NCBI RefSeq assembly: GCF_028767125.1
Contig: NZ_JAKCWP010000001.1
Span: 62,001 to 126,000 of the forward strand
Source of the DNA: Chelativorans sp. YIM 93263
Lineage (GTDB): Bacteria > Pseudomonadota > Alphaproteobacteria > Rhizobiales > Rhizobiaceae
Length of the DNA stretch: 64,000 nucleotides
Direction of reading: 5' to 3'
Shown here: positions 1 to 64,000 of the stretch, one piece after another
Layout: each line of letters begins with the position of its first letter
How positions within the stretch are numbered: the stretch's first letter is position 1
Translations under genes and position numbers: made by a program
The notes under the pieces: generated by a model
What the model saw: only the letters and a program-made list of their open reading frames with translations
What the model was told of the DNA's origin: nothing
The model's database searches: none

Positions 1-112
1 CCTCCAGAACGACGGGTAGAAGGACAGCATTCCCGTCATTGGAGCATCCATTTACAAACAGCGGAACCAGGCTTTTGCGAACACGACGTTTCCAGTTATG
101 AAACAATAAAAA

Positions 113-151
113 ACAATTGAAAAACAGCGGCCCCGCCGATTGGCGGGGCCG
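113..151 (-). terminator. Rho-independent terminator of the PRC-barrel gene
   Basis: A 10-bp perfect GC stem (128-137 paired with 142-151) with a 4-nt loop lies just past the stop codon of the minus-strand gene. On the minus strand it is followed by a T-rich run. This is the expected end of the transcript. I see no gene in bases 1-112. Confidence 0.85.
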
Positions 152-159
152 TGTTAAGA

Positions 160-1509
160 TTACTCAGACTGAAGAAGCATCTGGTCGCGCTGCTCGGCAT
201 AGGTCGCCTGGTCATACTCAGGCTGTGCGTCGAGCTGCTCCTCGGTGAACTGGGTGTAGAGATAAAGGTCACCGTTCTCGTCAGTCATGAAGGCGAGGTT
301 GTCGATCGACAGAGCAACTTCCTTCTGGCCGATTCCGAGGAAACCGCCGACATCGACGATCACCGCGTCGACATCACCTTCGGGCGTCAGGATAACATCG
401 CCGATCTCGCCGACGCTCTCTTCATTGGAGCCGTAGACGGTGGTGCCGGTGAGATTCTCGGCGCGCACCTGATCAGGCTGTGCCTGCTGCAGCGTGCTCT
501 GATCGACGGCAGCGGTCTGCATCTCGTCCGTCGAATCCTGATTCTGCCCCTGCTCATCCGTCTGGGCAGTCTGCTCTGTGACCTGGACATCGACGTCCTG
601 ATCTTCATTGGCCGTCCCGGTGTCGGACTGCGCAGTCTGCTCATCCTCGGCAGTGGTATCCTCAACAGCGACCCTGTCGCCAGTTTCCTCCGTCGTCTGC
701 TGGTCGTCCGTCTGAGCGGTCGTCTGCTGGTCGCCCGTCTGAGTCTGCTGGTCGTCCGTCTGAGCGGTCGTCTGCTGGTCACCCGTCTGGGTCTGCTGGT
801 CGTCCGTCTGAGCGGTCGTCTGCTGGTCACCCGTCTGGGTCTGCTGGTCGTCCGTCTGAGCGGTCTGCTCCGTGACCTGGACATCCGTGCCCTGATCAGC
901 GGCGACGTCCTGGTCGGCCTCTACATCCTGTTGCGAGTCCGTCGAAGCGGTTTCGCTGTCTTGATCACCTTCGAGCGGCGAGACATCGGCTTGTTGGTCC
1001 GTCTGCTGCCCATCCTGGTTCTGCGGCGCGGATGCGAGGTCATCCCGTGAGGCCGGGGTCGTCTCGGCAACATCGGCGTCGGCAGGCATAGGCCGGAACG
1101 CTGTCCGGTCGAATTCAGGCTGGCTTTCCAGCGCGTCGGCTGTCGTTTCTACGACAATCCTGCGTTCGCCGTCTTGCTGCTCTTCCCACTGAACGACATC
1201 ATATTCGAGAGCGACCTCTTTCTGGCCGATGCCCAGAAAGCCGCCGACACCGACAACGATAGCCTCGATATTGCCGTCGTCGTTTATGATCATATCCGTG
1301 ACGTCGCCGATGTTTTCGGCTTCATCACCCGTGCCGTTGTAGACAGCTTCACCCATCAGGTTGGAAGCCAGATGCCCTTCGGCACGGACACTCATTTCCT
1401 GTTGCTGGTTTTGATTCTGGACAGGCTCCTCGCCCGTCGTCGTCTGCGCCACGGCACCAGTTGCTACGAGAGTGGCAATAGCGGTGGTCGCCAAAAGATT
1501 ACGGATCAT
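160..1509 (-). CDS. PRC-barrel domain protein with two barrels and a repetitive linker
   Basis: A secreted or periplasmic protein of 449 residues. It starts with a signal peptide (cut near residue 21, after AVA) and has two PRC-barrel domains, at about residues 48-110 and 350-420. Both barrels carry the near-identical string VGGFLGIGQKEVAL. Between them is a linker rich in Gln, Thr and Asp with a 16-residue unit repeated three times. PRC-barrels occur in RimM, photosynthetic reaction centre H subunit and many stress-linked proteins of unknown role. The start at 1509 is chosen because a GGAGAG ribosome site precedes it. The same frame stays open for another 116 codons upstream, but an EcfG promoter lies inside that extension, so the longer form is unlikely. 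The specific function is unknown. Confidence 0.85.
   Translation of the reverse strand: MIRNLLATTAIATLVATGAVAQTTTGEEPVQNQNQQQEMSVRAEGHLASNLMGEAVYNGTGDEAENIGDVTDMIINDDGNIEAIVVGVGGFLGIGQKEVALEYDVVQWEEQQDGERRIVVETTADALESQPEFDRTAFRPMPADADVAETTPASRDDLASAPQNQDGQQTDQQADVSPLEGDQDSETASTDSQQDVEADQDVAADQGTDVQVTEQTAQTDDQQTQTGDQQTTAQTDDQQTQTGDQQTTAQTDDQQTQTGDQQTTAQTDDQQTTEETGDRVAVEDTTAEDEQTAQSDTGTANEDQDVDVQVTEQTAQTDEQGQNQDSTDEMQTAAVDQSTLQQAQPDQVRAENLTGTTVYGSNEESVGEIGDVILTPEGDVDAVIVDVGGFLGIGQKEVALSIDNLAFMTDENGDLYLYTQFTEEQLDAQPEYDQATYAEQRDQMLLQSE
703..866. repeat. 48-bp in-frame tandem repeat in the PRC-barrel linker
   Basis: Three 48-bp units begin at 703, 751 and 799, followed by a partial fourth copy from 847. 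The second and third units look identical, and the first differs at a few bases. Each unit encodes 16 residues (Thr-Asp-Asp-Gln-Gln type), so copy-number change keeps the frame. It is a coding minisatellite and not a CRISPR array. Confidence 0.9.
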
Positions 1510-1600
1510 GTTAAGCTCTCCACGTGCAATTTTCTGTACATGGCCGCGCATCCGACCGAGTCTAGCAGTGAGGATCGGGTGTGCGGTCATCACACTCAAC

Positions 1601-1625
1601 AACGCCGACACTCTCAAACGGTTCC
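1601..1625 (-). promoter_or_regulatory. EcfG promoter of the PRC-barrel gene
   Basis: On the minus strand GGAAC (1625-1621), 16 bp, CGTT (1604-1601) is an exact match to the alphaproteobacterial EcfG consensus. The -10 lies 92 bp upstream of the ATG at 1509. It places the gene in the general stress regulon and supports the shorter start. Confidence 0.85.
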
Positions 1626-1750
1626 CGTCCGGCTCTGCTGGCGGGGAAAGCCACCGTTGGGGAGGTGCGCGTTGAGGCTTGGTGCTTCCGCCTCGGCCAC
1701 GCGCGTCGATTATTGAGAGGAGAATGCGGAATGGCTCCGCATCCCCATCC

Positions 1751-1963
1751 TCAGTCCTGCTGTTCCAGGCCCTGAGGCCCGTCGACCGGAGTCTCGGTCG
1801 ATTGCTCCGTTTCAACAGGCTGATTCTCGTCGATGACGACGCCGTAAATTTCGACAATGGCCCAAACGATGCCAGCCATTACAAGGCTCGCGATGAGAAC
1901 CAGTAGAATTGGAAAGCCTTCGCGTCCCTGACGCGCTTTCTTCCGGGGCATTTTGTCGTTCAT
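1751..1963 (-). CDS. Small single-span membrane protein
   Basis: A 70-residue protein with a basic N-terminus (KMPRKKARQGRE), one hydrophobic segment at about residues 17-39, and an acidic Gln/Glu-rich tail. The start at 1963 is preceded by AGGAGAAGGG. An in-frame codon 18 bp upstream lacks such a site. It is the third gene of a likely operon with the DUF883 and holin-like genes, 36 bp downstream of the latter. I do not recognise the family. Context suggests an inner-membrane stress protein. Confidence 0.7.
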   Translation of the reverse strand: MNDKMPRKKARQGREGFPILLVLIASLVMAGIVWAIVEIYGVVIDENQPVETEQSTETPVDGPQGLEQQD

Positions 1964-1999
1964 GATTCCCTTCTCCTGCACAAACGCGGGTCAGGTCAG

Positions 2000-2452
2000 T
2001 CACTCATCGCGTTTCGAAGGATCCACTCCGCTCCGTCCGAATTCGCGGTAGGCCGCGTATCCGGCGATACCAGCCAGCCCCATGAGCACCGCTGCCACGC
2101 CGCCTTTCTTGCTGAGCAAGGCTGGAAGCATCGCCATCGCCGAAGCACCCGCCATCATGCTGGCATCGGCCGCGCGCTTGCGCTGCTGCGCACGCCGCTG
2201 CGCCCCGGCGAGAATCCGGTAAGCGACGTAGACAAGAAGCGCGAGCAGCAGGAAGCCGACCGCAAACCCAATGGCCGATTCGATAGCGCCCCAATGGATG
2301 GCGGCCGCCAGATATCCCGCAAGGATCAAGAAGACGAACGCCAGGAGCGCTGCCGCGCCCACGAGCGCATATGCGATCACTGCCGCCTTGAGGCGCCGTT
2401 TGACAACCGCTGCCTCGTCGGTGGCGAGCAGGGCAAAAAGCCGGGCAAGCAT
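2000..2452 (-). CDS. Phage-holin-family-like membrane protein
   Basis: A 150-residue inner-membrane protein with two adjacent hydrophobic helices (about residues 25-50 and 60-80), a basic stretch AQRRAQQRKR, and a third hydrophobic segment near 115-135. This layout resembles the putative holin-superfamily proteins (Holin-X/DUF1469 type) often found directly after DUF883 genes. Here the start is 8 bp after the stop of the DUF883 gene, so the two are almost certainly co-transcribed from the EcfG promoter at 2797-2821. The holin name is a family label, and lysis is not implied. Confidence 0.75.
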   Translation of the reverse strand: MLARLFALLATDEAAVVKRRLKAAVIAYALVGAAALLAFVFLILAGYLAAAIHWGAIESAIGFAVGFLLLALLVYVAYRILAGAQRRAQQRKRAADASMMAGASAMAMLPALLSKKGGVAAVLMGLAGIAGYAAYREFGRSGVDPSKRDE

Positions 2453-2460
2453 CCCGGCCC

Positions 2461-2766
2461 CTAGCGGCGGGTCATCATTGCGAACAGGTACCCGACGCCG
2501 GCTGCGATTGCCAGCGCGGTAAGCGGCTTCTCCCGCACGGTTTCAGTCAGGTTGTCCTGAAACTCCGTCGCTGAATCCTGAAATTGCTCGGCGCTCTCCT
2601 GGGCCGCCTTCCGAGCGCGCGAGATCGAACGGGTGCCGGTCTCCTTCAGATGCTCCGAGAGCTGACCGATATCCTTGCGGAGCTGCTCGATATCCGCCTG
2701 CATGTCGCGCATATCCGTTTGCGCACTGGTATTTTCCCGGGTCGTCTTTGCGCCGGTAGCTGCCAT
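2461..2766 (-). CDS. DUF883 (ElaB/YqjD-like) membrane-anchored protein
   Basis: A 101-residue protein with a long amphipathic, heptad-like helix (about residues 18-75, rich in Gln, Glu and Lys), then the family's C-terminal membrane anchor ending in RR. E. coli relatives YqjD and ElaB sit in the inner membrane and bind ribosomes in stationary phase, and a similar role is inferred. It is the first gene of the DUF883, holin-like, small-membrane-protein operon. An exact EcfG promoter lies 31 bp upstream of its ATG. Confidence 0.85.
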   Translation of the reverse strand: MAATGAKTTRENTSAQTDMRDMQADIEQLRKDIGQLSEHLKETGTRSISRARKAAQESAEQFQDSATEFQDNLTETVREKPLTALAIAAGVGYLFAMMTRR

Positions 2767-2796
2767 GGTCCTCTCCTTACTGTTTTCCGCGAGTTG

Positions 2797-2821
2797 AACG
2801 CTTCACCGGCGCCGATGTTCC
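2797..2821 (-). promoter_or_regulatory. EcfG promoter of the DUF883 operon
   Basis: Minus strand GGAAC (2821-2817), 16 bp, CGTT (2800-2797): an exact consensus match, with the -10 about 31 bp before the ATG at 2766. It likely drives three genes down to 1751. Confidence 0.88.
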
Positions 2822-2896
2822 CTGGCTGGTCCGCAGCAGCTTTGTGCAATGCCTGCTTCTACCCCTCAAGGGCGAAGCGATGGCGGCCGATCCAGA

Positions 2897-3448
2897 TCAC
2901 GCGACGGCGGGTGAGTTGGTCACCTGGACGGCGATTGCGTCAGGGCCGAAATCATTTTCCCCCTCGATCCCGAGGATATCCGCCAATCGGCTGCGGGCCC
3001 GGCTGACACGACTCTTGATCGTGCCGACGGCGCAGCCGCAGATCTCGGCGGCTTCTTCATAGGAAAAGCCGGATGCGCCAATGAGGATGATGGCTTCGCG
3101 CTGGTCCTCGGGGAGCAGCGCCAACGCCTTTCGAAAGTCGGTCAGGTCGGACGATCCGTCCTGACTCGGATGGACGGAGAGGCGGGCCGTGATGGCCCCG
3201 TCGCTGTCTTCCACCTCTCGCTTGCGTTTGCGCATTTGCGAATAGAACTCGTTGCGGAGGATCGTGAACAGCCACGCTTTCAGATTCGTGCCTTGCTGAA
3301 AACTGTCCTGTTTGTCCCATGCTTTGACCAGCGTTTCCTGAACGAGATCATCCGCACGATCGGTATTCTTCGCCAAGGATACGGCGAACGCACGTAGCGT
3401 CGGCACCGCAGCCAGAAGGCCGTCGCGGAAACTCTGTGCGCTGGACAT
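2897..3448 (-). CDS. ecfG: General stress response ECF sigma factor EcfG
   Basis: A 183-residue ECF sigma factor with region 2 (about 10-80, including DDLVQETLVKAW) and region 4 (about 110-165, SYEEAAEICGCAVGTIKSRV), and no extra domains. Its place directly after nepR and divergent from phyR identifies it as EcfG (sigma-EcfG/RpoE2), the sigma factor of the alphaproteobacterial general stress response. NepR holds it inactive until phosphorylated PhyR displaces NepR. The ATG at 3448 lies 2 bp past the nepR stop. A TTG two codons earlier would overlap that stop and is less likely. Downstream in the window are many promoters matching its consensus. Confidence 0.95.
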   Translation of the reverse strand: MSSAQSFRDGLLAAVPTLRAFAVSLAKNTDRADDLVQETLVKAWDKQDSFQQGTNLKAWLFTILRNEFYSQMRKRKREVEDSDGAITARLSVHPSQDGSSDLTDFRKALALLPEDQREAIILIGASGFSYEEAAEICGCAVGTIKSRVSRARSRLADILGIEGENDFGPDAIAVQVTNSPAVA

Positions 3449-3450
3449 AC

Positions 3451-3705
3451 TCAATCCTCATTTGCATCCGGACGGGAGGGCTCCTGGTGTTCGAGCGCCT
3501 CTAGTAACTGGCTGAAGCGATCGGGAACCTCGTCGGAAACCAACTCGTCGTAATACTGTTTGAGCTTTCGGGCGATCTCGGAGTTCGTCCCCATCGGCTC
3601 TGCAGGGTGGGAGCCTCTCGACCCTTCCCTTTTCTCCGGATTGCGATGTGCCATTTGTTCTTTGTTACCGGCTTCGTCCTCCAAATCGCTGAGCACCTTT
3701 GTCAT
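3451..3705 (-). CDS. nepR: Anti-sigma factor NepR
   Basis: An 84-residue protein whose C-terminal half carries the NepR core (IARKLKQYYDELVSDEVPDR, then FSQLLEALE), the two helices that bind EcfG or PhyR. The N-terminal part is polar and variable, as usual. The start at 3705 is the first ATG in frame. The frame also opens at a TTG at 3735, and a later ATG at 3654 would give about 67 residues, so the start is uncertain. It is co-transcribed with ecfG from an EcfG promoter, which gives positive autoregulation with negative feedback. Confidence 0.93.
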   Translation of the reverse strand: MTKVLSDLEDEAGNKEQMAHRNPEKREGSRGSHPAEPMGTNSEIARKLKQYYDELVSDEVPDRFSQLLEALEHQEPSRPDANED

Positions 3706-3745
3706 TGTCACATCTTTGCCTGCTTTATTTCGCAATTCGAACCTT

Positions 3746-3771
3746 AACGGTCGCGCCCAGAAATTTGTTCC
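3746..3771 (-). promoter_or_regulatory. EcfG promoter of nepR-ecfG
   Basis: Minus strand GGAAC (3771-3767), 17 bp, CGTT (3749-3746): exact consensus, 41 bp before the nepR ATG. It lies back-to-back with the phyR promoter, the two -35 elements being 9 bp apart. Confidence 0.88.
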
Positions 3772-3780
3772 CGATCATGA

Positions 3781-3805
3781 GGAACTTTTTTCCGGCAGTG
3801 GCGTT
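3781..3805 (+). promoter_or_regulatory. EcfG promoter of phyR
   Basis: GGAAC (3781-3785), 16 bp, CGTT (3802-3805): exact consensus, with the ATG of phyR 62 bp downstream of the -10. Confidence 0.88.
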
Positions 3806-3867
3806 ACGGTGCCATTGTGGCCTAATTTTCGGATAACATCCATCAAGTCGAGGGAGATGAACTCAGC

Positions 3868-4662
3868 ATGAGCTTGTCGGCAAGAATCGCTCCGCATTTG
3901 CCTTACCTGCGCCGGTTTTCACGGGCGGTTTCCGGATCCCAGACGAGCGGCGATGCTCTGGTCGCCGCAACGCTTGAAGCGCTCATCGCTGATACGTCCG
4001 TCTTTCCGAAAGCCTCCAACGATCGTATCGCGCTTTTCAAGCTTTTTGCGCAACTGTTTGGAACGTTCGAAATCCGCATTCCCGAAGCGCAGCCGACTGC
4101 TGCCTGGGAACAAAGGGCGATTGCAAACCTCTCGTCTCTCGCGCCGCAGCCCAGGCAAGCATTTCTCCTGATTGCGGTGGAGGGCTTCGAAACGGACGAG
4201 GCCGCTGAGATCCTGGACGTGGACGAACAGCGGCTAAACGCTCTCCTCAAGGAGGCCAGCGACGAGATTTCCCGTCAGGTGGCCACCGACATAATGATCA
4301 TCGAGGATGAGCCGCTGATCGCAATGGATATCGAGGAACTGGTCGAAAGCCTCGGTCATCGGGTGGTCGGCACGGCCCGAACTCACGACGAGGCGATGAG
4401 CCTCTTCAAGCAGACCAGTCCTAGCATGGTTCTTGCCGACATTCAGCTTGCCGACGGCAGTTCCGGAATTGACGCCGTGAACGACATCCTCGCCTCTACC
4501 CCGGTTCCGGTCATATTCATTACCGCGTTCCCCGAGCGGCTTTTGACCGGCGAACGGCCCGAGCCGGCTTTCCTCGTGACGAAGCCGTTTAACCCGGACA
4601 TGGTCAAGGCTTTGATCAGTCAGGCTCTTTTCTTCGATCAACAGGCCCGAGCCGCGGCCTGA
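3868..4662 (+). CDS. phyR: Anti-anti-sigma response regulator PhyR
   Basis: A 264-residue protein with the unusual PhyR order. A sigma-like output domain (about 1-135, resembling ECF regions 2 and 4) is followed by a C-terminal receiver (about 140-258). Receiver residues are visible: acidic pocket EDE at 146-148, phospho-acceptor Asp191 ([11 protein letters not shown]), Thr in FITAFP and Lys in TKPF. When phosphorylated, the sigma-like domain binds NepR and frees EcfG. A good AGGGAG site precedes the ATG. No HWE/HisKA2 kinase gene lies nearby, so its activating kinase must be elsewhere. Confidence 0.96.
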
Positions 4663-4699
4663 AGCACCCAGTCACGACACGACGACCTCCCAGAAACAA

Positions 4700-4720
4700 G
4701 CCGCCTACGGGCGGCTTTTT
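4700..4720 (+). terminator. Rho-independent terminator of phyR
   Basis: A 6-bp GC stem (4700-4705 with 4710-4715), a 4-nt loop and five T residues, 38 bp after the phyR stop. Confidence 0.85.
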
Positions 4721-4724
4721 CTCT

Positions 4725-4749
4725 GGAACCAACAAGAAGGGGCGGCGTT
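4725..4749 (+). promoter_or_regulatory. EcfG promoter of the DUF1328 gene
   Basis: GGAAC (4725-4729), 16 bp, CGTT (4746-4749): exact match, beginning 4 bp past the phyR terminator, with the -10 30 bp before the DUF1328 ATG. It shows the small gene is its own transcription unit. Confidence 0.87.
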
Positions 4750-4778
4750 GGGATGAGGAACGAACGGAGGCGCCAAGA

Positions 4779-4946
4779 ATGCTATATTGGGCATTGATAT
4801 TCCTAGTCGTGGCTATCATCGCCGGTGTATTGGGCTTTGGCGGTATCGCGGGCGCAGCGGCCGGTATCGCGCAGATTTTGTTTTATATTTTCCTGGGCCT
4901 TCTGGTGATTTCTCTCTTGTTCGGCCTGTTTAATCGGGCACGCTGA
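4779..4946 (+). CDS. DUF1328 (YtjA-type) small membrane protein
   Basis: A 55-residue, very hydrophobic protein with two membrane helices and the Gly/Ala-rich turn [14 protein letters not shown] typical of DUF1328. The start follows GGAGG 5 bp upstream. Family members are short inner-membrane proteins of unknown function, often induced by stress. The exact EcfG promoter just upstream supports that here. A second small gene follows 34 bp later and may share the transcript. Confidence 0.88.
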
Positions 4947-4980
4947 CCCGTACCGAACGACTCAATCCAGGGGAATGGAT

Positions 4981-5145
4981 ATGATAAACAGCCCCGAGGA
5001 CGCCGCCCGGCTCGCCATGGGCGACCCCGATTCCAACGACCCGCTGCCACCCGGACCGAACTATGGTCCCTTCGGCTATTTTCGCTTGGCAATCTTGATT
5101 TTCGCGGCGGTCGTAGCGGTTCTCACGGTCATCAATCTGTGGTGA
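4981..5145 (+). CDS. 54-residue small membrane protein
   Basis: The frame runs from an ATG preceded by AGGGGA. A polar N-terminal half with PNYGPFGYFR is followed by one hydrophobic helix (about residues 34-54) ending Asn-Leu-Trp. It lies 34 bp after the DUF1328 gene on the same strand, with no terminator between, so co-transcription in the stress response is plausible. It converges exactly on the stop of the next minus-strand gene (5146). I do not recognise the family. Confidence 0.65.
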   Translation: MINSPEDAARLAMGDPDSNDPLPPGPNYGPFGYFRLAILIFAAVVAVLTVINLW

Positions 5146-5934
5146 TCAGGCAGCAGCTGTCTGCAGCGCCCCGGGGCCAGGAATGGCGCCCGGCGGGCAC
5201 TTGCCGAGAATGATCATGCCGAGCACCTCATCCTCGGTGACATCCTTTGTGGAGCCGGTTCCCACGACCTGACCGTTCTTCATCACCACCACCCGATCCG
5301 CCAAGTCGAAGACGTCATGAATATCGTGGCTGATCAGGAAGATGCCGATCCCGTCCTGCTTTAGCTGGCGCACCAGATCCGAGACTTGCTTCGTCTCCTG
5401 CGGGCCGAGTGCCGCGGTTGGCTCGTCCATGATGAGAATGCGCGCGTTGAAATGGATCGCGCGCGCAATGGCAACGGACTGGCGCTGCCCGCCGGAAAGG
5501 CGGCTCACCGGATCCTTGAACCGCTGAAAACGCGGGTTTAGCCGGGCCATGACCTTGCGTGTTTCCGACTCCATGGCAACGTCGTCGAGCGTACCCCAGG
5601 CTGTCCTCAGCTCACGCCCGAGGAAGAGATTGGCGGCGGCGTCGACATTATCGGCAAGCGCCAGCGTCTGGTAGATCGTTTCGATCCCGTATGCCTTCGC
5701 ATCTCGTGGATTATTGATCTGCGCCTCCTCGCCATTGACGAAGATCGTTCCCGCATCGCGCTTGTAGGCACCCGAAAGAATCTTGATCAGCGTCGACTTG
5801 CCCGCCCCATTGTGACCAACGAGAGCAACGACCTCGCCGACGTGCAGGTCGACGGAAGCATCCTCTACGGCATGGATGCCGCCGAAGGCGATCGAGATGT
5901 TTTCCATCTGCACCAGTGGTGTCTTCTCAGCCAT
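5146..5934 (-). CDS. xylG: Xylose ABC transporter ATP-binding protein
   Basis: A 262-residue ATPase with Walker [10 protein letters not shown], signature [14 protein letters not shown], Walker B LIMDEP and the H-loop (ISHD). It has one ABC domain, whereas E. coli XylG has two. Single-domain forms are common for alphaproteobacterial CUT2 sugar importers. It powers import through the permease encoded 12 bp upstream (5947-7260) with the binding protein at 7359-8402. The sugar assignment rests on the binding protein, since the ATPase alone could serve another pentose. Confidence 0.88.
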
Positions 5935-5946
5935 CGTGCTGTCTCC

Positions 5947-7260
5947 CTACTGGGTGCGCTTGCGGTAAAGGGTATCCAGCCATACCGCGACGATCAGCAC
6001 AGCGCCCACAACGATATTCTGCAAAGGCGTGTCGACGCCCAAAAGGATCATACCAGTCGCCAGAGATTGCATCAGCACCGCGCCGATCATGGCGCCAGCG
6101 ATTGTTCCCACGCCGCCGCCGAGCGAGGTGCCCCCGATGACGGCGGCAGCGATCACCAGAAGCTCATCGAGCGTACCTTGCGCGTTGGTCGCCGCGTTGA
6201 GCCGCGCGGTGGAAATGGCCGAAGCCACCGCGGCCAGGACTCCCATGAGGATGAAGACCTTCATCACCACCCAGCGCGTATTGATACCGGCAAGCTCCGC
6301 TGCTTCCGGATTGCCGCCGATGGCGAAGACATAGCGGCCAAAGCGGGTGCGCATCGCAAGGAATGTCATGACGATGCCGATGCCGATTGCAATCAGGACC
6401 GGTACGGCGATGCCGTGAGCGATAAACAGCCCGCCATCAGGAACCGGAATGTTGTTTGCCTCGGCATAGCGGCGGGCGATCGCAGACGGCCACGGATAAG
6501 AATTGACGACGGCGACGGCGCCCAGAATGAATGCACAGCCGACTGTTCCAAGAAAGCCTTCCGCCCACAAAGGGCGAAGTGGGAAATGAAATTTGCTTCG
6601 CTGCCGGCGCGCCTGCACCAGCATCCCGACAAGCGCAACGCATGCCACGATTCCGACGACCCAGCTCCAGAAGGCACCAATGGCGCCGCCGGGACCACCG
6701 CCCATAAGGCGGAACAGTGGATCCATCGGGGCGACCGTGCGTCCGCTGGTAACCCACCAGGCTGCACCGCGCCAGATCAAGAGACCGCCCAGGGTCACGA
6801 TAAATGCCGGCACGCCGAGGAAAGCGATGATGAAGCCCTGCAGAGCGCCGATCAGAGCGCCCGCAAGAAGGCCAACGGCGAGCGCTATGATCCAGATCGC
6901 TGGATGTCCGAAGCCGAGCCAATCCGGGAGCAGCGATGTCTGCGTCACGCCCATGATCATGCCGACGAAGCCGAGCAACGACCCCACAGACAGGTCGATG
7001 TTCCGCGTAACAATGACCAGCACCATACCCGTGGACATAACCGCCACCGAGGCGGACTGAACGGAAAGATTCCACAGATTGCGCGGGGTCAGAAAAAGAC
7101 CGCCGGAAAGGAGATGAAAGCCGAGCCAGATGATGGCCAGCGCGCCGAGCATGCCCAACATCCGAGTATCAAGCTCAGTGGCCTTCAAGAAACGGCTAGG
7201 CAGACTGCTGTTTGTAGTTGATGCGCCCTGCTCGGGCGCACTGGACGTAACGTCCGTCAT
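5947..7260 (-). CDS. xylH: Xylose ABC transporter permease
   Basis: A 437-residue polytopic membrane protein of the CUT2 (ribose/xylose) permease family. The conserved cytoplasmic loop near the C-terminus is seen as NPEAAELAGIN, followed by the family's Gly/Thr-rich GGTSLGGGVGT segment. About ten hydrophobic segments are visible. It lies between xylF and xylG in one operon. A strong hairpin separates it from xylF, so its expression should be lower than that of the binding protein. Confidence 0.9.
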   Translation of the reverse strand: MTDVTSSAPEQGASTTNSSLPSRFLKATELDTRMLGMLGALAIIWLGFHLLSGGLFLTPRNLWNLSVQSASVAVMSTGMVLVIVTRNIDLSVGSLLGFVGMIMGVTQTSLLPDWLGFGHPAIWIIALAVGLLAGALIGALQGFIIAFLGVPAFIVTLGGLLIWRGAAWWVTSGRTVAPMDPLFRLMGGGPGGAIGAFWSWVVGIVACVALVGMLVQARRQRSKFHFPLRPLWAEGFLGTVGCAFILGAVAVVNSYPWPSAIARRYAEANNIPVPDGGLFIAHGIAVPVLIAIGIGIVMTFLAMRTRFGRYVFAIGGNPEAAELAGINTRWVVMKVFILMGVLAAVASAISTARLNAATNAQGTLDELLVIAAAVIGGTSLGGGVGTIAGAMIGAVLMQSLATGMILLGVDTPLQNIVVGAVLIVAVWLDTLYRKRTQ

Positions 7261-7308
7261 TTCGACAAACTCCAGGCGGGACGGCAGTATGTCATACGGT
7301 CCGCTTGT

Positions 7309-7339
7309 AAAAACGCCGCGGCCCGCATGGGCCGCGGCG
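7309..7339 (-). terminator. Attenuating terminator between xylF and xylH
   Basis: On the minus strand an 11-bp perfect GC stem (7339-7329 with 7324-7314), a 4-nt loop and five T residues follow the xylF stop by about 20 bp. It looks like a full intrinsic terminator placed inside the operon, so most transcripts would carry only xylF. Confidence 0.85.
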
Positions 7340-7358
7340 CTCGTTTACCAAAGCTGGC

Positions 7359-8402
7359 TTATTCGCAGACGTCAACGGTGCCGGGCTGAACTCCCTGACA
7401 CACGACGTCCTTGGATACCCAGCCGGCGTCGATCACAACGTCGAGATTATCCTGCGTAATCGGAATGGGCTCGAGGAAGAGCGATGTCATCTCAACACCG
7501 TTCGGACCGTCGGACCAGGTCTCGGCACCCTCGATATCTTCCATCGCGGTGCCTTCAGCCAATTGGTTGGCTATCTGTGCGGCTGCCTTGCCGAGATCGC
7601 GGGCATCCTTCCAGACGGAGACGGTCTGTGTGCCGAGCGCTATGCGGTTGAGAGCGGCATGATCGCCGTCCTGACCCGAGACCGGGACGGAGCCCGCCAG
7701 CCCCTGCGCCTCCAGCGCGGCGATAACGCCGCCGGCTGTGCCGTCGTTGGACGCGACCACCGCATCCACCTCGTTATTGTTGGCGGTCAGTATCTGTTCC
7801 ATGTTGCGCTGCGCGTTGGCAGGCAGCCAACCGTCCGTGTAAGCCTCGCCGACATTCACGATCTCGCCCGACTCGAGCGCGTCCTCCAGGACTTCCATCT
7901 GACCTTCGAACAGGAAATCGGCGTTCGGGTCGGCCGAGGAGCCTTTGATGAAGGCATAATTGCCCTCCGGCTGCGCTTCATAGACGGCCCGCGCCTGCAT
8001 GCGACCGACTTCCTTATTGTCGAAGGTGAGATAGAAGGCGTTCTGGTTCTCGATCAGGCGGTCATAGCCGACGACCGGGATGCCTTCGTTGACCGCACTC
8101 TCGACGGCAGGCCCAATGGCCGAAGAATCTTGCGCCAGAATGATGAGCGCATCGGCTCCCTGGGAAATCAGGGATTCCACATCGGTCAGCTGCTTGGATG
8201 CGGACGACTGGGCATCCGCCGAGATATAGGTGTTCCCGTCGGCCTCGATCTGCTCCTGCATCGCGGCTTCATCGGTCTGCCAGCGCTCCTCCTGGAAATT
8301 CGACCACGAGACGCCAATGGTCTTGCCCTCGGCGAAAGCAGCCGTGGACAGGGTCAGGGAAAGGGCTGTACCCGCCATAATAGCGGTGACGGTCTTCTTC
8401 AT
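7359..8402 (-). CDS. xylF: D-xylose ABC transporter substrate-binding protein
   Basis: A 347-residue periplasmic protein with a signal peptide ([14 protein letters not shown]..., cut after AFA). The mature part aligns by eye with E. coli XylF along its length: the ERWQ segment, YDR, the DGWLP motif, the LTANNN run, VVASND.TAGG and SGQD are all shared. The start at 8402 has GGAGG upstream. The frame extends 60 codons further, but the extension is not like a signal peptide. It is transcribed away from the ROK regulator with a large palindrome between them. Confidence 0.93.
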
Positions 8403-8453
8403 GATGTCCTCCCAATGTCGCGCGAGCGCAACAGATTCGGTTGTCCGGGAGGC

Positions 8454-8480
8454 TCTTTTTTTCGAGCCTCGAAAAAAAGA
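8454..8480. promoter_or_regulatory. 27-bp palindromic operator between xylF and the ROK regulator
   Basis: Two perfect 12-bp arms (8454-8465 and 8469-8480) separated by 3 bp. Each arm has a run of seven T or A ending in TCGA. The position, 52 bp from xylF and 82 bp from the regulator, is right for controlling both genes. ROK repressors such as NagC and XylR bind AT-rich palindromes of this general kind. Binding by the adjacent ROK protein is inferred. Confidence 0.75.
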
Positions 8481-8561
8481 ATGACGCAGCTTTCTGCCCG
8501 TGTCAATATGGCTCCAGGAAGGCGAAGTGAAGCCAAAGCGGTACGGCGAGGAGAAACAGTG

Positions 8562-9809
8562 ATGGTGGGCGGTATCCGCCATTACGAAATGCGCAAGCGC
8601 AATCGGGCATTAGTGATTTCCGCCGTACGGAAAGCGGGTCAGTGTTCGCGCACGCAGATCGCACGCTTGACGGATCTCAGTCAGTCGACGATTTCGGCAA
8701 TCGCATCCGACCTGCTGGACGAGAAGATCATGCGGCAGGCCGGCCAGGGCGAGGCAACGCCGGCGCGGCGGGGGAGGCCCCAAGTCGCGATCGAGCTTAA
8801 CCCCGAGGCAGCCAGCGCCGTCTGCGTATATTTATCCTTCAACAACCTCTCGGCGGCACTCGTTGACTATTGCGGCCGCGTTATCGAACGGCAGGACACC
8901 CGGCTGTCGACGCTGGACGTCGGCCAACGGGAGCTCATGGACCTCGCTGCCTCGACGATCCGCTCGCTGATCGGCAATCGCGACAACGTTCTGCGTGTCG
9001 TCCTGGCGGTGCAAGGGATCACGGATTCGGATGGCCACGAGTTGCTGTGGTCGCCCATTACGCCGCACAATCATGTACCGTTCGGGCCTGCGCTCGAGGA
9101 GATTTTCGGGCTGCCCGTCATCGTGCAGAACGACTGCAACATGATAGCAGCAGCGCTGCGCTGGCACGATCCGCAGCGCTACGGCGACAATTTCGCCGCT
9201 ATTCTTCTATCCGATGGCATCGGCATGGGGCTGATGCTGAACGGGCGATTGTTCACCGGCACACACTCCTCCGGCGGGGAGTTCGGCCACATGATCCACG
9301 AGCCCAACGGCGCGCTCTGCCGCTGCGGGCGCCAGGGCTGCATCGAGGCCTATGCCGGCACTTACGCAATCTGGCGTAAAGCACACGGCAGGAGCCCCAT
9401 GGAAGAGCCCGTCGCCGATACGGAGCCTGAGCATATGGGGGCACTGGCACGGTGCGCGCGCAGCGGAGACGAGCGGGCCCTTGAGGCCTTCAATGAAGCC
9501 GGCCAGGCGATCGGCTTCGGCATCGGCAGCCTCTTCGCCCTGGTCGATCCCGCGCCCATTGTCATCGTCGGACAGGGAACGACAGCCATGGATATCCTGG
9601 AACCTGCGATAAGACGGGCGCTGGCCCGAACGGCCGGCGGACAGGACGCCGTCGACATCCCGATCGAGACGGAGCGCGAGGAGATTCCGCTGGTGCAGCA
9701 CGGCTGTGCCATGACGGCCCTGACAGGCATAGATAACGACATTTTCGGACCCGCTCAGCGCGCGGAAACGAACGCGGCGCGGAGCGTAACGCGCAAGAGT
9801 GTCGCTTAA
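8562..9809 (+). CDS. ROK-family transcriptional regulator (XylR-like)
   Basis: A 415-residue protein with an N-terminal winged helix (about residues 10-70, [20 protein letters not shown]) followed by a ROK sugar-kinase-like domain. The ROK zinc motif is present ([12 protein letters not shown]). The start at 8562 has GGAG upstream. The frame is open far further up, through xylF on the other strand, which is an artefact. The divergent position next to xylF and the shared palindrome suggest a xylose- or glucose-responsive repressor of xylFHG. Confidence 0.88.
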
Positions 9810-9821
9810 GTTTAAACCTAC

Positions 9822-10511
9822 CTAAGCGTCGCGAATTGCATATCCGGCGCCCCGGATTGTGCGGATCACGTCGGGAAGGCGGCCGTGGTTAACCGCCTTG
9901 CGCAGCCGGCCGACATGCACGTCCACCGTGCGCTCGTCGATATAGATCGTCTCGCCCCAGACGTTGTCGAGCAACTGGCTGCGCGAGAAGACGCGGCCGG
10001 GATGCTGCATCATGAATTCAAGCAGGCGGAACTCCGTCGGCCCGAGGCGGATCTCGTTCTTGCGCCTATAGACGCGGTGGGATTCACGGTCCAGCGTTAT
10101 ATCGCCCACTTTCAGCACCGTGGAGAGGACCTCGGGCTTTGCGCGCCTGAGGAGCGCCCGCACGCGCGCGATAAACTCGGGCGTGGAGAAAGGTTTCACC
10201 AGATAGTCGTCCGCACCTGTGGAAAGGCCGCGAACGCGATCGGTTTCCTCGCCGCGGGCGGTCAGCATAATGATCGGGAGGCGCTCCGTCTCCGCGCGCA
10301 TCCTGAGCCGGCGGCAGAGCTCGATACCGGAGACGGCGGGAACCATCCAGTCCAGAACCAAAAGATCGGGCACATTCTCCTGCAGGCGCAGTTCTGCCTC
10401 GTCGCCGCGCGTGATCACCTCGACCTCGTAACCCTCGGCCTCGAGATTGTAACGCAGGAGAACGCACAGCGGCTCGTCATCCTCGACGACCATAATTTTG
10501 GGCACGATCAT
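9822..10511 (-). CDS. phoB: Phosphate regulon response regulator PhoB
   Basis: 229 residues: receiver (1-120, acidic pair at 11-12, phospho-acceptor Asp54 in LVLDWMVP, Lys106) and an OmpR-type winged helix (about 130-228). It is the last gene of the pstSCAB-phoU-phoB operon, 18 bp after phoU. PhoB activates genes with Pho boxes under phosphate limitation, and one such box is upstream of pstS. Confidence 0.95.
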   Translation of the reverse strand: MIVPKIMVVEDDEPLCVLLRYNLEAEGYEVEVITRGDEAELRLQENVPDLLVLDWMVPAVSGIELCRRLRMRAETERLPIIMLTARGEETDRVRGLSTGADDYLVKPFSTPEFIARVRALLRRAKPEVLSTVLKVGDITLDRESHRVYRRKNEIRLGPTEFRLLEFMMQHPGRVFSRSQLLDNVWGETIYIDERTVDVHVGRLRKAVNHGRLPDVIRTIRGAGYAIRDA

Positions 10512-10529
10512 GGCATGATCCTCCGCAGA

Positions 10530-11234
10530 CTATGAGCCAACAGTCATCTGCGTCTCGTCCAGCTTCGGCCGCTGCACGGGAAGCTGCTCGCCGGTGACAA
10601 CATAATACGCGTTCTCCGCGATGTTGGTGACATGGTCACCGATCCGCTCGAGGTTCTTGGCGCAGAACAGCAGATGCGTACAGGCCGTTATGTTCCTCGG
10701 ATCCTCCATCATGTAGGTAAGGAGCTCGCGAAACACCGAGGTGTACTGGATGTCGATCTTCTCGTCCTCGTCCCTGAGCTTTGTCAGAGCCTCGTGGTCG
10801 CGCTCGACATAACGTTCGACGACGAGCTTCACCTGCCCCAGCACCATTTCGGCCATTGTATCGATCGAATGGGCGAGGCTGCGCGGCGTTGCGCTTTCGC
10901 CGACCGCTCCGACGCGTTTGGCGATGTTCTTGGCAAGATCGCCGATGCGTTCGAGGTCCGCGGCCATCCGAATGGCGCCCACCACGGCACGCAGATCCTG
11001 CGCCATGGGCTGGCGTTTCGCGATCAGCGTGATCGCGCACTCATCCAGCTCCCTCTGCTTGGCATCCATGATGGTGTCGTCCGAGATCACGCGTTGCGCC
11101 AGCGCATTGTCGGAATTGAGCAGGGCACGGGTGGCCGATTGGGTCATTACCGCGGCGAGGTCGCCCATCTCGTGAATGAGACGGTCGATGTGTTGCAATT
11201 CCTCGTCGAACGAGGCGACGATGTGCTCGGCCAT
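10530..11234 (-). CDS. phoU: Phosphate signalling protein PhoU
   Basis: 234 residues, all-helical, with two PhoU repeats. The characteristic ERIGD motif occurs in both halves (LERIGDLAKNIA near 90-105 and LERIGDHVTNIAE near 195-207). PhoU links the Pst transporter to the PhoR/PhoB system and restrains phosphate uptake. It lies between pstB and phoB. Confidence 0.95.
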   Translation of the reverse strand: MAEHIVASFDEELQHIDRLIHEMGDLAAVMTQSATRALLNSDNALAQRVISDDTIMDAKQRELDECAITLIAKRQPMAQDLRAVVGAIRMAADLERIGDLAKNIAKRVGAVGESATPRSLAHSIDTMAEMVLGQVKLVVERYVERDHEALTKLRDEDEKIDIQYTSVFRELLTYMMEDPRNITACTHLLFCAKNLERIGDHVTNIAENAYYVVTGEQLPVQRPKLDETQMTVGS

Positions 11235-11263
11235 GGATCCATTCCTCTCGAAACTGGCAGCGA

Positions 11264-12079
11264 TCAGCCGAACCGGCCGGTGATATAATCTTGAGTGCGC
11301 TTGTCCTCGGGATTGGTGAACATCTTGTCGGTCGGCCCTTCCTCGACGAGATTGCCGAGATGGAACATGGCCGTCCGCTGGGACACGCGCGCCGCCTGCT
11401 GCATCGAGTGAGTTACGATCACGATCGTATAATTCTGGCGCAGCTCATCGATAAGCTCTTCCACCTTGGCAGTGGCGATCGGGTCGAGCGCCGAGCACGG
11501 CTCGTCCATCAGGATGACTTCCGGCGAGACGGCAATGGCACGCGCGATGCACAGGCGCTGCTGCTGGCCGCCCGAAAGGCCGGTCCCCGGCTCGTGGAGG
11601 CGGTCCTTCACCTCATCGAACAATCCCGCCTTCTTGAGACTGGTCTCGACAACGGCATCCATCTCGCTCTTCGAGCTTGCCAGCCCGTGAATGCGCGGTC
11701 CGTAGGCGATGTTCTCATAGAGAGATTTGGGGAAGGGATTCGGCTTCTGGAACACCATGCCAACGCGGGCACGCAGTTCCACCACGTCGATGCGCGGATT
11801 ATAGATATCCTCGTCATCCAGCGTAATCTCGCCGGCCACGCGACAGATCTCGATCGTATCGTTCATACGATTGAGGCATCGCAGGAAGGTCGACTTTCCG
11901 CAGCCGGAAGGACCGATCAAAGCCGTCACCTGGTTTTGCCGGACATCGAGGTTTACGTCGAACAGCGCCTGCTTTTCTCCATAGAAGACGTTCACCCCCG
12001 ATCCCCGCATCTTGCAGACTTCGGTCTCGGGTGTCTCCTGGAGGGCGTTTTCGACGGCAGCATCTGTCAACATGTTCAT
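11264..12079 (-). CDS. pstB: Phosphate ABC transporter ATP-binding protein
   Basis: 271 residues with Walker [10 protein letters not shown], signature [14 protein letters not shown] and Walker [12 protein letters not shown], the last motif diagnostic of PstB. The ATG at 12079 is chosen over a TTG at 12088. It energises high-affinity phosphate import through PstA and PstC. Confidence 0.95.
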
Positions 12080-12093
12080 ATCCCTCAACTCCG

Positions 12094-13386
12094 TTACCAG
12101 CGACGTTCAAACCGTTGCCTGAGAAAGATGGCCAGCGCATTCATGAAGATCAGGAACCCCAGAAGCACAAGGATAGCGGCCGATGTGCGCGAAACGAAGC
12201 CGCGTTCCGGGCTGTCTGCCCATATGAAAATCTGCGTTGGCAAGGCTGTCGCCGGATCCATGATACCACCAGGCGGCGAGGTCAAAAAGGCATTCATTCC
12301 AATGAGCAGAAGCGGCGCGGTTTCGCCCAGGGCCTGTGCAAGGCCGATGATCGTGCCCGTCAGGATGCCCGGTATGGCCAGCGGCAGCACGTGATGCAGG
12401 ATCACCTCGTGCTTGGAGGCACCGATGCCGAGCGCGGCCTCCCTGATGGATGGTGGGATTGATTTCAGCGAGGCGCGCGTAACGATGATTATCGTCGGCA
12501 GCGTCATCAGCGACAAGACAAGGCCGCCAACCAGAGGCGCCGAGCGCGGCAAGCCAAAGATCTGGATGAAAACGGCCAGTCCCAGCAGACCGAAAACGAT
12601 GGACGGAACGGCGGCCAGGTTGTTGATGTTGACCTCGATGAGATCGGTCCAGCGGTTCTTCGGGGCGAACTCCTCGAGATAGATCGCCGCTGCGATGCCG
12701 ACCGGGAAGGAAATGGCGAAGCAGACGAGAAGCGCGTAGAACGAGCCCACGACAGCCCCCGCCAGACCGGCCAGTTCCGGAAAGCGGCTGTCAGCATTGA
12801 TGAACAGGCCCCAGTTGAAGGGAGTCGAAACCAGGCCGCGTTCTTCCAGCGATTCGAACAGTGCAATCTCCTCATCCGAGACGCGGCGGCGGTTCTCCGG
12901 CAGATCGCGGTCGATGACGCCCTTGTTGAGCTGATCGTACGGATCCGACGCCGGAATCTCGAGCGTGAAGGTCTGACCAATCACCTCCGGATGCGAGACG
13001 ACATAGTTGCGCACGATATTCGTGGCACCATTCGAGAGAATGTTGGAGGCCGTGCGCAGTGCGGCCGGATCGTCGATCCCGGGAAAGAGCCCCTGGACCG
13101 AATTTGAGACCACTGCGCGGAAATCGCCCGATGCCGGATTGTCCGCCGGTATGTCATCGGGATCAGCCGTGAAGGTGACGGCAATCTTTGTTTGGAGAAA
13201 GGCTGTGTGGCCGGTAATCACCAATGAGGTGATCAGAATGCCCAGCAGACCGATGGCCGTGAGGATTGAGATCAGCCCGTAGAGCCGCAGGCGGCGATCC
13301 GCCGCGTAGCGGCGCTTGCGCCTTGCCGCTGCCTCCGGAGAGGACCAGTCGAACGGTTTGGGAGCGATGGAGGTCGTTTCTGACAT
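12094..13386 (-). CDS. pstA: Phosphate ABC transporter permease PstA
   Basis: 430 residues, with one N-terminal membrane helix (about 38-60), a long periplasmic region and a C-terminal block of membrane helices with the binding-protein-dependent loop ([14 protein letters not shown]). Longer than E. coli PstA (296), which is usual for Rhizobiales forms with an inserted periplasmic region. The ATG at 13386 is 4 bp downstream of the pstC stop. Confidence 0.93.
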
Positions 13387-13390
13387 GGAC

Positions 13391-14770
13391 CTACTCGTAT
13401 TTCTCGCGATAGCGGCGCACGATGCGCAACGCCAGCACATTCAGGCAGAGGGTTGCGACGAACAGGACAAGCCCAAGCGCGAATGCCGAAAGCGTCTTGG
13501 GATTGTCGAAGGACGTATCGCCGATCAGGAGCGTCACGATCTGAACGGTGACGGTCGTTACGCCATCAAGCGGGTTTGCGGTCAGCGTGGCCGTCAGCCC
13601 CGCGGCCATCACCACGATCATGGTTTCGCCGATGGCCCGGCTGGCGGCAAGCAGGACGCCTCCCACGATGCCCGGCAAAGCGGCTGGCAGTAGCACGCGC
13701 TTGATCGTCTCGGCTTTCGTCGCACCCATGGCGAAAGAGCCGTCGCGCATGGATTGCGGCACGGCCCTGAGCGCGTCGTCGGAAAGCGACGAGATGAACG
13801 GGATCAGCATGATACCCATGACGCCGCCGGCCGCTATCGCGCTGTTGGGCGAGATCGACAGGCCCATGAGACCGCCGGCTTCCCGGATGGCCGGTGCGAC
13901 GGTCAGCACTGCGAAGAAACCATAGACGACTGTCGGCACGCCGGCGAGGATCTCCAGAATTGGCTTGACGACCTTGCGAACCCGGTCGTTGGCAAACTCA
14001 ACCAGGTAAACCGCCGAGAACAGACCGATCGGAATGGCGACGATGAGAGCGATGGAGGCAATCAGCAAGGTGCCCGTAAAGACCGGAACCGCGCCAAAGG
14101 CGCCGGTACCGGCAACCTGATCGTCGCGAATAGCGATCTGCGGCTCCCAGTTGAGGCCGAAGAAGAACTCGTGCGGCGGCACGAGCCGGAAAAACTGTAT
14201 GGCTTCATAGGTCAGCGAGACAATGATGCCGATGGTCACGAGGATGGCGGCAACCGCCGAGGCGATCATCACGACATCGAGTGCGCCCTCGAAATTCTGG
14301 CGGGCGCGGAAGCGCGGAGCTAACCGCGAGCGGGTGAGGAAAAGCGCTAACGCTGCAGCCGCCAGCGCGACGACCGTCATGGCCCAATGGGCGATCACCT
14401 GCCAGCGCTGATAGCGCTCGGCAGCCGCCTCGATTTCAGGCGACGGCTCGGCGAAGATGCGCCCGGCGGCAACATTTTTGACTTCACTCAGATAAAGCGA
14501 CAGTTGGGAAGCGGATGCCCCCTCCGTGAGGCTGGGCGGAAACGAGGCCACAAGCAGCCGGTCGATAATGGCGTCCTGAAAGAGCAGCCAGAGAATGACC
14601 AGAATGAGAGCCGGCAATCCAACCCAGACCGCGGCGAACGCGCCGTGATAGATAGGACGGGAATGAACTTCGCTCCCATGCGCGGCGACGAATCGGCTTG
14701 CTGTCGAGCGCCCGGTGTAGAAGGCGATAAGGGACAGCACCAGAATGGTAAGAAACAGATATCCGGTCAC
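13391..14770 (-). CDS. pstC: Phosphate ABC transporter permease PstC
   Basis: 459 residues beginning with GTG (the frame has no better start). An N-terminal hydrophobic part (1-30) and further helices precede the conserved permease domain (about 225-455) with GATKAETIKRVLLPAALPG. It pairs with PstA. The length and extra N-terminal segments match Rhizobiales PstC. Confidence 0.92.
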   Translation of the reverse strand: MTGYLFLTILVLSLIAFYTGRSTASRFVAAHGSEVHSRPIYHGAFAAVWVGLPALILVILWLLFQDAIIDRLLVASFPPSLTEGASASQLSLYLSEVKNVAAGRIFAEPSPEIEAAAERYQRWQVIAHWAMTVVALAAAALALFLTRSRLAPRFRARQNFEGALDVVMIASAVAAILVTIGIIVSLTYEAIQFFRLVPPHEFFFGLNWEPQIAIRDDQVAGTGAFGAVPVFTGTLLIASIALIVAIPIGLFSAVYLVEFANDRVRKVVKPILEILAGVPTVVYGFFAVLTVAPAIREAGGLMGLSISPNSAIAAGGVMGIMLIPFISSLSDDALRAVPQSMRDGSFAMGATKAETIKRVLLPAALPGIVGGVLLAASRAIGETMIVVMAAGLTATLTANPLDGVTTVTVQIVTLLIGDTSFDNPKTLSAFALGLVLFVATLCLNVLALRIVRRYREKYE

Positions 14771-14800
14771 GGCTGCCTGCGTGCGGTTGGAACTCGATTG

Positions 14801-14833
14801 TCACGCCGCGCGAACAATGTCCGCGCGGCGTGA
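14801..14833 (-). other. Perfect stem-loop between pstS and pstC
   Basis: A 12-bp perfect stem (14801-14812 with 14822-14833) with a 9-nt loop lies 15 bp after the pstS stop. No T-run follows, so it is better read as a 3'-end stabiliser or partial attenuator that raises pstS over pstCAB than as a full terminator. Confidence 0.7.
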
Positions 14834-14847
14834 TGGCTGATTTCAAA

Positions 14848-15882
14848 TCAGTTGGTGTAACGCGTCATGTCATCGCCGTTAGTGGCGGCGTTGCGCACTT
14901 CTTCACGGCGCTCGTCGGAAAGCGGGATGAGACCGCGCTCCTCAAGATAGCCGCCGGGCCCCATCGCTTCCTCGGAAACATACTCTGCGACGAACTCCTG
15001 GAGACCCGGAATGACACCGCGATGCGCGTTCTTCACATAGAAGAAAAGCGGACGGGAAACCGTATAGCTTTCGTCGGCGATGGTCTCGGGAGACGGCTGC
15101 ACGCCCTCGATCGCGACGGCTTTCAGCGTGTCCTGGTTCTCATAAAGGAAGGAGTAGCCGAAAATGCCGAGCGCATTCTCGTCGGCCTGCAGGCGCTGAA
15201 CGATAAGGTTGTCGTTCTCGCCGGCCTCGACGAAGGGACCGTCCGTCCGCATGCGCTGACAGACTTCGTCCTTACGATCGCCTTCGAGAGCGTTGATGGC
15301 CTCGAATTCCTCGCAGCCCGCTTCCATGACGAGCTCGACGAACGCGTCACGCGTGCCTGAGGTCGGAGGGGGACCGAAAACGGTGATTTCGCTATCCGGC
15401 AGCGAAGGATCGATCTCGCTCCAGTTGGTGTAGGGATTGTCCACGACCTCGCCATCGACCTCGACCTGCGCGGCGAGCGCCTGGAAGATCTGAGCCTTGG
15501 TCAGGTCAATGTCCGGGCCTTCGACCGAGTGCGCAATGGACAGACCGTCGGAACCGATCTGAACCTCGGTGACGCTCTCAACGCCGTTTTCCAGGCAAAG
15601 CTCGTACTCGCTCTCCTTCATGGCGCGCGAAGCACCGGTGATGTCCGGATGGTCCTCACCGACGCCTCCGCAGAAGATCTGCATGCCACCGCCCGTGCCG
15701 GTGGACTCGGTGACCGGCGCCTGGAAATCGGTGGTGTTGCCGAACTCTTCCGAAACGGCCTGGGTGTAAGGGAAAACGGTGGATGAGCCGACGATGCGAA
15801 TTTGGTCGCGCGCAGCGGCGGCACCGACGGACATGGTCACGGCGAGCGCCGACACCGATGTCGCAAGGATGATCTTCTTCAT
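14848..15882 (-). CDS. pstS: Phosphate-binding protein PstS
   Basis: 344 residues with a signal peptide (cut near AAA-RDQ, residue 25), then the phosphate-binding fold with IVGSSTVFPYT near the N-terminus and the SGTRDAF motif near 190. Start preceded by AGGAG. It is the first gene of the operon behind a Pho box, and captures periplasmic phosphate for PstCAB. Confidence 0.95.
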   Translation of the reverse strand: MKKIILATSVSALAVTMSVGAAAARDQIRIVGSSTVFPYTQAVSEEFGNTTDFQAPVTESTGTGGGMQIFCGGVGEDHPDITGASRAMKESEYELCLENGVESVTEVQIGSDGLSIAHSVEGPDIDLTKAQIFQALAAQVEVDGEVVDNPYTNWSEIDPSLPDSEITVFGPPPTSGTRDAFVELVMEAGCEEFEAINALEGDRKDEVCQRMRTDGPFVEAGENDNLIVQRLQADENALGIFGYSFLYENQDTLKAVAIEGVQPSPETIADESYTVSRPLFFYVKNAHRGVIPGLQEFVAEYVSEEAMGPGGYLEERGLIPLSDERREEVRNAATNGDDMTRYTN

Positions 15883-15956
15883 GGAGCCTACTCCTGTTCG
15901 GAATTCGTGGTGACGCCTGTTTCAAGTGGCGTCGGGAGTGGCCTTAAAGGTCCTAT

Positions 15957-15985
15957 GTAACAATTCGATGACAGTTCGATGTCAG
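15957..15985 (-). promoter_or_regulatory. Three-unit Pho box upstream of pstS
   Basis: On the minus strand three 7-bp units spaced by 4 bp: CTGACAT (15985-15979), CTGTCAT (15974-15968) and TTGTTAC (15963-15957), with the spacer CGAA between them. This is the 11-bp-period direct repeat bound by PhoB dimers. It is 75 bp upstream of the pstS ATG. Confidence 0.88.
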
Positions 15986-16024
15986 GCCCGTAAAGATCGA
16001 CAGATCTGCCCCGGGTGGTCGCTA

Positions 16025-19021
16025 TCACGCGGAACCCGTCCGCTTCTCCTCCGATTCCGCTATCCAGTGCTCAATCTTCTCGATGAGCATGTTCGGACTG
16101 ATGGGCTTGGACAGATAGTCGTCCATTCCCGCATCCAGGCAGCGCTCGCGATCGCCCTTCAGGGCATGTGCGGTCACGCCGACGATAGGCACGTGCCCGC
16201 CTTCTTCGATTTCCATTCGGCGGATCGCCTCGGTGGCCTCTAGTCCGTTCATTTTAGGCATGGAGACATCCATCAGGATAAGAGCCGGCCTGGCGGCGGT
16301 AAAGGCTTCGACCGCTTCCTCACCGTTGTTGGCAATCTTGTAAGGCCAGCCCCGCTCGTCGAGCACCTGTCGGAAAACGAGCTGGTTCACTTCATTGTCT
16401 TCAGCGACGAGAATACCGCCCTCCGGCCTGTTTTCCTTCGGCCAGTCTGCACGACCGACGGGCACGGTCTCCTGCTTGTGCGAAACAGCAGATGCCTCCG
16501 CATTGTCCCGGCCTGGCGCGTCGTGCCCGTGTTCGGCACTTCCCGTGCCGGACGTGCGATGTTTTTGAATAGTCTCCACAAGGCACTCCAGAAGATGGGA
16601 CGCGCGAGCGGGTTTGATAAGCTGTGCATCAACTGCCAGATCATGTGAGGCAGCATGCGATAGCGACTGGTCAACCGAGCTCAGGAAGATGATTGGAGTA
16701 TTCGCTAAGGCCACGTTGGCGCGAATGGAGCGCGCCGTCTCCACCCCATTCATCCCCGGCATTTGAAAGTCGACAACCGCGCAATCCACCCGAAGCCCCA
16801 ACTTTGCCGCTGCCTCAAGCACTTTCAGACCCTCCGCGCCGCTACTGGCCGCACAAGCGTCGAAACCCCAGTGCTCCATCTGCTCCGAGAGAATCGTGCG
16901 GTTGACGTCATTGTCGTCGATCACAAGCACGCGTGCGCCTGTGACGTCCCATGGCGCGACCCGGGCCTTCTCGGCGCCTTCCGCATTCGGCAGATGCAGA
17001 GTGAACCAGAAGGTAGATCCTTGCCCTTCCTCGCTTTCCACTCCGATTTCGCCGCCCATCAGCGCCACGAGCCGTGACGTGATCGCGAGACCCAGCCCTG
17101 TTCCCTCGTGCCGCCGGGTGGAGGAGGAATCGACCTGGCTGAACTGGTCGAAAATACTCTTGAGCTTATCCTGCGGAATGCCGATGCCGCTGTCGCTGAC
17201 ACGTATATGCAATCGCGTCGTGCTTCCGCCCGCAGCCTCACCGGAGACATCCACGAGCACATGGCCCCGATCGGTGAACTTGACGGCGTTGCCCAGAAGA
17301 TTCGTGACGATCTGTCGAATGCGCCCGACATCACCCACATACTCCTCGGGGAGCGACGGATCGACACGCACCACCAACTCCAGGTCCTTCTCCTTGGCCC
17401 GTGAGGAGATCAGCGTGGCCACATCCTCCATGGCTTCGGCCAGGTTGAAGGGCTGCGGAACGAGCACGAGCTGCCCGGCGTCGATCTTTGAGAAATCCAA
17501 GATGTCGTTGATGATGGTCAGCAGTGCATTGCCCGACTTGGTAACGATGTCTGTGAAGGTCTTCTGCTTCTGCGTCAGCTCGGTCTTGGCCAATAGCTCG
17601 GTCATGCCCAGAACACCGTTCATGGGCGTGCGGATCTCATGGCTCATATTGGCGAGGAACTCGGATTTGGCACGGTCGGCCAGTTCCGCTTTCTCGCGCG
17701 CCTCACGCAGCTCCGCCTCGCGTTTTTTCAGCTCCGTCACGTCCATCGTCGAGCCGATCAGATACAGCGAGCCATCGGAGGCTACCAGAGCGTCCTTCTG
17801 CGCGATCTGGTGGCGCGGTTCCCCGTCAGGTCCGGTCAGAGTCTCTTCGATGACCTGCCGCTCGCGGGTGCGCAGGACGGCGAGGTCCCCTTCCACGAAA
17901 GCCTCGGCCTCTTCGCCAAAGAGCTCCTTGTCGGTCTTACCGATCGCCTCTTCCGCCGGTATGCCGAGCAGGTCGCTCCAGCTCTTGTTGACATACATCA
18001 GCTTCAGGTCCGGGCGCTTGGCGTAAATCGAGACCGGCACGTTGTCGACGAGGTTCCGGAAAACCTCGTTTTCACGCATGCTTTCCTTCAGTTCCTGCTC
18101 ACGCTGCTTTAGCTCGGTGATATCGACGCGAACGCCGACAAAGGTGCCGTCCTCCTGCCGTGTATTGATCACCTTGAACCAACGACCATCCGGATTACGG
18201 CGCTCGGAGAGTTTGTAGCGCTGGTGGTAGTGCTTCGCGTATTCTTCAATCCAAGCTTCGCGATCCGTCTCGTAAAGCTTGTCGATATCCCCGTCGCCGC
18301 TTTCACGGAAATACCCGGCGTCGTGGGCAACTTCGAGCGCTTCGCGCAACGACCTTCCCGGCTGCATTATGGGAGCCAAAGCCGGCAGCGCATCGTGGAT
18401 TTTCCGATTGCCGAGCACGAAACGATCATGCCGATCGTAGATGATCACACCCGCCGGCAGCGTCTCCAACACGAGAGCGAGTTGGGCGCGCGCCTCCTCG
18501 GCCTCCTGTTCGCGCCGCTGAAGCTCGGAAAGATCCGAATTTTGCGACTGGTCTGCAGGCAGGAGATGAGTCATGTCCCGCCCTACGCCGCGATAGCCTT
18601 CGAAACTGCCGTCCGCGCTGAAATGCGGCACGCCGGCAATGGACAAAAGCCTGGAACGGCCTTCGCTGCCTTGCAGCTCGAAAAGGTGATCGCGAAAGGG
18701 TGCAAACGCCTTCAATGCAGAGAGTGTCGCGGGATCACGGCCTTGCACAATCCGTTTCAGGCGGTCGATGCGCACCGTTCCGATAAACGGCGACGGATCT
18801 ATTCCCGTTATCACACGGAAACCGTCAGAAACCCAGGTCAGCCGCAGCTCGCAATCGCAGTGCCAGAACCAGTCGGCCGTCAGGCCGGCGAGCTCGGCCA
18901 GAGCTTCTTCCGGCAGGTGACCGGAATTCCCCTGTACAGGCCTTCCTGCCACGACCGTCCCCGTTGCTGGCAGATCGGCTGCAGCTTCCGCGAACCTGCT
19001 TTCCTCGCCCTTGGTCCCCAC
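16025..19021 (-). CDS. Soluble hybrid sensor histidine kinase with three PAS and two receiver domains
   Basis: 998 residues. Domains in order: PAS (about 45-150), PAS (about 180-305), PAS (about 318-432), HisKA with phospho-accepting His461 (NMSHEIRTPMNGVLG), HATPase (about 565-678, N-box NLLGNAVKFT), receiver 1 (about 696-820, Asp751) and receiver 2 (about 868-990, Asp918). No transmembrane segment is visible, so it should sense a cytoplasmic signal. There is no Hpt domain, so the phosphorelay partner is elsewhere. It starts at a GTG with GGGAG upstream. It sits just beyond the Pho box, where phoR often lies, but its architecture is not that of PhoR. Its signal is unknown. Confidence 0.92.
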   Translation of the reverse strand: MGTKGEESRFAEAAADLPATGTVVAGRPVQGNSGHLPEEALAELAGLTADWFWHCDCELRLTWVSDGFRVITGIDPSPFIGTVRIDRLKRIVQGRDPATLSALKAFAPFRDHLFELQGSEGRSRLLSIAGVPHFSADGSFEGYRGVGRDMTHLLPADQSQNSDLSELQRREQEAEEARAQLALVLETLPAGVIIYDRHDRFVLGNRKIHDALPALAPIMQPGRSLREALEVAHDAGYFRESGDGDIDKLYETDREAWIEEYAKHYHQRYKLSERRNPDGRWFKVINTRQEDGTFVGVRVDITELKQREQELKESMRENEVFRNLVDNVPVSIYAKRPDLKLMYVNKSWSDLLGIPAEEAIGKTDKELFGEEAEAFVEGDLAVLRTRERQVIEETLTGPDGEPRHQIAQKDALVASDGSLYLIGSTMDVTELKKREAELREAREKAELADRAKSEFLANMSHEIRTPMNGVLGMTELLAKTELTQKQKTFTDIVTKSGNALLTIINDILDFSKIDAGQLVLVPQPFNLAEAMEDVATLISSRAKEKDLELVVRVDPSLPEEYVGDVGRIRQIVTNLLGNAVKFTDRGHVLVDVSGEAAGGSTTRLHIRVSDSGIGIPQDKLKSIFDQFSQVDSSSTRRHEGTGLGLAITSRLVALMGGEIGVESEEGQGSTFWFTLHLPNAEGAEKARVAPWDVTGARVLVIDDNDVNRTILSEQMEHWGFDACAASSGAEGLKVLEAAAKLGLRVDCAVVDFQMPGMNGVETARSIRANVALANTPIIFLSSVDQSLSHAASHDLAVDAQLIKPARASHLLECLVETIQKHRTSGTGSAEHGHDAPGRDNAEASAVSHKQETVPVGRADWPKENRPEGGILVAEDNEVNQLVFRQVLDERGWPYKIANNGEEAVEAFTAARPALILMDVSMPKMNGLEATEAIRRMEIEEGGHVPIVGVTAHALKGDRERCLDAGMDDYLSKPISPNMLIEKIEHWIAESEEKRTGSA

Positions 19022-19152
19022 GGATTTCTCCCAAAGCCTCGCAGTGCAAGCATGGCGGGGAAGCGTTAACGTTTGGCTAAGCTTAATAGCAGGCTAATAA
19101 ACGGTCCCCGTCACCGCTTCTTGCACGGGTTGGAACAGGCTGCGGTGGACGG

Positions 19153-20229
19153 TCACTCCTCGATCGCCTGCACCTCATATCCCGCCTCACGGAACAGGGC
19201 GACAAGCCCCCTCTCGCCGGGCAGATGCATCGCCCCCACTGCGATGAATGCGCCACCCTCTTCCAGCAGCGGCATGGCACGCTCGGCCATCACCTCATTG
19301 CGCCGCTCAATCATCAGCCGGTCGAACTCGGCATAACCGTCCGTGTTCTGACCCGCTTCCACGAGAAGGCGGTCTAGCACGGGGCGGAACATCCCGGTTT
19401 CGCCGTCAAGATAGAGAACCATTATCGTTTCGATAAAGTCCTCGACACCATCGCCGAGTTCAAGGACGCCGACCAGCGCTTCCATATGAAGTTCCATGGG
19501 AAGCGAGGCCATCGCCGAGAGCTGCTCATGCGCTGTTTCCAGACCGACCAGATTCTTGCCCGTCTCATGTGCCTCCTGCGCAAGCTTCTGGTCGAGCATG
19601 ACCGCTCCGCTTTCACGTCGGTGCAGCTCGCATGCCGGTAGCGAAATGAGCGAACTGAGCATCCACGGCTTCATTTTGACAACGGCTTGCAGGGGCACGC
19701 CACGCTCGGCGAGTCCCTCCTGCACGATCATGCGTTCCTTGGTATCGAGATAGTCGGTCAGGCGCTCGTCGCCCAGAAACATTGTCAGCTCGGGCTCTTC
19801 CGCAAGGGCAGCGCGCATCGATGCCTCGTCCAGGATGTCCGTGGTCTCCACCGCTATCGTGCGCGCGCCGCCAAACGCCTCCCGCGCCGCCTCTGACATG
19901 GCGACCACGCGCGGATCCGTGACGTGCATGGTGCCGAAAAGATATGATGGCGGAGCATCTCCCGTGCTTTCAATGCGCCATAAAAGTCCTTTCCCGTTGG
20001 GTGTTTCCGCCGCCTCCCGCCTCAAGCGCTCCAGGAGAGCAGGGTTCTCCGCCGCCAGTGCCTTGACCAGATCATCACCTTCACAGGCAACTTCGCTATC
20101 CTGAGCATGGGCGGCGGAGGTCAAAAGACCACCCGCCGCCAGGGAAAGCGCGAACAGAAAATGTCTCGCGATGGCGAGCCAAAACCGGGCAAGGCGGCCG
20201 GCGCAATCAAAGATCCGTTTCAGGTTCAT
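19153..20229 (-). CDS. TraB/GumN family protein
   Basis: 358 residues with an N-terminal hydrophobic signal (about 20-42, ending AHAQ) and the TraB/GumN fold: YLFGTMHVTDPRV near residue 95, an acidic AVETTD strand and the C-terminal GAMHLPGERGL. Members of this family include the metalloprotease-like Tiki and the pheromone inhibitor TraB. The bacterial role is not established. The His in GTMH and the GAMH motif are the conserved catalytic-type positions. Confidence 0.85.
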   Translation of the reverse strand: MNLKRIFDCAGRLARFWLAIARHFLFALSLAAGGLLTSAAHAQDSEVACEGDDLVKALAAENPALLERLRREAAETPNGKGLLWRIESTGDAPPSYLFGTMHVTDPRVVAMSEAAREAFGGARTIAVETTDILDEASMRAALAEEPELTMFLGDERLTDYLDTKERMIVQEGLAERGVPLQAVVKMKPWMLSSLISLPACELHRRESGAVMLDQKLAQEAHETGKNLVGLETAHEQLSAMASLPMELHMEALVGVLELGDGVEDFIETIMVLYLDGETGMFRPVLDRLLVEAGQNTDGYAEFDRLMIERRNEVMAERAMPLLEEGGAFIAVGAMHLPGERGLVALFREAGYEVQAIEE

Positions 20230-20269
20230 AAGGGCGGGCTCCGATTACCAAGCGGAAGTGCGCGGGAAA

Positions 20270-21211
20270 CTATGCGCGCGGATGCGCCCGGTCGTAGATC
20301 TCCAGAAGACGGCTCGTGTCGACGGCCGTATAGGTCTGGGTTGTCGAAAGACTGGCGTGACCGAGCAATTCCTGAATAGAGCGAAGATCCCCGCCGCGTG
20401 CGAGAAGATGGGTCGCAAAGGAATGGCGCAAGGCATGCGGCGTCGCCGTATCGGGCAGATTGAGCGCAGCGCGCATCTTCTTCATCTCGCGCTGGATGAT
20501 CGCCGGCTGCAGGGCACCGCCGCGCGCACCGCGAAAGAACGGGCCATCGCCCTTGAGATGGTAAGGACAAAGGCGCCGATATTCCGCCACTGCTTGGGAC
20601 ACTACGGGAAGGACCGGCACGACGCGCGTCTTGCCGCCCTTGCCTTTGACGCGCAGCATGCCCTCGGCGAGGGTGGCGGCATCCGCTCCGGACAGGCCGA
20701 GCGCCTCGCCAATGCGCAAGCCCGAGCCATAGAGCAATGCAAGAACGGCCGCATTGCGCGCCGCAATCCACGGCTCTTCTGCAAGTTGGCCCTCTCCCGA
20801 CGAAACGCGGCGGGCGTCACTCGCTGTCAACGGCTTGGGAAGCCCCTTCTGCGCGCGCGGCGAGCGCAGAGCGCCCGCGCCGGCGGCATTCGCCAGGCCG
20901 CGACGTTCCAGAAACCTCAGGAGGGAGCGCACTCCGGCCAACCCCCGCCCCAGCGAGCGGGCGCCGGCTCCAGCGTTGCGCCGCCAGGCCAGAAAGCCGC
21001 GCAGATCCGCTGGCCTTAAATCGGCAATATCCTCCAGCCCCGGTGGCCCGCCTCCATGGCCGGTCAGAAATTGGAGAAACTGCCGCGTATCGCGCTCGTA
21101 AGCTTCGAGCGTACGCTCCGCCAGCCGCCTTTCATCACGCAACGAGCGCAGCCAGTCGTCACGCGCCTTCTGGAGATCGGCTTTGGCTGGGATAAGAAAC
21201 TCTTCAGACAT
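20270..21211 (-). CDS. xerC: Tyrosine recombinase XerC
   Basis: 313 residues with an N-terminal SAM-like core-binding domain (about 15-105) and a catalytic domain with Arg166, Lys near 190, His259-x-x-Arg262 (TPHALRHSFATHLL), His285 and nucleophile Tyr294 (TQTYTAVD). All residues needed for catalysis are visible. XerC with XerD resolves chromosome dimers at dif. The chromosomal housekeeping context, next to DNA-neutral genes and without phage genes, favours XerC over an integrase. Confidence 0.92.
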   Translation of the reverse strand: MSEEFLIPAKADLQKARDDWLRSLRDERRLAERTLEAYERDTRQFLQFLTGHGGGPPGLEDIADLRPADLRGFLAWRRNAGAGARSLGRGLAGVRSLLRFLERRGLANAAGAGALRSPRAQKGLPKPLTASDARRVSSGEGQLAEEPWIAARNAAVLALLYGSGLRIGEALGLSGADAATLAEGMLRVKGKGGKTRVVPVLPVVSQAVAEYRRLCPYHLKGDGPFFRGARGGALQPAIIQREMKKMRAALNLPDTATPHALRHSFATHLLARGGDLRSIQELLGHASLSTTQTYTAVDTSRLLEIYDRAHPRA

Positions 21212-21273
21212 GAGCGTAACCCTTGAACACGTCCACTCTCATCCCGGTTAGGTTAGCATCGGGTGAACTTGGA

Positions 21274-23094
21274 TCAGCCACCCTCGACCTCTTCGCGCAG
21301 CATCTCCAGTTCCAGCCATTCCTCTTCCAGACGTCCGCGCTCGTCGCGTTTAACATCGAGCTCTTTCGTAAAACGGGAGAAGGCGTTCGCATCGCGCGCA
21401 TACAGACCGGGATCGGCAAGCCTCGCTTCAAGCTGCGTGATCTCATCCGTCAGTTCCTCGATCCGGCCCGGCAGGGTCTCAAGCGCGAATTTCTGCTTAT
21501 ACGAGAGCTTCTGGCTGCCCTGCTTGGGCGCGCGGCCGCGTCCCTGTCCTTTCGGTGTAGTGGCCTGATCGGCCGCCGGACGCGTCTTGCGCCGCTCCAG
21601 CGCCTCGCCTTTACGCTGCGCCATCATATCCGAATAGCCGCCGGCATACACAGTCCAGCGTCCGTTGCCTTCCGGCGCGATGGTGCTCGTCACCGTGCGG
21701 TCGAGAAAATCGCGGTCGTGACTGACGAGCAGCACGGTGCCGGGGAAGCCTTCCACCAATTCCTGCAGGAGATCGAGCGTTTCCATGTCGAGGTCGTTGG
21801 TCGGTTCGTCCAGCACCAGGAGGTTGGCCGGGCTTGAAAGCAGCCGCGCCAGGATAAGTCGCGCCCGCTCGCCCCCGGACAGTTCCCGGATCGGCGTGCG
21901 CGCCTGTTCGGGCTGATAGAGAAAGTCCTTCATATAGGAGACGACGTGCCGTTCCTGCCCGTTTACGACGACGCTGTCGCCCCGCCCGTCGGTCAGAAAG
22001 TGGGCAAGCGTCTCGTCGGGATCGAGCGCGGCCCGGTTCTGGTCCAGCGTGGCCAGCTCGAGGTTGGCGCCAAGGCGGACATGCCCCGCATCGGGAGGCA
22101 GCGTTCCGATCAGCATCTTCAACAGCGTTGTTTTACCCGCTCCATTGGGACCGACCAGCCCGATCCGATCTCCGCGCAGGATGCGCATCGAGAAATCCTT
22201 CACGACGGTCAGATCGCCAAACCGCTTTTCAAGGCCCTTGGCCTCGATGACCAGCTTGCCCGACTCGGCAGCGTCGCTTGCCTTCATCGCGGCCACGCCC
22301 TCGGCCCCGCGATAGTTTCGGTGCTGCTCGCGCAACGACTGCAACTCGGAAAGGCGGCGGACATTGCGCTTACGCCGCGCAGTCACGCCATAACGCAGCC
22401 AGTGCTCCTCGCGCGCAATCTGGCGGCCGAGTTTCTGCTGTTCGCGCTCCTCCTCCTCCAAAAGCTTGTCGCGCCAATCCTCGAAATGAGAAAACCCCTT
22501 TTCGAGCCGACGCGTCACTCCCCGGTCGAGCCAGACGGTGGACCGGCTGACATTCTCCAGGAAGCGGCGGTCGTGCGAAATCGTGATCAGCGCCGAGGAG
22601 GAGCGCTGGAGCTCGCCCTCCAGCCATTCGATCGTGGCCAGATCCAGATGGTTGGTCGGCTCATCGAGCAGGAGAAGGTCCGGTTCCGGCGCGAGAACGC
22701 GTGCGAGCGCGGCGCGGCGCACCTCCCCGCCCGAAAGCGATCCAGGCGCCTCCTCGCCGGATAGCCCCAACCGGTCGAGCACCAGGGCGACGCGGTTTAT
22801 ATCGTCGGCCGGCCCAAGACCCGCCTCGACATAGGCGCGTACCGTGGAAAAGCCATGCCAATCGGGCGTTTGCGACAGGTACCGCATGGTCGTGTTCGGC
22901 TGGCGGAAAACCTCGCCGTCCTGCGGTTCAGCCAGGCCGGCGGCGATCTTCAGAAGCGTCGACTTGCCGGAGCCGTTCCGCCCGACCAGAGCGATCCGCT
23001 CACCCGGACCAATCATGAGGGAAGCACCTTGGAGCAGCGGTGTGCCGCCGAAGGTCAGGCGAATGTCTTCGAGTTTCAGAAGCGGCGGTGCCAC
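21274..23094 (-). CDS. ABC-F ATPase (Uup-like)
   Basis: 606 residues with two ABC domains (Walker A GRNGSGKST and GPNGAGKTT, two LSGGE signatures, Walker B LLLDEPTNHLDL and LVLDEPTNDLDM), a linker between them and a C-terminal coiled coil (about 540-606). No membrane domain. ABC-F proteins act on ribosomes or, for Uup, also bind DNA. The GTG at 23094 is 1 bp after the stop of the upstream gene. A TTG 33 bp further up would overlap that gene. Confidence 0.9.
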   Translation of the reverse strand: MAPPLLKLEDIRLTFGGTPLLQGASLMIGPGERIALVGRNGSGKSTLLKIAAGLAEPQDGEVFRQPNTTMRYLSQTPDWHGFSTVRAYVEAGLGPADDINRVALVLDRLGLSGEEAPGSLSGGEVRRAALARVLAPEPDLLLLDEPTNHLDLATIEWLEGELQRSSSALITISHDRRFLENVSRSTVWLDRGVTRRLEKGFSHFEDWRDKLLEEEEREQQKLGRQIAREEHWLRYGVTARRKRNVRRLSELQSLREQHRNYRGAEGVAAMKASDAAESGKLVIEAKGLEKRFGDLTVVKDFSMRILRGDRIGLVGPNGAGKTTLLKMLIGTLPPDAGHVRLGANLELATLDQNRAALDPDETLAHFLTDGRGDSVVVNGQERHVVSYMKDFLYQPEQARTPIRELSGGERARLILARLLSSPANLLVLDEPTNDLDMETLDLLQELVEGFPGTVLLVSHDRDFLDRTVTSTIAPEGNGRWTVYAGGYSDMMAQRKGEALERRKTRPAADQATTPKGQGRGRAPKQGSQKLSYKQKFALETLPGRIEELTDEITQLEARLADPGLYARDANAFSRFTKELDVKRDERGRLEEEWLELEMLREEVEGG

Positions 23095-23095
23095 G

Positions 23096-23743
23096 TCAGT
23101 TCGTACCTTCCGCAAGAAAGTCGGCAAAGAGCAGGGCTCGGCCCTGCTGGAGTGTGACGGCGAGCCGTCCCTGCACCTCGTTCGACATGGTCAAAGACGA
23201 GCCGAGCGGGACCTCGACCGCATCGAGCGGCCATTTTGCGCCCTCGACCGTCAGGCCCGACAGGTCGCTAATGACAAGAATGCTGAAAACGGTTCCCTCC
23301 GGATAATCGTAAACGTGGCGCTGTCCTTCAAGTATGGCACAGCCCTCCTGGCTACCACTGGTTAGCAGCGTGGGCACACCGTTCTCGGCGAGCCGTATCG
23401 CCTGAACCATATGCAGATAGGAATGGTCCGGACGCGAACCTCCAAACGCACCGATCAACACCAGCGAGGTCGCCCCGAGGCGGAGCGCGGCCTCAATGGC
23501 GATTTCGCCGTCGGTCTTGTCCTTCGCGGGAGGGAAAATCTCGCGCGGCACATGGGAAAAGTTCCGCGCCATTTCGTCCGGCACGGAATCGAAATCCCCC
23601 ACCCACAGCTCAGGCTTGAGTTCCAGCACGGCAGCATGGCCGATTCCCACATCCGCCGCGATAACGCGTGTATCCGCGATCTGATGGTTGAGTTCTGGTG
23701 TCCGGCGGAGCTCGCCGCCGAGCAGAATGGAAAAACGGCTCAT
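23096..23743 (-). CDS. Thiamine pyrophosphokinase
   Basis: 215 residues matching the TPK fold: LLGGE at the N-terminus, GDFDSVPDE near 49-57 and DKTDGEIAIEAAL near 74-87, the metal and ATP binding acidic motifs, then GAFGGSRPDH. It converts thiamine and ATP into thiamine diphosphate and AMP. It is 1 bp from the downstream ABC-F gene, so the two are likely co-transcribed. Confidence 0.9.
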   Translation of the reverse strand: MSRFSILLGGELRRTPELNHQIADTRVIAADVGIGHAAVLELKPELWVGDFDSVPDEMARNFSHVPREIFPPAKDKTDGEIAIEAALRLGATSLVLIGAFGGSRPDHSYLHMVQAIRLAENGVPTLLTSGSQEGCAILEGQRHVYDYPEGTVFSILVISDLSGLTVEGAKWPLDAVEVPLGSSLTMSNEVQGRLAVTLQQGRALLFADFLAEGTN

Positions 23744-23803
23744 GGGCGCTCGCTTAGCACGGCCGGCAGGAAAGGCGAAAGGCCGATATCGAACCGGTGC
23801 GTC

Positions 23804-24814
23804 TCAGGCGACATCCAGCACGATTTTACCGATATGCGTGCCCTCCTCCATGCGTTCATGCGCCCGCCAGGCCTCTTCAAGCGGAAAAATCGTATCCATG
23901 ACGGGCGCGACTTTACGCGTGGAGAGCAGTGGCCAGACGTTCGCCTCGAGCTGCGATGCGATGCGGCCCTTGAACTCCACCGAGCGCGGCCGCAGCGTGG
24001 ATCCCGTATGGGTCAGGCGCTTCACCATCAGTTTGGAGAAATTGGCCTGGGCCTTTGCGCCCGAGAGGAAAGCGATCTGCACGATCCGCCCGTCCATCGC
24101 CGCGGCCTCGTAGTTGCGGTCGATATACTCGCCGCCCACCATGTCGAGGATAACATCGGCGCCGCGCCCGTCCGTCGCCTCCTTCACGGCCTGAACGAAA
24201 TCCTCCTCGCGACAATTCACCGCACGCGCGGCACCCAATTCACAGCAACTATCGCATTTTTCCGCCGAGCCGGCCGTGGCGATCACCGTCGCGCCGAAAG
24301 CGTGCGCCAATTGAATCGCCGTGGTGCCAATGCCGGAAGAACCGCCGTGCACCAGCAAAGTCTCGCCTTGCGCAAGGCCCCCTCGCTCGAAGACATTGTG
24401 CCAAACCGTGAAAAAGGTCTCCGGCAGGGCTGCCGCTTGGGTGAAGGTAAAGCCGTTGGGGATCGGCAGCGCGTTGGATTCATGAACGCGGCAGAATTGC
24501 GCATAACCGCCGCCGGGCGAAAGTGCGGTCACCTGGTCGCCCAGTTGCCAGCGCTCGACACCCTTGCCAAGTGCCGCCACTTCCCCGGCCACCTCCAGCC
24601 CGGGCAGGTCCGATGCTCCCGGTGGCGGGGGATAAGCCCCCTTTCGCTGCGCGACGTCAGGCCGGTTCACACCCGCTGCCCGGACGTTGATCAGGATTTC
24701 GCCATCGCGCGGCATCGGCAAAGGCCGTTTCTCCGGCTTCAAAACCATGGGACCGCCATGCTCACTGATGCCGACGGCTGTCATCGTTTCAGGAAGACCT
24801 TGACCTTGCATCAT
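23804..24814 (-). CDS. NADPH:quinone oxidoreductase (zinc-free MDR, PIG3-like)
   Basis: 336 residues: N-terminal GroES-like domain with VRAAGVNRPDVAQRKG, then a Rossmann domain with the VHGGSSGIGTTAIQLA nucleotide-binding loop. No zinc ligands of alcohol dehydrogenases are apparent. Members reduce quinones with NADPH, and the PIG3/QOR type is the closest. The frame begins with ATG ATG, and a third in-frame ATG at codon 11 is also possible. Confidence 0.88.
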   Translation of the reverse strand: MMQGQGLPETMTAVGISEHGGPMVLKPEKRPLPMPRDGEILINVRAAGVNRPDVAQRKGAYPPPPGASDLPGLEVAGEVAALGKGVERWQLGDQVTALSPGGGYAQFCRVHESNALPIPNGFTFTQAAALPETFFTVWHNVFERGGLAQGETLLVHGGSSGIGTTAIQLAHAFGATVIATAGSAEKCDSCCELGAARAVNCREEDFVQAVKEATDGRGADVILDMVGGEYIDRNYEAAAMDGRIVQIAFLSGAKAQANFSKLMVKRLTHTGSTLRPRSVEFKGRIASQLEANVWPLLSTRKVAPVMDTIFPLEEAWRAHERMEEGTHIGKIVLDVA

Positions 24815-24941
24815 GCGCCAATCCTTGTTGTTTTTGCTTCCATGTTTCCTTCAATCGGCCACAAACGGCCAATACCGGGCTTGCCTCGTGCCATGGGTTA
24901 GATAACGTCTTGACTGTTCACCAAGGAGTAACGGAATTGGC

Positions 24942-25139
24942 ATGATGGAGGAAGAGACCGAATCAGGCCTGCCCGGCTATATCATCGGGCAGGAGCTTTC
25001 GACCCTTTCCGTCGAGGAATTGAATCAGGCCATTACGCTGTTGAAGGATGAGATCGCCCGGCTGGAACAGGCTCTCGGGACCAAGAAAGGAACCCGGGCC
25101 GCGGCGGAATCTTTCTTCCGGCGCGACTATGGCAGTTGA
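24942..25139 (+). CDS. DUF1192 family protein
   Basis: 65 residues with the family pattern: GYIIGQELSTLSVEELNQAI, a short coiled coil (ITLLKDEIARLEQAL) and the ending ESFFRRD. Found almost only in Alphaproteobacteria, function unknown. AAGGAG lies upstream of the ATG. Confidence 0.88.
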   Translation: MMEEETESGLPGYIIGQELSTLSVEELNQAITLLKDEIARLEQALGTKKGTRAAAESFFRRDYGS

Positions 25140-25160
25140 GATTCACGGCTGAACGAGGCG

Positions 25161-25229
25161 AAATGGTGTTTTTGAGAACCGGAGCGGAAAGTACATACGT
25201 GTACTTGAGCACCGGAGAAAGTGCCATTT
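25161..25229. repeat. Palindromic intergenic element with paired TTGAG-ACCGGAG boxes
   Basis: Two 13-bp copies (25172-25184 and 25205-25217, one mismatch) flank a near-palindrome AGTAC-N6-GTACT (25190-25205). The outer edges also pair (AAATGG at 25161 with CCATTT at 25224). The remaining bases of the 25140-25350 gap hold nothing I can name. It resembles REP-like intergenic elements of rhizobia. That recognition is from memory. Confidence 0.5.
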
Positions 25230-25350
25230 GCAGTCCGTGCAGGCGTGAATATCAACAGGCATTAAAGTAAGCCCGCGCTAGCGGGGAATTGCAGGTGGGC
25301 GGACACAGCCATGCGCCGCCGCATGAGTTGGCAGAAAAGGTTATTCGTTT

Positions 25351-26643
25351 ATGCTCTCTACCTTCGGGTCGATTCTGGCTCTACTATTGGGGACCGCCTT
25401 TCTTCTGACCGGCTCTGGCCTTTACGGCTTGCTTCTGCCACTGCGCGGGCAGTTGGAAGGCTTTACGCCAGCCGCCCTCGGCCTGCTCGGAACCGCCTGG
25501 GCGGGCGGTTTCATTGCCGGCTGTCTTGCCGGGCCACGACTCGTGCGCCGCGTCGGCCATGTGCGTGCCTTCGCCGCGTTTGCCGCAACCGGCGCAATCG
25601 TGACGCTCCTGAGCGGCATGTGGATCGATATACCGGCGTGGCTCGTCATGCGGGCGTTCAATGGTTTTGCCATGGCCGGGGCATTCATGGTCATCGAAAG
25701 CTGGCTCAACGAGCGCTCGACCAACGAGACGCGCGGAACCATCTTCGGCCTCTATATGATGGTGACCTATATCGCGATCACCGCGGGGCAAATGAGCGTT
25801 GCCCTGGGCGACGTATCAACCACTATCCTGTTCATGGTCACCGGAATCCTGTTCTGCCTCGCGCTTCTGCCGACTGCCGTTTCCGCTGCGGCGACACCGG
25901 CGCCGCTCGCGGATGTCTCCCTGCAACTCAGGAAGCTCTATATCAACTCACCCGTGGCAGCGATCGGGTGCCTACTCACCGGTGCCGCAAACGGAGCATG
26001 GGGTTCGCTCGGCCCGGTTTACGGCGCCGAAATCGGCATTTCCACCTTCCATATCGCTTTGATGATGAGCGTTCCCGTGATTGCAGGGGCGGCGGGTCAG
26101 CTTCCCGTCGGGCGCCTTTCGGACCGCACCGACCGCCGCTTCGTTCTGGCAAGCGCCGCCTTTATCTCAGCCCTGATCGGGGCGGCCATTTTCGTCACAG
26201 CGCCGCGCACCGGGTCTCTGGTCATCACAATGACCGCCTTTTATGGCCTGCTGTCGTACACGCTTTATTCCGTCGCGGTCGCGCACGCCAATGACCATGC
26301 TGCGCCCGAAGATTTTGCCAAGGTCTCCAGCGGCCTACTTCTGCTTTACGGCGTCGGGACAATGATTGGCCCCATTCTCGCAGGCACGGCCATGCACTTA
26401 CTGCGACCGGAGAGCGTTTTTCTGGTAACGGCGCTCACGCATCTTTCCGTAGCCGGCTATGCAGTGCTGCGCATCCGGGCGCGCGCACCAGTCCCGCCGG
26501 ACGAAAAGGAAGCCTTCACCACGCTTCCGGCGGAACGGGCTGCAACGCCGCAGTCGGCCATTCTCGATCCGCGCGGCGAACCCGAGGAGACGGACGAGGA
26601 ACAACCGGAAGAAAAAGGCGAGGAATCGGAACCGGCACATTGA
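25351..26643 (+). CDS. Major facilitator superfamily transporter (YcaD-like)
   Basis: 430 residues with about 12 hydrophobic segments and MFS loop signatures (GPRLVRRVGHVRAF between helices 2 and 3, GRLSDRTDRR in the second half). MVIESWLNERS in helix 4-5 is typical of the YcaD/CynX-like subgroup. A hydrophilic Glu-rich tail of about 45 residues follows the last helix. Substrate unknown. Confidence 0.85.
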   Translation: MLSTFGSILALLLGTAFLLTGSGLYGLLLPLRGQLEGFTPAALGLLGTAWAGGFIAGCLAGPRLVRRVGHVRAFAAFAATGAIVTLLSGMWIDIPAWLVMRAFNGFAMAGAFMVIESWLNERSTNETRGTIFGLYMMVTYIAITAGQMSVALGDVSTTILFMVTGILFCLALLPTAVSAAATPAPLADVSLQLRKLYINSPVAAIGCLLTGAANGAWGSLGPVYGAEIGISTFHIALMMSVPVIAGAAGQLPVGRLSDRTDRRFVLASAAFISALIGAAIFVTAPRTGSLVITMTAFYGLLSYTLYSVAVAHANDHAAPEDFAKVSSGLLLLYGVGTMIGPILAGTAMHLLRPESVFLVTALTHLSVAGYAVLRIRARAPVPPDEKEAFTTLPAERAATPQSAILDPRGEPEETDEEQPEEKGEESEPAH

Positions 26644-26725
26644 CAAAGTCCGTGCCGGTTTTCAAACGAACCGCATAGAAGCCTGAATACTCGCGCAGTG
26701 CCCTTGCCGCCAGTCTATCCTGACA

Positions 26726-27580
26726 TCAGGCTGCGAGTTCGGGATGGCGTTTCATCAAAGCCATACGCAGCTTTTCCAAGGCACGCGACTCGATCTGGCG
26801 CACGCGCTCCTTGGAAATCCCGAGCGTTGCTCCGAGCGCTTCCAGCGTAGCGCCATCTTCCGACAGGCGCCGCTCCCTCAGGATGGTCAGTTCGCGACCG
26901 TTCAGCGTGTCGAGCGCCTGATTGAGCCACTGCGCCCGGCGCTCACCGTCGATCGACTCGCCGGCGACCTCGTCGGGTGACGGCGCATCACAGATCAGCA
27001 GCTCAATCCGCTCCGATGCAGTATCGGTATCGTTTCTCAGCGAGGCATTCAGCGATGTATCCGAACCTGCCAGACGCGCATCCATCAACGCCACATCAGC
27101 CTCCGAAACGCGCAATGCCTGCGCCACCTCGCGGTAGACCTCTTCGCTCGGCTTTGCGCCGCCAGCCCGCTGCAGCTTAGTCCTCAACCGGCGCAGATTG
27201 AAGAAAAGGGCCTTCTGCGCTGAGCTCGTGCCGCCCCGTACGATAGACCAGTTACGCAGGATGTAGTCCTGCATGGAGGCGCGTATCCACCAGGTTGCAT
27301 AGGTGGAAAAGCGGACCTCCCGCTCCGGATCGAAGCGCGCTGCCGCCTCAAGAAGACCGACGTGGCCTTCCTGAATAAGATCGCTCATGGAAAGGCCGAA
27401 ATTGCGGAATCGTGCCGCCATGGCGATCACAAGGCGCATATGCGCCGTCGTAATACGATGAAGGGCTTTCTGATCCTGCCGTTCCTTCCAGCGGATGGCA
27501 AGCGCGTGCTCTTCCTCGCGCCCGAGATAGGGTGCTTTCATAGCCGCCTTGATCAATGCCCGCCTGGTATCCTGCTGCAT
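26726..27580 (-). CDS. rpoH: Heat-shock-type sigma factor RpoH (RpoH2)
   Basis: 284 residues with sigma-70 region 2 (DLIQEGHVGLLEAAARFDP, FSTYATWWIRASMQDYI), the RpoH box (QKALFFNLR at about residues 122-130) and region 4 (ATLEALGATLGISKERVRQI). The start is the ATG at 27580 with GGGAG upstream. An EcfG-like promoter 47 bp upstream fits the RpoE2-to-RpoH2 cascade known in Sinorhizobium meliloti, so I infer the RpoH2 paralogue. Heat-shock RpoH1 would be elsewhere. Confidence 0.9.
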   Translation of the reverse strand: MQQDTRRALIKAAMKAPYLGREEEHALAIRWKERQDQKALHRITTAHMRLVIAMAARFRNFGLSMSDLIQEGHVGLLEAAARFDPEREVRFSTYATWWIRASMQDYILRNWSIVRGGTSSAQKALFFNLRRLRTKLQRAGGAKPSEEVYREVAQALRVSEADVALMDARLAGSDTSLNASLRNDTDTASERIELLICDAPSPDEVAGESIDGERRAQWLNQALDTLNGRELTILRERRLSEDGATLEALGATLGISKERVRQIESRALEKLRMALMKRHPELAA

Positions 27581-27626
27581 CACGGGTGGCTCCCGGTTAC
27601 GCCGTCAGCATCAAGCTGCCCGGATT

Positions 27627-27652
27627 AACCTACGCAGCTCCCAAAAGGTTCC
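27627..27652 (-). promoter_or_regulatory. EcfG-like promoter of rpoH2
   Basis: Minus strand GGAAC (27652-27648), 17 bp, GGTT (27630-27627). The -35 is exact and the -10 has one mismatch from CGTT. S. meliloti rpoH2 is a known RpoE2 target, which supports the call. Confidence 0.7.
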
Positions 27653-27686
27653 ACGGCACGTGCTGGCCAAAGCAGAGGCGAAGACA

Positions 27687-27715
27687 CAAAAAAGCCCGGC
27701 TGCAAGCAGCCGGGC
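27687..27715 (-). terminator. Rho-independent terminator of carD
   Basis: A 10-bp perfect stem (27694-27703 with 27706-27715), a 2-nt loop, and six or more T residues on the minus strand, 28 bp after the carD stop. Confidence 0.9.
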
Positions 27716-27742
27716 TTAATAGACACTGCAGCAAAGCTGGGT

Positions 27743-28315
27743 TTACGCAGCTTCTTCCTTGGCGCCGTCCTCATTGTCAGCCTTAGCGCCGCGGCGCGGG
27801 CCTTTGTTGAGATTGAGCTCGATCAGCTGGACCGCCTCGGTTTCCGACATGCTGTTCACGGCAGCGATCTCGCGCGCCATGCGATCGAGCGCGGCCTCAT
27901 AAAGCTGACGCTCGGAATAAGACTGCTCGGGCTGGTGTTCGGCGCGGTAGAGATCGCGTACCACCTCGGAGATTGAAATGAGGTCACCGGAATTGATTTT
28001 CGCATCATATTCCTGCGCGCGACGCGACCACATGGTGCGCTTGACGCGGGCACGACCCTGGACGACTTTCAGCGCGCGATCGACATAATCCGTTTCGGAC
28101 AGTTTCCGCATGCCGATGGAGGTCGCCTTGGCGACGGGCACCTTCAGCCGCATCTTGTCCTTCTGGAAATCAATGACGAACAGCTCCAGCTTGTGGCCGG
28201 CCATTTCCTGCTCTTCGATCGCGACGATCTGCCCAACCCCGTGCGCGGGGTACACAATGGACTCGCCCGTCTTGAAACCCTGTCTCTGACCCGATTTTTT
28301 CTGCTGGGTTGCCAT
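27743..28315 (-). CDS. carD: CarD/CdnL-type RNA polymerase-binding regulator
   Basis: 190 residues with the CarD N-terminal RNA-polymerase interaction domain (about 15-75, IVYPAHGVGQIVAIEEQE) and the helical C-terminal DNA-binding domain (about 80-165, RRAQEYDAKINSGDL). CarD stabilises open complexes at rRNA and other promoters. The ATG at 28315 is preferred, since the further 23 codons upstream lack family similarity. The acidic C-terminal tail is variable. Confidence 0.92.
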   Translation of the reverse strand: MATQQKKSGQRQGFKTGESIVYPAHGVGQIVAIEEQEMAGHKLELFVIDFQKDKMRLKVPVAKATSIGMRKLSETDYVDRALKVVQGRARVKRTMWSRRAQEYDAKINSGDLISISEVVRDLYRAEHQPEQSYSERQLYEAALDRMAREIAAVNSMSETEAVQLIELNLNKGPRRGAKADNEDGAKEEAA

Positions 28316-28585
28316 ACGCCCTATTACTCCTGTTCTTGTTGAGCGAAGAGTCCCGCTTTCACGCCTGCATCTGCTGCTACCCAAGCACGGGCGAGCTAAA
28401 GACAGAATTCCGAAAGCGCATTCGGCTCAACCCGTAAGATTCCTCCCCTGGCCAAGCCGCCCGGTCCAATGAGACCCCACCTTCTAGTGATTGATTAGCG
28501 CCATAGAAGACGACACCATCCGGCATATCCGCGCAACCTAGCAGAAAAAACCGAAAGAATCAAGTATTTGCTGCAACGCACACTC

Positions 28586-28608
28586 GCGGGGAAAGCTTGT
28601 TTCCCCGC
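28586..28608 (-). other. Stem-loop downstream of fdxA, within a 334-bp gap
   Basis: A perfect 9-bp stem (28586-28594 with 28600-28608) and 5-nt loop lies 41 bp past the fdxA stop. There is no adjoining T-run, so termination is uncertain. The rest of the gap (28316-28649) would hold the carD promoter. I can see no EcfG, heat-shock or Pho motif in it. Confidence 0.6.
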
Positions 28609-28649
28609 TCCAATGACGCGGCATTGTGACGCGCGCGGCGCGCCTGTCC

Positions 28650-28988
28650 TTAGTCGCCTTCTCCCGGCTCGGCGGAGAAGTACTTCTCGAACTTGTCTTC
28701 TACCCCATCATAATCCTTAGCATCGGGCGGGGGTTCCTTCTTGGCGATAATATTTGGCCACTTTTCTGCATATTCCGTGTTGACCTGCAGCCATTTGTCG
28801 AGACCCGGCTCCGTATCCGGCTTGATTGCTTCGGCCGGGCATTCCGGCTCGCAGACACCGCAATCGATACATTCATCGGGATGGATGACGAGCATGTTCT
28901 CGCCTTCGTAGAAGCAATCGACCGGACAAACCTCAATGCAATCCATGTACTTGCATTTGATGCAGTTGTCGGTCACGACATAGGTCAT
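28650..28988 (-). CDS. fdxA: 7Fe ferredoxin FdxA
   Basis: 112 residues with two cluster motifs, [18 protein letters not shown] and [12 protein letters not shown], the first spaced for a 3Fe-4S and the second for a 4Fe-4S cluster, and the usual FdxA helical C-terminal extension. The start at 28988 has GGAG upstream. It is a soluble electron carrier, conserved beside the S4/Suv3 genes in Rhizobiales. Confidence 0.93.
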
Positions 28989-29178
28989 TTCGGACTCCAA
29001 GCTGTCGGGTCAGAACACCATCGGCGGGTGAGGTAGCCCCTTTATCGCGTGCTGGCAAGGGTCGCATTTGCGCTGCCGGGGGCAGGAAGAGAACAGCTTT
29101 TCATCCGGCCATTCGACCGAGAGACTGTAGTGGACGTCGGCTGGCGCTACGCTGGCCAGATCCATAACAGCCTCGCGT

Positions 29179-29568
29179 CTAGATCGGCTCGCCGAAATCC
29201 GTACGCAACTTCCCGATTGCCCGCCTCTCCTTCTTGGTCGGCCGGCCTGCTCCCTGCGTTCGCAGGGGTGGTAATGCCGCCGTCTTGTCGGTTTCGGCCG
29301 GCGCCGGAGGGGTCAAGTCTTCATACAGAAGCCGCGCCTCGCTGGCCGGTCCGCGCCGGCTGCCCAGGTCGAGAACGCGATAGACCAACACGCGCCGATC
29401 GAGCGTGATGGTCAGCACATCGCCTTCCCGGACCTGTGAAGAGGCTTGATCGATTTTGCCGCGATTGACGCGGACACGCCCGGCCTGGGCCAGCTTTGCG
29501 GCAAGGGAACGCGATTTCACCACGCGGGCAAAGAACAGCCATTTATCAATGCGCTGGCATTCGCCCAT
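29179..29568 (-). CDS. S4-domain RNA-binding protein (Hsp15-like)
   Basis: 129 residues beginning with an S4 domain (about 6-60, RIDKWLFFARVVKSRSLAAK, GRVRVNRGKID) as in heat-shock protein 15 (HslR), followed by a basic C-terminal tail (RPTKKERRAIGKLR). Hsp15 binds stalled 50S subunits carrying nascent chains. It lies 12 bp after the helicase gene and is probably translated from the same message. Confidence 0.88.
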   Translation of the reverse strand: MGECQRIDKWLFFARVVKSRSLAAKLAQAGRVRVNRGKIDQASSQVREGDVLTITLDRRVLVYRVLDLGSRRGPASEARLLYEDLTPPAPAETDKTAALPPLRTQGAGRPTKKERRAIGKLRTDFGEPI

Positions 29569-29580
29569 CGCAATCCGCTT

Positions 29581-32500
29581 CTATTTCGTGAGCTGGTCTT
29601 TCAGCGCTGCAAGTTTTGCGAAGGGCGAATCGGGATCTATCTCCTGCCGCCGCTGCTCGCGCGGAGGCGGACCACCGGGCCGGCGTTCCTTTTTCTTCGG
29701 CCTCGGTCCCTTTTGTCGGCCGTCACCGGCGCTATGATGTGCGCCGGGCTTGGCTTCGGCCTTCCGTGCACCGTCCTGCTTTACACGCCGATGCGGCGGA
29801 CGACGCCGCTCGAAACGGGCTTGCCTCCAGATCAGCACCGGTTTCGGTTCTTCCTCACCCTCGGCTTCGGCAGCACCATTGGTCTTGGGTTGGCTCACTT
29901 GGTCGGTGGTCGTGGCTGTTTGGGGCTCATCGACGTCGAGCGGTTGGGCCGGCCCCTTGTCCGTGGCAAGACCACCCGTCCCGGACGAAGGCGCAGCGGG
30001 TTCACCCTGCTCGGTGTTGGCCATGTCTACCGGTTCTTTCTCCGTGTCGGCTCGATCCGTGGCTTCCGGCGCAGAATTCCCAGTGTCTTCGGCAGGCTTT
30101 GCGGCCACACCATTGCCGGTTTCAGCGGAACTGGTTTCAAGGGCTTCAGCGTCCGGCTTGGCCCCATCGAAATCCGCGAGCTTCGCGCTCACCTCTTCCG
30201 CAGGTTTGGCTTCGGCCCTGTAGCCCAGACTCTTGAGTATGGACTCCATGTCGTCGGCGGTCGCACCCAGAATGGACATCATGGCCGGCGTGACGACAAA
30301 AGCATTTTCGCCGAAAGCGCCGTCAGGCCGACTGCCTTGACCGGGTTTCCAGGCAAGCGCCGGCCGGATGAGATCGGCCAGGCGTTCCAGAATATCCACC
30401 CGCACCGCACGCCGGCCGAGATTGCGAAAACCGGCCAGGCGATAAAACGCACGTTCGAAGGCAGGATCGGTCGCAATCGACGTGCGGCCTGCCGCGAGGG
30501 CATCCACCACATCGCCATGGCCGGGCTTGTCTTTGGCATCGTTCTTGAGCGCCCATAACAGGGTGGCAAGACCGGCCGGCGCTGGCTTGATCAACGCGGG
30601 TATAAAGATGTGATAGGCGCCGAAACGCACGCCGAAACGGCGCAAGGCGGCCCGTGCTTCCTGATCGAGCGCGCGCACTTCCTCGGCAACATCCCGGCGG
30701 TTCAACAGCCCGAAGTTCTCGGTCAGTTGGAACGCGAGGCCGCGCGCGATCCCGCTCAGGGTCTCGGCCTGCCGGAGATCGACGAGTGGCTTGAGGAGCG
30801 TTTCGATCTGATAATTCACGAAACGCTCGGCGCGTGCGGCGACTTTATCGCGCGCGGGACCGGTCAATTGCTCATCCGCCAGAAGAATAACCCGCGGCTT
30901 CAGCGCATCATCACTGCCCGTCAACGTGGCCACGGGCGCACCGAGCCAGCGCAACACACCGTCGGAGCCGATCGCAAGGTCGCCGTTCGGAGCAGAGGCG
31001 AAACGCCCGGCTCGAGCTTCGAACTCCGCTGCCAGGGCCTTCTGCGCAGCCGCCTTGACGGCGCGGGCATCCTCTCCCTCGGCGCTTTTATCCGCGGTGA
31101 AACGGAAACCCTGCATCTCGCCCACATGATGGCCCTCGACCAGGACCTCGCCCGCGGGACTAATTTCTGCTTCCGGCATTGCGTTCTCTCTCAGGCGCCT
31201 CATAAGCACGGATGTCCTGCGATCAACGAAGCGTTTCGTCAATCTTTCATGCAGCGCATCCGACAGTCTGTCTTCGATCTCGCGTGTTTTTTCCTGCCAG
31301 TGTGACGGATCGGCCAGCCATCCTGGCCGGTGGGAAACAAATGTCCAGGTGCGAATCTGGGCGATGCGGTGGGAAAGCGTATCAATCTCGCCCTCGGTGG
31401 ATGCCGCGCGGTGGACCTGTGTGGCCACATAATCTTCATCTACATGGCCGTTGCGCACAAGATCAGCAAAAATTCCGCCGACGAGCTCCGCATGCTGGGC
31501 GGGCGCGATCTTGCGGTAGTCCGGCAGTGCACAGGCATCCCACAGGAGCCCGACACTGGCACGATCCATCGCCAGCGCACGGATTTCCTCATCGCTGGAC
31601 AGGTGCTCCAGAACACGCAAATCAGCCGCCGGCAGGGCGCGCGTGAGGCCCTCCGCTGGCGGCGCGGTCTCAAGCGACCTCTTCAGCGCGTCAATGCTCG
31701 ACAGGTCTATCCCCGCGGAACGCCACTGCAGCATCTTGACCGGCTCGAACTCGTGCGTCTCGATACGCTCCACCAGGGCGTCGGGAAGCGGATCGACCCG
31801 TCCCGTAACTCCGAACGTGCCATCGCGGACATGACGGCCGGCGCGCCCGGCGATCTGGCCGAGCTCGGCCGCCGAGAGCTCGCGGGTCTGAAAACCATCG
31901 AACTTGCGATTCTGCGCGAAGGCGACGTGATCGACGTCGAGATTGAGCCCCATGCCGATGGCGTCCGTGGCGACCAGATAATCCACATCTCCCGACTGGT
32001 AGAGATCGACCTGCGCATTGCGCGTACGCGGGCTCAACGCACCGAGCACGATCGCCGCACCACCGCGCTGACGGCGGATCAATTCGCCAATCGCGTAGAC
32101 CTCGTCGGCAGAGAAGGCGACAACGGCGGAACGCCGCGGCAGACGGGTGATTTTCTTCGAGCCCGCATAGGTCAGCACCGACATTCGCGGCCGCGTGATG
32201 ACCGAAATCCCCTTAAGCAGCTTTTCCAGTATGCCGCGCATCGTCGCCGCGCCGAGCAGCAACGTCTCCTGCCTCCCGCGCAGGCTCAAAAGCCGGTCGG
32301 TGAAAATGTGTCCGCGCTCTAAATCGGCGGCGAGTTGCACCTCGTCTATGGCAACAAAGGCCGCATCCGTCTCGCGCGGCATGGCTTCCACCGTGCACAC
32401 GAAATAGCGTGCGCCGGGAGGCACGATTTTCTCCTCGCCGGTGATCAGCGCGACGTTGCTCTCGCCGACACGACTCACGACCCGGCTGTAGACCTCGCGC

Positions 32501-32658
32501 GCAAGGAGCCTGAGCGGAAGGCCGATCAAGCCTGATTCATGGGCCACCATGCGCTCGATGGCCAGATGTGTCTTACCGGTATTGGTCGGCCCGAGAACGG
32601 CCGTGACGCCACGCCCGTCCAGGGTGGTGCTGTCACTCTGCTTAAGCTGAATATTCAT
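29581..32658 (-). CDS. Suv3-like DEAD/H-box RNA helicase
   Basis: 1025 residues. A superfamily 2 helicase core has Walker A GPTNTGKT (23-30), motif II DEVQ (104-107, as in Suv3) and motif VI QIAGRAGRH (about 265-275). After a Suv3-type C-terminal region, residues beyond about 800 are low complexity (Ala, Glu, Pro, Thr), then a basic end with GGPPPREQRR. Mitochondrial Suv3 unwinds RNA for the degradosome, and bacterial homologues are thought to do likewise. The gene order helicase, S4 protein, FdxA, CarD is a known alphaproteobacterial arrangement. Confidence 0.9.
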   Translation of the reverse strand: MNIQLKQSDSTTLDGRGVTAVLGPTNTGKTHLAIERMVAHESGLIGLPLRLLAREVYSRVVSRVGESNVALITGEEKIVPPGARYFVCTVEAMPRETDAAFVAIDEVQLAADLERGHIFTDRLLSLRGRQETLLLGAATMRGILEKLLKGISVITRPRMSVLTYAGSKKITRLPRRSAVVAFSADEVYAIGELIRRQRGGAAIVLGALSPRTRNAQVDLYQSGDVDYLVATDAIGMGLNLDVDHVAFAQNRKFDGFQTRELSAAELGQIAGRAGRHVRDGTFGVTGRVDPLPDALVERIETHEFEPVKMLQWRSAGIDLSSIDALKRSLETAPPAEGLTRALPAADLRVLEHLSSDEEIRALAMDRASVGLLWDACALPDYRKIAPAQHAELVGGIFADLVRNGHVDEDYVATQVHRAASTEGEIDTLSHRIAQIRTWTFVSHRPGWLADPSHWQEKTREIEDRLSDALHERLTKRFVDRRTSVLMRRLRENAMPEAEISPAGEVLVEGHHVGEMQGFRFTADKSAEGEDARAVKAAAQKALAAEFEARAGRFASAPNGDLAIGSDGVLRWLGAPVATLTGSDDALKPRVILLADEQLTGPARDKVAARAERFVNYQIETLLKPLVDLRQAETLSGIARGLAFQLTENFGLLNRRDVAEEVRALDQEARAALRRFGVRFGAYHIFIPALIKPAPAGLATLLWALKNDAKDKPGHGDVVDALAAGRTSIATDPAFERAFYRLAGFRNLGRRAVRVDILERLADLIRPALAWKPGQGSRPDGAFGENAFVVTPAMMSILGATADDMESILKSLGYRAEAKPAEEVSAKLADFDGAKPDAEALETSSAETGNGVAAKPAEDTGNSAPEATDRADTEKEPVDMANTEQGEPAAPSSGTGGLATDKGPAQPLDVDEPQTATTTDQVSQPKTNGAAEAEGEEEPKPVLIWRQARFERRRPPHRRVKQDGARKAEAKPGAHHSAGDGRQKGPRPKKKERRPGGPPPREQRRQEIDPDSPFAKLAALKDQLTK

Positions 32659-33487
32659 CCGTGGCTCGATCCACTCTCACGGAAGCTGTCGGAAGGTATT
32701 TGGAACCAAGAGCCTTATGCTTGCCTTGAGGTTTCGTTTTGCGAAGCCCTCGTCCTTGAATGATACCGGGCGGTTACGGGCGCACAGCAAAGGGCTGTCG
32801 GGGGCCGCTGCTCTAGGGGCGAATTCATGAAAGTCCTCCCAATCGAATTTGCACGGATCTGTGCCGCAGCGCAGCCCCCACGATCTTGAACACATATAGG
32901 TAGTCTCACCCGAAACGAAAGGTAAAAAAAGAGGCGATTTACAATCAGAACGAGTCTGGAACGAATCAGCGACGAATCGCTTACTCTTTTGGATTCATCT
33001 TTTGTTCCCCACAACATTTTGGTCAAACCGGACCTCAAGACCGAAATGCTGAATCGTCACCACATTGCTTGCACGCTAAACGCTTCACCGTGTCAACGCT
33101 TGTACGAGAGAGCATCGCCGCGTTCAGGCCGCTTTCGCCTAAGCTTAAGAATTCATTATCATTTCTGAACAGTGCGTTACCACTTGCCGTGCTTTAGAAG
33201 TGCCTGGATTAAGATTCCGCTCAAAACGGGAACGAATGGCAGACGAATCGGAAGGACCGCAATGTTTTCGTTCCGTTCCCTACCAGATATGGTATTATCC
33301 ACAGGTTGCCAACAGATTGCCCACAGGCCTGCGACCGATTATACGTCCGTGCGTCGGAGTATTCTTAACCATTCCGTCCCATTTTGACGCAATCATCCTC
33401 GACGGCGTTTCGCGTGGGTTGCAGCTCAGCGCCGATCACGGTCGGCGCTGGTTGCTGACAAATATGCCTGGAATGGGCGGATCGCCT
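32659..33487. other. 829-bp gap without a convincing gene
   Basis: This is the longest non-coding stretch in the window. I see no frame with a ribosome site and recognisable product on either strand. It contains AT-rich patches (32920-33010 and 33120-33170), at least six GANTC methylation sites between 32970 and 33260, and one perfect DnaA box. The downstream half (33430-33487) abuts the phaA stop, where phaB would often follow but does not. Confidence 0.6.
33295..33303 (+). promoter_or_regulatory. Consensus DnaA box
   Basis: TTATCCACA, an exact match to the DnaA binding consensus, in the 829-bp gap. A single 9-mer occurs by chance often enough that function is uncertain. A looser CCCACAG follows at about 33320. 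Confidence 0.4.
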
Positions 33488-34669
33488 TCAGCGCTCCACG
33501 CACATGGCAACGCCCATACCACCACCGATGCAGAGTGTGACGATCCCTTTCTTCGCGTCACGGCGGCGCATTTCGTAAAGCAGCGTGTTCAGAACGCGGG
33601 CGCCGGACGCACCAATTGGATGGCCGATGGCGATAGCGCCGCCATTGACATTCACGATCTCGGGATCCCATCCCATGTCCTTGTTGACGGCGCAGGACTG
33701 GGCGGCGAAAGCCTCGTTTGCCTCGATCAGATCGAGATCGTCCACCCGCCAGCCGGCTTTTTCCAGAGCCCGGCGGGAGGCAGGGATCGGCCCCGTTCCC
33801 ATAACCGCCGGGTCGACGCCTGCCGTCGCCCAGGAGACAATCCGCGCCAACGGTTCAATGCCGCGCCGCGCGGCCTCGTCCTCGCGCATCAGGGCTACGG
33901 CCGCGGCCCCGTCGTTGATGCCGGAGGCGCTGCCGGCCGTCACCGTTCCATCCTTTTCAAAGCTCGGGCGCAGTTTCTGCATCCCCTCGAGGGTGGCGCC
34001 GTGCCGGATGTACTCGTCCTCCTCGAACACCATTTCGCTCTTTCGGTTCTTGACGGTGATGGGGATGATTTCATCCTTGAACCTTCCGGCCTTCTGTGCG
34101 GCTTCGGCTTTGTGCTGGGACTGCAGAGCGAAGGCGTCCTGCTCCTCGCGCGTGATCCGAAAGGCTTTCGCTACATTCTCCGCCGTTACGCCCATGTGGT
34201 AGCCGTTGAAGGCGTCCCACAGACCATCACGGATCATCGTGTCGACCATTGCGAAATCGCCCATCTTCACGCCCGCGCGCAAATTTGCGCAATGCGGGGC
34301 AAGAGACATGCTCTCCTGTCCGCCCGCAACGATGATCTCCGCATCTCCACACAGGATCTGCTGCATACCAAGCGCCACGGCCCGAAGACCCGAGCCGCAC
34401 ACCTGGTTCAGCCCCCATGCCGTCGTCTCTTTCGGCAATCCGGCCTGGATGGCGGCTTGCCGCGCGGGATTCTGGCCCTGCCCGGCCGTCAGAACCTGCC
34501 CCAGAATGACCTCGTCTACCTCTTCGGCCTGGAGATTGGCCCGCTCCAGGACGGCCTTGATGACATCCGCCCCAAGGTCGTGGGCCGGTATTTGTGCCAG
34601 AGAGCCGTTGAAGGCGCCGACAGGCGTGCGTGCGGCTGCGGCAACGACGATCGCGCTGGAAGAAGGCAT
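33488..34669 (-). CDS. phaA: Acetyl-CoA acetyltransferase (beta-ketothiolase)
   Basis: 393 residues, the standard thiolase length. Nucleophile Cys91 (NQVCGSGLRA), the NGGAIAIGHPIGASG loop with the catalytic His, and the second Cys (CIGGGMG, near 380) are all present. It condenses two acetyl-CoA to acetoacetyl-CoA, the first step to polyhydroxybutyrate. The divergent phaR supports that pathway. No phaB follows it. Confidence 0.93.
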   Translation of the reverse strand: MPSSSAIVVAAAARTPVGAFNGSLAQIPAHDLGADVIKAVLERANLQAEEVDEVILGQVLTAGQGQNPARQAAIQAGLPKETTAWGLNQVCGSGLRAVALGMQQILCGDAEIIVAGGQESMSLAPHCANLRAGVKMGDFAMVDTMIRDGLWDAFNGYHMGVTAENVAKAFRITREEQDAFALQSQHKAEAAQKAGRFKDEIIPITVKNRKSEMVFEEDEYIRHGATLEGMQKLRPSFEKDGTVTAGSASGINDGAAAVALMREDEAARRGIEPLARIVSWATAGVDPAVMGTGPIPASRRALEKAGWRVDDLDLIEANEAFAAQSCAVNKDMGWDPEIVNVNGGAIAIGHPIGASGARVLNTLLYEMRRRDAKKGIVTLCIGGGMGVAMCVER

Positions 34670-34913
34670 ATCGATCTCCTATCTCATTCGACTCGGTAGA
34701 GCCGCAAAAGCTGTTCGGCGCTCGATGGTCCGAACGCGAAGTCAGTTCATTTGGTCCTTACCGGGCAGCGATTGTGGCCGTCAATTCCGTTGAAGCGATC
34801 CGCTGGCATGACCCGCCACGGAAAAGCGCTTTCATTTGCCGGGATTCTTCGCATATCCTGTCGCGATGCAGACCGTATCGTCCGGTCCCCAGTCATGCCA
34901 GGGAGTTTCGGTG

Positions 34914-35543
34914 ATGCCCGCAAAAGACGAGCATGGCCCGGTGGTCATTAAGAAATACGCCAATCGCCGGCTCTACAATACCGGCACCAGCACGTATGTA
35001 ACGTTGGAAGATCTGGCACAGATGGTCCGGCGCGGCGAGGAATTCGTCGTGCACGACGCGAAAACCGGCAACGATATTACCCACTCCATTCTGACACAGA
35101 TCATCTTCGAACTGGAAAACGACAAGAACGGGCAGAAGATGCTGCCCGAAGCGTTCCTGCGTCAGCTCATCGCGTTTTATGGCGACCAAATGCAGATGGT
35201 TCTGCCGAGCTTTCTGGAGCAGTCCATGCGCGTTTTCGCCAAGGAGCAGGAGCGCATGCGCGAACAGATGCACAAGGCTTTCGGCACATCATCGATGGAC
35301 GACATGATGCAGATCAGCGCGCCTATGAAATTGTTCGAGGAGCAGACACGGCGCAATCTCGAGCTGTTTCAGGACGCCATGCGCATGTTCACGGCGCCGC
35401 CCCGGACCAACGCCAATGGCGCCACGCAGGAACCCGAGCAAGGGCGCACCGAAAACGAGCCCGCCAATCAGAACGACCTTCAGGAGCTGCGCGAGCAGGT
35501 CGCCGCAATGCAGCGCAAGATTGATGCAATGACCAAGGGTTAG
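34914..35543 (+). CDS. phaR: Polyhydroxyalkanoate synthesis repressor PhaR
   Basis: 209 residues: the PhaR DNA-binding domain (about 8-70, VIKKYANRRLYNTGTSTYV), the PHB accumulation regulatory domain (about 75-130), then an Asn/Glu-rich linker and a short coiled coil at the C-terminus. PhaR binds PHB granules and represses phasin and pha genes. The start at 34914 is preceded by AGGGAG. It is divergent from phaA. Confidence 0.93.
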   Translation: MPAKDEHGPVVIKKYANRRLYNTGTSTYVTLEDLAQMVRRGEEFVVHDAKTGNDITHSILTQIIFELENDKNGQKMLPEAFLRQLIAFYGDQMQMVLPSFLEQSMRVFAKEQERMREQMHKAFGTSSMDDMMQISAPMKLFEEQTRRNLELFQDAMRMFTAPPRTNANGATQEPEQGRTENEPANQNDLQELREQVAAMQRKIDAMTKG

Positions 35544-35572
35544 CAGCGCTTTTGAGCCGGCGGGAAAACCGG

Positions 35573-35863
35573 CTATACGAATGCTGGCGCGATAGTCGTC
35601 CAGAGAAGCTGGCGCACGAAGAAGATAATCAGCAATACGATGATGGGCGAGATGTCGATACCTCCCATATCCGGCAGGAGATTGCGGATCGGACGCAGGG
35701 CGGGCTCCGTCACCCGGAACAGAAAGTCTCCGATCATACCCACGAATTGGTTGCGCGGGTTCACGACGTTGAACGCGTAGAGCCAGGAAAAAATCGCTGA
35801 AGCGATAATGAACCACCAGTAAATGCTAAGTGCCATGTCTATGGTGCGAAAAAGCGCGAGCAT
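35573..35863 (-). CDS. YggT family membrane protein
   Basis: 96 residues with two YGGT repeats: hydrophobic helix, then [34 protein letters not shown] and a second helix. Homologues in the division/osmotic-adaptation context (YlmG in plastids and Gram-positives) help membrane protein or nucleoid distribution. The bacterial role is not settled. GGGGAG precedes the ATG. Confidence 0.88.
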
Positions 35864-35995
35864 GCCAGTCTCCCCAAATCTTCGCGACATGTAGCCACTG
35901 GCGCGCGGCACGGCAAGTCCCGAGCCTGTAACAGGTAAAGTGATGCTTGACAGTGACCGCCACCGCGACCTAAATGCGCGTCATTCCGGCGAAAC

Positions 35996-36071
35996 GGGGC
36001 TGTAGCTCAGATGGGAGAGCGCATCGTTCGCAATGATGAGGTCAGGGGTTCGATTCCCCTCAGCTCCACCA
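35996..36071 (+). tRNA. tRNA-Ala(CGC), CCA encoded
   Basis: 76 nt folding into a full cloverleaf: acceptor stem GGGGCTG with CAGCTCC, D stem GCTC/GAGC, anticodon stem CATCG/TGATG with loop TTCGCAA (anticodon CGC, codon GCG), T-arm GGGG-TTCGATT-CCCC, and encoded CCA. An AT-rich patch begins soon after its 3' end. Confidence 0.95.
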
Positions 36072-36440
36072 GCCGGGCCGGCAAAGCGTAGACCCGGCCA
36101 CACATACGGTTACCACATATCGGAGACATGGGTAACACTTCGACCCGAATGGATTGGAGAGGCTCCAGTCCGCACGTCCCATCGTCGAAATACCCTAATG
36201 GTGGCAGTGACGGCCTTCTTGGAAGGGGTGACGGAGTTCGGACCGTCCGCTAACCGGCGGTGGGCTGGCGCACGACGAAACAGACATTGTCGAGCGCTCC
36301 CGGTCAGGCTGGCCGATCGGCTCAGAGCCTGAACGGGAGCGGATAAATACTAGAAGACATGCTGGCACGTTTTGATAAGCAATCATTTGATGTAAAGGGC
36401 TACCTCGAACTATGAGGAAGCTCTTATAAAATCTCGCTCA
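36072..36440. other. 369-bp gap after the tRNA with a long inverted repeat
   Basis: No gene is visible. A 16-bp inverted repeat with one mismatch (36295-36310 and 36326-36341, 15-nt loop) lies in the middle. The segment around 36115-36145 (GGAGACATGGGTAACACT) resembles, from memory, the end of IS481-family insertion sequences. I see no transposase, so at most this is a remnant. Confidence 0.45.
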
Positions 36441-36908
36441 TTACACTTGCTTGATAATCCACACAAAACCGTCGTTGTTTACTTGGCTGGCATCACGAGG
36501 GCCCCATACGGCCGTGATTGCGCCAATCTGCCGAAACGTCAGATATTGAGCACGACCGAGACTGAGCAGGTGCCTGTCAACTCCGTCCCCGTCACGAAAA
36601 AAGTAGCTCGCTTCAGCACCCTTTTTCGCGATCGCATTAAAGCTGGGAGTCCGGTCGTCTGTGTGTATTTTTTCGCTCTCGTGCGTTAGAAATGCCCCGG
36701 TCTTTTTGTGGGTAAGACTGATTTCCTGGCCGATAGGAGGTATTCCCCTCAACTGCCAGATCACGTCAGGATTTTCTAAATCGTCGTGCAAAATACCGAT
36801 TATCGATGTTGTTTCTCCATCGGAAATACTGTTATTTGAGACTCCCAGGCAATGTCCTGAAGATTCATTTATAACCATTACATCAAAAGGTTCGGATATA
36901 TGAGCCAT
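36441..36908 (-). CDS. AT-rich orphan gene, possible beta-trefoil protein
   Basis: 155 residues, with no signal peptide or membrane segment. Base composition is clearly more AT-rich than neighbours. The sequence alternates short beta-strand patterns with recurring W-x-L/W-I-I and Gly-turn spacing (VIWQLRG, YLTFRQIGAITAVWG, GFVWIIKQV). This suggests a beta-trefoil (lectin- or fascin-like) fold, though I cannot name a family. The ATG at 36908 is preceded by GGAAGGG. It sits alone in a patch between the tRNA and holA and was probably acquired horizontally. Confidence 0.7.
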   Translation of the reverse strand: MAHISEPFDVMVINESSGHCLGVSNNSISDGETTSIIGILHDDLENPDVIWQLRGIPPIGQEISLTHKKTGAFLTHESEKIHTDDRTPSFNAIAKKGAEASYFFRDGDGVDRHLLSLGRAQYLTFRQIGAITAVWGPRDASQVNNDGFVWIIKQV

Positions 36909-37212
36909 AATGTACCCTTCCATATATAGAATATTTAATTACACGAGTACGTTATTTTACTTTTCAGATTATATTGAAATACGTTGATAATTACATGTAA
37001 TCAGAACTCCGGGTCACCGGCAGCTCAAGCTGGGCTCGCCCTCTTACGAACTGTGGATGGTGCAGCTTCCTGGCAGGGATGAACCGTGCTATGTGGCGTC
37101 GGAATATCGACTTGGTTCCGCCACCCCGATGTGTTGAACGAGGTTATTTTTGACCTGCTTGGCGAAGAGCTCCTCTCCGCCTGCACCACGCAAACTAACC
37201 GACTCTGATGTA
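36909..37212. other. 304-bp gap with an AT-rich to GC-rich junction
   Basis: Bases 36909-37005 are strongly AT-rich and would hold the promoter of the orphan gene. From about 37010 the composition returns to normal. One frame (about 37005-37134) stays open for about 43 codons (including SYELWMVQLPGRDEP) up to a TGA but has no start codon. It may be the cut tail of a lost gene. I cannot identify it. Confidence 0.4.
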
Positions 37213-38247
37213 ATGGCACAAAAGAAGGCCCATGAGGTTGATTCCTGGCTCGCTCGACCGGATCGCGACATTTTTCTCGTCCTGATCTACGGGCCGGATC
37301 GCGGTCTCGTCTCCGAGCGTGCCAGGAGCTTTGCGCAAAAAACGGGCCTGCCGCTGGACGATCCCTTTTCCGTCGTCAGAATCGATGCTGCCGAGACCGA
37401 TGAACCGGACCGGCTGCTGACCGAGGCTCGGACCGTACCAATGTTTGCCGACCGGCGGCTGGTCTGGGTGCGCGGTGCGGCCAATCAGCCGGCTGTCGTC
37501 GGGGCAATGAAATCTCTGCTCGCAGAACCGCCATCCGACTGCATACTGCTCATTGAGGCGGGTGATCTGAAGAAGGGGTCGGCGCTGCGCAGCGCCGTGG
37601 AGGGCGGCGCCGGCGCGATGGCACTGCCCTGCTACAGCGATGATGCGCGCAGCATTGATGCGGTGATCGATGACGTGCTTTCGAAGGAGAAGCTGACGAT
37701 CGGGCTGGAAGCCCGGCAGATCCTGAAGGCGAATCTGGGCGGCGACCGCCTGGCCTCGCGCAGCGAACTGGAAAAGCTCGCGCTTTATTGCTCTGGAAGC
37801 GGCGAGGTGACGGCCGAGGATGTGCGTGCGGCGATCGGCGATGCATCAGGCGTGAACATGGATACCGCGATCGACGCGGTGTTCTGTGGCCGCATCTCCG
37901 AGTTCGACACGCTGTTCTCACGCCATGTCGCCGGCGGCAATCCTGCATTTCTGGTTCTTTCAGCCGCCTTGAGGAACGTTCAGGCCATGCAGATCATGCG
38001 CGAACAGGTGGAGAGCGGCAAAACGCCGGCCGCCGCTGTCGCGTCGGCGCGTCCGCCGGTTTTCTTCGCGCGTCGGCGGGCGGTGGAGCAGGCTTTGCAA
38101 CGATGGACTCGCGCCAAGCTGCAGGCAGCAGGTGAGCGCCTGCAGGGTGCCATTTTGAAATCGCGCCAGCATCCTGCCATGGCCGTCTCTCTCAGCCGGC
38201 AGGCGCTTCTTGCCCTCGCCATAGAGGGGGCGCGGGCGGCGCGGTAA
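37213..38247 (+). CDS. holA: DNA polymerase III delta subunit
   Basis: 344 residues, beginning MAQKKAHEVDSWL as in Rhizobiales HolA. N-terminal domain with LIYGPDRGLVSERA (degenerate Walker A without Lys-Ser/Thr, as expected for delta) and the helical clamp-loader domains behind. Delta opens the sliding clamp during loading. The ATG at 37213 is preferred to one 63 bp upstream. HolA usually follows leuS and lptE in this order. Neither is present upstream. Confidence 0.9.
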   Translation: MAQKKAHEVDSWLARPDRDIFLVLIYGPDRGLVSERARSFAQKTGLPLDDPFSVVRIDAAETDEPDRLLTEARTVPMFADRRLVWVRGAANQPAVVGAMKSLLAEPPSDCILLIEAGDLKKGSALRSAVEGGAGAMALPCYSDDARSIDAVIDDVLSKEKLTIGLEARQILKANLGGDRLASRSELEKLALYCSGSGEVTAEDVRAAIGDASGVNMDTAIDAVFCGRISEFDTLFSRHVAGGNPAFLVLSAALRNVQAMQIMREQVESGKTPAAAVASARPPVFFARRRAVEQALQRWTRAKLQAAGERLQGAILKSRQHPAMAVSLSRQALLALAIEGARAAR

Positions 38248-38250
38248 CGC

Positions 38251-40869
38251 TCACAAATTTCTCAGCACTGGCGCCGCCTTGTGCCCCAGGACCCGCCAGG
38301 TGCCAATGAGCCCGAATCCGACCGTCAGTACGAGCGCGATCGCGACCGTCGAAAGCGCCACTTCCGGCAGGAAAGTCCAGGGCAGGGTCATGATGCGCGT
38401 GACCACGAACCATGCCGCCACACCGCCGGCAATGAGCGCGAATACGGCCGTAGCGAGACCGATCAGGAAATACTCGAGCGAAAAGGCGCGGATCAGCGTT
38501 CCCCGCGTGGCGCCCAGCGTCTTCAGCACGACGGCGTCGTGAATGCGGGCACGGTTGCCGGCCGCTAGTGCCCCGGAAAGCACTAGCACCGAGGCGATCA
38601 ACGCGACAGCCGCAGCCGCCCGGATGGCCGCGGCAAGCTGGCCGACGAGGTCATTCACGATTTCCAGTGCGTCTTTCACCCTTACCGTCGTGATGGTCGG
38701 AAAACTCCGGGTTACCGCATTCAGCAGGCGTGATTCGTCTGCCGGAGCCGCCTCCGGATCGGTCAGCGTTGCAAGCCAGGCGTGCGGTGCACCGGCGAAG
38801 GTGTTGGGCGAAAAGACCATGACGAAATTCATCGCCAGCGTCTCCCACTCCACCTGGCGGAAGCTCGCGATGCGGGCCGTCACTTCCCGGCCGAGCACAT
38901 TGACGGTCAGCGTGTCACCAAGCTCCAGGCCAAGCTCGCGTCCTTCCTCAGCCGTGAAGGAGACCAGCGGCTCGCCGTCATAATCGGGTGGCCACCATTC
39001 CCCTTCCGTAAGCGTGGAGTTCTCCGGCTGGTTTTGGGAATAGGTGATCCCGCGGTCGCCCCGCAGTACCCAGCCACCCTCCGGCGGGATATCCATATCC
39101 CGCACGTTGACGTCATTCAGCGCCGTTATGCGCCCGCGCAGCATCGGCACACGAATAAGTTTCCCTTCCGGTGCTTCCGTAGCCACGAGCTCGGTGAAAT
39201 TCCCGATCTCGTCGGATTGGATGTCGACGAAAAAGAAATTCGGCGCCACTTCCGGAAGATTACCTGAAATCTGCTGACGCAGATTGCCGTCGATCAGCGC
39301 CAGCGTTGCAAGCAGCGTAAGCCCGAGGCCGAGCGCAAGGACGACAGAGGGGGTCAGCGCGCCGGGACGATGAATATTCCCGATGGCAAGCCTGAGCGCG
39401 GTGGATCGCACGCGCGGCGCGTGCCGTGCCATCGCCTGCACCGCCCAGCCGACTGCCCGCAGCACCAGAAAGGCCGCGACCGCCGCGCCCACGAAAATGG
39501 CCGCAATCCGCCGTTCCTCGGAATAGAATATGGCCAGAAATGCAAGACCGGCGGCAATGACCGCCGCAGCAACGATATAGAACAGACGCGGCCAGCCCTT
39601 TCCGTTAACGCCGATCTCGCGGAACAGCGCGGTCGCCGGCACGTCCCGAGCGCGCCCGAGCGGCAGAAGCGCAAAGGCGAGTGTGGTCAGTACGCCGAAC
39701 AGGGCCGCCAACCCGAGCGCGCCGGGATAGATCCCCACATTGCTCGGCATGGGCAGAACGGATGCAAGCATCGCGCTTGCCCCAAATGGCATGAGAGCGC
39801 CGAGGACGAGACCTGCCGCGATGCCGACGAGCGCGATCACCAAGATCTGGATGAGATAAACCGTAACGACAAAGCCGCCGGAGGCGCCGAGGCTTTTGAA
39901 AGTGGCAATAACGGCGCGTTTGCCATCGAGATAGGCGCGTACGGCATTCGCCACGCCGACGCCGCCGACCACCAGCGCCGTCAGTCCGACAAGGGTGAGG
40001 AACTGGGAAAAGCGCTCGATGTTCGAGGCAAGCGCCGGGGCGGCATTGAACCGTGTGCGAATGCTCCAGCCGGCCTCCGGAAAGCGTTCACCTGCCTCCT
40101 CGCGCAATATGTTGATATCCGCTTCGCTCGTGCCTTCGTCGAGACGCAGCTTATAGACGTGCTCGACCATGCTGCCCGGCTGCACGAGGCTGGCCGCCTG
40201 CAAGCCGTCGAGCGAGATCATCAGCCGGGGGGCGAAACCGAAGCCCTCGGATATCGCATCCGGTTCGGTAACGAGCGCGGCCCGCAATTCGAAAGTTTGA
40301 TCCCCGAGCATCAGCCGATCGCCAATGGCAAGATCGAGCCGGTCCATCAGCAACGGCGCTGCGATCGCGCCATAAGCACCTTCCCTTAGACGGAAAAGAT
40401 CGCTGTGGGGAAGGGCGGGCTCGGTGACCAGTTCACCGAAGAGCGGATATCCCCCATCCACCGCCTTGGCCTCCACCAGCGCCTGGTCGGAACCGTCCGG
40501 CAGACGGGCCATGGAACGCATATTGGCGCTGACGGCCAACTCACCTAGACTCGAAAGCCAAGCCCTTTCATCCTCGTCCGCCTCGCGCTGATCAATCTCG
40601 AAGCGGATGTCAGCGCCGAGCAGTTCCTGTCCCTGTGTTTCCACCGCGCCGGTGATGGCGCGGGCGACGGAGTTCACGCCGCCGATGGCCGCAACACCGA
40701 GCGCGATGCAGGCGAGAAAGACGAAGAATCCGGAAAGACCGCCGCGCATTTCGCGCAGTGCAAAGCGAAAGGCGAGAACGGGTCCCGCACCACTTTGCCT
40801 CGTGCTTGGCTCTGCCTGGGAGAAGGAATTCGACTTATCCTCGGCGGTGGTGCCGTCGCTGCGGACCAT
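38251..40869 (-). CDS. FtsX-like ABC transporter permease (YbbP-type)
   Basis: 872 residues with ten likely membrane helices in the YbbP layout: helix 1 near the N-terminus (GFFVFLACIALGVAAIGG), a long periplasmic MacB-type region (about 60-235), two FtsX blocks and a second periplasmic region (about 540-730). It pairs with the ATPase encoded 5 bp upstream and with a divergent TesA-like esterase, as in the E. coli tesA-ybbA-ybbP locus. Probable role: lipid or envelope-linked export, inferred from the family. Confidence 0.88.
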   Translation of the reverse strand: MVRSDGTTAEDKSNSFSQAEPSTRQSGAGPVLAFRFALREMRGGLSGFFVFLACIALGVAAIGGVNSVARAITGAVETQGQELLGADIRFEIDQREADEDERAWLSSLGELAVSANMRSMARLPDGSDQALVEAKAVDGGYPLFGELVTEPALPHSDLFRLREGAYGAIAAPLLMDRLDLAIGDRLMLGDQTFELRAALVTEPDAISEGFGFAPRLMISLDGLQAASLVQPGSMVEHVYKLRLDEGTSEADINILREEAGERFPEAGWSIRTRFNAAPALASNIERFSQFLTLVGLTALVVGGVGVANAVRAYLDGKRAVIATFKSLGASGGFVVTVYLIQILVIALVGIAAGLVLGALMPFGASAMLASVLPMPSNVGIYPGALGLAALFGVLTTLAFALLPLGRARDVPATALFREIGVNGKGWPRLFYIVAAAVIAAGLAFLAIFYSEERRIAAIFVGAAVAAFLVLRAVGWAVQAMARHAPRVRSTALRLAIGNIHRPGALTPSVVLALGLGLTLLATLALIDGNLRQQISGNLPEVAPNFFFVDIQSDEIGNFTELVATEAPEGKLIRVPMLRGRITALNDVNVRDMDIPPEGGWVLRGDRGITYSQNQPENSTLTEGEWWPPDYDGEPLVSFTAEEGRELGLELGDTLTVNVLGREVTARIASFRQVEWETLAMNFVMVFSPNTFAGAPHAWLATLTDPEAAPADESRLLNAVTRSFPTITTVRVKDALEIVNDLVGQLAAAIRAAAAVALIASVLVLSGALAAGNRARIHDAVVLKTLGATRGTLIRAFSLEYFLIGLATAVFALIAGGVAAWFVVTRIMTLPWTFLPEVALSTVAIALVLTVGFGLIGTWRVLGHKAAPVLRNL

Positions 40870-40874
40870 GCGCC

Positions 40875-41573
40875 TCAACCCTCGACTACAGCATCGGCAA
40901 TAGGCGTTTCGATGCGCCCTGAGCGCATCGCCACCTGCCGATCGCAGCGGGTTGCAAGGGAAAGGTCATGCGTAACCAGCACCAGTGTGGTCCCCCGCTC
41001 ACGCGCCTTGGAGAAAAGAAGATCAGCGATCTGTCGTCCGGTGGCCTGGTCCAGATTGCCGGTCGGCTCGTCGGCGATCATGATCGCCGGGTCCGGCGCC
41101 AGCGAGCGGGCGATTGCCACCCGCTGTTGCTCGCCACCGGAAAGCTCGCCGGGATAGTGCGTCAAACGGTCTTTCAGGCCGACCGCATCGAGTTCCTTCC
41201 GTGCGACCGCGAAAGGATCGTCATGGCCGGTGAGCTCGAGCGGCACGGCGACGTTTTCCAGCGCCGTCATATTCGGAATGAGATGAAACGACTGGAAGAC
41301 AATGCCGATCATGCGGCCGCGAAAAGCGGCAACGGCATCTTCGCCGAGCTGGTCGATGCGCTCCCCCGCGACGCGCACCGCGCCACTGTCAACCCGTTCG
41401 AGCCCGGCGATCACCATCAGGAGGGTGGATTTGCCAGACCCGGACGGGCCGACAATGGCCGTGGAATGGCCATGTTCGACCCTCAAACTGACATTCTTGA
41501 GCACATCTACGGAAGAAGGGCCTTCGCCAAGGCGCAGAGATACATTCTCGAGATCGATCACGGGTGTGGTCAC
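40875..41573 (-). CDS. ABC transporter ATP-binding protein (YbbA-type)
   Basis: 232 residues with Walker A GPSGSGKST, signature LSGGEQQRVAIARSL, Walker B MIADEPTGNLD: the LolD/MacB class. Starts at GTG. It is 5 bp from the permease start and 63 bp from the divergent tesA gene. Confidence 0.9.
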   Translation of the reverse strand: MTTPVIDLENVSLRLGEGPSSVDVLKNVSLRVEHGHSTAIVGPSGSGKSTLLMVIAGLERVDSGAVRVAGERIDQLGEDAVAAFRGRMIGIVFQSFHLIPNMTALENVAVPLELTGHDDPFAVARKELDAVGLKDRLTHYPGELSGGEQQRVAIARSLAPDPAIMIADEPTGNLDQATGRQIADLLFSKARERGTTLVLVTHDLSLATRCDRQVAMRSGRIETPIADAVVEG

Positions 41574-41636
41574 GGGCGGGGCGTCCTATATGTGAAATAT
41601 TGCGGGCGCGGTTCTGGCACATATGGGTGGCATTTA

Positions 41637-42317
41637 ATGGCAATCAAATTCTTCAGCAATTTTCGAGGCGTTATTTCCTCCCTCACGAAAATGTCATCTG
41701 CACCGCTTGCGGGTCTCCTGCTCCTTATGGCCGCGCCGGCTACTTTTGCCGAGCCGCACAATATCGTCGGCTTTGGCGACAGTCTGATGGCCGGATATCA
41801 GCTCGCGCCGGGAGAGGGCTTCCCGGAGCAGCTCGAAGAGGCGCTCCGCGCCGAAGGCCATGAGGTTTCAGTGGTCAATGCCGGTGTCTCGGGTGACACA
41901 ACAAGCGGCGGATTGTCGCGGCTGGACTGGTCGGTTCCGGAGGATACGGACCTCGTCATCCTTGAACTCGGCGCCAATGACATGCTGCGCGGTCTTTCCC
42001 CCGTCGAGACGGAAAAGAACCTCGATGCGATGCTTGCCCGGCTGGAAGAACGCGGGATCGACGTGCTGCTGGTGGGCATCTATGCCGCACCCAACATGGG
42101 TTCGGATTACCAGAAAGAATTCAACGCGATTTATCCCCGGCTTGCCGAGAAACACGACGTCCCGCTCGTGCCATTCTTTCTGGATGGCGTGATGGGCGAT
42201 TCCTCGCTGCTGCTGGACGACGGCATGCACCCCAATGCAGAAGGAGTTCAGATCATGGTCGAAAATGTTCTGCCCGCCCTGGAGCCGCTTCTAGAAGGGG
42301 AAAAGGCCGACATGTAA
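41637..42317 (+). CDS. tesA: SGNH esterase/lysophospholipase TesA-like
   Basis: 226 residues with a signal peptide (hydrophobic 20-36, cut after TFA) and the GDSL blocks: catalytic Ser in GFGDSLMAG, Gly in VNAGVSGDTTSGG, Asn in ELGANDMLRG and the Asp/His pair DDGMHPN. E. coli TesA is a periplasmic thioesterase/lysophospholipase I. The frame is open further upstream through the ybbA gene, but the signal peptide fixes the start. Confidence 0.92.
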   Translation: MAIKFFSNFRGVISSLTKMSSAPLAGLLLLMAAPATFAEPHNIVGFGDSLMAGYQLAPGEGFPEQLEEALRAEGHEVSVVNAGVSGDTTSGGLSRLDWSVPEDTDLVILELGANDMLRGLSPVETEKNLDAMLARLEERGIDVLLVGIYAAPNMGSDYQKEFNAIYPRLAEKHDVPLVPFFLDGVMGDSSLLLDDGMHPNAEGVQIMVENVLPALEPLLEGEKADM

Positions 42318-42399
42318 GCGCTCGACAGGAGAAAGCGCTTGCCCCACTCAGCAATCGATGATTCGCTGCTTCTTAAGATAGCGATTCGAGGAGGTTGCC

Positions 42400-42996
42400 A
42401 TGCCGCGACTTTTCACCGCCCTCGAGATTCCGCGCGATGCAGCCCTGTCGCTCTCGCTTCTGCGCGGTGGCCTACCGGGAGCCCGGTGGGTCGATGTCGA
42501 AAACTATCATCTCACACTGCGCTTCATCGGTGACATCGAAGGCCATGTGGCCGACGAGGTCGCCAACGCGCTTGACCGGGTCCGCCGCCCCTCCTTTTCC
42601 CTGACGCTCTCCGGCGTCGGTGCCTTTGGCCAGAAGAAGCCGCATGCGGTCTGGGCCGGCGTTGCGGCATCTCCGGACCTCTATGCGCTTCAAGGCGAGA
42701 TCGAGCGTATTTGCCAGCGGCTGGGACTTCCCGCGGATCCGCGCAAATTCACCCCGCATGTGACGCTGGCCCGCCTCAAGAACGCCTCCCCGCGCGATGT
42801 TGCGTCCTATCTCTCAGCGCGCGGTAACTTCGCCACTGCACCCTTCCGGGTGAACCGGTTTGTGCTGATGTCGGCGCGGGAATCCACCGGCGGCGGTCCC
42901 TATGTGGTCGAGGAGGTGTGGCCACTGCTGAGTGCAGAATCATCGCGCTCGGAAAGTCGCGTGGCGAGCGCCTCGCAGGCTTCGCGGATCGTCTGA
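42400..42996 (+). CDS. thpR: RNA 2',3'-cyclic phosphodiesterase (2H family)
   Basis: 198 residues with the two catalytic His-x-Thr motifs (YHLTLRFIG near 40-48 and PHVTLARL near 124-131). Opens 2',3'-cyclic phosphate RNA ends; formerly called 2'-5' RNA ligase. Its last 97 bp overlap, tail to tail, the end of the broken phosphatase gene. A GAGGAGG site precedes the ATG. Confidence 0.9.
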   Translation: MPRLFTALEIPRDAALSLSLLRGGLPGARWVDVENYHLTLRFIGDIEGHVADEVANALDRVRRPSFSLTLSGVGAFGQKKPHAVWAGVAASPDLYALQGEIERICQRLGLPADPRKFTPHVTLARLKNASPRDVASYLSARGNFATAPFRVNRFVLMSARESTGGGPYVVEEVWPLLSAESSRSESRVASASQASRIV

Positions 42997-43420
42997 CAAA
43001 CGGCCGCGAAACGCTCCTCGCTGCCATAGTAGGGATCAAGCACTTCCTCGTCCTGCCCCAGCGCGTGGTGGAGAAAGAGATGTATGCGCCCGTGCGCGCC
43101 CTCAGGCGCTTTTTGCCGCAAGGCGCGCACATTGGCGCGATCCATTCCGAAAATGCGATCGAACCGGGAGAAGTCCTGCGATTTGACCTGACGCGCGCGC
43201 TGGCCGGAAATGTCGACACCGCAATCCCGCGCCACGGCGACCGAGCGCGAATCGGGCGGAGAGCCGATGTGCCAGGAGCCGATTGCCGCCGATTCGACAT
43301 GGATTTCGATTGGAGCCCGCGCTCGGCAATAACGCTGCGATAGATGCCTTCTGCAAGCGGCGAGCGGCAGATATTGCCGAGGCAGACGAAAAGAATGGCC
43401 GTACGGGGCTGTGCTGTCAT
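42900..43420 (-). pseudogene. Low-molecular-weight protein-tyrosine phosphatase with a frameshift
   Basis: The N-terminal half is intact ([20 protein letters not shown], with the P-loop C-x5-R-S) in one frame as far as about 43325. The rest (HVESAAIGSWHIG, DISGQRARQV, FDRIFGMDRANVRAL, DPYYG with the catalytic Asp) continues in another frame to 42900. One missing base near 43322-43330 would join them into about 172 residues. Alternatively a sequencing error could explain it. Normally such phosphatases act on tyrosine-phosphorylated proteins or arsenate. Its 3' end overlaps thpR. Confidence 0.85.
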
Positions 43421-43472
43421 GCCGAGAACGTTATCCTTGTTGTCGGTGCCAATTGATATCATGGAGCATTCG

Positions 43473-43769
43473 ATGCCAACGCAAAAACTGGACAAACCGG
43501 AGATCGAAAAGGAACTTGCGGAGCTTCAGGGTTGGTCGGCTTCCGAGGACGGCACGGCAATCCGCCGGCGCTTCACCTTCGCCAATTTCAGCGAGGCTTT
43601 CGGGTTCATGGCGCGCGTGGCCCTGGCCGCGGAGAAGATGGGCCATCACCCCGACTGGTCGAATGTCTACAAGACCGTGGACATCTCGCTTTCTACCCAT
43701 GATGCCGGCGGCCTGACGGAGCTCGATCTCAAACTGGCGAGAAAGATCGATAAGCTGGCCGGCTCTTGA
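43473..43769 (+). CDS. phhB: 4a-hydroxytetrahydrobiopterin dehydratase
   Basis: 98 residues with the pterin-4a-carbinolamine dehydratase motif ([22 protein letters not shown], containing the catalytic His pair). Recycles the pterin cofactor of aromatic amino acid hydroxylases. No such hydroxylase lies nearby. The ATG at 43473 has GGAG 8 bp upstream; an alternative ATG lies 12 bp earlier. Confidence 0.9.
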
Positions 43770-43848
43770 GACCGATCACCGAGTTTGCATTTCCGCTGGC
43801 ACTTACCCAAATACCAAGAGCCTAACAGCCTCCAGGTAAGGTGCAGCT

Positions 43849-44220
43849 ATGGACGATGTAAAGATAGGCGAAATCCTGCGTCCGGCCGGCGAACGTGAAA
43901 ATTCCCGCCGGGAAGAGCGCGTTCGGCACAGATTCTGGCACACAGTCAGGAGAGCAGCCGGCCGTATCCCCTTCATGGAAGAGCTCGTGGCCGCCTATTA
44001 TTGCGCGCTCGACCACGAGACGCCGACGCGCGTACGCGGCATCCTTCTAGCGGCGCTCTTCTATTTCGTCCTGCCACTCGATATGATCCCCGATTTCCTG
44101 GCCGTATTCGGCTTCACGGACGACGTGGCGGTGCTTGCCGCCGCACTCGGTGCGGTAAGACCGCACATAAAGCCGCGGCATTTCGATGCCGCCCGCCATG
44201 CGCTCGGCAGTGAGGAATGA
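43849..44220 (+). CDS. YkvA family (DUF1232) protein
   Basis: 123 residues with the DUF1232 core (about 60-95): ALFYFVLPLDMIPDFLAVFGFTDDVAVLAAA. The family is membrane-associated, of unknown function. Upstream are helices with MEELVAAYYCALD. Confidence 0.88.
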   Translation: MDDVKIGEILRPAGERENSRREERVRHRFWHTVRRAAGRIPFMEELVAAYYCALDHETPTRVRGILLAALFYFVLPLDMIPDFLAVFGFTDDVAVLAAALGAVRPHIKPRHFDAARHALGSEE

Positions 44221-44426
44221 GGTTCGCCACCTCCGAGAGGTCAAATTCCTGCCTTTTTCATCCGATTCAAGCATATGGTGGGGCAGAGAGGAGTCGGGAT
44301 TTCAGCCCGGCAGCACGATCGAGATCGGGCGGAGTTTCCAAGGGGCTTCATTCTCTGGTAACCCAATTTGAATAAAAACGAAGCCAGCTTGCGCCTGCCG
44401 CTGGCGCACTTCGGACCATCGAGAAC

Positions 44427-44954
44427 ATGCCAACCAAAGAAACGGTCAGAAACATGCGTGGTTTACTTTCGTTGCTGCTTCCGCTTTGCGCGATCATTGC
44501 CGCGGGCCCGGCTTTCGCGCAGGCGACGGCTGTCGGTCAGCATCGTGATTGGGGGACCTACAGCTACAGCTCGGATAATGGCAAAGTCTGCTACGCGATG
44601 AGCGTGCCCAAGGAGAAAGCCCCTTCGAGCCTTAACCATGGGGATATTTTCTTCTTCGTCAGCCAGAAGCCGGGGCAGAACATCGCCTACGAGCCGCAGT
44701 TCATCGCTTCCTACGACTTGCAAAACGGCTCCAAGGTCACGGCGACGGTCGGAAACAACTCCTTTACGCTGTTTACCCAGGGCAAATCCGCCTGGCTCGA
44801 GAACGCGGCAGAGGAGCCGCAAATGGTGGACGCCATGAAGTCCGGAGCCGAGATGAGCATCAAGGCGGTTTCCGGCCGGGGAAACGACACCTCCTACACA
44901 TTCTCGCTTCTCGGACTGACTGCGGCTTTGGAATCGATCCAAAGCTGCGACTGA
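44427..44954 (+). CDS. Invasion-associated locus B (IalB) family protein
   Basis: 175 residues with a signal peptide (cut after AFAQ, about residue 32) and the IalB fold: DWGTYSYSS, CYAMSVP, FFFVSQKPGQN, and the final Cys pairing with the first (IQSCD). Named from Bartonella, where IalB aids erythrocyte entry, but it is widespread in non-pathogenic Rhizobiales as an envelope protein. A second ATG at 44454 is also possible, and neither has a clear ribosome site. Confidence 0.88.
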   Translation: MPTKETVRNMRGLLSLLLPLCAIIAAGPAFAQATAVGQHRDWGTYSYSSDNGKVCYAMSVPKEKAPSSLNHGDIFFFVSQKPGQNIAYEPQFIASYDLQNGSKVTATVGNNSFTLFTQGKSAWLENAAEEPQMVDAMKSGAEMSIKAVSGRGNDTSYTFSLLGLTAALESIQSCD

Positions 44955-44972
44955 CGTCGGCCGATTAAAGCC

Positions 44973-44996
44973 CTTCCGGCGCGTTCGCGCCGGAAG
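44973..44996 (+). terminator. Candidate terminator hairpin after the ialB-like gene
   Basis: A 10-bp perfect stem (44973-44982 with 44987-44996) and 4-nt loop, 18 bp after the stop codon. No T-run, so termination is only likely. Confidence 0.55.
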
Positions 44997-45105
44997 ACGC
45001 CGCTCTTGCCCCGACGCATGATCCTGATATGACTCGCCGCTACCAGGCTCCGACGCGCGGAGCCCTTCCGGCCTCGCTGGCTGTCATCATCACCGGACAA
45101 GGATC

Positions 45106-46329
45106 ATGACGAAGCAAAAAGACGTAAAGAAGGTCGTTCTGGCCTATTCGGGTGGGCTCGACACCTCCATCATCCTCAAGTGGCTGCAGACGGAACTCGG
45201 TGCCGAGGTTGTCACCTTCACGGCCGATCTCGGCCAAGGTGAGGAACTGGAGCCGGCGCGCCAGAAGGCCGAGATGCTCGGCATCAAGGAAATCTACATC
45301 GAGGACCTGCGCGAGGAATTCGTCCGCAACTTCGTCTTCCCCATGTTCCGGGCAAATACGGTGTATGAAGGCACCTATCTGCTGGGCACCTCCATCGCCC
45401 GACCGCTGATTGCCAAGCGCCTGGTGGAAATCGCCGCTGAAACCGGTGCCGATGCCATCGCCCATGGCGCAACGGGCAAGGGCAATGACCAGGTGCGCTT
45501 CGAACTGGCCGCCTATGCGCTCAACCCGGACATCAAGGTGATCGCGCCCTGGCGGGACTGGACCTTCAAGTCGCGCACGGACCTCCTGAATTTTGCTCGC
45601 GACCACCAGATTCCCGTGCCGAAGGACAAGCAGGGCGAGGCGCCGTTCTCGGTGGACGCCAACCTGCTGCACTCTTCCTCGGAAGGAAAGGTGCTGGAAG
45701 ATCCGTGGAGTGAACCCCCGGAATACGTGCATCAGCGCACGGTGTCCCCCCTTGACGCGCCGGACGAAGCCATCGACATCACAATCGGCTTTAAGCGCGG
45801 AGACGCCATCTCGCTCAATGGCGTGTCCCTTTCGCCGGCCGCGCTTCTTACAGCGCTCAACGATCTCGCCCGCGACAACGGTATCGGTCGTCTTGACCTG
45901 GTGGAAAACCGCTTCGTCGGCATGAAATCGCGCGGCGTTTATGAGACGCCGGGAGGCACGATCCTGCTCGCCGCCCATCGCGCCATGGAGTCGCTTACGC
46001 TCGATCGCGGCGCGGCGCACCTGAAGGACGAGCTGATGCCGCGCTACGCGGAGCTGATCTATAATGGCTTCTGGTTCTCGCCTGAGCGCGAAATGCTGCA
46101 GGCGGCCATCGACAAGAGCCAGGAGGAAGTCGAAGGCGAGGTACGCTTGAAGCTCTACAAGGGCAATGTGATCGTCACCGGTCGTCAGTCCGACAAGTCG
46201 CTTTATTCTGACGCGCTGGTCACCTTCGAGGACGACCATGGGGCCTATGACCAGAAGGACGCGGCGGGTTTCATCCGCCTGAACGCGCTGCGCCTGCGCA
46301 CGCTGGCCGCACGGAGCCGCAGCAAATAG
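45106..46329 (+). CDS. argG: Argininosuccinate synthase
   Basis: 407 residues, full length for the family, with the ATP P-loop AYSGGLDTS near residue 12, the citrulline/aspartate region ([18 protein letters not shown]) and [14 protein letters not shown]. Joins citrulline and aspartate in arginine synthesis. AAGGA precedes the ATG. A monocistronic housekeeping gene. Confidence 0.97.
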
Positions 46330-46377
46330 AAGGCGGGCTGAGCTGGGGCAAGGAACCGAACCGTCGCGGAAATTATA

Positions 46378-46767
46378 ATGCGAATAGCGCTTCCCCTCCT
46401 CCTGGGTCTGTTTCTGGTCGGCTGTCAGAATGCCGAGACGCAGGACACGCGTGCACCTCAGCCCCGGCGGTCAGGCAATGACGCCGGCGAGGCGCCGTTC
46501 TTCGTCGGCCATTGGGCGGCATCCGAGGATGCTTGCGAGACGATCCCGTGGGAATTCACCGAAACACGGCTATCCACACCGGGCGAGGTCACCTGCACCT
46601 TCGAGGAGGTAAAGCAGGTGCCCGAAGGCTATGAGATCGCCGGTACCTGCACGGCGGAAGGTCCGCCTGAGCCTTACAGCCTGGCGCTTTCCCAGGCTGA
46701 ATCGACAGAAGGCCTCCTTGTCGAGGGCGGGCCGTTCAACCCGGTCGGACTCGTGGCCTGCGAATAG
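46378..46767 (+). CDS. Small lipoprotein
   Basis: 129 residues with a lipobox LFLVGC (Cys16) after a short hydrophobic signal, then a polar linker and a compact C-terminal domain with three further Cys (EDACETIPW, TCTFEE, GTCTAEG, VACE). I do not recognise the family. It lies 48 bp after argG. Confidence 0.7.
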   Translation: MRIALPLLLGLFLVGCQNAETQDTRAPQPRRSGNDAGEAPFFVGHWAASEDACETIPWEFTETRLSTPGEVTCTFEEVKQVPEGYEIAGTCTAEGPPEPYSLALSQAESTEGLLVEGGPFNPVGLVACE

Positions 46768-46816
46768 CCGGAAGGGGTGGTTCCAGCGTCGGCTGCCGAG
46801 AGTGTCGAACTCAGGT

Positions 46817-46842
46817 GGAACCCCTCGCACGTGGGTGCTGTT
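46817..46842 (+). promoter_or_regulatory. Possible EcfG promoter of the DUF72 gene
   Basis: GGAAC (46817-46821), 17 bp, TGTT (46839-46842): one mismatch in the -10. The ATG at 46851 lies only 8 bp beyond, which would give an almost leaderless message, so this is a weak candidate. Confidence 0.4.
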
Positions 46843-46850
46843 GGTTCTGC

Positions 46851-47765
46851 ATGGGCAAGACCGGAAAGATCCGTATCGGCATTTCGGGCTGGACCTATCC
46901 AGGCTGGCGCGGCGTCTTCTATCCGGAGAAACTGCCGCATAAGCGGGAACTCGCCTATGCGGCGGAACACTTTCCCTCCATTGAGATCAACGGCACCTTC
47001 TATCGCATGCAGCGGCCGGAGAATTTTGCCGACTGGCGTGAGAACACGCCGGACGACTTCGTTTTTGCGGTAAAGGGCTCGCGCTACATCACGCATATGC
47101 GCCGGGTGAAGGATGCCGAAGTACCCTTGGCAAATTTCATGGCCTCGGGCCTGTTGCGGCTTGGCCCGAAGCTCGGCCCTATACTCTGGCAGTTTCCAGC
47201 ACGCATGAAATTCGATGCCGAGAGGCTGGACAGGTTCTTCTCGCTGTTGCCGCATAGCACGAAGGAAGCTGCCAAGCTCGCGCGCAAACATGACGGCCGA
47301 CTGGACGGCCGCGCGTGGTTTGATATCGATGCGGACCGTCCGATCCGGCATGCGGTAGAGATCCGCAGCGAGAGCTTTCGCGCGAGCGAGTTCATCAACC
47401 TCCTGCGACGCCACAAGATCGCACTTGTCTGCGCCGACACGCCGGATTGGCCGCTGCTGATGGATTTGACGACCGACTTCGTCTACTGCCGCCTGCACGG
47501 CTCGGAACAGCTCTACGCAAGCGGCTATGACGACGTCGCGCTCGAACGCTGGGCGGATCTCGTGAGCGCCTGGGCGCGCGGTGATGACCCGCCCAATGCC
47601 GAGCGCATCGCTGATCCGGTGAAAAAGCGTGCAAGCGGGCGGGATGTCTATGTCTACTTCGACAATGATGCGAAGGTCCGCGCGCCCTTCGACGCTACTG
47701 CGCTTGCCAGGCATCTCAACGTCGCCCGTTCAGACGACGAATTCCGTGCCATCGCGAAAACGTGA
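46851..47765 (+). CDS. DUF72 family protein (YecE-like)
   Basis: 304 residues with the TIM-barrel-like DUF72 fold: RIGISGWTYPGWRGVFYP at the start, YAAEHFPSIEINGTFYR, and YCRLHGSEQLYASGYDD. The catalytic role of the family is unknown. The start is taken at the ATG directly before KTGKIRIG, with no strong ribosome site. Confidence 0.85.
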   Translation: MGKTGKIRIGISGWTYPGWRGVFYPEKLPHKRELAYAAEHFPSIEINGTFYRMQRPENFADWRENTPDDFVFAVKGSRYITHMRRVKDAEVPLANFMASGLLRLGPKLGPILWQFPARMKFDAERLDRFFSLLPHSTKEAAKLARKHDGRLDGRAWFDIDADRPIRHAVEIRSESFRASEFINLLRRHKIALVCADTPDWPLLMDLTTDFVYCRLHGSEQLYASGYDDVALERWADLVSAWARGDDPPNAERIADPVKKRASGRDVYVYFDNDAKVRAPFDATALARHLNVARSDDEFRAIAKT

Positions 47766-47844
47766 GCGGCCGGTCTCTTCACAACCCAAGGAGACGAAGG
47801 TACGATTTGGGGTTGAAACGCCGAATCCCGGCAGGGAGGATACT

Positions 47845-48084
47845 ATGCTGCGTACTACACTCATTGCGCTTTCCTTACTGGCCTTTCCCGCATCAGCGCT
47901 CGCCCATTCCTGTCCAGGCTTGATGGCCGAGATCGATGCCGCGCTTCCTGATTCCAGCCTTACCGAGGGCGAACTGCAGGAAGTTCGGGATCTTCGTGCG
48001 CAGGGTGAGGAACAACACGAAGCTGGTGACCACGATGCTTCCATGGCCTCGCTCCAGGAAGCCAAGGAGAGACTCGGCATATAG
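47845..48084 (+). CDS. Small secreted protein
   Basis: 79 residues: a signal peptide (cut after ALAH, about residue 20), one early Cys, then an acidic helical pair (LTEGELQEVRDLRAQGEEQH, HDASMASLQEAKERL). AGGGAGGA lies before the ATG. I recall similar short proteins in Rhizobiales without known function. Confidence 0.75.
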   Translation: MLRTTLIALSLLAFPASALAHSCPGLMAEIDAALPDSSLTEGELQEVRDLRAQGEEQHEAGDHDASMASLQEAKERLGI

Positions 48085-48108
48085 GCCCTCGGACAAAATC
48101 GGCGCATT

Positions 48109-48132
48109 GCCGCCGCCATTTTCGGCGGCGGC
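48109..48132 (+). terminator. Candidate terminator hairpin
   Basis: A 9-bp perfect GC stem (48109-48117 with 48124-48132), a 6-nt loop, then only a short T stretch (ATGTTT). It follows the small secreted protein gene by 25 bp. Confidence 0.55.
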
Positions 48133-48239
48133 ATGTTTGAGAATAGGATCCTAAATCGGTTCCACTGCTTACCTGCTTGAGCGAACCTATTGCCGTAGCG
48201 CGCGTTGTCCACTGGACAGGCGCTGAATAGGGGTTCCGC

Positions 48240-49799
48240 ATGAGCGGTGGAGTGAACACACGCGACGATGTGCAGTTGAATGACAAGCATTTGGCGGTTC
48301 TGGCACCGGGGCGCAACTGCCGCCGGATCGCGACCGCGCATCACGCGGGGCTTCTCATCGACGGAGAACCCTATTTCACGGCGCTGGAAAGCGCGTTGCG
48401 CGCGGCAAGCCGCTCGATCCTCATCATCGGCTGGGATTTCGACGCCCGTATCCAGCTCCGCCCGCAAGACGGCCCGGATGCTATCACGCTTGGAGATCTT
48501 CTGCGGCGCCTCGTGGAGCAGAAGCCGGAACTGGAAGTCCGCATCCTCGTCTGGAGCCTAGCTCCGATACATGCGCCGGGCGCGGCGACATCGCTCGTTT
48601 TCGGCGCCGCCTGGCTGGACCATCCCCGCATCCACTTGCGGCTCGATACGCAACACCCGCTTCACGCCGCGCATCACCAGAAAATGGTTGTAATCGACGA
48701 TTCACTGGCCTTTGTCGGCGGCATCGACCTGACTGTTGCGCGCTGGGACACCTCGCACCACGCGCCATCTGAGCCCAATCGTCGAAACCCCGACGGCTCC
48801 AGCTACCAGCCGGTGCATGACATGCAGATGGCGGTCGATGGCCCTGCTGCCCGGGAGGTGGCAATCGTCGCACATGAGAGATGGCAAACCTGCACTGGCG
48901 AAAAGATCCACATCGTCGAGCCGGTCGAAAACTGGCCAAGCGGACTTTCTCCCACCTTCACCAATGTGCCCGTCGGCGTGTCGCGCACGCTGCCGGCCCT
49001 CGATGCGCGACAGGCGGTGGAGGAATCGGCTGCGCTGACGGAAGATCTTTTGCGGGCCGCCAAGAGATCCGTTTACATCGAAGCGCAGTATTTCACCGCG
49101 AAATACCTGCGCAGGATTCTAAGCGGCGTTCTCTCACGCCCCGATCCGCCGGAAATCGTGGTCGTCGGTCCGCTCAATGCAAACGGCATCATCGAACGCT
49201 TCATCATGGGCGCAAATCGCGAGCGGCTTTTGCGCAGCCTGCGCAAGGTCGACCGGAAAAACCGTCTCCGGGTTTATTATCCGGTTATCGATGACGGCGA
49301 GAGCGAGTGTGAAGTTCTCGTTCACGCCAAGCTGATGATTGTCGACGACATGATCCTGCGTATCGGCTCATCGAATCTCAACAACCGCTCAGTCGGGCTC
49401 GACACCGAATGTGATCTCGTGATCGAGGCGAATGGTCCGGAAACGCGCCACACCATCAGCCAGTACCGTGACCGGCTCCTCGGCGAACATCTTGCTGTTG
49501 ATCCCGCGCGAATGCGCGCGGCTATCGAACAGCATAACTCGGTAATCGGTGCGATAGAGGCGCTGAACGGCGGCACGCGCCGGCTGCGCCCGGTACCGAT
49601 CGGCAAAGGCCCCACCCATTCCTTTCCGGGTACACGCCTGCTAGACCCGGAACGTCCCTTCGGATTTGTCGAAAAGCTTTATTCCTGGTGGCACAACCGG
49701 CCGGCTCAGGACGGATCGGATGAACGCGGCGTGCGAGAGAGCAGCATTTCGGACAAGAAGAGCGAGATGCTGCCTAAGAGAAGCGGTAGCAGAAAATAA
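48240..49799 (+). CDS. Phospholipase D/cardiolipin synthase-like protein
   Basis: 519 residues with two HKD motifs: HHQKMVVIDDSLAFVGGID (near 140-160) and HAKLMIVDDMILRIGSSNLN (near 362-382). No membrane helix is evident. It could make or turn over cardiolipin, or act as a phospholipase. Next to it are YbhN- and YbhP-like genes, the same three families as the E. coli ybhP-clsB(ybhO)-ybhN operon, which supports a ClsB-like lipid role. Its 3' end overlaps the ybhN-like gene by 94 bp on the other strand. Confidence 0.88.
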   Translation: MSGGVNTRDDVQLNDKHLAVLAPGRNCRRIATAHHAGLLIDGEPYFTALESALRAASRSILIIGWDFDARIQLRPQDGPDAITLGDLLRRLVEQKPELEVRILVWSLAPIHAPGAATSLVFGAAWLDHPRIHLRLDTQHPLHAAHHQKMVVIDDSLAFVGGIDLTVARWDTSHHAPSEPNRRNPDGSSYQPVHDMQMAVDGPAAREVAIVAHERWQTCTGEKIHIVEPVENWPSGLSPTFTNVPVGVSRTLPALDARQAVEESAALTEDLLRAAKRSVYIEAQYFTAKYLRRILSGVLSRPDPPEIVVVGPLNANGIIERFIMGANRERLLRSLRKVDRKNRLRVYYPVIDDGESECEVLVHAKLMIVDDMILRIGSSNLNNRSVGLDTECDLVIEANGPETRHTISQYRDRLLGEHLAVDPARMRAAIEQHNSVIGAIEALNGGTRRLRPVPIGKGPTHSFPGTRLLDPERPFGFVEKLYSWWHNRPAQDGSDERGVRESSISDKKSEMLPKRSGSRK

Positions 49800-50749
49800 A
49801 CAAAGCGGAAAACGAGCACGGCCCCGATCAACTCCGCCTGGGGAATCAGAAACAGAACCACGCTTTCGATCACCCCGAGGCCGCCGGGCGCATGCGTGAT
49901 CAAGGTTGCCACGTTGGCACTGACGTAAACGGTAGCCACTTCGAAGTAGGGCACATCCGATATAGCAGCGATCGCCTGATGCAGCGCGGCCGCGACGAAG
50001 GCGAAGTTCACTGTGCCCACGACTATTTGCGCCAGCGCCAGTTTCCAGCACGGCATTGTTAGTCGGTGCCCTCGTAGATGAAGACCTTTCCCGCCCAGCA
50101 CCGCGGCCAAGAGAACATATGCGGTCGGCCAAGCAAGGCAAACCGCCGCAACCAGGAAGATCGTGGCGCGCGGAACGCCGATCACCTGGAGCGCCACATC
50201 GGGTGCAAGAAACAGGCCGATTCCACCCAGCACCGACAACCCAAGACCGACTGTGAGCCCGCAGAAGAGGATGACTTTAGCCACCTCCTCCGCACCGAGA
50301 CCCCAGCGCGCATAGAAGCGGTAGCGGATGGCGCCGCTGCTCAAAGCTGCAAGGCCGATATTGTGCCCTAGCGACAGGCTGGTGAAGGAGGCGAGTGCCG
50401 CCCGGCGATAAGCCAGCGGATGACCCGCGTAGCGCAACGCCAGCCAATCGAATCCGGTTAGGGCCAGATAGCTGCATGCCGAAAAGCCGAGCGCTGCTAT
50501 CAACCGGGCTGGCGAGACGGATGCGACGGCATCGACCAGTTCCTGCCGGCTATATTGAGAGAAGGTGCGGTAAAGCAGAAAGATCGCCAACGCTATCGCC
50601 GCAACGGCAATCAGATAGCGCAAGATGCGTCCGAAGGACAGGCGCGGTGCCGGCTGGCTCAATGTTCTCAAACGGGATAATCCTTCTGGAAAGCTCCAGG
50701 TAAAAATGCGCGTCACCCTTTTTCGATCCGATAAAAGGCCTCGACGCAT
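49706..50749 (-). CDS. YbhN-like flippase-family membrane protein
   Basis: 347 residues with about eight membrane helices and the lysylphosphatidylglycerol-synthetase N-terminal (LPG_synthase_TM, UPF0104) pattern, including the SLSLGHNIGLAALSSGAIRYR segment and ITHAPGGLGVIESV. The start at 50749 follows AGGAT, and longer frames upstream are unsupported. It is convergent with, and overlaps, the phospholipase D gene, and is divergent from the YbhP-like gene. Role in lipid transbilayer movement is inferred from the family. Confidence 0.85.
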   Translation of the reverse strand: MRRGLLSDRKRVTRIFTWSFPEGLSRLRTLSQPAPRLSFGRILRYLIAVAAIALAIFLLYRTFSQYSRQELVDAVASVSPARLIAALGFSACSYLALTGFDWLALRYAGHPLAYRRAALASFTSLSLGHNIGLAALSSGAIRYRFYARWGLGAEEVAKVILFCGLTVGLGLSVLGGIGLFLAPDVALQVIGVPRATIFLVAAVCLAWPTAYVLLAAVLGGKGLHLRGHRLTMPCWKLALAQIVVGTVNFAFVAAALHQAIAAISDVPYFEVATVYVSANVATLITHAPGGLGVIESVVLFLIPQAELIGAVLVFRFVYFLLPLLLGSISLFLSEMLLSRTPRSSDPS

Positions 50750-50830
50750 ACAACGATCCTGCCATTCACGCGTTGAGCGTGCATGGATACGCGAAAGGAT
50801 ACCGGCACTTTCCAGCCACCACCGGGCGTA

Positions 50831-51559
50831 ATGGAGACAAAGCCTGCTGTGGTTCGCGTGATGACCTGGAACATTCACGGGAGCGTGGGGCTAGACGGCC
50901 AGCGGGACCGTCAGCGCATCGTCGATTTTATCCGTCGGCAGGATCCCGATATCATCGCCCTGCAGGAGGTGGGTTCTCGGAAGTCAGACCCTGCCGCGCA
51001 GGAGGATTTCGCCTTCTTTGCCAGCGCACTCGGAAACCATGCGATCGAGAGCCGGCTGATTACGGCGCCTGACGGAAACTACGGCCATGCGATCATCAGC
51101 CGCTGGCCACTGAGGCAGACGTGCTGTCACGATATCTCGTATCGTCGGCGCGAGCCGCGCGCGGCCATCGAAGCCACGACCGAGACTCCTTCCGGCACGC
51201 TGCACATCGTTGCCGCGCATCTCGGCCTCAGCTTCGCGGAGCGGCGGCATCAGACGCGGCTTTTGGCTGCCCTCGTGCGTTCCGGGCCGGAGCCGACCGT
51301 GCTTCTGGGTGATCTGAACGACTGGTTGGGACGCGGCTCGGTTCAGACGACGCTGAACGCATTATTCCCGGGGCACAGCCACCTTAAAACGTTCCCGTCC
51401 TTCTACCCTTTATTCCCTCTGGACCGCGTTTACTGCCGGCCGAGAACCATGCTGCTGGAAAGCTGGACCGACCCTGCCGCCCGCATTGCATCCGACCATT
51501 TGCCCGTGATCGCCACGATTGGAATGAAACACGACGGCGAGAACCAACGCGATCTATAG
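50831..51559 (+). CDS. Endonuclease/exonuclease/phosphatase-family protein (YbhP-like)
   Basis: 242 residues with the EEP fold: MTWNIHG (metal-near Asn), IALQEVGS (catalytic Glu), LLGDLNDW (Asp, Asn) and the final SDHLPVI (Asp-His pair). Members cleave DNA, RNA, inositol phosphates or lipids. The YbhN/PLD neighbours make a lipid phosphodiesterase role attractive. An ATG at 50783 would add 16 residues that do not match the family. Confidence 0.85.
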   Translation: METKPAVVRVMTWNIHGSVGLDGQRDRQRIVDFIRRQDPDIIALQEVGSRKSDPAAQEDFAFFASALGNHAIESRLITAPDGNYGHAIISRWPLRQTCCHDISYRRREPRAAIEATTETPSGTLHIVAAHLGLSFAERRHQTRLLAALVRSGPEPTVLLGDLNDWLGRGSVQTTLNALFPGHSHLKTFPSFYPLFPLDRVYCRPRTMLLESWTDPAARIASDHLPVIATIGMKHDGENQRDL

Positions 51560-51580
51560 CGTCTCGGGCTTTCAGATACG

Positions 51581-52357
51581 TCAGTCTTCACCCTTCCACT
51601 TACCCATGCCGGGCACGAGACTGGCGAGCTCCATGGGGAACGGGAAGACGATGGTCGAGTTCTTTTCGCCGGCCAAGACATTGAGTGTGCTGAGATAGCG
51701 AAGCTGCATGGCCTCCGGACGTCCGCTCAGAATCTCCGCCGCCTCAAGCAGTTTTTGCGCTGCCTGTTGCTCGCCCTCGGCATTGATGATCTTGGCGCGC
51801 CGCTCGCGCTCGGCCTCTGCCTGGCGGGCGATCGCCCGCACCATGGATTCGTCAATGTCCACGTGCTTGATCTCGACGTTCGCCACTTTGATGCCCCAGG
51901 CATCGGTCTGGCGGTCGAGTATTTCCTGAATATCCGCATTCAGCTTGTCGCGTTCCGCCAGCATCTCGTCGAGATCGTGCTTGCCGAGAACGGAGCGCAA
52001 CGTGGTCTGTGCGAGCTGGCTGGTCGCCATCATGAAATCCTCGACCTGTATCGTGGCCTTCTCCGGATCAATCACCCGGAAATAAAGTACCGCGTTCACG
52101 CGCACCGACACGTTGTCGCGCGAGATCACGTCCTGGCCCGGGACATCGAGAACCAGCGTGCGCAGGTCGACCCGGACCATCTGCTGGACGAACGGGATGA
52201 GCAGGATCAGCCCCGGCCCTTTGGTGGAGGTGAAGCGGCCGAGCGTGAAGACTACGCCGCGTTCGTACTCGCGCAGGATCTTGATCACCGAGCCAAGGAA
52301 GGCCAGCAAGAGGACGATCAGGACCGCGTAAAAAGTGAAGCCACCAAACAGGTTCAT
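51581..52357 (-). CDS. Slipin/stomatin-type SPFH protein
   Basis: 258 residues: an N-terminal hydrophobic anchor (1-24), then the SPFH/band 7 domain with [20 protein letters not shown] and [17 protein letters not shown]. It forms a membrane scaffold with the NfeD protein encoded just upstream. The start overlaps the nfeD stop by 4 bp (ATGA), so translation is coupled. Confidence 0.92.
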
Positions 52358-53817
52358 GGGTTTTCTCCTCTGCTGTCCGAGTTCTGCGTGTCAGCGGCCG
52401 CCACTTTTAACACCAGCCCGTTCCGGCCGGTCACGCGGATCTCATCGCCGGGTTCCAGCGGCTCGGTGGAAATGGCATTCCAGCGTTCCCCATGGACGAA
52501 CACATAGCCCCGGGTTCCGTTCCAGTCCTGAGCCGTACCTGTCTCGCCGATAAGTTGCTCCTCCCCAGTGACCACCCGGCGGCGATGAGAGCTCCATGCC
52601 AAACGGATGATCACAAGCGTGATTCCGAGACTGAGGGTTCCGACCGCGGCAATCACTTGCCAGGAAAGCTGCAGCCCTGGCACATCCGTGTCGAACAGAA
52701 TCGTTGCTCCCAATACCAAGCCAACCGTGCCGCCCAGGCCCAACACGCCGAACGACGGAGCGAACGCCTCGGCAACGATGAGTGCGACACCGAGCAGCAT
52801 CAAGGCAGCACCCGCATAGGTAACCGGCAAAACCGCCATTGCATACAGTCCCGTCAGGAGACTAACCGCGCCCACGGTCCCCGGCAACAGTGCGCCGGGA
52901 TTGAGAAACTCGAAGATGAGCCCGTAGATCCCGATCATCATCAGGATAAGGGCTATGTTGGGATTGGTGATAATGGCAAGAAACTCAGTACGCCAATCCG
53001 GGGTGACCTCCTCCACCGGCAGCCCTTCCGTTTCGAGCGTGACCTGCGAGTTGCCGAGAGATATCGTCCGTCCGTCCGCCTCGTTGAGAAGCGACGGGAT
53101 ATCGGGGGCGATAAAATCGATCACATCCTGCTCCAAAGCGGATGAAGCCGAGAGGCTCGCCGCTTCGCGCACCGCCCTTTCCGCCCATTCCGCATTGCGG
53201 CCACGCAGATTGGCAAGGCTGCGGATATAGGCGACGGCATCATTGATCGCCTTGGTTTCGGAGGCGTTCTGGGGCGTTTGAGCCGGCGTATCACCGCTTT
53301 CATCTTCCGCGTCTTCCTGGTCGCTCGGCTCCTCCTCGGTCTCCCCTCCGCCGAAAGGCAATCCCCCACCCCCGCCAACGGCAACAGGCGTGGCCGCGCC
53401 CAGATTGGTACCGGGCGCCATCGCGGCCACATGGCTGGCATACATGATGTAGGTGCCCGCACTCGCCGCGCGGGCGCCAGACGGCGCAACGAAGCTTGCC
53501 ACCGGAACTGGTGAAGCGAGGATTGCACGGATGATCTCGCGCATGGACGTATCGAGCCCACCGGGCGTGTCCATTTGCAGGATAACAATTTCCGCGCCGC
53601 GTTCGGCGGCATCCTCCAGCCCGCGAGTGATGTAGTCGGACGTCGCCGGGCTCACCGCACCATTAAAACGAAGAACCGTCGCGCTGCCGCTTTCCTGCGT
53701 CGCGAGCGGGGCGGAAAGGCCGAAGAAACCGACCAGCGCGGTCAAGAGAAAGAAAACACCTCGTGCGGTGCGGCACAAGCCGGCAAAGGAAGTCACGATA
53801 TGCGATCTCGACGTCAT
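52354..53817 (-). CDS. NfeD-family membrane serine protease
   Basis: 487 residues. A signal/anchor helix is followed by a ClpP-like protease domain (about 35-220; the catalytic Ser region is [14 protein letters not shown]), with an acidic insert ([16 protein letters not shown]), four membrane helices (about 295-410) and a C-terminal OB-fold (about 425-480, [18 protein letters not shown]). Homologues cleave stomatin, matching the coupled slipin gene. The start at 53817 excludes 16 codons without support. Confidence 0.9.
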
Positions 53818-53894
53818 ATCTACCTCATATAGACCGTTACCGCATGCTGAACAGTCCGGCGTCAAGCTCGCGGGCGAAAACCCTGCGACGAGAA

Positions 53895-53919
53895 GGAACG
53901 TTATAGCGCTTCACTTGTT
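53895..53919 (+). promoter_or_regulatory. EcfG-like promoter of the SPW-repeat gene
   Basis: GGAAC (53895-53899), 16 bp, TGTT (53916-53919): exact -35, one -10 mismatch, 30 bp before the ATG, the same spacing as the DUF1328 and Mn-catalase promoters. Confidence 0.65.
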
Positions 53920-53948
53920 TTGTCGGCATTGCAAATGGAGGTCCAGAC

Positions 53949-54308
53949 ATGCAGATGATCCCGACGCGAATACACGGCATCTTGGATTACCTTATCGGTA
54001 TCCTGCTCATCATAGCGCCCTGGCTCTTCGGTTTTGCCAATGGCGGGCCGGCTCAATGGGTGCCCGTTTTTCTTGGCATCTTCGTGATCGTATACAGCCT
54101 GCTGACCGACTATGAATTTGCTGCCGTGCGAATGATCCCGATGCCGGTGCACCTCGGGCTCGATGTTGCGGGCGGCCTCCTGCTTGCCGTTTCACCGTGG
54201 CTGTTCGGCTTTGCCTCGGTAATCGTCTGGCCACATCTCCTTGTGGGGATCGTTGAAATCATTACGGCAGCCTGCACCTATCGCAGACCCGGACAGGCGG
54301 CCGCATAG
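53949..54308 (+). CDS. SPW-repeat membrane protein
   Basis: 119 residues with four hydrophobic segments in two repeats, each with the (S/A)PWLFGFA motif (IIAPWLFGFANGG and AVSPWLFGFASV) that names the family. The ATG follows GGAGG. Probable stress-induced inner-membrane protein, function unknown. A broken DUF2795 gene follows 36 bp later. Confidence 0.88.
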   Translation: MQMIPTRIHGILDYLIGILLIIAPWLFGFANGGPAQWVPVFLGIFVIVYSLLTDYEFAAVRMIPMPVHLGLDVAGGLLLAVSPWLFGFASVIVWPHLLVGIVEIITAACTYRRPGQAAA

Positions 54309-54344
54309 CGGGAAATCCGACACGACAGACAGGGAAGCGGACCA

Positions 54345-54548
54345 ATGACCCGCCGAAGCGGACATTCGCCGTCTAACGTGGTAAAGTAGCTTGCTGGAAT
54401 CCGTTTCCCCGCCACTAAGGACGACCTGATCCGGCATGCCCAGAAGGGCGGCACCGGCGCTGAGGCGATGGACATCCTCAAGCAGATGCCAGACCGCACC
54501 TATGACAGCATGGCCGAAGTCACGAAGGGCGCCGGACAGGTAGAGTAG
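54345..54548 (+). pseudogene. DUF2795 gene interrupted by an in-frame amber codon
   Basis: From an ATG with AGGGAAG upstream the frame reads 14 codons to a TAG (54387-54389), then continues for 52 codons (LAGIRFPATKDDLIRHAQ, LKQMPDRTYDSMAEV) to a second TAG. The downstream part has the DUF2795 pattern, small proteins often seen in stress regulons. A tyrosine is expected at the first TAG (VVKYL...), one base change away. Either a recent nonsense mutation or, less likely, amber readthrough. Confidence 0.8.
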
Positions 54549-54642
54549 CCAGAAAGGCCGCGGATGGCGCGTCGTCATAGGACGGCCGCCATTGGTCCGC
54601 TTCCGTCCGGAAAGCGTTTATACGCCCGCTGCAAGCGTCTTG

Positions 54643-55377
54643 CTATCTCAACTCGGACAGGTAATATGCGTCCTCGGTCAGGCAGCGCGAGACGCGCAAC
54701 TCGACGGCATTGCGTTCCAGATCGAAGGCCGTACGCGCGATCCTGAGAAGCGGGTGGCCCGACCGACAGTCCAAATGCTTAGCGTCTCGAACGCTCGCCC
54801 CAACCGCTTTTAGCTGTTCCGTCGCAGAGCCGATCGTGATTCCCCAGCGCTGCGAGTAAATGCGGTAGAGATTATTGGGGACATCGTCCAGCGAATCAAA
54901 ACCGGGGAAGCGTCCCTCCGGCAACGAGATCGTTTCGATGATCGACGGCACGTTTTCCAGCATCCGGATTCGCTCGACACGCCAGATCGGATCTTTCTGC
55001 CGCATCCCCAGCGCCTTCGCCTCCTCTTGGTCGGCCTCGGCTTGGACTCGGCGCAGCGTGCGCGAAGCCGGAAAGACATGTTCGCCGTCATCGGGAACAA
55101 GACGGAAAAACTGGAACCTAAGATCCCCGTGCTCCGGCTCGGCAACATAGGTTCCCCGTCCCTGCCGGCGTATCAACAGGTTTTCCGCCCGCATTGTGTC
55201 GAGCGCCTTGCGCACCGTGCCCTGGCTGACACCGAGTTCTCGCGACAGCTCCATTTCCGAGGGGATGAGCTGACCGGGCTGCCATTCCCCCTCGATAAGC
55301 CGCCGGACCAGGCTTTCTTTTACCTGACGGTAAAGCGGTCTGAAGCCAAAGGCCTCTGTTTGTGCAGTGTCGGTCAT
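54643..55377 (-). CDS. GntR/HutC-family transcriptional regulator
   Basis: 244 residues: an N-terminal winged helix (about 12-80, IPSEMELSRELGVSQGTVRK) and a C-terminal UTRA ligand-binding domain (about 90-235). HutC-class regulators sense metabolites such as urocanate, amino sugars or phosphonates. No metabolic operon adjoins it, so its target is unknown. It may control itself through an AT-rich palindrome upstream. Confidence 0.9.
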   Translation of the reverse strand: MTDTAQTEAFGFRPLYRQVKESLVRRLIEGEWQPGQLIPSEMELSRELGVSQGTVRKALDTMRAENLLIRRQGRGTYVAEPEHGDLRFQFFRLVPDDGEHVFPASRTLRRVQAEADQEEAKALGMRQKDPIWRVERIRMLENVPSIIETISLPEGRFPGFDSLDDVPNNLYRIYSQRWGITIGSATEQLKAVGASVRDAKHLDCRSGHPLLRIARTAFDLERNAVELRVSRCLTEDAYYLSELR

Positions 55378-55454
55378 GTTGCTCTAGCGTAAATAAGAAT
55401 CCCTTGGTCAGCTCTACCATGTGGCGATTGACACGGCCACAAAGCCATATGTTA

Positions 55455-55467
55455 TCTATTATATAGA
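55455..55467. promoter_or_regulatory. AT-rich palindrome upstream of the GntR gene
   Basis: TCTAT-TAT-ATAGA, a perfect 5-3-5 inverted repeat in an AT-rich stretch 78 bp upstream of the GntR start. A candidate autoregulatory operator by position and type. The gap 55378-55727 otherwise contains a GTTCC-N5-GGAAC inverted repeat (55654-55668) and no gene I can support. Confidence 0.45.
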
Positions 55468-55663
55468 ATATTAAGTACAAAAACCCACCGGAGCACAGCA
55501 TGGTCCCCGCGCCTGCAGCGTGAAATGACCATCTCCATTTTCAACCTCTGGGTCTCTACGAGATTCGCCGAGTACCTCACCAAGGATTAGAAGAGAAAGA
55601 TTAGGTCTATCCCGGCGCGGCTTCTGCATCCCCCGATTTCCATCAATTCCCACGTTCCTGGCT

Positions 55664-55688
55664 GGAACCTCTGAGGCCACGGTCGATT
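55664..55688 (+). promoter_or_regulatory. Weak EcfG-like promoter of the 106-residue gene
   Basis: GGAAC (55664-55668), 16 bp, GATT (55685-55688): exact -35, but two mismatches from the CGTT -10. It does fit the looser S. meliloti GGAAC-N18/19-TT form. The -10 is 39 bp before the ATG. Confidence 0.4.
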
Positions 55689-55727
55689 TGATCGGTACAT
55701 CCCACCGCAGATCGACAGGAGGCTTCA

Positions 55728-56048
55728 ATGGCCGACGGTGCGAAGGAAAAATTGGTGAACTTCCTGGACAGGAAGGCATTCGAACCGGTGCTGAGCGCCG
55801 ATCCGGATTCCTATCCTCAGGACAAGCATAACGCATTGAAGGATGTGCAGGACGCGACGCGCGCCGAGCGTGAGCGCTTCCACGACTACGACTCCGCAAA
55901 AGAGGTCTACCAGATGTACGAGGACGATCTGACCTCGGAACCGGCGCAGGAGATCAACCGCAAACTTCGCGACCTCGACCTGCCGACCCTCAAGGACGTG
56001 AGGGGTGAGTTCGAGGAATTGGCACAGGAAATGGGCGTAAGGAGCTAG
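55728..56048 (+). CDS. Hydrophilic helical protein, unknown family
   Basis: 106 residues, charged and almost all helix-forming, with no signal or membrane segment. Asp/Glu/Lys/Arg make up a large share. AGGAGG precedes the ATG, one of the best ribosome sites in the window, so strong expression is likely. The next small gene begins 4 bp after its stop. I do not recognise the family. Confidence 0.75.
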   Translation: MADGAKEKLVNFLDRKAFEPVLSADPDSYPQDKHNALKDVQDATRAERERFHDYDSAKEVYQMYEDDLTSEPAQEINRKLRDLDLPTLKDVRGEFEELAQEMGVRS

Positions 56049-56052
56049 TCCA

Positions 56053-56238
56053 ATGAAGAAGAATGGCGAACACGAGTCGCGTAAGGCGACGAGCGGCAGC
56101 GTGAAAGGGAGTGCTCCTTCCGAAAAGGGCGGCAATCAGGCACGAAAGGCCCAGGAATGGGGCGGCGGCTCCAAGGGATCGAAGGGCGATATCTCGAAGG
56201 AGGACCGCCAGAATCCCAACTCCAGCCAGAAAAGCTGA
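56053..56238 (+). CDS. Small disordered hydrophilic protein
   Basis: 61 residues dominated by Gly, Ser, Lys and Asn with no hydrophobic core (GGGSKGSKGDISKEDR). Such hydrophilin-like proteins are often linked to desiccation or osmotic stress. AAGGAG precedes the ATG. Translationally coupled to the gene before it (4-bp gap). Confidence 0.7.
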   Translation: MKKNGEHESRKATSGSVKGSAPSEKGGNQARKAQEWGGGSKGSKGDISKEDRQNPNSSQKS

Positions 56239-56281
56239 CAGGGTCAGGATCGGCGAAGAACCGCCGGTCCGCCTGCTTTAT

Positions 56282-56482
56282 TCAGCGGTTCAGAAGCCAC
56301 AGAACCACGGTCAGGACAACGCTGACGATGATGGACGTGGTGATCGGGATGTAGACACGGAAATTCTCGCGTCCAAGTACCAGATCGCCGGGAAGACGCC
56401 CAAGCCCCGTCCTTTGGATCAGCGGCCATAGAATTCCGACGGCAACCAGGATCAGCCCCAATACGATCAGAAAGCGGCTCAT
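56282..56482 (-). CDS. DUF2905 small membrane protein
   Basis: 66 residues with two membrane helices around the family signature GLGRLPGDLVLGRENFRVYIP. Function unknown. Probably the last gene of the FAD/Rieske, SDR, DUF2269 operon, 40 bp downstream of DUF2269. Confidence 0.9.
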   Translation of the reverse strand: MSRFLIVLGLILVAVGILWPLIQRTGLGRLPGDLVLGRENFRVYIPITTSIIVSVVLTVVLWLLNR

Positions 56483-56522
56483 TCCAATCCTCCATTCTGT
56501 CTTTCCGGAGATAGGACAACCT

Positions 56523-56996
56523 TCACCATATCTCGACGGGGCGGACGATCATCAGCCAGAAAATAAGAAGTACGGCACCGAAGGCGGGAAAACCAAAGGC
56601 GAACCAGAGCCAAAACAAGCGATGATAGCGCTCGGGAAGCGGCGTTTCCTGTTTCACCGCCGCTGTGGCGAGTCTCGCCATTTCCGCCTGCATCCACACG
56701 ACGGGAAGCCAGAAGGCGCCAGTGAGTATATAAAGAAGCAGGGATAGGACGATCCAGTCTTCACTGAGAGGATAACCCAAGTACCAGACGAGGGCGAAGC
56801 CGGTGACCGGCTGAGCGACCACGGCGGTGGCCGTGAAAAGGAAATCGGCAATGACGACAATGCGCGCGACGCCGGCAATCACCACGGCATTGCCGGTCAA
56901 ATGCGCCAACAGCATGAAGAAGGCAATTCCAGCGCCGGTGCCCAAAAGCACGGCGGCGCCGATGATATGAAGATACTTGAGTACGAAATAAAGCAT
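56523..56996 (-). CDS. DUF2269 membrane protein
   Basis: 157 residues, four membrane helices, with LKYLHIIGAAVLLGTGAG at the start (the His is conserved in the family and could bind haem). The start at 56996 has GAGG upstream. Commonly paired with the SDR/DoxX-like gene before it. Confidence 0.85.
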   Translation of the reverse strand: MLYFVLKYLHIIGAAVLLGTGAGIAFFMLLAHLTGNAVVIAGVARIVVIADFLFTATAVVAQPVTGFALVWYLGYPLSEDWIVLSLLLYILTGAFWLPVVWMQAEMARLATAAVKQETPLPERYHRLFWLWFAFGFPAFGAVLLIFWLMIVRPVEIW

Positions 56997-57057
56997 CAGG
57001 TCCTCTGTCCCCTCGCCCCGAGAATCGAGCACTTCGCCTTCCGGCCAAGGGTGATCA

Positions 57058-58347
57058 CTATCGCTCTTCCAGAATGGCCAGGCCAACGAAATGCAGTACG
57101 AGGATCGGCCAGATCTTCATCAATGGGCCGAGCGGCTCGCGCCAAAGCTCCGGCAGGAGGATTGTCCCGGCTACGACGTAGAACAGCGCCAACGCGATCG
57201 CTCCGTAGAGACCGGCGCGCGACGTGGACCGGCGCGCGATCGCCAGGCCAATGAGAATGTCCGCCAGCGCGCCGGCGACCACCCCGGGTCCGGCAAGCGG
57301 TCCCGTGCCCGCTCGCAGCATCAGTTCCACGCCTTCCGTATAGCCGATGGTGAGCGAAATAATGCCGGTGGCCAGCCAGAAAAGCGATAGGACGACGAAT
57401 ATGACGGGCTTCAGGAAAAAGAGCTTGGCGAACCAGCGCTCCTGAACGCTGGCGGGATCCCGCGCCAGGTGCCCGGACAGGGTGGAGGGTTCTATGCCGG
57501 TGATCTCTTTCCATGGCTCGGGGTCGCCGATCGCGCCGCGCCGGATCTCCTTTTGCGCCGTGCTGCGCACCGGAGGTCGCCAGCCGAGCCAACCTGCAAA
57601 GTCGCCGGCGCGGTAGAGCAGGTTGGCCAGGAAATCCGGCAGAACGAATCTCTTTGCCGGTGGCCAGCTGAGCCACCTTCGGTAGTGTGTAACCACATCA
57701 GACATGGAGAGCCGCTCGGGGCCGGCGAGTTCCACGGTCATCTGGGACGGGGCTGAAGGCTGCACGAAGAAAGCCACTGTGGCGGTGACGTCATCCAGTG
57801 TGACGACCTGCAGCGGACCGGTTTGGTTCATTTGCGGCAGAAGCGGCAAGGCGGAAAGCCCGCGAAACAGGGCGCTGGCGCCAAAAACCGCACGACCGAG
57901 CACCACTGAAGGCCGCAGGATCACCCAATCGAGATCGCGGTCCATGAGAAGCCGATCCCCTCTGAGCTTGCTGGCGGAAAAGGCAGAAGGCTGCTCTCGG
58001 TCCACGCCAATGGCTGAAAAGTGGATCACCCGGCGAATACCGCGCTGTTCACAGGCCCGAAACAGCGTTGCCACGCCGGTCGCATGCACCCTCTCAGGGT
58101 GCTCGCGCGGATTCTCCTGGAGAGCGCCGACGCAATTGACGACTGCCTGAATACCCCTCAGATGCGGCAGCCAGACCCGAACACCCACCGCCTGCGCCAC
58201 GTCGACCGGGACCACGGCGGCAACTCCGGACGGAACCGGACCGCTGCCGGGCCGCACCACCGCTACCACCTCGTGTCCTTCCTCCGAAAGGCGCGCGCAT
58301 ATGGCCGAGCCAATCAGGCCGGACGCGCCTGTGACCATAATTCTCAT
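57058..58347 (-). CDS. SDR-family NAD(P)-binding protein with DoxX-like C-terminal membrane domain
   Basis: 429 residues. An N-terminal atypical SDR domain (about 1-280) with VTGASGLIGSAICARL as the dinucleotide loop is fused to four membrane helices (about 310-425) resembling DoxX. It could pass electrons or reduce a membrane-bound substrate. Its start overlaps the FAD/Rieske gene stop by 4 bp, so the two are translationally coupled. Confidence 0.85.
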   Translation of the reverse strand: MRIMVTGASGLIGSAICARLSEEGHEVVAVVRPGSGPVPSGVAAVVPVDVAQAVGVRVWLPHLRGIQAVVNCVGALQENPREHPERVHATGVATLFRACEQRGIRRVIHFSAIGVDREQPSAFSASKLRGDRLLMDRDLDWVILRPSVVLGRAVFGASALFRGLSALPLLPQMNQTGPLQVVTLDDVTATVAFFVQPSAPSQMTVELAGPERLSMSDVVTHYRRWLSWPPAKRFVLPDFLANLLYRAGDFAGWLGWRPPVRSTAQKEIRRGAIGDPEPWKEITGIEPSTLSGHLARDPASVQERWFAKLFFLKPVIFVVLSLFWLATGIISLTIGYTEGVELMLRAGTGPLAGPGVVAGALADILIGLAIARRSTSRAGLYGAIALALFYVVAGTILLPELWREPLGPLMKIWPILVLHFVGLAILEER

Positions 58348-59867
58348 GCACCCTCGTCGTCCTCATCCGGCGCAGAGCGTTGCTGCAGGGGCGCAACGGC
58401 GGGACCGGAAATGACTTCGCCCAATTCATCGAAGCGGGAACCATGGCAGGAGCAATCCCAGGTCCGGTCGATCGCATTCCATCCAAGAGCGCAACCCATA
58501 TGCGTGCACACCGCCGAATGGGCGATCAGCGTTCCCTTCTCATCCCGCCGCACGGCAAGCAGGTCGCCGCCGTGAGAAACGATCCCCGCCTCCCCTGGTG
58601 CAATGCTTTTCACCGGAACGGAGGCACGTTGCAGAAGACGTTCGCCAAACAGGTTTGCCGCCGCTTCGAGATTGCCTTTGGTGAATTCGACAGCCCCCGA
58701 AACCGGTTTGATTCTCGTTGAATCAAACAGCATCGCGGCCTCGTTGGTCCTGCCCAGAAGACGATCGGCCAAAATGTCCGCAGCCACTACTCCCTGACTG
58801 ATTCCCCAGGCGTCGAAGCCCGTTGCGACCAACAGCTTGCTATCGCGCTCGGCCGGTCCGACAAAGGCGGCGCCATCCATGGGGCGGAAATCCTCGTTCG
58901 TCCAGCAATGGGAGAATTCTTCGATACCGAAATGCTGCCGGAGAAACGCGCGCAAATCCGTCAGCATGTCCTGTTGCTGCTTTGTGTCTCCGCCTTTGTA
59001 CTCCCCACCGACGGCGATTAGGTAGGTTTTCCCGTCCCTTTCAGCGGTCCGCAGCGAATGGGAGGGGCTGCCCACGCTGATGAACATACCATCGAGTCGC
59101 CTATCCGGCGGCAGCGGTGCGGCCACAATGGGGTGAGCAAAAGGAAAGGCTTTGGCGAAATGCAAACCCTCATTGATGATCGGCATTTGCGTGGCAAAAA
59201 TGACGTGCTGCGCCGTGACGGTTCGGCCATTCACTTCCAGATGGCAGCGTGAACCTTCTCCCCAACTGGTGACCCTGCTTTGCTCGTAAATCGGCGTCTC
59301 ATGGCCCACCAACCCGGCCAGTCCGAGAATGTATCGATAGGGATCGAATTGGAACTGACCGCGATACTTGAGCAGCGCCGTGGTGGGAAACGGCAGCCCG
59401 GCATCATGCACCAGATCGGCAGGAAGACCGAGCGAACGGGCGGCTTCCGCCTCCTGTTCGAGCTGCAGAGCCTCCTTGTCGTCAACGGCATAAATATAGG
59501 CGTCGCGCTGCTCGAGCCCCGCTTTGCCTTCCATGCTTTCGGCCAGGCGAGCGATCTCGAGGATGGCACCCTCATTGGCGTCGGCATAGGCCAATGCGCC
59601 TTCGCGGCCGAACGACCGGATGAGCTTTTCGTATTTGCGCCCGTGTTGGGTCGTCACCTTGGCAGTTGAACGCCCGGTGGCCTGCTGGCCGATCCTCCGC
59701 GCCTCGAGCACCACCGTGCGCAGTCCCGACCCCTTCAGCCGGTAGGCACAGTGCATGCCCACGATACCGCCGCCCACGATGGCGACATCGACCTCGAGAT
59801 CTTCGCCCAGGGCAGGATAGCTTGGCGCTTCCACCTCGTCGGACCAGAACGGAAAATTCTTTTCCAT
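58344..59867 (-). CDS. FAD-dependent oxidoreductase with a C-terminal Rieske domain
   Basis: 507 residues. A DAO-type FAD domain (about 25-375; GGGIVGMHCAYRL dinucleotide loop) is joined to a Rieske 2Fe-2S domain (about 415-495; CTHMGC and CSCHGSRF give the Cys-His pairs). The fusion suggests electron flow between FAD and an iron-sulfur cluster. Substrate unknown. The ATG at 59867 follows GAGG. Confidence 0.9.
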   Translation of the reverse strand: MEKNFPFWSDEVEAPSYPALGEDLEVDVAIVGGGIVGMHCAYRLKGSGLRTVVLEARRIGQQATGRSTAKVTTQHGRKYEKLIRSFGREGALAYADANEGAILEIARLAESMEGKAGLEQRDAYIYAVDDKEALQLEQEAEAARSLGLPADLVHDAGLPFPTTALLKYRGQFQFDPYRYILGLAGLVGHETPIYEQSRVTSWGEGSRCHLEVNGRTVTAQHVIFATQMPIINEGLHFAKAFPFAHPIVAAPLPPDRRLDGMFISVGSPSHSLRTAERDGKTYLIAVGGEYKGGDTKQQQDMLTDLRAFLRQHFGIEEFSHCWTNEDFRPMDGAAFVGPAERDSKLLVATGFDAWGISQGVVAADILADRLLGRTNEAAMLFDSTRIKPVSGAVEFTKGNLEAAANLFGERLLQRASVPVKSIAPGEAGIVSHGGDLLAVRRDEKGTLIAHSAVCTHMGCALGWNAIDRTWDCSCHGSRFDELGEVISGPAVAPLQQRSAPDEDDEGA

Positions 59868-59968
59868 CAAAACCTCATCTTCTACTCGTCACATCGCCGC
59901 CGTCCGCGCCCTGAAAGTGCTCCGAAAACAAGCCTTTGCATATCAAACTCGTGCTCCGTTGGGCCCCA

Positions 59969-59993
59969 AACCGACAGCGCCAGTGAAAGTTCC
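59969..59993 (-). promoter_or_regulatory. EcfG-like promoter of the FAD/Rieske operon
   Basis: Minus strand GGAAC (59993-59989), 16 bp, GGTT (59972-59969): one mismatch, the same -10 as the rpoH2 candidate. It is 102 bp upstream of the ATG at 59867, in the only gap before this four-gene operon. Confidence 0.6.
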
Positions 59994-60033
59994 GGAGCCA
60001 TGACACCCGCGACCGCCGGTGTAAGGTACTTAC

Positions 60034-60501
60034 TCACGCGGCCGGAAAGCGTCTTCTCTGGGCTACCCATGAACCTGCAGCCATTCCCCCGGCGATCGCG
60101 CCGAAGACGGCAGCGATCGACCGCCGGGAAATCGCACGCTCCCATCCCGGCCTGAGGCGCTTCGGAACGACCCGGTAATCGAAGAAGGCGGCGAAGGCGG
60201 AAAGTGCGGATGCCGTAGACAGCAGGTGAAGAGGATGACGCCGCGGACCGGCCTTCAGCCAGAGCGAAAGCGGAAGCGCCCAGAAGAAGCACGCAGCGAT
60301 ATTGGTGATCACGCCGACGCCGGTCCGGCGCGGATCGAACCGTGTGACGGAAGCAGCGGTTTCGCCATAGATCCAGTGGCTGGTGGCGTTCATCGGCTGG
60401 AAGGCGCTGCGTCCCTCGCATCGCGCCGCAATGGCCAGAGCCGCTACGCAGGCAATCCCTGCCATACTCCCGCTATAAAACGCATATCGTGCCATGCCCA
60501 T
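60034..60501 (-). CDS. Membrane protein of unknown function
   Basis: 155 residues with four likely membrane helices and the string MNATSHWIYGETAA, which I recall from a poorly described Rhizobiales/Betaproteobacteria membrane family. GGGGAA precedes the ATG; a second ATG lies two codons in. It is divergent from ndh, and both have EcfG-type promoters. Confidence 0.75.
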   Translation of the reverse strand: MGMARYAFYSGSMAGIACVAALAIAARCEGRSAFQPMNATSHWIYGETAASVTRFDPRRTGVGVITNIAACFFWALPLSLWLKAGPRRHPLHLLSTASALSAFAAFFDYRVVPKRLRPGWERAISRRSIAAVFGAIAGGMAAGSWVAQRRRFPAA

Positions 60502-60541
60502 GCGATGTTCCCCGATGCAGTGTCAACGGCCAAGCCCAACG

Positions 60542-60567
60542 AACCGCACAGCATGGCCATGTGTTCC
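60542..60567 (-). promoter_or_regulatory. EcfG-like promoter of the 155-residue membrane protein
   Basis: Minus strand GGAAC (60567-60563), 17 bp, GGTT (60545-60542): one mismatch, identical in form to the rpoH2 candidate. The -10 is 41 bp before the ATG. Confidence 0.6.
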
Positions 60568-60587
60568 ACGGTTCACCGCACACCGAG

Positions 60588-60612
60588 GGAACAAGGCGCA
60601 CATCGATCCGTT
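60588..60612 (+). promoter_or_regulatory. EcfG promoter of ndh
   Basis: GGAAC (60588-60592), 16 bp, CGTT (60609-60612): exact consensus, 20 bp from the divergent promoter and 98 bp before the ndh start. Confidence 0.85.
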
Positions 60613-60710
60613 GGTCCGTCAGGACGGAACGGGTTCACGTGGGCCTTCTACGGCTCGCGCATCCTAAGGTTTTATGTTGAACTGAAAGCAATTCCACCGG
60701 AGGCTCCAGA

Positions 60711-62090
60711 TTGAGTATCAGGGAAGACATGCCGCCGGCACAGCCGGTCGCTTCTCGAGCCTCGCGCATTGTCATCGTCGGGGCCGGCTTCGCCGGACTT
60801 CAGGCGGCCAAGGAACTGGGACGTGCGGGCGTGCCCGTCGTGTTGCTCGACCGGCAGAATCACCATCTCTTCCAGCCGCTCCTATACCAGGTTGCCACTG
60901 CCGCGCTTTCGGCCACGGACATTGCCGAGCCGATCCGCAAGGTCCTGCGCCGCCAGGAGAGCGTTCAGGTCCTGCTCGGCGAAGTGAAGGATATCGATAC
61001 CGGCTGCAAGACGCTGAAGCTGTCAGATGGCTCGACCGTCGATTACGATTACCTGGTGCTGGCGACCGGTGCGACGCACAGCTACTTCGGGCGCGACGAA
61101 TGGGGCCGCCGGGCGCCTGGTCTCAAGACACTGGCCGATGCCAGGCAAGTCCGTGCGAAGGCCCTGCTAGCGTTCGAGCGTGCCGAGCGGACGATCGACC
61201 CCGATGAGCAGGCGCGGCTGATGACAATAGCCGTGGTCGGCGGCGGCCCCACGGGCGTAGAGCTTGCCGGCTCGCTGGCCGAACTCAGCCGCTTCACCCT
61301 GACGCGCGATTTCAGGAGTGTCCGGCCGGAGAGCGCCAGAATCATGCTGATCGAGGCCGGACCGCGCATTCTGTCGTCCTTCTCGGAAAAGATCTCCGAC
61401 TATGCTCACCGACGGCTCGAGAAGCTAGGCGTGGAAGTCTACACCGAGATGCCGGTGGAGGATATTCGCGAAGAGGAGATCACCTTCGGTGGAAAGACCG
61501 CTCCAGTCGGCCTCGTCCTTTGGGCGGCGGGTGTCGCGGCATCCCCGCTTGGCGCGATGATCGGTGCGGAGACGGACCGGGCGGGCCGCGTGCTCGTGGA
61601 TGAAACGCTCAAGGCGCGTGGAGCGGACAACGTCTTCGTGCTCGGAGACGTGGCCAATTTCACCGGTAAGGACGGCAAACCGCTCCCCGGCCTGGCGCAG
61701 GTGGCCAAGCAGCAGGGAAGTCATCTTGGCCGCAGCCTCGCAAGACACCTGAAGGACGGCAAACCGCTGGAGCCGTTCGAATATCACAGCCGGGGCAATA
61801 CGGCGATCATCGGCCGCCATGCCGGCGCTTTCGAGCGTGGAAACTTTGCCCTTACCGGCTGGTTCGCGTGGCTCGCCTGGGCGCTCATTCACGTCTACCT
61901 GCTGGTGGGCTTTCATCACCGACTCATGGTTTCGATGCAGTGGCTGTGGCGCTATGTTACTTTCGAGCGAGGCGCACGCGTGATGACCGACGAGGCCTTC
62001 GACCTGCACAGGGGAAGAAAACCCCCAGCCAAGCAAAGGGTGGCGGGCGAAACCATGACCGATCACAAGCCAGACAAATCCAGCGGGTGA
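60711..62090 (+). CDS. ndh: Type II NADH dehydrogenase (NDH-2)
   Basis: 459 residues with two dinucleotide loops (VGAGFAGLQAAKELG for FAD and VGGGPTGVELAG for NADH), the quinone-site region and a C-terminal membrane-binding part (LIHVYLLVGFHH, MQWLWRYVTF). Oxidises NADH to quinone without proton pumping. The TTG at 60711 sits 6 bp after GGAGG. An ATG at 60729 is an alternative. Its EcfG promoter means it is a stress-induced bypass of complex I. Confidence 0.9.
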   Translation: MSIREDMPPAQPVASRASRIVIVGAGFAGLQAAKELGRAGVPVVLLDRQNHHLFQPLLYQVATAALSATDIAEPIRKVLRRQESVQVLLGEVKDIDTGCKTLKLSDGSTVDYDYLVLATGATHSYFGRDEWGRRAPGLKTLADARQVRAKALLAFERAERTIDPDEQARLMTIAVVGGGPTGVELAGSLAELSRFTLTRDFRSVRPESARIMLIEAGPRILSSFSEKISDYAHRRLEKLGVEVYTEMPVEDIREEEITFGGKTAPVGLVLWAAGVAASPLGAMIGAETDRAGRVLVDETLKARGADNVFVLGDVANFTGKDGKPLPGLAQVAKQQGSHLGRSLARHLKDGKPLEPFEYHSRGNTAIIGRHAGAFERGNFALTGWFAWLAWALIHVYLLVGFHHRLMVSMQWLWRYVTFERGARVMTDEAFDLHRGRKPPAKQRVAGETMTDHKPDKSSG

Positions 62091-62113
62091 AATCGCAACG
62101 TATGACTTGAGGG

Positions 62114-62138
62114 GGAACAATGCTGTTCGCCGCTCGTT
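62114..62138 (+). promoter_or_regulatory. EcfG promoter of the Mn-catalase gene
   Basis: GGAAC (62114-62118), 16 bp, CGTT (62135-62138): exact consensus, 30 bp before the ATG. Confidence 0.88.
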
Positions 62139-62168
62139 CGGGCGCCATGTTCCCAATGGAGGCGTTTG

Positions 62169-62993
62169 ATGTTCTACACTGATAACAAACTGCAGTATCC
62201 CGTCCGCGTCGAACAGCCCAATCCGGTCTTCGCCCGCGCTCTTCAGCAGGCGATCGGCGGTGTGGAGGGGGAAATCCGCGTTGCGATGCAATACATGTTC
62301 CAGGCATGGGGCGCGCGAGGAGATCCGAAATACCGCGACCTCCTCCTCAATACGGCGACGGAGGAGCTGGGTCACATCGAGATGCTCGCGACTGCCGTGG
62401 CACTTAACCTGGAGAATGCGCCCCTTTCGATGCAGGAAGAAGCGTCCGCCGACCCGGTGGGCGGCGCCGTTCTCAACGGCATGAACATGCGTCATATCCT
62501 GTCGACCGGCCTTGCTGCGCTTCCCGAGAATGCCAATGGCGTACCCTTTAACGCCTCCCACGTCTATGCCTCGGGAAATCTCGGCGCGGACATGTTCGCC
62601 AATGTCACGGCCGAAGCGACCGGACGCACCCTGGCGGTTCGCCTCTACAATATGACCGATGATCCTGGCATGAAGGACATGCTGTCTTTTCTGATCGCCC
62701 GCGACACCATGCACCAGAACCAGTGGATGGCCGCGATCGAAGAGATGGGAGGACTCGAGGAGGTCATGCCCATTCCCAACAGCTTCCCGCAGGACCAGGA
62801 GAACCAGGATTTCAATTATTCCTACCTCGGGTTCCAGCAGGACGGCAGTGAGCCGGTGCAGGGGCGCTGGAGCGAGGGCGAGTCGATCGACGGGAACGGT
62901 CAGTTCTCCTCGCAGCCGATGGAACCGGTTGGCGAAGAGCCCCAGCTCGGCCGCGCGCGGCCGAATTCCGGCGCTCAGGCAGAGCAGCTATAG
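62169..62993 (+). CDS. Manganese (non-haem) catalase
   Basis: 274 residues of ferritin-like helices with the di-manganese ligand pattern: Glu near 34-36, Glu66 and His69 (TEELGHIEM), Glu149 (VTAEATGRT) and His182 (DTMHQNQW), matching positions in Lactobacillus catalase. Splits hydrogen peroxide to water and oxygen without haem. The C-terminal Pro/Gln-rich tail is disordered. The ATG at 62169 follows GGAGG by 8 bp. Confidence 0.93.
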   Translation: MFYTDNKLQYPVRVEQPNPVFARALQQAIGGVEGEIRVAMQYMFQAWGARGDPKYRDLLLNTATEELGHIEMLATAVALNLENAPLSMQEEASADPVGGAVLNGMNMRHILSTGLAALPENANGVPFNASHVYASGNLGADMFANVTAEATGRTLAVRLYNMTDDPGMKDMLSFLIARDTMHQNQWMAAIEEMGGLEEVMPIPNSFPQDQENQDFNYSYLGFQQDGSEPVQGRWSEGESIDGNGQFSSQPMEPVGEEPQLGRARPNSGAQAEQL

Positions 62994-63006
62994 GAGCCGA
63001 CAAACA

Positions 63007-63405
63007 ATGGATCGACGACTATTTCTCACCGGAATCGGTGGCGGACTGGCCGGCACGCTGACCGGCGTGCGGGCCGAAGAAAAAAACGCACCGGCGGGCA
63101 AGGCATTGCTTTCGACCTATGTGACCAATGTCGGAGACCTCCTGGGAACGGACCCCGTGCCGGTAGGCCGCAACGCGCCTCTCGCGCTGACGCGCGTGCA
63201 CGACCGCGACTATGACAAAACCACAATTGCCGTGGCGACCTTGAAAGGCCGTGTCATAGGCTATCTGCCGACGAACCAATCCCGCATTATGGCGCCGCTT
63301 CTGGATGCGGGAATGCAGGCGAGCGCGCGGGTCGCCGAGGTGAAAAATTATCCGCGCCCCGCTGTTCGCATCGAAATCGCCCTCTCGCCAGCATCGAGTG
63401 CCTGA
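63007..63405 (+). CDS. HIRAN-domain protein with twin-arginine-like signal
   Basis: 132 residues. The start MDRRLFLTGIGGGLAG looks like a Tat signal (RR-x-F-L). The rest matches a HIRAN domain: a beta-barrel with VHDRDYDKTTIAVATLKGRVIGYLP. HIRAN domains bind DNA ends in eukaryotic helicases such as HLTF. An exported stand-alone version is of unknown role. It lies 13 bp after the Mn-catalase stop and shares its stress promoter by inference. Confidence 0.75.
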   Translation: MDRRLFLTGIGGGLAGTLTGVRAEEKNAPAGKALLSTYVTNVGDLLGTDPVPVGRNAPLALTRVHDRDYDKTTIAVATLKGRVIGYLPTNQSRIMAPLLDAGMQASARVAEVKNYPRPAVRIEIALSPASSA

Positions 63406-63468
63406 AGAGGGTAGTCGACCGCGCGGCCGCCGTTCCGCCGCGCGGTCCTGCCTCCCGGATTGGAGTTC

Positions 63469-64000
63469 ATGACGCGATCGCAATCCGCCATCCCCGCCAC
63501 CCGCGAGTTCGACAGCACGTTGGCGTTGCTGAGAGAAGGGTATCTCTTCGTCGGTCGGCGGTGCGAGGACCTTCACAACGATCTTTTCAGGACGCGGCTG
63601 ATGCTTTCCCCGGTGGTCTGTATGCGCGGACCCTCAGCGGCCGGACAATTCTACCGGGAAGGCCGTTTCACGCGGCAGGGCGCGCTTCCGCCCACAACGC
63701 TGACACTCCTGCAGGACCGGGGCAGCGTGCAAACACTCGACGGAGACGAACACCGCCACCGCAAGCAGATGTTCATGGACCTCATGGACAGCGGCAGCCT
63801 GGATCGCGCAGTCACCATCTTTCGAGACGAGTGGAACACGGCGGCCGAATCGTGGGTGGGAAGCAGAATTGTCCTGCATGATGAGGTGCGCGCGATCCTG
63901 ACGCGCACAGCCTTGCGCTGGTGCGGCATTCCGCTCGACGAGGTACAGCCGGAGCAGCGCACCGCGGAGTTCTCGGCAATGATCGAGGGTGCCGGCAGCA
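63469..64000 (+). CDS. CYP152-family fatty acid peroxygenase (partial)
   Basis: The first 177 codons, cut by the window end. LALLREGYLFVGRRC, FTRQGALPPTTLTLLQDRG, VQTLDGDEHRHRKQMF and the helix pattern match the N-terminus of CYP152 P450s, which hydroxylate fatty acids with hydrogen peroxide instead of oxygen and reductase. The haem-binding Cys lies beyond the window. GGAG precedes the ATG. It follows the Mn-catalase and HIRAN genes. Confidence 0.85.
   Translation, partial: MTRSQSAIPATREFDSTLALLREGYLFVGRRCEDLHNDLFRTRLMLSPVVCMRGPSAAGQFYREGRFTRQGALPPTTLTLLQDRGSVQTLDGDEHRHRKQMFMDLMDSGSLDRAVTIFRDEWNTAAESWVGSRIVLHDEVRAILTRTALRWCGIPLDEVQPEQRTAEFSAMIEGAGS

Follow-up and report, generated by a model that had tools for sequence, protein, structure and literature searches.

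A manganese catalase and a twin-arginine-leader HIRAN protein beside a CYP152-like P450 at an EcfG-linked locus of Chelativorans sp. YIM 93263

We analyzed a stretch of 64,000 nucleotides (the window) from Chelativorans sp. YIM 93263 (contig NZ_JAKCWP010000001.1). At its end lie, in order, ndh, an EcfG-type promoter motif, a manganese catalase (Mn-catalase) gene, a gene for a HIRAN protein, a hairpin, and a P450 gene (Table 1). The P450 gene runs out of the window; in the genome it is full-length, encodes 417 amino acids, and reaches position 64722 in window numbering (L002 5469-6722). The genes for PhyR, NepR, and EcfG are found in the same window (2897-4662) and carry divergent exact EcfG motifs. 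The original prediction, made from the letters of the sequence, had described a peroxide module headed by an exact EcfG promoter and composed of an Mn-catalase, a Tat-leader HIRAN protein, and a CYP152 enzyme. The exact motif is indeed present ahead of the catalase, and profiles and alignments bore out all three gene identities. The GC-rich inverted repeat between the HIRAN and P450 genes had not been part of that description.

Table 1. Features of the locus and its regulatory context, in window coordinates
Feature	Position	Strand	Remarks
EcfG-type ECF sigma factor	2897..3454	-	regulator, context
NepR anti-sigma factor	3451..3735	-	context
PhyR response regulator	3868..4662	+	context
EcfG motif 5' of ndh	60588..60612	+	
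ndh, NDH-2-like pyridine nucleotide-disulfide oxidoreductase	60711..62090	+	TTG start assumed
EcfG-type promoter motif GGAAC-N16-CGTT	62114..62138	+	55 nt 5' of the catalase ATG
Mn-catalase, 274 aa, ATG start, no leader	62169..62993	+	PF05067 and NF052557 profiles, 1jku alignment
HIRAN protein, 132 aa, ATG start, twin-arginine leader	63007..63405	+	PF08797 profile, alignment, model, fold match
GC-rich inverted repeat, 11-bp stem, 9-nt loop	63417..63447	+	terminator-like, without T run
CYP152-like P450, 5' part, ATG at 63469	63469..64000	+	runs beyond the window end

The catalase matched PF05067 with an E value of 2.2e-88 (296.4 bits against a cutoff of 27). Its score against the NF052557 equivalog profile, 344.1 bits, was just below the cutoff of 350, and from its sequence we file the enzyme as a member of the Mn-catalase family rather than as an NF052557 equivalog. 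Three glutamates and two histidines (E35, E66, H69, E149, and H182), which we take to be the dimanganese ligands, align to those of 1jku, and the enzyme is predicted to destroy H2O2. The same genome contains further Mn-catalase genes that are 49-50% identical (G000:C23:29165-29968 and G000:C22:78599-79389, the latter matched in two pieces).

The gene immediately downstream encodes a protein that scored 38.6 bits against PF08797 (cutoff, 24.7). Its structural model (mean pLDDT, 79.6; residues 1 to 27 below 50) matched the HIRAN structures of lp_0118 (3k2y; Z = 15.0), human HLTF (4xzg; Z = 12.9), and yeast Rad5 (Z = 10.1), which also carries a HIRAN domain, while the next-best fold after HIRAN structures reached a Z score of 5.9. 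Judged by this model, the window protein adopts the HIRAN fold. Its leader opens with MDRRLFL, and an uncharged stretch comes next. Inspection by eye and with a regular expression found a twin arginine and a hydrophobic stretch at the N terminus of the window protein and of 12 of the 13 other HIRANs aligned, giving a twin arginine in 13 of 14 rows and Lys-Arg in the remaining one (L111); L085, which is alike L084, was left out of this alignment. We infer that the Tat system most likely takes the protein, already folded, across the inner membrane.

Tyr/Phe-Asp is retained in all 14 rows, but the segment aligned to the Arg-Tyr-Tyr of HLTF is not conserved among them. We assume that both sets of residues serve DNA-end binding, and such binding by the window protein is possible rather than confidently predicted. 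Sequences of these HIRANs change much faster than those of the catalases (median end-branch length, 0.59 versus 0.08). The close pair L060/L063 (dN = 0.016, dS = 0.089) points to purifying selection on the HIRAN gene; L054/L055 (dN = 0.020, dS = 0.038) gives no clear sign of it. A read-through model of catalase and HIRAN, tried as a route to docking, gave no usable interface (mean pLDDT, 65.5; pTM, 0.44).

To what extent is the catalase under stress control? Matches to GGAAC/CGTT with spacers of N15-18 numbered seven in the window against 2.24 expected, and none of 100 shuffles reached seven. Across the genome, GGAAC-N16/17-CGTT occurred 95 times, compared with 72 times for the pattern read backwards. 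Since the exact motif is not strongly overrepresented genome-wide, a single match is weak evidence, and position and conservation must carry the weight. GGAAC-N16/17-CGTT upstream of the window catalase makes the gene a candidate member of the EcfG regulon. Of the 63 alphaproteobacterial catalases drawn from the best 80 of 141 loci, 34 had a relaxed form, GGAAC-N16/17-NGTT, in the 200 nt ahead of the gene, against a background of 1.6% per 200 nt, 1 of 63 for the reversed pattern, and 10 of 63 on the opposite strand; the relaxed form also preceded 11 of the 14 HIRAN-bearing catalases among those best 80. The relaxed -10 element (NGTT) was set after the sequences had been seen, and the 63 loci are related to one another, so a binomial P value overstates the case. 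These counts exclude 16 archaeal or Bacillaceae loci (L113 and L115-L129) and one locus whose catalase extends past the contig end (L114). As the conserved form of the promoter, strict CGTT was rejected, being found within 300 nt upstream of only 1 of the 63 relatives.

GGAAC-N16-CGTT is a published EcfG motif (PMC3892343), and the relaxed form agrees with the GGAAC-N17-20-GTT motif of Sphingomonas melonis (PMC6599016). In Rhizobium etli, a putative Mn-catalase is described as RpoE4-dependent (PMC3188799); placing a catalase of this type under stress control is thus no novelty. Together with the relaxed motif, this precedent supports the control that the original prediction had proposed. A search of the available literature for EcfG together with manganese catalase returned no match.

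We then asked how widely the HIRAN gene accompanies the catalase. A contig scan with the catalases of the window and of Nitratireductor aestuarii as queries confirmed 141 loci, of which the best 80 were kept; the initial matches served to build a HIRAN profile, which was applied to these 80. In 14 of the best 80 of 141 loci, which come from several alphaproteobacterial families of the Hyphomicrobiales and Rhodobacterales, a HIRAN gene directly follows the catalase; the pairing is conserved, and the 14 include near-duplicates (L084/L085, L054/L055, and L060/L063) as well as N. aestuarii itself (L053). With the window counted, there are 15 units; in 14 of them HIRAN starts 0 to 14 nt past the catalase stop, and in Methylobrevis (L052) the distance is 113 nt. 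Conversely, 65 of the 79 readable catalases among the best 80 of 141 loci have no HIRAN, and the protein is therefore dispensable in general. Mn-catalase and Tat-leader HIRAN thus appear, from gene order, to form a recurrent but rare bicistron. No paper on this pairing was found in the literature searched, as judged on titles and the beginnings of abstracts, and a search for HIRAN domain-containing proteins with catalase likewise returned no match.

Presence of the HIRAN gene requires seven changes on the catalase tree (six to seven in bootstraps), compared with a mean of 14.0 when shuffled, a distribution that suggests several gains, losses, or transfers. Within the genus, Nitratireductor aestuarii (NZ_BMIF01000003; L053) has a HIRAN gene at once after its catalase in other surroundings, and a third genome (G015) contains pieces of a catalase gene together with a HIRAN frame just 58 amino acids long. 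On the catalase tree, the window enzyme clusters with Rhizobium albus and Pelagibacterium, away from N. aestuarii, which would fit separate acquisition within the genus. Coevolution of HIRAN with catalase was considered and set aside: the HIRAN tree (14 rows, L085 out) had low signal, and clade tests gave p-AU values of 0.284 and 0.38.

Some HIRAN-less Mn-catalases have, no more than about 2.5 kb away, a gene whose product carries a twin-arginine leader, as at L064 (7469), L077 (9739), and L086 (8953), and similar leaders occur near HIRAN-less catalases at L068, L079, L081, L087, L090, and L093. The neighbors in L064, L077, and L086 belong to DUF4142 (Pfam) and fit an envelope-directed stress set. 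Leader-bearing genes of this sort are possibly a second kind of exported neighbor.

A search of the class with the HIRAN profile matched 10 of 385 genomes, and only the window exceeded 60 bits. All members used to build this profile were linked to catalases, so it leans toward HIRANs of that kind. The nine other matches were either HIRANs that lack a twin-arginine leader or proteins that have such a leader but are unrelated, and no catalase was found within 1.5 kb of any of them. Applied to 30 other catalase-bearing genomes, the profile matched only in N. aestuarii (G013) and G015. PF08797 itself was detected in 11 of 297 genomes of the order sample, including that of the window; the other ten fall outside the catalase-genome set and had no catalase match within 1.5 kb. 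Among the other HIRAN open reading frames there (L024-L033, L131-L137), none of the 10 inspected by eye has a twin-arginine leader; those of L025, L132, and L136 have an N-terminal hydrophobic stretch resembling a membrane anchor. Across the order, class, and plasmid searches, we found no full-length Tat-leader HIRAN distant from a catalase or catalase remnant. The plasmid search, run with the HIRAN protein alone, hit 1 of 72,556 records, a Paracoccus liaowanqingii plasmid (NZ_CP040763.1) on which an intact Tat-leader HIRAN follows an 82-codon N-terminal remnant of a catalase (L155 338-935; 42% identity to the first 72 catalase residues), with genes for Ku and DNA ligase D downstream. A broken catalase beside an intact HIRAN supports an original pairing of the two. 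Because the enzyme is a remnant there, the case also suggests that HIRAN can outlive its catalase and may act without it.

The same plasmid bears on an alternative in which HIRAN is an independent stress protein: it would share the catalase promoter by chance and bind nucleic-acid ends or another ligand in the envelope, with no action on the catalase. Persistence after catalase decay, next to Ku and ligase D, would be expected of such a protein, as would the DNA-end-binder fold with its retained Tyr/Phe-Asp and the many catalases that do without a HIRAN. That HIRAN recurs at close spacing beside a single kind of enzyme argues the other way, as does the segment aligned to HLTF Arg-Tyr-Tyr, which is not conserved, and we consider this alternative less likely. 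We prefer to see HIRAN as a probable envelope-side partner of the catalase.

The P450 appears to have a different history. Its best solved relative is 3awm, a fatty acid alpha-hydroxylase (E = 1.6e-108), and a full-length alignment places it with CYP152 by similarity, with the Gln, Arg-Pro, and heme-Cys positions in common, whose roles we take to be those of the family. With 473.4 bits against the NF053744 CypC equivalog (cutoff, 600), it is filed as a CYP152-like protein, not a CypC equivalog, and is predicted to be a fatty-acid peroxygenase. Among 15 other genomes of the genus, five encode CYP152-like P450s (at least 45% identity). Four of these five have the order ndh-P450-DUF4142-DUF892 with neither catalase nor HIRAN; their ndh genes are 75-78% identical to that of the window, and two of the four blocks include a SnoaL-like gene. 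In these blocks, EcfG-type motifs precede ndh (4 of 4), the P450 (3 of 4), and DUF4142 (4 of 4). In one block, the P450 gene (G012:C3:136336-137567) is split over two frames. The P450 motif begins 32-33 nt 5' of the start codon in three blocks (L149-L151), a spacing that would give a leaderless or nearly leaderless message. The window retains the motifs ahead of ndh and DUF4142, and no EcfG-type motif was found before its P450.

More broadly, the 200 nt upstream of 17 CYP152 loci contained the relaxed motif in seven cases (background, 3.2%) and the strict motif in five (0.8%), three being same-genus loci. From these upstream sequences, CYP152 peroxygenases seem to have been recruited repeatedly to the general stress response of alphaproteobacteria, a combination for which the literature searched returned no match. 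To our knowledge, the physiological role of these enzymes is unclear.

Between HIRAN and P450, on the same strand, there are 63 nt. None of 200 base shuffles gave a stem as strong as the one in this gap, while dinucleotide shuffles of a larger stretch folded nearly as well (z = -1.44; 18 of 200). Stems of at least 9 bp follow HIRAN in 10 of 15 units, counted after HIRAN genes only. A sigma-70 scan yielded 0 promoter-like sites, and a scan for terminators with T runs yielded 2 terminator-like sites, where shuffles gave 2.6; neither site was at the end of HIRAN. The catalase-HIRAN transcript probably ends at the hairpin as a rule, perhaps with some read-through into the P450, and a single transcript shared with the P450 appears doubtful.

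These observations bear on the view that catalase, HIRAN, and P450 are cotranscribed from the EcfG promoter as one peroxide operon that balances removal of peroxide with its use. The short same-strand gap and the missing P450 motif in the window agree with it, as do the 4 of the best 80 of 141 loci at which CYP152 and catalase genes are no more than 8 kb apart: three Paracoccus loci, at 2-4 kb, and Methylobrevis pamukkalensis (L052 6564-10812), whose P450-catalase-HIRAN-ndh cluster has the window's four gene kinds in another order. Co-occurrence agrees in part. In the order sample, six of the seven other CYP152 genomes also encode an Mn-catalase, compared with 21 of 296 overall (Fisher P = 4e-7, uncorrected for kinship). 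In the class sample of 289 genomes, three others have CYP152, three others have Mn-catalase, and one has both, so that only one of three CYP152 genomes follows suit and the association is not clearly general. Physical linkage tells against the operon. The P450 is apart from the catalase in all five other CYP152 genomes of the genus, and in all six order genomes with both genes the two lie on separate contigs or more than 1 Mb apart; at the locus itself, the hairpin separates HIRAN from the P450. A shared niche or regulon explains the co-occurrence as well as a direct link does, and we regard the single operon as unlikely. Of the module in the original prediction, then, the catalase-HIRAN part is conserved in other genomes, and the linkage of the P450 to the pair is not kept in the genus. 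The prediction had named a separate P450 promoter and an unconserved neighborhood as grounds against itself; both are found in part, with an own motif in three of the four pair-less blocks set against the Methylobrevis and Paracoccus loci and the order-level co-occurrence.

On balance, we lean toward two EcfG-linked units lying side by side. The first would be a compact cassette of EcfG-type promoter, Mn-catalase, Tat-leader HIRAN, and hairpin; the second would be a general-stress block of the genus, made up of ndh, CYP152, DUF4142, DUF892, and a SnoaL-like gene. Insertion of the pair between ndh and the P450 in this lineage is the simplest reading of the gene orders; the P450 there has no recognizable EcfG motif of its own. 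The reverse history, an ancestral seven-gene order from which other species of the genus lost the pair, would suit the four gene kinds kept together in Methylobrevis and is improbable given four relatives that share the pair-less block, three with a P450 motif at the junction, and a window catalase that groups with R. albus and Pelagibacterium instead of N. aestuarii.

Under the two-unit arrangement, PhyR would release EcfG, which would drive catalase and HIRAN from one message. Their translation is probably coupled, given the short gap and the TAGGAG sequence in which the stop codon overlaps the ribosome site. The P450 may be coupled to the catalase through the shared stress regulon rather than through a single operon. 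HIRAN domains are known as intracellular readers of DNA ends. A family of them that recurs with Mn-catalase and is apparently exported would place this fold in the envelope and would offer a handle on its role there. One bolder idea, to which we attach little probability, is that HIRAN is an export escort: translated in a coupled fashion with the leaderless catalase, it would bind the folded, metal-loaded enzyme, which would then pass through Tat as its hitchhiker. If true, the Mn-catalase would be a stress-induced periplasmic enzyme, and the HIRAN domain would work beyond the cytoplasm, as an export adaptor that binds protein.

Each component resembles a known system and departs from it. Like the Mn-catalase of Lactobacillus plantarum (1jku), the window enzyme has the fold family, the length, and the aligned dimanganese ligand residues, whereas Arg147 and Glu178 of 1jku, which we assume to be functional, are replaced in the alignment by Ala and Asp; the HIRAN gene directly downstream further sets it apart from the known family. 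The P450 aligns over its full length with P450 SP-alpha (3awm) and P450 BS-beta (1izo), including the Gln, Arg-Pro, and heme-Cys positions, but unlike them sits in an EcfG-linked ndh block. The HIRAN protein shares sequence profile, fold, and the conserved Tyr/Phe-Asp with HLTF and lp_0118, yet it is stand-alone, has a Tat-like leader, and is tied to a catalase. The HIRANs that have been studied are parts of repair proteins and bind DNA ends, and for bacteria the domain is discussed in HipA-type toxin-antitoxin kinases (PMC8262856). The closest regulatory likeness is the RpoE4 regulon of R. etli, in which an Mn-catalase is likewise under an EcfG-type sigma factor, and the passages available from that report name neither a HIRAN partner nor a P450 (PMC3188799), the two neighbors that distinguish the locus described here.
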